DNA from: a virus
Length of the DNA stretch: 24,453 bases
Virus record (IMG/VR): IMGVR_UViG_3300017957_000073
Span: 1-24,453 of that record
Strand: one strand, 5' to 3'
Every line of letters starts with the position of its first letter. Position 1 is the stretch's first letter. A program made the position numbers and the translations under genes. This document shows, piece after piece, positions 1-24,453 of this stretch. The notes under the pieces are model-generated. The model searched no databases, was not told where the DNA came from, and was given only the letters and a program-made list of their open reading frames with translations.

Positions 1-1
1 G

Positions 2-886
2 CGAGGAATTTATAACGTTCAAGATATAGATTTTGATCTAAGTCAGTTTGGATTATTTTTAAGCAATGATACATTGTTTATGACAATACATATTAATAGT
101 TCTGTTAGAACACTAGGTAGAAAAATTATGCCAGGTGATGTAGTTGAACTTCCTCATTTAAAAGATGAATATGCGCTTAATGATTATAGTGTTGCACTAA
201 AACGGTTTTATGTAGTTGACGATGTTAATCGTGCAAGTGAAGGATTTTCGCCTACTTGGTATCCGCATTTATATCGTCTAAAACTAAAACAAATATATGA
301 CGGACAAGAATTTAAAGATATACTCGATCTTCCTGCAGATGAAGACGCTCCAGGAAACGATAAGTTACGTGATTTGCTTTCAACATATGAAAAAGAAATG
401 CAAATTAACAATGCTGTTGTAGACGAAGCAGTTGCTGAGACTCAACAAAGTGGTTATGATGTAACACATTTCTTTACATTACAAACAAACGAAAGTGGAG
501 ATACAGAATTAACTGAAACTGAAGGACCGGATAATCTTAAAACAATGGCTCCGCCTGATAGGCAAGGTTACAAAGGTTATCTTATTGGAAGCACTACTCC
601 TAATGGAGAACCATTTGGTCACGGTATAAGTTTTCCACCGTCACCACAAAACGGTGATTACTTTTTGAGGACAGATTTCTTGCCAAACAGATTATTTAAA
701 TATAAAAATCAACGATGGAATAAAGTACAAGATCTAAGACGTGCTGATATGATCGGCGCAGACACTGCTAATAATCAGAAGGGAGACTTTATTAACAATA
801 GTTCAACTTCAACAGTAGCAGGTGAGACTTTTGACCAGCGTCAAGGATTATCTAAAGCACTTAGACCAAAAGCGGATAATAGTTAA
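2..886 (+). CDS. Neck/connector-region virion structural protein, C-terminal part (5' end outside window)
   Basis: The frame is open from base 2 with no in-frame stop, so the gene begins upstream; a TTG at 74 is an internal codon, not a likely start. About 294 residues are visible. The segment FGLFLSNDTLFMTIHINSS, then LGRKIMPGDVVELPHLKDEY and YALNDYSVALKRFYVVDDV, resembles by memory a conserved structural protein of T4-like marine phages encoded just before gp15. A short segment near the end (about residues 205-245) with NGDYFLRTDFLPNRLFKYK and a following Trp looks like a small beta repeat. By position (T4 order 13-14-15) it may be a gp14-type neck protein, but similarity to T4 gp14 itself was not established. 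Its stop overlaps the next start as TAATG, so translation is probably coupled to gp15. Confidence 0.72.
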   Translation, partial: RGIYNVQDIDFDLSQFGLFLSNDTLFMTIHINSSVRTLGRKIMPGDVVELPHLKDEYALNDYSVALKRFYVVDDVNRASEGFSPTWYPHLYRLKLKQIYDGQEFKDILDLPADEDAPGNDKLRDLLSTYEKEMQINNAVVDEAVAETQQSGYDVTHFFTLQTNESGDTELTETEGPDNLKTMAPPDRQGYKGYLIGSTTPNGEPFGHGISFPPSPQNGDYFLRTDFLPNRLFKYKNQRWNKVQDLRRADMIGADTANNQKGDFINNSSTSTVAGETFDQRQGLSKALRPKADNS

Positions 887-1281
887 TGCAACATTTTTAT
901 GATAAACAAATAAGACGCTACCTTACACAAATTGTAAGGATGATGAGTAATTTTACTTATAAAACAGGAGATAATACTACTATTAAAATTCCTGTAACTT
1001 ATGGCGACTTAACTAGACAAGTTGGATCTATTATTAGAGATAACAGCGAAAATAAAATTCCAAGTGCGCCACGTATGGCTGTATATATTACAGGCTTAGA
1101 AATGGATCGCACACGAACTAGTGATTCTAGTTATGTTAATAAACTTAATATTAGAGAACGTGCATATGATGCAGACGGTAAAGAATATTTAAAAACCGAA
1201 GGCAGAAATTATACTGTAGAACGCCTTATGCCTACTCCTTATACACTTACAGTTAATGTATGTATGGAGTACAAATACTGA
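886..1281 (+). CDS. gp15: gp15-like tail sheath stabiliser, N-terminal fragment (frame broken)
   Basis: This 131-residue ORF begins HFYDKQIRRYLTQIVRMMSN and continues with IPVTYGDLTRQVGSIIRDN and RMAVYITGLEMDRTR. The layout matches T4 gp15, which has FYNSSFRRY, a VPITYASK segment, then a LHLVDFSYN segment. In T4, gp15 caps the tail tube and sheath and joins the tail to the neck. The last residues after VERLMPTPYTLTVNV (CMEYKY) do not fit the family. The expected continuation, WSTNTDQKLQILEQIL, lies in the +1 frame from 1265. The start ATG at 886 overlaps the preceding stop. The protein is therefore the first half of one gp15 gene, separated from the rest by an indel or joined to it by recoding. 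Confidence 0.85.
   Translation: MQHFYDKQIRRYLTQIVRMMSNFTYKTGDNTTIKIPVTYGDLTRQVGSIIRDNSENKIPSAPRMAVYITGLEMDRTRTSDSSYVNKLNIRERAYDADGKEYLKTEGRNYTVERLMPTPYTLTVNVCMEYKY
1252..1267 (+). other. Frame break inside gp15
   Basis: Frame 1 reads GTT AAT GTA TGT ATG GAG and stops at 1281. The frame carrying the conserved continuation reads TGG AGT ACA from 1265. Four bases (TGTA) separate the last conserved codon GTA (1258-1260) from TGG. Alignment by eye to T4 gp15, counting from the shared Pro, calls for two residues here, that is six bases. The simplest reading is a 2-nt loss, for example of GA from GTAGATGTATGG. The local sequence ATGTATGTATGG is a 4-nt tandem repeat, which is prone to slippage. Confidence 0.8.
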
Positions 1282-2533
1282 TCAAAAACTACAAATACTA
1301 GAACAGATATTAATGCTGTTTAATCCAAGTTTAGAAATACAAACTACAGATAACTATGTTGATTGGACATCATTATCTGTAGTTAATTTAGATAATATTC
1401 AGTGGAGTAATCGAAGTATACCTGTAGGAGTCGAAAGCGAAATCGATGTTGCTACGTTAACATTTACTACGCCAATATATATTAGTCCTCCGGCTAAAGT
1501 TAAAAAGCTCGGCGTTATTACTAATATACTTACTGCAATTTTTGCTGATAACGGATTAGAAATTAATTTAGACGATACTGCATATGCAGAAAGTTTAGTT
1601 AGAGAAGCAATAGAAGTTAATGAAAATGGTGAGCTCGAAACTGTAATACAAAATGGTGCAAGAGAAGGTATGACATTTGAAAGTACACTAGTTGCAACTA
1701 GTCACAATAACTATGATTTATTATTCTTAAATGGTGTTGCTAAATTAATTGGTAAAAATGCTGTTATTGGTGCAGAAACCTGGACAGGTTATCTTAAATC
1801 AATTCCGGAAATTTTTCAATCAGGCATTACAGAGCTTAGATTACAAAGACGAGATGGCTTCGGTGATGTTGTAGGAACAGCGTCTATTAATCCGTTAGAT
1901 GAAACTGAACTTGTAATAAACATTGATGCAGATACAATACCTACAGATACTACTATAACAGGCCCTAGTGGAGATCGCAGTAATATAGACTACATCATAG
2001 ACCCTTTAAATTATGATCCTAGAGATCATCTAACAGAATATCCTAGAATTTTACTTTTAGGAAATATAGGTAATACATATAAAAACACAGTTACTACTGA
2101 AACAAAAACAAACACTATTGATACCGGAATACCTTTTGAAGATGTTAGAAATTGGCGTGTGTTAGTAAACGGAACTGAAGTAAAAACAACACACGATATA
2201 AATGGTGATTCTTCTAGTATTAGCGAAACTTATATAATAAAATTTAAAGATTTCCTCAATATAGGCGATAAAGTAGAATATGAATTATACTTTGACGAAG
2301 ACGGACCTGATGCTTGGAAAAATGCAGACGGATCTGATTTTTCGGCATTTGCAAATGACATTGTTGAATGGGATGGCACACGCTGGCATACTATTTTTAA
2401 CTCAAAACAGACTACAACAACAACCTTTACTACAAACTTAAATACTGGTGTCCAATATAAATGGGAAGACGGAGAGTGGGTACTTTCATTTGAAGGTGAA
2501 TATCCAGATGGCACTTGGCGTCTAGCATACTAA
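1256..2533 (+). CDS. gp15: gp15-like tail sheath stabiliser, C-terminal part with long extension
   Basis: This 425-residue ORF overlaps the previous one by 26 nt in another frame. WSTNTDQKLQILEQILMLF matches the T4 gp15 segment FTRYEDDMFQIVEQILPYF in register, followed by IDVATLTFTTPIYISPPAKV, which corresponds to the C-terminal beta region of the family. Together the two ORFs make about 550 residues, against 272 in T4 gp15, so about 280 residues are a C-terminal extension. The extension ends in a Trp-rich tip (VEWDGTRWHT and YKWEDGEWVLSF) resembling small beta repeats of virion adhesins. No ribosome binding site is visible before the ATG at 1256, so independent initiation would need termination-reinitiation. 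Family identity is strong; how the two halves are expressed is not known. Confidence 0.82.
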   Translation: MYVWSTNTDQKLQILEQILMLFNPSLEIQTTDNYVDWTSLSVVNLDNIQWSNRSIPVGVESEIDVATLTFTTPIYISPPAKVKKLGVITNILTAIFADNGLEINLDDTAYAESLVREAIEVNENGELETVIQNGAREGMTFESTLVATSHNNYDLLFLNGVAKLIGKNAVIGAETWTGYLKSIPEIFQSGITELRLQRRDGFGDVVGTASINPLDETELVINIDADTIPTDTTITGPSGDRSNIDYIIDPLNYDPRDHLTEYPRILLLGNIGNTYKNTVTTETKTNTIDTGIPFEDVRNWRVLVNGTEVKTTHDINGDSSSISETYIIKFKDFLNIGDKVEYELYFDEDGPDAWKNADGSDFSAFANDIVEWDGTRWHTIFNSKQTTTTTFTTNLNTGVQYKWEDGEWVLSFEGEYPDGTWRLAY

Positions 2534-2546
2534 GATAATTATTAGT

Positions 2547-2984
2547 ATGAGCAATATTGTTTGTAGCGGTGCATTAGTTTATGCACTTGACACTAAAAGA
2601 TTCTTATTTTTACACAGAGCAAATGGTAAACAAAAAGACCTCTGGGGGCTTGTTGGTGGCACAAACGAAGGTGCTGAGACTCCTTGGGAGGGCCTAAAAA
2701 GAGAAATATTTGAAGAAATAGGAACTATTAACATTGTTAAAACAATGCCTTTAGAAACTTTTGTATCTAAAGATACTAAGTTTTTATTTCATACATATCT
2801 TTGTATCGTAAAAGAAGAATTTTTACCAAAATTAAATATCGAACACAATGGTTATGCTTGGGTAGAATTTGGAAATTGGCCTCGACAATTACATCACGGA
2901 CTTCGCAACACGTTACAAAACAAAGCAAATTTAAAAAAATTAGAAACAGTATTTCAAGTAGTGGATCTTATAGAATATGAGTAG
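2547..2984 (+). CDS. Nudix hydrolase
   Basis: The protein has 145 residues, typical for a single Nudix domain. The Nudix box GX5EX7REUXEEXG is complete: Gly38, Glu44, Arg52-Glu53, Glu56-Glu57 and Gly59, with Thr60 in place of the usual final hydrophobic residue. Family members hydrolyse a nucleoside diphosphate linked to another group, using metal ions held by the box glutamates; the substrate cannot be read from the box. The upstream segment DTKRFLFLHRANGKQKDLW and the following GLVGG resemble GDP-mannose or NTP-type Nudix enzymes. The gene starts 13 nt after gp15 and its end overlaps the cupin-like gene by 8 nt. A cytoplasmic role in nucleotide metabolism during infection is the plausible inference. 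Confidence 0.9.
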   Translation: MSNIVCSGALVYALDTKRFLFLHRANGKQKDLWGLVGGTNEGAETPWEGLKREIFEEIGTINIVKTMPLETFVSKDTKFLFHTYLCIVKEEFLPKLNIEHNGYAWVEFGNWPRQLHHGLRNTLQNKANLKKLETVFQVVDLIEYE

Positions 2985-3351
2985 TGTTATAAAATTCGAA
3001 GGTGGATACGAAATTCATTGGATTTCGAAAGAAGAATATTCATCCAAAATTATTGTTTTTGAAAAAGCAGGTGTTAAGACCGATATGATTTTTCACACTA
3101 AAGGAACAAAGTCTTGGTTTATTAATGCTGGAAGTTTTAAAGTTCGTTGGATTGATACTAGCAACGGTGTACTGCAAGAAAAAGAATTAAATGAAGGAGA
3201 TGTTTGGGACATTTTAGCGTTAACTCCGCATAGTTTAGAAAGTGTTTATCCTAATTCTTCTATAACAGAAGTAAACAATAATATTTCAAAAGACGATAAA
3301 CACGTTATAATTTCAAGTCAAACATTTAAACAAGGAGAAGAAAATGTTTAG
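2977..3351 (+). CDS. Cupin-fold protein, resembling sugar-phosphate isomerase cupins
   Basis: The protein has 124 residues and a single beta-barrel pattern. The first cupin stretch is MIFHTKGTKSWFINAGSFKV (about residues 37-56) and the second is LNEGDVWDILALTPHSLESV (71-90). The spacing resembles the C-terminal cupin of type II mannose-6-phosphate isomerase/GDP-mannose pyrophosphorylase. Of the usual metal ligands, His40 and His85 are present, but the HxH pair of motif 1 reads HTK, so metal binding and catalysis are uncertain. It overlaps the Nudix gene by 8 nt and the next gene by 8 nt, which indicates coupled translation. The two neighbours could act on the same nucleotide-sugar, but this is only inferred from adjacency. 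Confidence 0.65.
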   Translation: MSSVIKFEGGYEIHWISKEEYSSKIIVFEKAGVKTDMIFHTKGTKSWFINAGSFKVRWIDTSNGVLQEKELNEGDVWDILALTPHSLESVYPNSSITEVNNNISKDDKHVIISSQTFKQGEENV

Positions 3352-3613
3352 TTTAGAACATAGCAAAACATTTTTAGATGATTACAATAAACTCAAATAC
3401 GAAATAGATTCTATTAGTGATATTGACAAAAAGAGCGAGCTAAACGGTCTGCTAAGGAAACTTCATTTAGAAGTTAAAAAGATAGATATGCACCATTTGG
3501 AAATTAACCCACACAACCAACTAGGTCAAAAAGCAGACGACACAAAGTCTAATATTAATTCTATTAGAAATCAAATTAAAACAAAACTAAAAGAATATAA
3601 GAAGCACAGTTAA
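3344..3613 (+). CDS. Small charged protein, function unknown
   Basis: The protein has 89 residues and is rich in Lys, Asp, Glu and Asn, with a predicted mostly helical composition (for example LEHSKTFLDDYNKLKYEIDS and LRKLHLEVKKIDMHHLEI). It has no signal peptide, membrane segment or motif I recognise. The start ATG at 3344 follows a good ribosome binding site (AAGGAGAAGAAAATG) lying within the end of the cupin-like gene. It is the last gene of the left arm. Its stop codon TAA (3611-3613) overlaps the stop of the opposing 1673-residue gene and sits in a hairpin. Confidence 0.75.
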   Translation: MFSLEHSKTFLDDYNKLKYEIDSISDIDKKSELNGLLRKLHLEVKKIDMHHLEINPHNQLGQKADDTKSNINSIRNQIKTKLKEYKKHS

Positions 3614-3625
3614 GCCTGTGCTTCT
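3600..3625. terminator. Bidirectional hairpin terminator between convergent arms
   Basis: AGAAGCACAG (3600-3609) is the exact reverse complement of CTGTGCTTCT (3616-3625), giving a 10-bp stem with the 6-nt loop TTAAGC. Both arms' stop codons lie in the loop. Read on the - strand, the stem is followed by TTATATTCTTTTAG, a T-rich tail typical of intrinsic termination. On the + strand the tail is TCCCCATCTT, which is weaker, so termination of the left arm may be less efficient. Confidence 0.75.
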
Positions 3626-6600
3626 CCCCATCTTAAAATAAGCGATGCATTAACATCAGCACCACTAATCTTATACACATTAATTGCTAATACATCTGGT
3701 CCATTAGGGAAAGTACCTCTACCGCCTATTGACGTAGTTGTAAGTTCTTTAAGTTTGTCAAGTGACAGCGTTTCAGTTTCACCTGGATTTGAAATAAACG
3801 AAAATACTGTCTCACCTGGTTGTGCATACGGAGGTTGACTTAGGTTAAATGTTATCGTATCAGTTGCGGCAAATGTTCCTCTAAAACTTTGTGTGAAACT
3901 AACCTGATAATATGTTGCAGTACCAAACAATAATTCTTTCACACCAGCCACTCTAGTGTTAGCAGGAAATTCAGTTTGTGTATCAGCAACAAGGCTGTTA
4001 ATCGTTGTTCCTGCTGATTCCCAGCTAGTTTCTGTAAAGTATAATACGTTGCTGTTAGAATATGTTGAACTTGTTCCTTGTTTAGCAAAACTAAGAGTAA
4101 TATTAGATGCACCTTGTGACCCACCGGTTTGATCAGAGCCGGTCCATTCGCCTGACATTTTAATTCTAGTAAAAGTACTACCGTTCCGACTTCTATTAAT
4201 TTCCCTAATTACATTAGGAGTTCTACTACCAGTTTTGTTTGAAAAGTCTCCGCTAACACTAGCACTTAGGAATATATCACCTACTTCTAATCCACTAACA
4301 TCATACTCACTGTTTGGTATAAACCAATCATCATCACCATTCTGTAATGCATCAAGACCAGCGCCAGTCCAGTACCAAGGTGTAAAGTTAGAAGTTACTT
4401 GGCCTTCTATTGTTGCAGTTGGCGTCACCACTGATGCGCCGCCTGCCCAGTTTACAGAACCACCTAGTGCAATCTGTGCAAAACTAGGCTGACCGCCTGC
4501 GGCCTCACTTGTTAATCCATTCCAAGCAATATCGTTAGGATTGTCAGGATAGTTTTGAGGATTTAGTACACCTTCAATAATTATTCCGCCCGAGCCAGTG
4601 TCGGAAGTAATAGATAGTGAATCTAGCAATAACTGTGCTCTATTTAATAGCTCTCTTTCACCTAAATCACCTGTTACAGCGTTTGATACGCTAGGAGCAA
4701 GTCTTATTAAGAAAGCAGTTTGTTTAGTTGTACTTATAGGAACACCCGTAGTAACATAGTTAAAAATATATCCTCGATCTTCGTCAAACAACCCGTCAAT
4801 CATATAAGCAGAACCCCAGTGGCTAATAATTGGACTTGTTGTACTACTTACTAATACTGCTCCTGAATTATCGCTGTGTGTTGAAGCAGATCCAGCAGTA
4901 TAAGTTCTTGTTGCACCGGCAGCAAAATTTGTTAATGTTGCGCCTCTATTACAACCTGTTAATTGATTAGTAGTATCGTTTTTACCAGTATACGAAATCA
5001 ATTCATTATTAATATATACTTGTCCACTTTCAGGGAATAAAGAAGTATTGTCTAATGTAATAGTCTGTTGTGTTGCATCGATTGCACCGTTTAGTCTTGA
5101 TCTAGCACCTTCGTTAGTAACTTCATAACGTACAGGTAAGTTACCAGTACGCATATAAGCCTCGGTATTTAGGTTATTACCTTTTAATCTGTGTGCATAT
5201 ACATAATCACCATTTGGACCACGGAACATCCAGTCAATGAATCCAGCACCGTACCAACTAAATTGAATACCGATCATCTGCATTTTTGTTACGTCAACTT
5301 CGTATCCGCTTGGACCGGTTCCGTCACATCTATCTAAGTTCCATTCGCTTTGCGGAATAACAATATCTTCAACTTTGGATATTTTGGCGCCTGTGATATT
5401 TGAAACCCCTCTAAAATCAGGAGTAACATACATTTTAATATTATCAACAATGTGCGAAACAACGTGTGTCATTCCTCGTATAACAATTCTATCGCCTTCT
5501 TGCAATTGATCTTGAAAGCGTGTGTTAGTACCGTTAACTTCATTTTCATCTGAATTAACTGATATAGTTCCTGCACATTGAAATGTAGCAGATCTTCTAA
5601 CAACTGATAATTGCTGTCCGTCATATTGGAAGAAAATACCATTTTGATCGTCAAACGGTCCCGAACGAACAACAGCACCGTGCCAGGTTAGTGTAGCAAC
5701 TTGACATTGAGGTCCTACTTCGCCTGTGGTGCTTCCTAATGCTGTTTTAGCGTTTACAGTAAATGTTCTTTCGTCAATAATACTGTTTACAGTATAGTCA
5801 TTATCATAGCCTGTTGTGTTTACGCCTACAAGTCTAATTTTACACCCTGATTGTAAACCGTGATCTTGGTCGTCCATTATAATAGTAATTAAACTTCCAG
5901 AAGCAGTATCTGCGGCAGTAACACTTCTTACATCATAACTAGGAGCAAATAGTGCGCCTGTGTTGTACATTGCTCCTTTACCTGATTGATATCTAATGTA
6001 CTTTTTACTTTGACGTATTGCTTGAGCACCGTGTTGTGGTCCGCCAGTGCCTAGTTGTACACCGCCATCAAAAGCTCTATGACTAAAGAACGCATCTGGT
6101 CTTGCATAAACAAGTCCGTCTATATCTGTTGTTGTATCTACAGTACCTGGATTACGTGTAATATATCTTAACGAGGTTAAAGAAGGAATTTCTGATATAA
6201 AAAATGGTCCGCCTGCAATAGCGTGATTGTTAGAACCGTCGTCAGAACCAATACTTACATTAATACTAGCACCAGGGACTAGTCCGTGATTGTTATCAAA
6301 ATCAACTTGAATAGTTGCAATAGAACTATATGTTACTGGAGAACTAATTCCTAATTGACTTGTAGTTGCTTGAGACACCGAAACTGCAGAATAAACATCA
6401 AAAGTATCACCTAATACTGATGTACCGGTAACGTCATAGATATTAGATATTTCTCCGCCATCAACTTGTACACGGAATGTTACATCATTAGCAGGACTTG
6501 TACCTCCTAAATTATCTCCTGTAACAGTATATTGTTCTCCGTCGTATATTTCTGAGCCGCCGTCATTAACACCGCCAAATATATAACCTCCACTATCTCT

Positions 6601-8631
6601 AGTAATGTTAATATCACCGTTTGATGCTACTGGGTTAGTTGATTGTGTTCCACTAAGACCGCTGAATGTTCCTGTACCCGAACCGTTGCCTGTTAATAAT
6701 ATTACTTCTGTGATAGAACCTACTGTACTATCTTCAGCAGTTGCAGTCACTTTTAAGTATAAATCATTGTCTGGAGTTAAGCCGCCAACTTGTGTTCCTA
6801 AAATTTTAATAGTATCGCCTATATTATAACCACTTCCTGGAGTATCTACACCTACAATATCATAAAGATCATTGTCTACATTAACAAAGAATGTAGCATT
6901 TGATGCTGTGCCAGCAACGTTGTTTGATGTACTTAAAATAATGTTGTTGTATGTTTGTGTATTACCAATAAAAGAAGTTGTTATAGCATCGTTTAGTGTA
7001 ATAGTATTACCGTTAATTGATGTAATAATCCTCTGTTCGGGTGTAGTAGAATCAAACCAATCATCTGGAATAGCCATACCAGTGGTAATTCCAGTAGCAT
7101 CTTCTAGTTCAATTTCTGTTGCACCTGAGGAAACTCCGGTTTCTACTCTAACTGTTTTAACGCTTCCGCCATTAAGTCCGGTTCCTGCTACACCAGTAAC
7201 CTGTGTGCCTGTTGGAATACCAGTTCCTGTTAATGGTGCTCCATTTGGCGGAGTTGCAGTTGCAGAAAATGCAATAAAGTTTGAACCCGAAGGAACAATT
7301 AATGGTGTTGTAAAACTTCCGTTGGAACCATTACTTGATACACTAAATGTTGGTGTTCCAATATCAGCTCCTGTGTAAAAATCGGCCGCTCTAAGTTGTG
7401 TAGATGATGTTGCAAGAATTTGATTATTAGAAGTACCTACTTTTGCCTTTGCATAGTAAGTAAAAGTTGTAGTGCTAGGTATATCATAAACAATAAATGT
7501 TCCTTCTGCTCTATTAAATCCTACAATACTTGATGCTAGTGCTTTAATAGTAATTGCATCACCAGTTGACAATCCGTGTGGTCCGACTGTTGTTACAGTA
7601 ATTAAAGAAGCACCAATTCCTGAATTCCCTGCTGATGCATCAGTTACAACTGTGCTTACTGGAATATCAGATGCATTGATTTCGTATGTTGCTGGATACC
7701 CTCTTTGCATAGAAATCGCTTGCCACTTTGTAGGTTGTAGTCCATACTCAAAGTCAGCATCGATCATTGCTTGTGGTAATCCAACACGCATACGTTCAAT
7801 AGCATCTGTACCAAAATCGTATGGTCTTACCTTTTGTTCTGCACTTTCTAAAAATAGCTGAATCTTGTCTGTACTAGCCATATCAGAAGTACTGTACTTA
7901 AAGTTAATAATAGTTGTACCATTATTAATAGATAAGGCCCTTGGAAAACCTTCAGAATCACCTGCTGTAAATTTAGTTTCGGCTCCTCTAGTAGGATCGG
8001 TGAAACTGTATATAACTTCGTTAGATGTTACATTACTAATAATTAATAAGTCTTCTAACTCAATTTTTCCTAAAATTTCAATACGCCCTAAACCGACTTC
8101 TAAAGTTGGAGTAGAACTTAATCCGTTTTGTATAACAGCAACTAAGCCATCTAACAATGCAGTGACTCGACCCGAGGTGCCTTCTTCTACTGCCGCTCCT
8201 GTAGCTACTTGTGTAGAATCTGCTTGCTCTGGACTTGGATTAATAACATTAGTAATAATGTAAGTATTAATAGTATCTCTTAAAAACTGGTATGCTTCAT
8301 ATTCAGGTATTCTATTACCATCAATTTGCGGAACTTCTTTATTCCAATAAAAGCCTGATACTCGTCGTGTTTCTTCGTTGCCTCCGTAGCGAATATCAAA
8401 TAATAATGCATCTATAACATATTCGCTATCTCGTAAACATTTGGCTTCGTCGTATGTATATCCTACATAATCTGGATTAGCGGCGTCAACTTGATTTTGT
8501 ATATAAGCAACAATTTCTTGTTGTAAAAATGTTTTATTTTGTGAAATTAGATCGTATGCATTAGGTCTAGAGTTATCGTCTATACCCAACCCTGGACTAA
8601 AAACATATTCTTTAATTAACTTCTTTGCCAT
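3610..8631 (-). CDS. Large virion structural protein (1673 residues), baseplate or fibre associated
   Basis: The start ATG at 8631 follows AGGATAAAAG. Residues about 29-95 form a helical module (FLQQEIVAYI, then KCLRDSEYVIDALLFDIRY) that also occurs four times in the 2587-residue protein. Residues about 280-1050 contain several beta domains with an HGL-x2-G signature (HGLSTGDAITI, HGLVPGASINV, HGLQSGCKIRL) and two glycine-rich GGLTPDND/GGTSPAND repeats. A core near residues 885-1210, including LGTGGPQHGAQAIRQSKKYI, RIVIRGMTHVVSHIV and NTEAYMRTGNLPVRYEVTNE, resembles by memory a conserved virion protein of marine T4-like phages. The C-terminus ends GPDVLAINVYKISGADVNAS and LRWGEAQA. It lacks a signal peptide and membrane segments. 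A structural role is well supported; its exact place in the virion is not. Confidence 0.85.
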   Translation of the reverse strand: MAKKLIKEYVFSPGLGIDDNSRPNAYDLISQNKTFLQQEIVAYIQNQVDAANPDYVGYTYDEAKCLRDSEYVIDALLFDIRYGGNEETRRVSGFYWNKEVPQIDGNRIPEYEAYQFLRDTINTYIITNVINPSPEQADSTQVATGAAVEEGTSGRVTALLDGLVAVIQNGLSSTPTLEVGLGRIEILGKIELEDLLIISNVTSNEVIYSFTDPTRGAETKFTAGDSEGFPRALSINNGTTIINFKYSTSDMASTDKIQLFLESAEQKVRPYDFGTDAIERMRVGLPQAMIDADFEYGLQPTKWQAISMQRGYPATYEINASDIPVSTVVTDASAGNSGIGASLITVTTVGPHGLSTGDAITIKALASSIVGFNRAEGTFIVYDIPSTTTFTYYAKAKVGTSNNQILATSSTQLRAADFYTGADIGTPTFSVSSNGSNGSFTTPLIVPSGSNFIAFSATATPPNGAPLTGTGIPTGTQVTGVAGTGLNGGSVKTVRVETGVSSGATEIELEDATGITTGMAIPDDWFDSTTPEQRIITSINGNTITLNDAITTSFIGNTQTYNNIILSTSNNVAGTASNATFFVNVDNDLYDIVGVDTPGSGYNIGDTIKILGTQVGGLTPDNDLYLKVTATAEDSTVGSITEVILLTGNGSGTGTFSGLSGTQSTNPVASNGDINITRDSGGYIFGGVNDGGSEIYDGEQYTVTGDNLGGTSPANDVTFRVQVDGGEISNIYDVTGTSVLGDTFDVYSAVSVSQATTSQLGISSPVTYSSIATIQVDFDNNHGLVPGASINVSIGSDDGSNNHAIAGGPFFISEIPSLTSLRYITRNPGTVDTTTDIDGLVYARPDAFFSHRAFDGGVQLGTGGPQHGAQAIRQSKKYIRYQSGKGAMYNTGALFAPSYDVRSVTAADTASGSLITIIMDDQDHGLQSGCKIRLVGVNTTGYDNDYTVNSIIDERTFTVNAKTALGSTTGEVGPQCQVATLTWHGAVVRSGPFDDQNGIFFQYDGQQLSVVRRSATFQCAGTISVNSDENEVNGTNTRFQDQLQEGDRIVIRGMTHVVSHIVDNIKMYVTPDFRGVSNITGAKISKVEDIVIPQSEWNLDRCDGTGPSGYEVDVTKMQMIGIQFSWYGAGFIDWMFRGPNGDYVYAHRLKGNNLNTEAYMRTGNLPVRYEVTNEGARSRLNGAIDATQQTITLDNTSLFPESGQVYINNELISYTGKNDTTNQLTGCNRGATLTNFAAGATRTYTAGSASTHSDNSGAVLVSSTTSPIISHWGSAYMIDGLFDEDRGYIFNYVTTGVPISTTKQTAFLIRLAPSVSNAVTGDLGERELLNRAQLLLDSLSITSDTGSGGIIIEGVLNPQNYPDNPNDIAWNGLTSEAAGGQPSFAQIALGGSVNWAGGASVVTPTATIEGQVTSNFTPWYWTGAGLDALQNGDDDWFIPNSEYDVSGLEVGDIFLSASVSGDFSNKTGSRTPNVIREINRSRNGSTFTRIKMSGEWTGSDQTGGSQGASNITLSFAKQGTSSTYSNSNVLYFTETSWESAGTTINSLVADTQTEFPANTRVAGVKELLFGTATYYQVSFTQSFRGTFAATDTITFNLSQPPYAQPGETVFSFISNPGETETLSLDKLKELTTTSIGGRGTFPNGPDVLAINVYKISGADVNASLILRWGEAQA

Positions 8632-8639
8632 CTTTTATC

Positions 8640-9773
8640 CTATGCTCCAAACGCTACTGCAAATGCTACTGCGGTTGCATCGACGTATTCTTTATTTGCT
8701 AAGTGTTCATTGCTCGATGGTGCAGTAGATGCCGATACTGTGCTTCCAATATGCATCTCTCCGCTAACTCCCATCCCGCCTGTGACCACTATTGATCCTG
8801 TTGTAGTACTAGTTGACGCTGTATCTGCGTCTGAAAAAATACTACCGCCTACGTGTAAATTTTTTCCTATTCCAACACCGCCTACTACCTGTAGTGCGCC
8901 CGATGTGATATTTGACGCATCGGACGTAGAAGAAATTGTAACTGATCCAGCATCTATATTAACTATTCCCATAGTTTGTGATGCAGAATCATATGTAAAT
9001 CCACTATCGCCGCCAAACTCTAATGCATCATTATATTGGACTTGTCCAGGAACACCACCTGGAGGAGTTCCTCCGCTTGGACTAGTTACAGATGCCCAAC
9101 TAAGAACTCCGCTACCGTTTGTTCTTAAATATTGTCCCGATACACCATCAGCAGTCGGTAATACATATATCTTATTATTACTTAGCGTATCTGGTGCTTT
9201 AAAGCCTACATACTTGGCATTCGCTGTATTATATAATTGTATTTCGTTACCGTTTTGTACTTGTACTGCTTCACTTTTAATAAAAAGTGTACCATTTACT
9301 GTTACGTTATCTTCAACATATAAATCGTCGCCTATTCCTACACCACCTGTTATACGTAATGCTCCCGAAGATGCACTAGTAGTTGCACCGTCGTTATCAA
9401 TGATTAACGGGTTAGAGATTGTTCCACCATTAAAACCTCCGCTGCCGCCAGCAACTTCTCCTGGTTCCCATCTACTGTTGCTTTCATTCCAAACTAATGC
9501 ATCGCCGTCTGCAGGTGCAGGTGCTGTAACATTGCTTAAATCGTTTAGATCAACACCAGTAATAGTACCATTACCAAATGTTAAATTTCCAGTAACATTT
9601 AAATTATATAAGTTACTAGTACCTGTAGTGGTTAAAGTTCCTGTAGTAACACTAGTAAAAGAAGGACTAGAATTAGATACAACGTCCCAAGCAACTCCGT
9701 TAAATTGCCATTGAGAATTTCCGACCTGATGTATTTGCCCTGAAGTAGGATTTAATGGAAAATTTATTGCCAT
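8640..9773 (-). CDS. Repetitive tail-fibre protein (377 residues)
   Basis: The protein begins MAINFPLNPTSGQIHQVGNS and is built of Ser/Thr/Gly-rich beta repeats. Two copies of a strand-turn unit are clear: SSGALRITGGVGIGDDLYVE and TSGALQVVGGVGIGKNLHVG, with a third, TTGSIVVTGGMGVSGEMHIG. A central module (NGNEIQLYNTANAKYVGFKA, ending GQYLRTNGSGVLSW) also occurs in the S74 fibre at 14563-15522. The C-terminal SSNEHLANKEYVDATA resembles the NKxYVD motif seen near ends of phage fibre subunits. No catalytic motif is seen. Its stop is 8 nt from the next gene's start; a late-promoter-like box lies about 29 nt upstream. It probably forms a trimeric fibre segment. Confidence 0.8.
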   Translation of the reverse strand: MAINFPLNPTSGQIHQVGNSQWQFNGVAWDVVSNSSPSFTSVTTGTLTTTGTSNLYNLNVTGNLTFGNGTITGVDLNDLSNVTAPAPADGDALVWNESNSRWEPGEVAGGSGGFNGGTISNPLIIDNDGATTSASSGALRITGGVGIGDDLYVEDNVTVNGTLFIKSEAVQVQNGNEIQLYNTANAKYVGFKAPDTLSNNKIYVLPTADGVSGQYLRTNGSGVLSWASVTSPSGGTPPGGVPGQVQYNDALEFGGDSGFTYDSASQTMGIVNIDAGSVTISSTSDASNITSGALQVVGGVGIGKNLHVGGSIFSDADTASTSTTTGSIVVTGGMGVSGEMHIGSTVSASTAPSSNEHLANKEYVDATAVAFAVAFGA

Positions 9774-9801
9774 TTTGAGCTAGTTCCTATTTTAACATTA
9801 C

Positions 9802-9809
9802 TATTTATT
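9802..9809 (-). promoter_or_regulatory. T4-type late promoter candidate (AATAAATA)
   Basis: The - strand reads AATAAATA, 7 of 8 matches to the T4 late box TATAAATA. It lies 29 nt upstream of the ATG at 9773, in the 45-nt gap after the 431-residue gene. The expected start of transcription, about 6 nt downstream of the box, would leave a leader long enough for the AGGAA ribosome binding site. Confidence 0.55.
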
Positions 9810-9818
9810 CTATTAATT

Positions 9819-11114
9819 TTAGCCATAACTTGTAAGAGATCCTATTACTGTCCAGTTGTTTAACAATCTTATTAAAGTAAAACTTACAACATCAACAGCA
9901 TTTACTGTACCTGTCGGCGGCGTGCCACCTTGCCAATTAATAGTAACTGTAGTTCCGTCGATGGCTGCTCCGGTAGGCAAATATGCAGTCGATCCTTGAC
10001 CTATTAATAATGCTATAGTAATTGTTTTATTGTTGGTTGTAGGAACGTTTGTAAAGTTTGCTGTAAAATCAGCCGCTGGACTTAAATGATAAAATACTGA
10101 AGTTGATGAAAAATCGTGATCAACTGTTCCTGTTGCTCCAGTTAAAGATGTAAGATTTTCAATTCCTGAACCAAACGTTGTTATTCCTGATAGTATACTA
10201 TCTGTTATTGTTATGCTAGAATAACTTGAAGGAATATTACTTAAACTTGTGTAATCACCATCAAATAATGCAGGACGATTATCTAGATCATTATAACTTC
10301 CTGAAGTTGCTACTGTCGAGAGGCCATTTTGAAAACCTGTAAAACTTGTTGTAGTAACATAATTTGAAAGACTTGATGCTAGTGCATAATTTGATAAATT
10401 AGCAGGACTAAAATTAAATGTGCTTGTAATACTGTCGTAACTCAAAGCGCCGCCGCCAGTTGCTGTCCCAATCGAAACACTAAGTGATGCTAAATCTGCT
10501 CCTCCCGCACCGCCGTAATCTGTGCCGGGGGTCCAATTTTGTCCGTCCCATTTTAATACTTGGCCGTTGCTAGGAGCAATGTCTGTAACATTTGCCAAAT
10601 CTTGTAAATTTGTAGGAATAGTGCCAATATCAGAATTTGTAACATATCCTGAATCATTTGTTAATTGACTTACTGCTGTTGGTATTGAGGGTTTATCGGT
10701 AAGATCATTATAACTGCCGCTAAATGATCCGCTTCCGCTTCCGCTTCCTACTGAAACAAATCTAGGTTGTACCCACTGGTTTGAGTCACCGTCATTAAAA
10801 TAAATGTATAAGTTTCCAGTAGATGAGTCCCACCATAATTCACCTTCTGTTGGAGAACTTGGTGCAGAATCTGCAACTCCAACTCCTGAACCAACACCCG
10901 AAGATTGAGCTTTTGCTAAAAAATCTGCATTACCTATGTTTGATAAATCATTTTTGGCTAACTCGTATCCGCCTTTTAACACACCGTCATATAAACGAAG
11001 TGTGTTAGTTTTATCTTCGAAAAAGACATCTCCTTTTGAGCCAATATTTCTTTCAAGAAAATCCGCTTCTCGTGGAATAATTCTAACGTTATTAAAAAGT
11101 GTAGATTTTGACAT
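9819..11114 (-). CDS. Fibre/virion structural protein with SYNDL repeats (431 residues)
   Basis: The N-terminal domain (about residues 1-60) reads VRIIPREADFLERNIGSKGD then DKTNTLRLYDGVLKGGYELA, a pattern I associate with structural proteins of T4-like marine phages. About residues 85-115 hold a short domain (TEGELWWDSSTGNLYIYFND) seen in fibre proteins. The middle has two SYNDL repeats: GSYNDLTDKPSIPTAVSQLT and GSYNDLDNRPALFDGDYTSL. The C-terminal third is a beta-rich tip ending LLNNWTVIGSLTSYG. No enzymatic motif is visible. The ribosome binding site is weak (GATAGG, about 13 nt before the ATG). It follows the oxygenase gene after 39 nt with a promoter-like box in the gap. Confidence 0.8.
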   Translation of the reverse strand: MSKSTLFNNVRIIPREADFLERNIGSKGDVFFEDKTNTLRLYDGVLKGGYELAKNDLSNIGNADFLAKAQSSGVGSGVGVADSAPSSPTEGELWWDSSTGNLYIYFNDGDSNQWVQPRFVSVGSGSGSGSFSGSYNDLTDKPSIPTAVSQLTNDSGYVTNSDIGTIPTNLQDLANVTDIAPSNGQVLKWDGQNWTPGTDYGGAGGADLASLSVSIGTATGGGALSYDSITSTFNFSPANLSNYALASSLSNYVTTTSFTGFQNGLSTVATSGSYNDLDNRPALFDGDYTSLSNIPSSYSSITITDSILSGITTFGSGIENLTSLTGATGTVDHDFSSTSVFYHLSPAADFTANFTNVPTTNNKTITIALLIGQGSTAYLPTGAAIDGTTVTINWQGGTPPTGTVNAVDVVSFTLIRLLNNWTVIGSLTSYG

Positions 11115-11142
11115 CAGCTATAATACCTATCCTATGATATAG

Positions 11143-11150
11143 TATTTATG
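11143..11150 (-). promoter_or_regulatory. T4-type late promoter candidate (CATAAATA)
   Basis: The - strand reads CATAAATA, 7 of 8 matches to TATAAATA. It lies 29 nt upstream of the ATG at 11114, the same spacing as the box at 9802. It falls in the gap between the oxygenase and the 431-residue fibre gene. Confidence 0.55.
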
Positions 11151-11153
11151 CTT

Positions 11154-11798
11154 TTATGTATTTAGAAGAGAAACATTCCAACTAAGACTAATTCTAGTTC
11201 CACCTGTAAAATGACTTTGTACATAATGATCTAACCAGCTAGGAAAGATCCAACCGTGTCCTTCAACTGGTGCTTGTCTTTTTTCCTGTGATCCTAAAAG
11301 CCTAGAACCTCGTGCGCCTCCTCGAGGATCAATGAATACTAAGTTACCTTCATTTTCGGGTAAATTTTCAGGAATTTGTAAATAAAATACTCCACTAAGA
11401 TCGCTGTTAGGATGTGTATGCACAGACGAATAGTCTCCCTCTCGCATCACCATTGCCCAACATACTGTTCGACAGTTATTTTCATTTAAAGGATGATGAT
11501 TAGGGTTGCCACTTAAAATTTTTAAATATTGTGTGCAAGACTGATGTATAATAGCTTCTAAAGTTTTCGACCAATCCTCGCTGAGATATGTTAGTGTTGC
11601 AGGTGAGTGATAACCGTTGCGACCTTTTAAAGAAAAAGCTTCAGAATTAGTTTTATTTTGTTCTTCGTCTTTAAGAATGTATTCAATTACTTCTTTACGA
11701 AATTCTTCACTTTTTGGGACGTCAAAACTAAACAACGGCGTTGGAAACAAATCTACTACATTAGTAATTTCATTGTTGTCTACTACATTATCGGACAT
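11154..11798 (-). CDS. 2OG-Fe(II) oxygenase family protein
   Basis: The 214-residue protein shows the pattern of a small family of putative 2-oxoglutarate/Fe(II) dioxygenases (TIGR02466 type, by recall). The N-terminus has VVDLFPTPLFSFDVP. The metal-binding region is YSSVHTHPNSDLSGVFYLQI (about 123-142), with His127, His129 and Asp133 as candidate ligands. It is followed by GNLVFIDPRGG, then FPSWLDHYVQSHF with the distal His191, and TRISLSWNV with Arg202, the usual 2OG contact. Such enzymes hydroxylate proteins, nucleic acids or small molecules using O2 and 2OG; the substrate here is unknown. It sits among fibre genes and is preceded by AAAAGGAGAATAAATG, a strong ribosome binding site. Modification of fibre proteins is an inference from location alone. 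Confidence 0.85.
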   Translation of the reverse strand: MSDNVVDNNEITNVVDLFPTPLFSFDVPKSEEFRKEVIEYILKDEEQNKTNSEAFSLKGRNGYHSPATLTYLSEDWSKTLEAIIHQSCTQYLKILSGNPNHHPLNENNCRTVCWAMVMREGDYSSVHTHPNSDLSGVFYLQIPENLPENEGNLVFIDPRGGARGSRLLGSQEKRQAPVEGHGWIFPSWLDHYVQSHFTGGTRISLSWNVSLLNT

Positions 11799-11815
11799 TT
11801 ATTCTCCTTTTGTAG

Positions 11816-11823
11816 TATTTAAA
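11816..11823 (-). promoter_or_regulatory. Weak late-promoter-like box (TTTAAATA)
   Basis: The - strand reads TTTAAATA, 7 of 8 matches to TATAAATA, but only 18 nt upstream of the oxygenase ATG. The predicted start of transcription would fall almost at the ribosome binding site. This weakens the call compared with the boxes at 9802, 11143 and 23667. Confidence 0.3.
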
Positions 11824-11844
11824 CGCCGTTGTAAATTTTAAGTT

Positions 11845-12198
11845 TTATTCTGGTTTTGGATATTTTAGTTTTACTGCTCTAACAGCTTCAACAAGTTCTT
11901 CGCCTTCTGGTCCTATATCAACACCATTATCAAACATATAGGTTAATGCTTTAACCAGTCTAAATATTTGCCATTGATCTTTAGGATATTCAGGAATTCT
12001 TTTTTGCCAGCATTCCATTAACTCGTCTGAAGGTTGTGCCGCTACTTCTTCAGGATCAGGTTGTACTGACAAATAATCTAAAAATTCTTCTTCGGTCATC
12101 ATACGACCATCTGGATGATCAGGGTCGACCGCGACTGAAGTTTCTCTTGTTAAACCTCTTTCAGCGTAAAACGCAATTTTTTCTTCTAAGGTTGCCAT
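11845..12198 (-). CDS. Small acidic protein, function unknown
   Basis: The protein has 117 residues and is strongly acidic and soluble-looking: EEKIAFYAERGLTRETSVAV, MMTEEEFLDYLSVQPDPEEV, then a predicted helical C-terminal half with VKALTYMFDNGVDIGPEGEE. There is no signal peptide, transmembrane segment or known motif. It follows the third tip paralog by 8 nt, with AGGAGATAAA before its ATG, and precedes the oxygenase gene. Position suggests a role linked to fibre assembly, such as a chaperone, but there is no sequence motif for that. Confidence 0.75.
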   Translation of the reverse strand: MATLEEKIAFYAERGLTRETSVAVDPDHPDGRMMTEEEFLDYLSVQPDPEEVAAQPSDELMECWQKRIPEYPKDQWQIFRLVKALTYMFDNGVDIGPEGEELVEAVRAVKLKYPKPE

Positions 12199-12206
12199 TT
12201 TATCTC

Positions 12207-12989
12207 CTATGCTTCTCGTTCTTCAAATCCGTGCATACCATATACCATTATAGTAGTACTTACTCCAGAACGTCCTCTAACGTCTCGAGTTTGACTTCCG
12301 AATGTTATACCTCTTATATTATAATATCTTTGACCGTTTTCGCCGGTTACATATGTACTAGGAATAAAATCTCCGGTATGCACAGCACCAGAGTCGCCGT
12401 TTCCTGCTCTATAACTACTAGTCCCCAACATTTGCCAACAGTTCATTGTAGTATTCATTGGCATACCGCCGCCGATAAACATTGTACTCATAACATATGA
12501 TTCACCGTTTGCTTGGTTACCATAACTTGAGTTAGAACTATCACCGTCTCCTATAACACTCCAATAACTGCTTCTGTTAAAGTTTACATCACAGCCGTCG
12601 TAGCCATCATTTGCACTCCACCACTGCTGAGCGTATGCGTAGACATTTCCTGATTCGGGCGCACTATTGTTATCGTGAAGCCTACAATAGATTCTTCCGT
12701 AGTTACTTGTCGAATCCATTGTTAATAGATCAACTCTATAAAGATGATATCTATGTACATTAGGATCCCAAGTGACACTAACAGTACCCCATTGTGCTGT
12801 TGTTTTAAGCCTAGATATAAGAGTCATTTGTCCTAGACCAGCCCACATATCAGTATTATCATTATTATAATATGCTTCAACCTGTTTGCTGGTTGTATTA
12901 TATCTAATGCGGCCTTCTGCACCGGTAGGCCTTTGAGCTCTAGTACCTTGTGGAAGGTCTATGTGATATTGATTTAATTTAGTTGCCAT
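12207..12989 (-). CDS. Fibre-tip/adhesin paralog C (260 residues)
   Basis: This is the last of three tandem paralogs. The N-terminus, LNQYHIDLPQGTRAQRPTGA then EGRIRYNTT and a Tyr-Asn-rich stretch, is shared with the two genes upstream and looks like an attachment domain of a phage fibre subunit. The middle is Trp/Asn/Ser/Tyr-rich (QQWWSANDGYDGC, NFNRSSYWSVIGDG) and differs between the copies. A constant QANGE follows at about residues 159-163. The end (NIRGITFG, TTIMVYGMHGFEEREA) is again shared. The composition suits a carbohydrate-binding tip, but no fold was assigned. Its start overlaps the upstream stop as TAATG, with GAGGAG upstream. Confidence 0.82.
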   Translation of the reverse strand: MATKLNQYHIDLPQGTRAQRPTGAEGRIRYNTTSKQVEAYYNNDNTDMWAGLGQMTLISRLKTTAQWGTVSVTWDPNVHRYHLYRVDLLTMDSTSNYGRIYCRLHDNNSAPESGNVYAYAQQWWSANDGYDGCDVNFNRSSYWSVIGDGDSSNSSYGNQANGESYVMSTMFIGGGMPMNTTMNCWQMLGTSSYRAGNGDSGAVHTGDFIPSTYVTGENGQRYYNIRGITFGSQTRDVRGRSGVSTTIMVYGMHGFEEREA

Positions 12990-14070
12990 TATACATCTGT
13001 CTCCTCGCTACCACTTAATCCATATACTGTAACAATAGTACCTGTGCCACTGCCACCTCTAATGCTGCCGCCATTAACAGTAAAGAATCGAATACCGTCA
13101 ATTGGATAAGCAGTTTGACCGTTTGATGCTCCTCGAGAGTTACCACTGTTAAAGCTCATATTCCATTCGCAACCTATTGTTCCTGGACTAGATCTACCGC
13201 TAGAAAATCCGTGTCCTGTAAATCTGTTGCTGGTAATATTGTTCGGTAATCCGCTACCAATCCTCATCCATATTAGATTACCAGTTTCACCGTTTGCTTG
13301 ACTTCTATAACTACTGTTGTCCCATTGTGTAACGTTCCAGTATGATCCGTAGTTTCTATTATGGTTAGCGTAGTCCCATCCATCGTTGGTGCACCACCAA
13401 GTCATTGACATTCCGTACCTACTGTCGTTATACCAACTGCCATCATTTCTAATTCTGACGCCAAGACCATTGTTGTTGTTTGTAAAGTCTGCAGAAACCA
13501 TAAAAACATCATACATTAGGTAACGTTTACTCCAAGTAACTTCTAAACTGCTCCACGTTGAGCCTGTCTTGGTATGTGCTACTATATTGGCGCCGCCTGC
13601 GGCATACCAACCGTCGCCATTGGCTATATCGTAGTATGTTTCATATGCTTTGTTAGTAGAATCTGCATTATAGTGTAATCTTCCTGTAGCATTGCTAGGA
13701 CGATTTGCTTTTGTGCCGCCAGTTCCTAAATCTATGTGATATTGACCTAAAGTTGACATTATAAAGTTCTCTCCTCTGTGCCACCGATACCGTAGCACAT
13801 AATACAACTACTTAAACCACTTACACTTCTATTTGATCCACCACTCCATAGTAGTTGTACTCCGCGAATTCCCTGAAATGCTTGGCCGTTAGTTCCAGTA
13901 ACAGCATTTGAAGTTTCTTGATTCCATATGCCTACTTGTGTAAATCCATAATGTCCGTTTGGTGATTGATATGCTCCTCTAGCCCAATATGATGTTTGGT
14001 TGTGTGAGCCTGAACACGGAAGGGCGGCAGTTTCAAAACTAAACATATGCTGTTGTTCACCGTTTGCTTG
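12501..14070 (-). repeat. Constant 15-nt core (CAAGCAAACGGTGAA) in all three tip paralogs
   Basis: The same 15 bases occur at 14056-14070, 13286-13300 and 12501-12515 (seen as TTCACCGTTTGCTTG on the + strand). Each encodes QANGE in frame and lies 459-486 nt after its gene's start. Sequence just upstream of the core in each gene encodes a variable Asn/Tyr/Ser/Asp-rich loop. Confidence 0.85.
12989..13759 (-). CDS. Fibre-tip/adhesin paralog B (256 residues)
   Basis: The start chosen is the ATG at 13759 (MSTLGQYHIDLG), which matches the starts of the two paralogs. A longer reading from 13807 would add 16 residues that belong to the upstream gene's end and have no counterpart in the family. The ribosome binding site GAGGAG lies about 10 nt before this ATG, and the start shares an A with the upstream TAA (TAATG). 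Shared parts are the N-terminal GQYHIDLGTGGTKANRPSNA, the constant SQANGET, the late IDGIRFF segment and the final IVTVYGLSGSEETDV. The middle contains MTWWCTNDGWDYANHNRNYG and is poorly conserved with its neighbours. A host-binding tip protein is likely. Confidence 0.82.
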   Translation of the reverse strand: MSTLGQYHIDLGTGGTKANRPSNATGRLHYNADSTNKAYETYYDIANGDGWYAAGGANIVAHTKTGSTWSSLEVTWSKRYLMYDVFMVSADFTNNNNGLGVRIRNDGSWYNDSRYGMSMTWWCTNDGWDYANHNRNYGSYWNVTQWDNSSYRSQANGETGNLIWMRIGSGLPNNITSNRFTGHGFSSGRSSPGTIGCEWNMSFNSGNSRGASNGQTAYPIDGIRFFTVNGGSIRGGSGTGTIVTVYGLSGSEETDV

Positions 14071-14556
14071 GCTTCGATAGCCGTTGCCGTCGTTATAATT
14101 TGATAATGGAAAATAATCTAACGGATTGCTGTCAATACGTCTGTTTCCATCTGCTATATCTTGTCCGTCGTTAGAACAGCGCCAGTTTTGTGTATGACCG
14201 TATCTACTGCCACTGTCAACGTTACCATTATTAGCACGTAGTAATCTCATATATAGCATTGCAGTTCCAGTCGGATCTGCTAATACTCCGGTAACTTCGT
14301 ATCTAGAAAATCTAGAGTTGTTAATTCCCCAATCTAAAGTAAGACTACTCCAGCTACTACCTTGGGCATATCTGTATATTAATTCTCGACCGCCGACAGC
14401 ACTAAAAAAATTATCACTACCGTTTGCATTGTTAGTGTATTGATCTAATGATCTATTGGTTGTATTCCATCTAAGTTGCGCTTCTGCACCGGACGGCTTT
14501 TGTGCTTCTGTTCCGCTACCAAGATCGATGCTGTATTGCCCTAATGTTAATGCCAT
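13759..14556 (-). CDS. Fibre-tip/adhesin paralog A (265 residues)
   Basis: This is the first of three tandem paralogs. It starts at 14556 after AGGAGAGTAACCTAAA, 6 nt beyond the stop of the S74 fibre gene. The shared N-terminus is LGQYSIDLGSGTEAQKPSGA then EAQLRWNTT. The central, divergent part includes YGHTQNWRCSNDGQDIADGN and DYFPLSNYNDGNGYRSQANG, the latter ending in the constant QANGE core. The shared C-terminus is NGQAFQGIRGVQLLWSGGSN, then CIMCYGIGGTEERTL. Divergent middle plus conserved ends fits duplicated receptor-binding proteins on a common assembly scaffold. It has no signal peptide; export is by virion assembly. Confidence 0.82.
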   Translation of the reverse strand: MALTLGQYSIDLGSGTEAQKPSGAEAQLRWNTTNRSLDQYTNNANGSDNFFSAVGGRELIYRYAQGSSWSSLTLDWGINNSRFSRYEVTGVLADPTGTAMLYMRLLRANNGNVDSGSRYGHTQNWRCSNDGQDIADGNRRIDSNPLDYFPLSNYNDGNGYRSQANGEQQHMFSFETAALPCSGSHNQTSYWARGAYQSPNGHYGFTQVGIWNQETSNAVTGTNGQAFQGIRGVQLLWSGGSNRSVSGLSSCIMCYGIGGTEERTL

Positions 14557-14562
14557 TTTAGG

Positions 14563-15522
14563 TTACTCTCCTTTTAGACGATCAACTTCTTGCTTTAATT
14601 CTTTAATTGCTTCAACTAGTAAAGGAATAACCTTTTCATACTGAATTGTTAAATAATTTTCTCCAGATTTACTTGTTCCGTCTGATTCAATATCAAATGG
14701 AGCAGGCTTAACTACTTCTGGTAAAACTTCTTGTACTTGTTGTGCAATTAACCCTACTTGTGGACTATAATCATTATATCCAAAATCTTCTGCTAATTTA
14801 TTTTGTGTGTACATTACACCATTAAGTGCAACGACTTTGTCAAGTGCATTAGGAATATTTCCTGAAATTTCTTTTAAGCGTTGATCTGAATAGTAAGCAG
14901 TAATAGCATTAGTTGCTCTTATTTCGCCGCCTGTCCCTGACCAATCAGTACCGACACCTAATGAATCAACCCTAAAATTACCGCATACACTGTTTCCACT
15001 AACACCAATTCCACCTGCAACTCTTAAAACACCTGTTGTTTTACTCGATGACGCCGTTGTGTTTGTTAAGTACAATTGACCAGTACTTGCATTAAATCTA
15101 AAGTTAGTTGCACCGTATACAGTTCCTATTTGACTATCACTGTTGTTTGATGTAAACACAGGATAATAAGTAGTGTTTGATGTAACAATATCTAATGCAA
15201 TACCTGGATCACCAAAACTTAAATTTCCACTTCCATCAGTTTTAAGTACTTGGCCATCGTCGCCGTCACCATCAGGTAAAATCCAAGTAGTATTTGTAGT
15301 AACATTTGATGGAGCAGTAAACCCTAAATATTGAGTGTTATCGTCGTCGTAAAGTCTAATACTGTTTCCATTTCGAACTTCAGTTGTTTTTGTAACTTGA
15401 AGTACGCCTGTTGGGTCTAATATTAAATTTTCCGCTGCCTGGACAGTTTCAATAGTATTTGTTTGAACTGAGAGTGTACCAAATCCAGGTAGTGCCACAC
15501 CATTTGTTATTCTACGTCCCAT
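14563..15522 (-). CDS. Tail fibre with C-terminal S74 self-cleaving chaperone domain
   Basis: The 319-residue protein has an N-terminal beta-rich part. A module at about 46-105 (VRNGNSIRLYDDDN, YLGFTAP, GQVLKTDGSGNLSF) is also present in the fibre at 8640-9773, and TGVLRVAGGIGVSG (164-177) is the same strand-turn repeat. The C-terminus is an S74/endosialidase-type intramolecular chaperone: AYYSDQRLKEISGNIPNALD holds Ser212 and Lys217, the dyad expected for autocleavage, followed by SPQVGLIAQQVQEVLPEVVK and a coiled coil (KVIPLLVEAIKELKQEVDRL). Family knowledge predicts trimerisation followed by cleavage before Ser212, leaving a fibre of about 211 residues. It precedes the tip paralogs, so its foldon may help assemble the same structure. 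AAGGAA lies before its start. Confidence 0.9.
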   Translation of the reverse strand: MGRRITNGVALPGFGTLSVQTNTIETVQAAENLILDPTGVLQVTKTTEVRNGNSIRLYDDDNTQYLGFTAPSNVTTNTTWILPDGDGDDGQVLKTDGSGNLSFGDPGIALDIVTSNTTYYPVFTSNNSDSQIGTVYGATNFRFNASTGQLYLTNTTASSSKTTGVLRVAGGIGVSGNSVCGNFRVDSLGVGTDWSGTGGEIRATNAITAYYSDQRLKEISGNIPNALDKVVALNGVMYTQNKLAEDFGYNDYSPQVGLIAQQVQEVLPEVVKPAPFDIESDGTSKSGENYLTIQYEKVIPLLVEAIKELKQEVDRLKGE

Positions 15523-15531
15523 AATTTTTCC

Positions 15532-15852
15532 TTACGCTGTTTGGGTTTCTATGCCCATACATACTGCTGAAACAGATGAACCGCTAGAAGTAACAATAAC
15601 TCTTGTTCCTGTTTCAAGCACTAAACCTGTTCTTTCAAGTACACCATTTGCAACCAAATCTGCACCAAATTCGATATATTCATCTGTAGTTGCAGTGTCT
15701 GCACTAGCAAGTGCAATATTTATTGTAACTGCACTTCCTGATCTATTACAAACGTTAACTGCCACGACAGAGAACGTATCTGCAGGCACAGTATATACCA
15801 CTTCCGCGGCGCCACCGGTTAAATCTGCTGTTCCTAATCTTCCTGTTGCCAT
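15532..15852 (-). CDS. Small beta-rich virion protein (106 residues)
   Basis: The protein starts MATGRLGTADLTGGAAEVVY and consists of alternating hydrophobic and Thr/Ser residues with no long helix: VYTVPADTFSVVAVNVCNRS, then VTINIALASADTATTDEYIE. The pattern suggests a beta-sandwich of the kind found as a small accessory virion protein between fibre genes of T4-like marine phages (recall only). It lies 9 nt before the S74 fibre gene and 21 nt after the giant gene. The ATG at 15852 follows GGAGATTAAATAAA. A role as a fibre connector or capsid-surface protein is possible. Confidence 0.72.
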   Translation of the reverse strand: MATGRLGTADLTGGAAEVVYTVPADTFSVVAVNVCNRSGSAVTINIALASADTATTDEYIEFGADLVANGVLERTGLVLETGTRVIVTSSGSSVSAVCMGIETQTA

Positions 15853-15870
15853 TTTATTTAATCTCCATTG

Positions 15871-15878
15871 TATTTATG
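15871..15878 (-). promoter_or_regulatory. Weak late-promoter-like box (CATAAATA)
   Basis: The - strand reads CATAAATA, 7 of 8 matches to TATAAATA. It overlaps the stop codon of the giant gene and lies 19 nt upstream of the ATG at 15852. The short distance would place the transcript start at or just before the GGAG ribosome binding site, so function is doubtful. Confidence 0.3.
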
Positions 15879-18800
15879 TTATAAAGTAATTCCAGGCTAG
15901 TGGCAAGCCGACAACTCCGCCTTGGAAGTTAACATTTGCCTTTATTTTAATTGTGCCACCTGTCGTAGTTTGTATTTCGTCATTAGCAATGTATATAAAG
16001 CCGGACGTTACACTATTTACGTTAAGTGATGCACCACCACCACCAATTTGTGAACTAATATATGCTTTAATAGCTCGTTGTGTTGGTACTACACTATCCG
16101 AGTCTGCTGTAAAGAACGGATCTGTTGAAAATTCGTTAATTGTAGCAGAGTTACCGCCTAGTGTAACTTCACCTAGTGTAAGTTCTTGTAGTCCTGCAAT
16201 ATTAAATGCATCAGCATTCAATGTTGCAATACCAGTTGACTGCTCAATTGTAAACAGCTCACCAACTCTGAAGTTACCGTCTTGGTCAGTACTTGTATAG
16301 AACACTCTACCTCCATTAAAGTCACTAGTCTCTTTAGATTGTAGTGGATCTTTTAATGGAAGCCCTGGATAATTAGTGCTTGCAAAGTTACCTGAGCCAA
16401 TGTCTAGGAAATCGTGTCCTGTTAATCTTACTTGTGAATAACGTATGCGTGTTGTTACCTCTACGCCGTGTTCAGGCGAATCAAATTGAGTCATTTCAGG
16501 ACTAATTTGGAAAAATGCATTGTATGATCCTTCGTAATCACCTCTAAATGTTAGCACATTAACAAGTTTAAATGTTCTATCTGGTAAATGACTAAACACT
16601 ACATTAGATCCCGCTACTGGTTTGTTTGTCATATTTCTAATAGCAATATAGTTGCCGTCTTGATAGAAATCTGCATAGCCGTTACCACTACTAATACTTG
16701 CACTAGCACTTGTATAGTTTGCACCTCTATTTTTCCAATCAGGCTGTGCTAATACGCCGTCGCCTAGTCTTATATCAGCAGGCGCTTCGTATGTATTGTT
16801 AGGATCAGTAATGCTCATAGTAGGTGCACTTGCATAACCTGAACCTGGATCTGTTATTCTAACAGCAAAAATCTTTTCTTCAGAAACAAATGCTCTAGCT
16901 TTTGCTCTTGCGCCTGTAGCAATCTTTACTGTTCCAGTGCCATTGTCGATGCCTACAAACATTGGTACATAGTTAGGATTACCAAATCCAAACACATCTG
17001 ATACTTGCCCTGAATTTGATTGATCAATCCAAGTTATACCAAACTCAGAAGTTTGTATGTTTTGTCCACCAGTTCTTGCTAAAAGGAATACACCTTGTCC
17101 GTAATGTATTTCTTGTGCTCCACTTGTTTCTGTTGTTACTGAAGTCCAAGTTTCTGCATTATCAACACTGTAAACAATACTTGCATTACCATTGTCATTA
17201 GCAAGAATAAATCTATTATTACCATATGCTATGCTATTCCAACCAGTATTTCCCGCAGCCAATGCTGTTGAAGTAGACCAGTTACTTCCGTTGTCAGTTG
17301 AATAAGCAATAGTGTTGCTATTCTCAGCAACAACTACCCAAGTTCCGCCTCCGTATGCGATATCGGTCCAGTTATTTGTATTTGGAAGTGTTATAGTTGT
17401 CCAACTAGTACCGTTTGCAGTTACACCTGCACTAGCTGAACCTGCTTGCACTGCCATCCATCTACCATTGCCATACGCAATAGCACGATAATCGCTGCCT
17501 GAAGGTAGATTTCCACCTGCTGACCAGTTAGCACCTGCATCATAACTATATGATGTTGACCCATTTGCCGCTAGTGCTACAGCAATATTTTGATTCGGAA
17601 GTGCAGTACCACTGCCTGTTCCTGGTCCAGTTGCAACAAATGTTGTTCCTAATGCGTTGCTTAAAGATCCAATCGCTGTATAGCTAGTATCAGACACAGT
17701 TAGAATTGAATAAGAACGTCCTGTTATAAAACTACCTGCAACTTCTTGAGCTGTTAGCTCTCCACTTGCTATTCCTCTTAAACTACTTGCAATGTTTGTT
17801 GGAGTATTTCCTGCCGCAGTCCAAGCAACACCGTCAATAGATTCAGATGCCGCTGATCCTGTAAATGCATAGAATGTTCCGCCTCGACCGTAACCATCGG
17901 CATCAAATGCTAAAATTGTACCATCTGAGTCTACACTAGTAATAGTAATTGTAATATCATCTGTATTATCAGCATAACCTACCGAACTACCAAGTATGGT
18001 TAGTTCGTCTAGTCTTTCATAGTCCTGGCCACCTGTGTATAATGTTACGGTATAATTGTGATCTTTAACTGTAATATCAAATGTTGCACCAGTTCCATTA
18101 CCGCCAGTTGCTGATTGATTAATAAAGGTTTTATGTAATCCTAAGAATTCAACACCTTGGTTACCAACTGCATCTGTGTCTGCTGTAACAGTAGCACTAG
18201 TGCTAGGCTCGCTAAAGTTAATTGCAGGTTCTAAAACATATGTAGTTGAAGCATCTGGTACTGTTATACTATATCCTGGAACAACGTGATCCCATCCGCT
18301 TTCTACTAAATCTACTGTACCTGTGCCTGTAGTAGTACCTGTAGCTGTAAATATTTCTCCAACAAACGGGGTTGATCCTGCGCCAACTGTACTAAAATCT
18401 GTGCTACCTAAACTTGTAATCACATACTTTGAACTGGTTACTAAGTTAGCAGGTGTAACTTGTTTCACACGACGGACTACTCCTGCAATTTTACTACCAG
18501 CATTATATGTTTCGACTAGCCCGAATTGTCCTGCTCCAGAACCGCCTGTTAGCAATACATTCATACCAATATATGCTGAACTTAATTCAGAATCGGTTGC
18601 CGCAATAGTTACACTAGATGATGTTCCGCCTTGCGCAGTGTTTGCATTTGATAGATAACCAAACCCACCAAAGTTTCCAGCCGCTTCTGGCGCATCTGTA
18701 CTATCATCTACATTGTCAAGCAATCTAACTTGGAAAACAGCATTGTCTCTAAAGTCTGTTTGTTCAACAGCGGCTCCTGTTCCTGAACCATTTAATTCCC

Positions 18801-21800
18801 AATTAACTTCACTATAGTGACTACCTGCATTATTATATGCAAATTGTAATATTTCTTGTGCGCCGTCGCCAGTTACTTCACCAACTGTAGCAACATATTG
18901 GAATTTATTATCAACAATACCTTTTCCTTCAGTTTCTGTAGAATCAAAACCTTCTGCTACCGAACCAAAGTCACCGTAAGAGTTGTTACCGTTTGTACCT
19001 CGAATTTTACCACCATTTTCAGCTAAGTAACCGATGTGTCCATAATACGTAAACACTGAAACAAGTTCTGCTCTACCATTATTTGTTACCCACGCACCAA
19101 TACCATCACTTATAACCTGTGTAAAGTCGTTGGAAACAATTGAATCATTACCACCGTCGTGCAGTGCTCCGTCAATCTTTTGGCCAACTGCCGCTGTACC
19201 AAATGTTGTAACGTTTTGAACATATGGTGAACGTTTAGTAATCCAAACACGATCGTCTCCAGGACCCCAGCCTGGATCAAGTGATACATAAGCACCTGCT
19301 GTAGGACGTCTTGTGCCGTACTCATTTGCAGGTCCTAAATCACCTGTTAGATCTGCTAGTGTTTGGTTCCTAATGCCAGTGGCATTACGTACATAATACA
19401 TATCTTCTTCTAAACTTCCTAGCACACTATTGTTGTAATATCTAGCCGCTAAATGAGTTTTGTAATTACCGGTGTATCTTATATCATACTTAATAGCAGT
19501 AATATATTCATTAACATCTCTTTCGCAAAGTGTACTATTGTATACTAAATTAACAGCAATACTTCCTGTATCATCAGTTAGTGTTATAGGTGTATCTGCG
19601 TATCGTGTAGTAGCAACAGTGAATGTTGTTGAACTAACAACATCTTGAACATAATAAGTTGTTCCGAGTGTCAATCCGCCAATGTCATTTGCAAGTTTGA
19701 TTGCTGTATTTCTTTGCAACCAACTAGTATCACTAATTGTTATTACATTACCTGTTGAGCTAGTTGCTGTTACAGTATCGCTATATGTATTAGCAATAAA
19801 GTTTGTAACATCTGCAACGATAAAATCTCTATTTCTTTCTAACTGTGCAGAAGCATAATGATCATTTCTTGAACTTGAAAGTTTATTTGTTCCTTCTGGA
19901 CGTCCTCCAAATACAATATCATCAAGTGTTGTCATTAGCGTTTCGATTCTAGCTTGAGCAGTTGCATCGCCACCAACATTTGCTTTTGCTTGAGTTTTAA
20001 CTTCAGCAAACGCATCTCTTGTGGTTTTCTTTTGCTTTAAATCGTAAACATCTTTTGCACTAGCACGTAAGTAAGAATGTGCGGCTCTTCTTGTTTGACC
20101 ATTTGCATTAAACATAAAGTCATACATAACAGCTTCTGTAATAAGTCTTACATCACGCAAGCATTTAACTTGCTTATACTTAACTAATGCATCACCTTTA
20201 GCAGTTGTTGAGCTAGGGAATACAACTTGCTTGTTGCCTCCATCGTCTGTATAACTTACTTGAATTTCTGTAATGTCTACAACATCTCCTGCTTCAAGGT
20301 TATGATTTGCCGAAGTTGTAACAGTAGCAATGCCTGTTGAATTATTCCAAACAAAGTTTGATACTGTTAATACTGTTCCATCGGACTTAGTAACTTTGCC
20401 GCCTTTAACATATGTACGTGCATATGTTTCTGTTCCTACATAAATTTCAAACGCTGTTGCGGTTATATTATCATCGCTTACTACAAAGTCAGTATGCCAG
20501 TTAGTAAGATTTAATTCATTAACAACAGCCTGAACTATTGTTTCTTGGGCGGCATCTAAAGTTTCAGCCGCTGTAATCAATGCAGTAGTTGTTGTTACTG
20601 CGTCAGTAACTGTAGGTGATTCAACTACATCACCAACAATAGTTAATCCTGTACCGTTAGTTAGTGTTAGTGTTGATCCTCCAAGTGTTTCTGCTACTGT
20701 AAATGTAGTGCTTGCTGGAACTGAGATAACCCAATATGTTCTATTTTTAACAAATCCATTTGCAGTGCTTCGTACTCTAAACGTATCACCGATGCTCAAC
20801 CCGTGTGCCGCACTAGTTGTACAAACATTACTTGCAATATCAGTAACAGTAACATTTGGAACGTCTGAAGTTCCGCCGTTAATAACATCTCTAATAATTT
20901 CAATTAATTCGCCAATTCTAGTCGATGATCCTGCGCTACCTGCTGTTCCTGCATACTGTGTAACTCTAGTTTGTAAGGGACCAATAACTACAGAAGTAGC
21001 AACACTTTGCATTGTTTGTTTTAAGTATGTGTAAGCGGCAAGTGTTGCGGCTTTTTCACTACTGTCTAGCATCGAATCGCCATCTCGCCCATCATAGTAT
21101 GCTAATGCCGCCACTATAGTTTGAGAGTTACCACCATAGGTAAGATCATAGCAAACTGCGTCAACAATATAGTTAACATCTTTTTTACACTGTGTTTTAC
21201 TATAACGTAATGTTGGATAATTGTCGGTTATGTATTCTATAACCTCTTCTTGTAAGAATTTCTTATTATATTGTAAATTCTTTCTTGCATCTCCATATCC
21301 ATTTAAGAACGAACTATTATATCCTGTTGGATCAGCATTATCGAGCAAGATATTAGTGTTTAAGGCAAAATCAATATTATGTCTTGCCATACGTAATAGC
21401 TGTTCTGTTTGTGCTGTTTCTAAAGATTCAGCAAATGGAAATTCTTGACTTTGTGTTTCTGTGTTACCAGATTGTGCTGTTATTGTTGTTCCTGTAACAA
21501 TATCATCAATAATGCTTTGGAAATGTCCAAGAGCGCCAACACTATATTTTGCATCTGCAATATCTGTAGAAGCTGTTGCTGGTCCTGCATTTACAGAACG
21601 TAATTCGTCACCTAAAATACAAGTTTCTCTAGGAACAATAATAGGAAGAACTTCTCTATATTTTCCTGTTTTAACATTAATAATTTTAGTAGGAACATAT
21701 TCTGCAGGAATATTGTCGTCAGTTCCTGCTGTAATAGCATCTGTAATAATTTTTACTAAGTCTGTTATTTCTGCAAGTGCACCTGTTTCAATATGTGTAA

Positions 21801-23637
21801 CTCCTAAATACTGTTCAACAACTGCTGTTGAGTTATCACCATTTAATGTCTGATAATTTGCAGCCGGTGCTTCTAGTGCTAGTACTGCTTCGATAACTGT
21901 TAATCCGTAATTAATACTTGCAACAGTTTCAGATTTTTGAGTCAAATAAGGTGAACCTAAAGTTTCGTTTACATATGCTAATGCTGACTTTCTTGATTTT
22001 TCATTACTTCCTTGACCGATGTCGTCTATTAACGCATCAATAATAATGCCCATATCTCTTTCACATTTCCAACTATCATATTCAAAAGAAGATGTAAAGG
22101 GTGAAAGATTATTAGCAACTTGATAGTCTGTCCATTCAACTATTTCTCTTTGAATAAACGCACGGTTAAGTTCTAATATTTTTTTCGCATTTGGATTTCT
22201 TACGCCGCGCTCAACTTGTTCACACGCATATCGAATTGTTTTAAATGGTTTATCAAGTGTTAGTCCGTTAATTGGTGCTGGTTCGTCTTTACCTTCAGGT
22301 GCAACATAAAACACGTGATCAACATTACCTAATGTTATCCATTCTGGATCTTCAATGCCTGCACGTAGCACTTGTCCTTCATAACCAATTGGCAATCTAG
22401 TAGGTCCTGATCCACCGTAGTAAATCATATCACCTCTAGTATTCATTACATCAGTTTCGCTACCAATGCTTAAAACATTCCAATATGTACCTGAAGTATC
22501 TTGATCTGGTCTAGAGTTAGCATCGCCGCCTAGTGATGATCCGTCATCACCTTCTGATACGTGGCCTAATATACAAATATATGCATTTGAGCCGTAACGT
22601 ACAACATCTCCTAATTTATATTCTTGATCGTCAACCCACTCGCCTTGCCACTGTAAACCACTATTTAATCTAGTCCAGTAAGTAACATTTGGCGGTTCTT
22701 GGCCGGTGTTATCTGCTGTTGCAAGATATGTATATCCTCTTAATCTTACAACTTCGCCGACTTTATACGCTGTTCCAATAGCCCAGTCGCTTTGGAAACT
22801 AAATCCTTGTGCTAGTAATCCCCATTCATCAGTTTCTGTAGATGGAATTGCATTAGAATGAATAGTTTTAGCAACATATTGATTACCGCCATATACAACA
22901 ATGTCACCTGGTTGATATGTTGTTACATTACTCCAAGAATCTTCAAACTCAAATCCTTCGACAAATTGATCCCAGTTTGCAATGTCGGTATTAAATGCGG
23001 TACCGTCTGACGTATGCGCAGTTTTACAAATCCATAAACTAGGTCCGTATTTTACAACATCATTAACTTTATAACGTGTTGAAATAGCCCAGTCTCCTTT
23101 AGGAGCAATTCCTTCATTAAACTCTTGCCAGTTAGCAATGTCTGCTTCTAGACCGTCTGTTGCACTTGCTTGAGAAGTGTGTCCGGCTGTAGCAATATAA
23201 ACTTTGCCGCCATATCTAACAAGATCATTTATTTTATATCTTGTGTTTGTTGTCCAGGCATTTTTCCAATCAATGCCTTCTGCAAAAGTAGACCAATTTG
23301 CTTGATCATTTTCAAGACCTAGAGCATTTGTTGCGGCAGATGTGTGAGCAGTTGTGGCAATATAAAGATTTCCGCCGTATTTTACAATATCGTTTAGAGC
23401 ATAAAATGTATTTGTTTGCCAAGCGTCTTTCCACGTTTGACCGTCAGTTAAAAGATTCCATCTTGTTGGAGAAAAATCTAAATCTGTATAAAAACTACTG
23501 CTATTTGATGTGTGTCCAATAACACAAATATATGTGCGGCCGCCATAACGTACCACATCATCTTGGTAGTATGTAGTGCTTCCTGCCCAGTCGCCCTGCC
23601 ATACAAATTTAACTCTACCTAGTCTAAATTCTGCCAT
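15874..23637 (-). CDS. Giant virion adhesin/structural protein (2587 residues)
   Basis: The start ATG at 23637 follows GGAGCAAAAA. Domains in order: seven W-x-x-x-x-x-Y-x-x-x-D-V-V-x-Y-G repeats, about 11-393; a beta-helix-type opening (VDHVFYVAPEGKDEP, TLDKPFKTIRYACEQ), about 435-475; Cys-Arg-Asp helical modules near 489, 787, 1152 and 1266-1405; a beta-helix strand block (INVKTGKYREVLPIIVPRET) near 660-690; and a second one about 1440-1590 (VWITKRSPYVQNVTTFGTAA, AELVSVFTYYGHIGYLAENG). A beta-propeller with Asp-box-like turns (SYDAGANW, STDNGSNW) spans about 1930-2226. The C-terminal domain (GGRVFYTSTDQDGNFRVGEL, IVPTQ-like SVVPTQRAIKAYI) is shared with the next gene upstream. No signal peptide is seen. 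Binding of host glycans is likely; the precise virion location is unknown. Confidence 0.85.
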   Translation of the reverse strand: MAEFRLGRVKFVWQGDWAGSTTYYQDDVVRYGGRTYICVIGHTSNSSSFYTDLDFSPTRWNLLTDGQTWKDAWQTNTFYALNDIVKYGGNLYIATTAHTSAATNALGLENDQANWSTFAEGIDWKNAWTTNTRYKINDLVRYGGKVYIATAGHTSQASATDGLEADIANWQEFNEGIAPKGDWAISTRYKVNDVVKYGPSLWICKTAHTSDGTAFNTDIANWDQFVEGFEFEDSWSNVTTYQPGDIVVYGGNQYVAKTIHSNAIPSTETDEWGLLAQGFSFQSDWAIGTAYKVGEVVRLRGYTYLATADNTGQEPPNVTYWTRLNSGLQWQGEWVDDQEYKLGDVVRYGSNAYICILGHVSEGDDGSSLGGDANSRPDQDTSGTYWNVLSIGSETDVMNTRGDMIYYGGSGPTRLPIGYEGQVLRAGIEDPEWITLGNVDHVFYVAPEGKDEPAPINGLTLDKPFKTIRYACEQVERGVRNPNAKKILELNRAFIQREIVEWTDYQVANNLSPFTSSFEYDSWKCERDMGIIIDALIDDIGQGSNEKSRKSALAYVNETLGSPYLTQKSETVASINYGLTVIEAVLALEAPAANYQTLNGDNSTAVVEQYLGVTHIETGALAEITDLVKIITDAITAGTDDNIPAEYVPTKIINVKTGKYREVLPIIVPRETCILGDELRSVNAGPATASTDIADAKYSVGALGHFQSIIDDIVTGTTITAQSGNTETQSQEFPFAESLETAQTEQLLRMARHNIDFALNTNILLDNADPTGYNSSFLNGYGDARKNLQYNKKFLQEEVIEYITDNYPTLRYSKTQCKKDVNYIVDAVCYDLTYGGNSQTIVAALAYYDGRDGDSMLDSSEKAATLAAYTYLKQTMQSVATSVVIGPLQTRVTQYAGTAGSAGSSTRIGELIEIIRDVINGGTSDVPNVTVTDIASNVCTTSAAHGLSIGDTFRVRSTANGFVKNRTYWVISVPASTTFTVAETLGGSTLTLTNGTGLTIVGDVVESPTVTDAVTTTTALITAAETLDAAQETIVQAVVNELNLTNWHTDFVVSDDNITATAFEIYVGTETYARTYVKGGKVTKSDGTVLTVSNFVWNNSTGIATVTTSANHNLEAGDVVDITEIQVSYTDDGGNKQVVFPSSTTAKGDALVKYKQVKCLRDVRLITEAVMYDFMFNANGQTRRAAHSYLRASAKDVYDLKQKKTTRDAFAEVKTQAKANVGGDATAQARIETLMTTLDDIVFGGRPEGTNKLSSSRNDHYASAQLERNRDFIVADVTNFIANTYSDTVTATSSTGNVITISDTSWLQRNTAIKLANDIGGLTLGTTYYVQDVVSSTTFTVATTRYADTPITLTDDTGSIAVNLVYNSTLCERDVNEYITAIKYDIRYTGNYKTHLAARYYNNSVLGSLEEDMYYVRNATGIRNQTLADLTGDLGPANEYGTRRPTAGAYVSLDPGWGPGDDRVWITKRSPYVQNVTTFGTAAVGQKIDGALHDGGNDSIVSNDFTQVISDGIGAWVTNNGRAELVSVFTYYGHIGYLAENGGKIRGTNGNNSYGDFGSVAEGFDSTETEGKGIVDNKFQYVATVGEVTGDGAQEILQFAYNNAGSHYSEVNWELNGSGTGAAVEQTDFRDNAVFQVRLLDNVDDSTDAPEAAGNFGGFGYLSNANTAQGGTSSSVTIAATDSELSSAYIGMNVLLTGGSGAGQFGLVETYNAGSKIAGVVRRVKQVTPANLVTSSKYVITSLGSTDFSTVGAGSTPFVGEIFTATGTTTGTGTVDLVESGWDHVVPGYSITVPDASTTYVLEPAINFSEPSTSATVTADTDAVGNQGVEFLGLHKTFINQSATGGNGTGATFDITVKDHNYTVTLYTGGQDYERLDELTILGSSVGYADNTDDITITITSVDSDGTILAFDADGYGRGGTFYAFTGSAASESIDGVAWTAAGNTPTNIASSLRGIASGELTAQEVAGSFITGRSYSILTVSDTSYTAIGSLSNALGTTFVATGPGTGSGTALPNQNIAVALAANGSTSYSYDAGANWSAGGNLPSGSDYRAIAYGNGRWMAVQAGSASAGVTANGTSWTTITLPNTNNWTDIAYGGGTWVVVAENSNTIAYSTDNGSNWSTSTALAAGNTGWNSIAYGNNRFILANDNGNASIVYSVDNAETWTSVTTETSGAQEIHYGQGVFLLARTGGQNIQTSEFGITWIDQSNSGQVSDVFGFGNPNYVPMFVGIDNGTGTVKIATGARAKARAFVSEEKIFAVRITDPGSGYASAPTMSITDPNNTYEAPADIRLGDGVLAQPDWKNRGANYTSASASISSGNGYADFYQDGNYIAIRNMTNKPVAGSNVVFSHLPDRTFKLVNVLTFRGDYEGSYNAFFQISPEMTQFDSPEHGVEVTTRIRYSQVRLTGHDFLDIGSGNFASTNYPGLPLKDPLQSKETSDFNGGRVFYTSTDQDGNFRVGELFTIEQSTGIATLNADAFNIAGLQELTLGEVTLGGNSATINEFSTDPFFTADSDSVVPTQRAIKAYISSQIGGGGASLNVNSVTSGFIYIANDEIQTTTGGTIKIKANVNFQGGVVGLPLAWNYFIT
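16950..17850 (-). other. Beta-propeller region with Asp-box-like repeats in the giant gene
   Basis: Residues about 1930-2226 repeat a blade with an Asp-box-like turn, S-x-D-x-G-x-x-W, at SIDGVAW, SYDAGANW, STDNGSNW and SVDNAETW, plus VTANGTSW and TSEFGITW. Each follows I-A-Y-G-N-G-R-W/F-type strands (YRAIAYGNGRWMAV, WTDIAYGGGTWVVV, WNSIAYGNNRFILA). Boundaries are approximate. Between the first and second blades lies an inserted segment of about 60 residues (SYSILTVSDTSYTAIGSLSN, FVATGPGTGSGTA). Confidence 0.7.
22459..23607 (-). repeat. Seven tandem carbohydrate-binding-like repeats (CBM5/12 type)
   Basis: The region codes residues 11-393 of the giant protein. Repeat lengths are about 57, 55, 55, 52, 50, 49 and 65 residues. 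The consensus is W-x(5)-Y-x(3)-D-x-V-x-Y-G-x(2)-Y-x(5)-H-T-S, ending near W-x(3)-x-x-G. Repeats 2 and 3 are the most alike (TWKDAWQTNTFYALNDIVKY against DWKNAWTTNTRYKINDLVRY). Such modules in chitinases bind polysaccharide, which is a family-level analogy here; no catalytic domain is attached. Confidence 0.75.
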
Positions 23638-23666
23638 TTTTTGCTCCGTTTATCTCGAATTTATTA

Positions 23667-23674
23667 TATTTATT
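23667..23674 (-). promoter_or_regulatory. T4-type late promoter candidate (AATAAATA)
   Basis: The - strand reads AATAAATA, 7 of 8 matches to TATAAATA, in the 48-nt gap between the partial gene and the giant gene. It lies 30 nt upstream of the giant gene's ATG, leaving a leader long enough for the GGAG ribosome binding site. Of the five boxes it has the best spacing together with 9802 and 11143. Confidence 0.55.
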
Positions 23675-23685
23675 CATTTTAGTTA

Positions 23686-24453
23686 TTACCCTCCACCGTG
23701 TGAGTAATCTGAATCATTAAATGATCCAAAGAATATTGTTTGTCCTAATATTGATCCGCTTATACCTACATCACTACCAACAAACTCTACTTGATTTACA
23801 AAGTTTAAGTATTGTCCAGTAGTAGTGCTTATTTCACTAGGGCCTACTCTTACAACACCAGCAATAAAACTTGCTGTTAACAAGTCTGCGCCACCAACAT
23901 TCAATCTATTAGTTAAGTATGCTTTAATAGCTTTTTGTGTTGGAACAATATTATTAGAATCTTCAATAAAGAAAGGATCTTTTGAAAATTCTCTAATTAC
24001 AGTTCCTGATCCGCCTAGCCTTACACCACCAAGTGCAAGTTCTGTTAGTCCTTCTAAGTTAAAGAAGTCTGCACTAATTGTTACAATACCAGTAGCCTGT
24101 TCAACAGCAAACAATTCACCACAACGGAAGTTACCATCTTGGTCAGTTGATGTATAAAATACTCTGCCGCCTTCAAGTTCAACAACTTCATTCTCAGGTG
24201 CTTTAAAGAAGTCTCCTGTTGTATAAAGTTCAGGATAATTAGTTTGTTCAAAATTACCAGTACCTATGTCTAAAAAGTCGTGACCAGTAATACGACACTG
24301 CGAATATCTTTCTCTTATTGTTACTGCTGTGTTATGCGGATACGTTAAATCTTTGCTAAACGATGGAGAAATTCTAATTAATGCAGTTTGAGTTCCGTCC
24401 TCTTCTGTTCTAATTGGAGTAATAACAACTGCTCTATGGAAATCTTCATTACC
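23686..24453 (-). CDS. Virion structural protein, C-terminal part (start outside window)
   Basis: The frame is open from the stop at 23686 to the last base, giving 255 visible residues and a missing N-terminus. A TTG near 24114 is an internal codon, not a start. The visible part contains SQCRITGHDFLDIGTGNFEQ, then GGRVFYTSTDQDGNFRCGEL, FAVEQATGIVTISADFFNLE and NIVPTQKAIKAYL. It is clearly paralogous to the C-terminus of the 2587-residue protein (GGRVFYTSTDQDGNFRVGEL, SVVPTQRAIKAYI). It ends NDSDYSHGGG. A fibre-related structural role is inferred from this paralogy. Confidence 0.82.
   Translation of the reverse strand, partial: GNEDFHRAVVITPIRTEEDGTQTALIRISPSFSKDLTYPHNTAVTIRERYSQCRITGHDFLDIGTGNFEQTNYPELYTTGDFFKAPENEVVELEGGRVFYTSTDQDGNFRCGELFAVEQATGIVTISADFFNLEGLTELALGGVRLGGSGTVIREFSKDPFFIEDSNNIVPTQKAIKAYLTNRLNVGGADLLTASFIAGVVRVGPSEISTTTGQYLNFVNQVEFVGSDVGISGSILGQTIFFGSFNDSDYSHGGG

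Follow-up and report, generated by a model that had tools for sequence, protein, structure and literature searches.

The DNA analysed here, called the window, is an entire IMG/VR record of 24,453 bases, which is a fragment of a marine phage genome. Its minus strand carries a run of tail genes. The first encodes a 2587-aa tail fibre protein (15874-23637), which matches the phrog_9851 tail fiber protein (E 2.5e-190). It is followed by genes for a 106-aa protein (15532-15852) and a short fibre protein with a C-terminal S74 chaperone domain (14563-15522; PF13884, E 1e-12). Then come three paralogous genes, here called G1, G2, and G3, a gene for a 117-aa protein, and a 2OG-Fe(II) oxygenase gene (11154-11798; PF13759, E 2e-17; phrog_81), which is a conserved neighbour in cyanomyoviruses. 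Past the oxygenase gene, more fibre-like proteins are encoded. The S74 protein was also considered as T4-GC514, but the two proteins, despite their similar length, do not align, and this assignment was rejected.

The best matches of the tail-sheath-stabiliser gene are from the jumbo phages Atu_ph07, CBB, PBECO4, and 121Q, and those of a 1673-aa structural protein are from S-CAM1, S-CAM3, and the marine virus AG-345-P14. The sheath-stabiliser-like gene is broken into two frames, 886-1281 and 1256-2533 (phrog_11196 positions 4-130 and 132-347). Since four near-identical contigs (L036-L039) differ from the window by a two-base gap at ~1259, the split frame probably reflects either faulty assembly or a mutation private to the record. 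A cysteine-dioxygenase-like gene (2977-3351) adjoins a Nudix hydrolase gene (2547-2984), and cysteine dioxygenase is also annotated near the equivalent locus in P-SSM2, S-CAM1, and S-CAM3.

The three tandem tip-type paralogs that a sequence-only reading had placed at 12207-14556 lie at exactly these positions, on the minus strand. G1 (13759-14556) encodes 265 amino acids, G2 (12989-13759) 256, and G3 (12207-12989) 260, and they match phrog_2415 with E values of 9e-27, 9e-23, and 6e-23, respectively. As had been claimed, both junctions are TAATG; the ATG of G2 overlaps the stop of G1 by one base, and that of G3 overlaps the stop of G2 in the same way. The pairwise identity among the three proteins is 33-37%, so their likeness is not due to chance and the duplication is not recent. 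The proposed pattern of shared ends and a divergent middle is roughly correct, as the mean identity drops from 53% over the 45 alignment columns at the start to 32% in the middle and is 40% over the final 45. However, conserved islands (NDGxD and SQANGE) persist in the middle.

A GAGGAG site had been described at each start. It is present for G2 (13771-13776, minus strand) and G3 (13001-13006, minus strand), but G1 has AAAAGGAGA. The AGGAG of the G1 site (14568-14572, minus strand) lies inside the final codons of the preceding S74 gene. The predicted anti-SD pairing energies of G1, G2, and G3 are -9.1, -9.1, and -8.9 kcal/mol, with identical spacing. Given these near-equal predicted ribosome-binding sites, similar amounts of the three proteins, also proposed earlier, are plausible as a prediction. 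Both GAGGAG sites double as Glu-Glu codons near the ends of G1 and G2. GAG makes up 12% of the Glu codons in the window genes. Among the 19 Glu-Glu dipeptides encoded there, 16 are written GAAGAA, one GAAGAG, and two GAGGAG, and both GAGGAG cases coincide precisely with the ribosome-binding sites of G2 and G3. The Glu-Glu near the C-terminus is conserved, and its equivalent in G3 is GAAGAA; the gene after G3 has its own ribosome-binding site around the stop. From this codon usage, we infer that the choice of GAGGAG in G1 and G2 serves the translation of the next gene.

The matches of G1-G3 to the phrog_2415 profile extend over nearly their full length. This family is T4-GC515, annotated as 'unknown function'. 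In cyanomyoviruses, T4-GC515 is a single-copy gene, in several cases located after a tail fibre, and its downstream neighbours are GC516 and then a 2OG-Fe(II) oxygenase (GC101 where labelled). The proteins of Syn1, S-RIM8, P-HM1, MED4-213, and S-SSM4 are homologous to G1-G3 over the full head, and the downstream pair of phrog_2504/GC516 and the oxygenase is common to these genomes and the window. However, each of these genomes has one copy, annotated as a hypothetical protein, whereas the window has three, and the N-termini of G1-G3 are ~60 aa shorter. Another 23 IMG/VR loci with phrog_2415 also contain one copy, with the longer N-terminus wherever that end is present. Among the IMG/VR phrog_2415 loci, the array is shared only with the sister contig L008, which starts inside G2.

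The AF2 model of G1, built with 23 sequences, is all-beta (pLDDT 75, pTM 0.75). The structural reading uses this model; a single-sequence AF2 model of G3 (pLDDT 32) was left out. The top match of the G1 model is the Syn1 homolog (E 1.9e-21), followed by many phage proteins including tail-fibre proteins, and the model resembles parts of proteins of the tail-fibre type. A fold search of the model against solved structures gave no match with E < 0.001, and a sequence search gave no convincing relative. In a Pfam scan, the phage tail collar domain (PF07484) had no match in G1-G3, and Gly_rich_2 (PF21722) had none in the window proteins. The accessible portions of three virion proteomics papers on related cyanophages (PMC3037559, PMC10665884, PMC9146016) do not name proteins of the G1-G3 type.

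Relatives were brought in by a scan with the window backbone gene at 74-886. One of them, L128, carries three tandem adhesin-like genes in the slot bounded by the S74 gene and the genes downstream; they have a common N-terminal module and other heads. The equivalent slot was located in relatives by anchoring on the conserved upstream gene for the 106-aa protein. This yielded 171 loci, and 66 were kept after dropping cut loci and near-duplicates. Mutually paralogous genes in the slot number three in 50 of these dereplicated loci, two in nine, and one, with no paralog pair, in seven, and none of the 66 has four or more. The two-copy class is at most nine, since one of its members (L169) is a pair of S74-position genes and not an array. 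Because two-gene and one-gene loci exist, three genes are not obligatory. These counts span 16 sequence groups with different heads; when groups are defined by array similarity, 15 have three genes, three have two, and one is mixed. As an illustration only, under a geometric distribution of mean 2.65 the chance of having no group above three in 24 is about 0.001, the groups not being strictly independent. Paralogy was assigned by BLAST without low-complexity filtering on Gly-rich proteins, with within-locus identities of about 30-75%, so little should be read into distant ties between families. In the window, the 106-aa gene and a short companion are followed by exactly three tandem paralogs, and the three-paralog loci include those of the cultured cyanophages S-CAM1 and S-CAM3.

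The head families found in the slot are the jelly-roll-like phrog_2415, several Gly/Cys-rich types, and heads that by eye are LamG- or propeller-like. The three genes of one locus nearly always have the same kind of head. In L128 and L189, the heads differ within the locus, and the N-terminal module is the main shared part. Such N-terminal sharing is not general: the N-termini are more alike than the middles in 13 of the 50 triplets, and the C-termini in 45. TAATG was rejected as a general feature of triplets, since overlaps occur at just 10 of the 96 junctions examined; the remaining junctions are mostly tight, with a median gap of 9 nt. Downstream of the cassette in relatives (for example L128 and L140-L148), there are often carbamoyltransferase-like, flavin-monooxygenase-like, and 2OG-oxygenase-like genes; these identities come solely from inspection by eye or from the annotation of S-CAM phages and P-SSM2.

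In L203, L142, and L204, the array is followed by a gene that matches Phage_tail_APC (PF16778) above the Pfam threshold; in L205, the gene with such a match precedes the three tip genes. In S-CAM1, the gene after the array is phrog_9740, unknown. Another order is seen in L204, L207, L215, and L226-L228, namely tip 1, accessory gene, tip 2, tip 3, and second accessory gene, so some loci have two chaperone-like genes per three tips. In the window, the gene after the array is the 117-aa gene (11845-12198, minus strand), assigned to phrog_2504/T4-GC516 by profile match and synteny. Since it has no Pfam match, a chaperone role is suggested by its position only, and we regard it as a candidate tail-assembly chaperone. 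G1-G3 lie between the 2587-aa tail fibre with its companions and the position of the tail-assembly chaperone in relatives. Together with the all-beta model of G1, this location gives indirect support to the earlier assignment of G1-G3 to the fibre-tip or adhesin type.

The order of genes within the arrays was compared among relatives whose heads differ from those of the window, the loci not being independent samples. At an array identity of at least 50%, the best matching of the three genes preserves their order in 50 of 50 locus pairs (chance 1 in 6 each). Order is preserved in 11 of 15 pairs at 45-50% identity, the other four being cyclic shifts, and below about 40% the matching is at or near chance. 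In the S-CAM1/S-CAM3 group, order is preserved in 45 of 45 pairs, with paralogs within a locus only 33% identical. In a quick tree, the slot labels need 22 changes, versus 40.6 when shuffled (short search). The triplets of the window, L203, and L142 each form their own clade in this tree, and those of the L153 group cluster with one another, suggesting either concerted evolution or independent triplications. Some related triplets (L194, L198, L222, L266, L302; L162 and L301) match best as cyclic shifts, the pattern expected from unequal recombination in a tandem array. Swaps of gene order are also seen at 40-45% identity.

The sole close relative of the window array is L008, which is 99.7% identical over 9.4 kb, with 25 differences in 9426 bases. 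Nineteen of the 25 sit in two short tracts, 12653-12782 in G3 and 10869-10911 in a fibre-like gene. Eight differences fall in codons 69-112 of G3, and six of them change the protein; 11 lie within 43 bases of the 9819-11114 gene and are mostly silent. The simplest reading is that recombination tracts account for both clusters.

The fibre tips of tailed phages are generally regarded as homotrimeric, or as a single adhesin carried on a homotrimer. We propose that G1-G3 are instead the three subunits of one trimeric receptor-binding fibre tip, an A-B-C heterotrimer, and we consider this proposal evenly poised between right and wrong. The sequence-only reading had offered a hetero-oligomeric tip and three receptor specificities side by side. 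The ceiling of three genes, the slot order, and the chaperone downstream in relatives favour the hetero-oligomer without proving it. The ancestral tip would have been a homotrimer from one gene, with a chaperone of its own. In the phage of the window and in many relatives, the tip gene would have been triplicated, and each copy would have become specialised for one seat of the trimer. Similar amounts of the three subunits would result from their layout as an operon, from equal ribosome-binding sites, and from coupled translation, and the gene downstream may aid folding or assembly of the subunits. Since the seats of a trimer are three, one gene would give a homotrimer, two genes A2B, and three genes A-B-C, and a fourth would have no seat. 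This scheme fits a copy number that stops at three, slots that stay stable, and heads that are uniform inside each locus. For G1-G3 themselves, we infer the trimer, its heterotrimeric make-up, the location at the tip, and receptor binding.

The main rival is that each gene encodes a homotrimeric tip of its own, set on a different fibre or fibre position and with its own receptor, for which phages with several tail spikes are the model. We consider it unlikely, though a serious contender. The middles of G1-G3 are their most diverged parts, and the six amino-acid changes in codons 69-112 of G3 would suit a receptor-facing part. The mixed heads of L128 and L189, which join LamG-, propeller-, and Gly-rich-type heads to a shared N-terminal module, fit separate tips equally well and count against the heterotrimer. 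However, separate tips give no reason for the copy number to stop at three or for the near-constant head type within a locus. Independent swaps of single slots would also be expected, yet the slot order is kept. Distinctly less probable is a stack or mixed assembly, in which the three proteins form successive layers of one fibre end or random trimers without fixed A-B-C seats. The common N-terminal module, similar length, and equal expression signals agree with such an assembly, but random mixing provides no reason for slot-specific orthologs that are kept to about 45-50% identity.

Ordinary duplication with little functional consequence, with one copy doing the work, is improbable to the point of needing little weight. 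It accords with the cyanomyoviruses, which manage with single-copy homologs. However, G1-G3 are all open and highly diverged, yet alignable over their full length, and Glu codons have apparently been picked to build ribosome-binding sites. In addition, triplets recur across different head families. The suggestion that G1-G3 are targets of a diversity-generating retroelement, raised by heads rich in Asn, Ser, Tyr, and Gly and by the clustered variation in G3, is very improbable and was dropped, since the ORF and family scan of this 24-kb fragment revealed no reverse transcriptase, no template repeat was seen in it, some of the eight G3 differences have no A on either side and so are not A-directed, and the second cluster, which lies in the 9819-11114 gene, consists mainly of synonymous changes of the kind that recombination leaves.

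Several known systems bear on the proposed heterotrimer. In the virophage DSLV2, three consecutive related tail genes form position-specific clades, and their products make a 1:1:1 heterotrimer, reported by co-purification (PMC12724248). By analogy, this tip serves as the precedent, although DSLV2 is not a tailed phage and its proteins have the gp37-type tail-collar domain (PF07484). Short phage tips of a comparable kind form homotrimers with chaperone help, as in Pam3, where gp24, a short fibre protein combining TNF-like and Gly-rich domains, is followed by its assembly chaperone gp25; this adhesin is encoded by one gene, unlike in the window, and is a homotrimer bound 3:3 by gp25 (PMC9608196). 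S16 gp38 and other Gly_rich_2 tips are Gly-rich and receptor-binding. One member of the S-CAM3 triplet matches PF21722, but S16 has a single gp38 gene, and the window heads have no Gly_rich_2 match. The triplets of S-CAM1 and S-CAM3 (phrog_4205, hypothetical) are arranged as in the window, in the slot after the 106-aa gene and followed by an accessory gene, and their gene order is conserved between the two phages. Their heads, in contrast, are Gly/Cys-rich, with no detectable similarity to the window heads in the searches made.

The tandem triplet of the window is real and, judging from the gene arrangement, appears to belong to a three-gene tip cassette that recurs among relatives. Such a cassette seems to have no description for tailed phages in the literature searched, which was thin on subscription papers. 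More tentatively, and at slightly less than even confidence, we suggest that a widespread lineage of large T4-type phages has obligate A-B-C heterotrimer tips with a shared chaperone, built repeatedly with different head folds. The cassette would then be the tailed-phage parallel, with other folds, of the virophage heterotrimer (PMC12724248). The heterotrimer can be tested cheaply, because the cultured phages S-CAM1 and S-CAM3 carry the equivalent arrangement. If the proposal is true, each tip gets three different receptor-facing surfaces on one trimeric socket. A recurrent three-gene tip would alter annotation, in which three 'hypothetical' genes would become one device, as well as the modelling of these proteins and comparison between phages.
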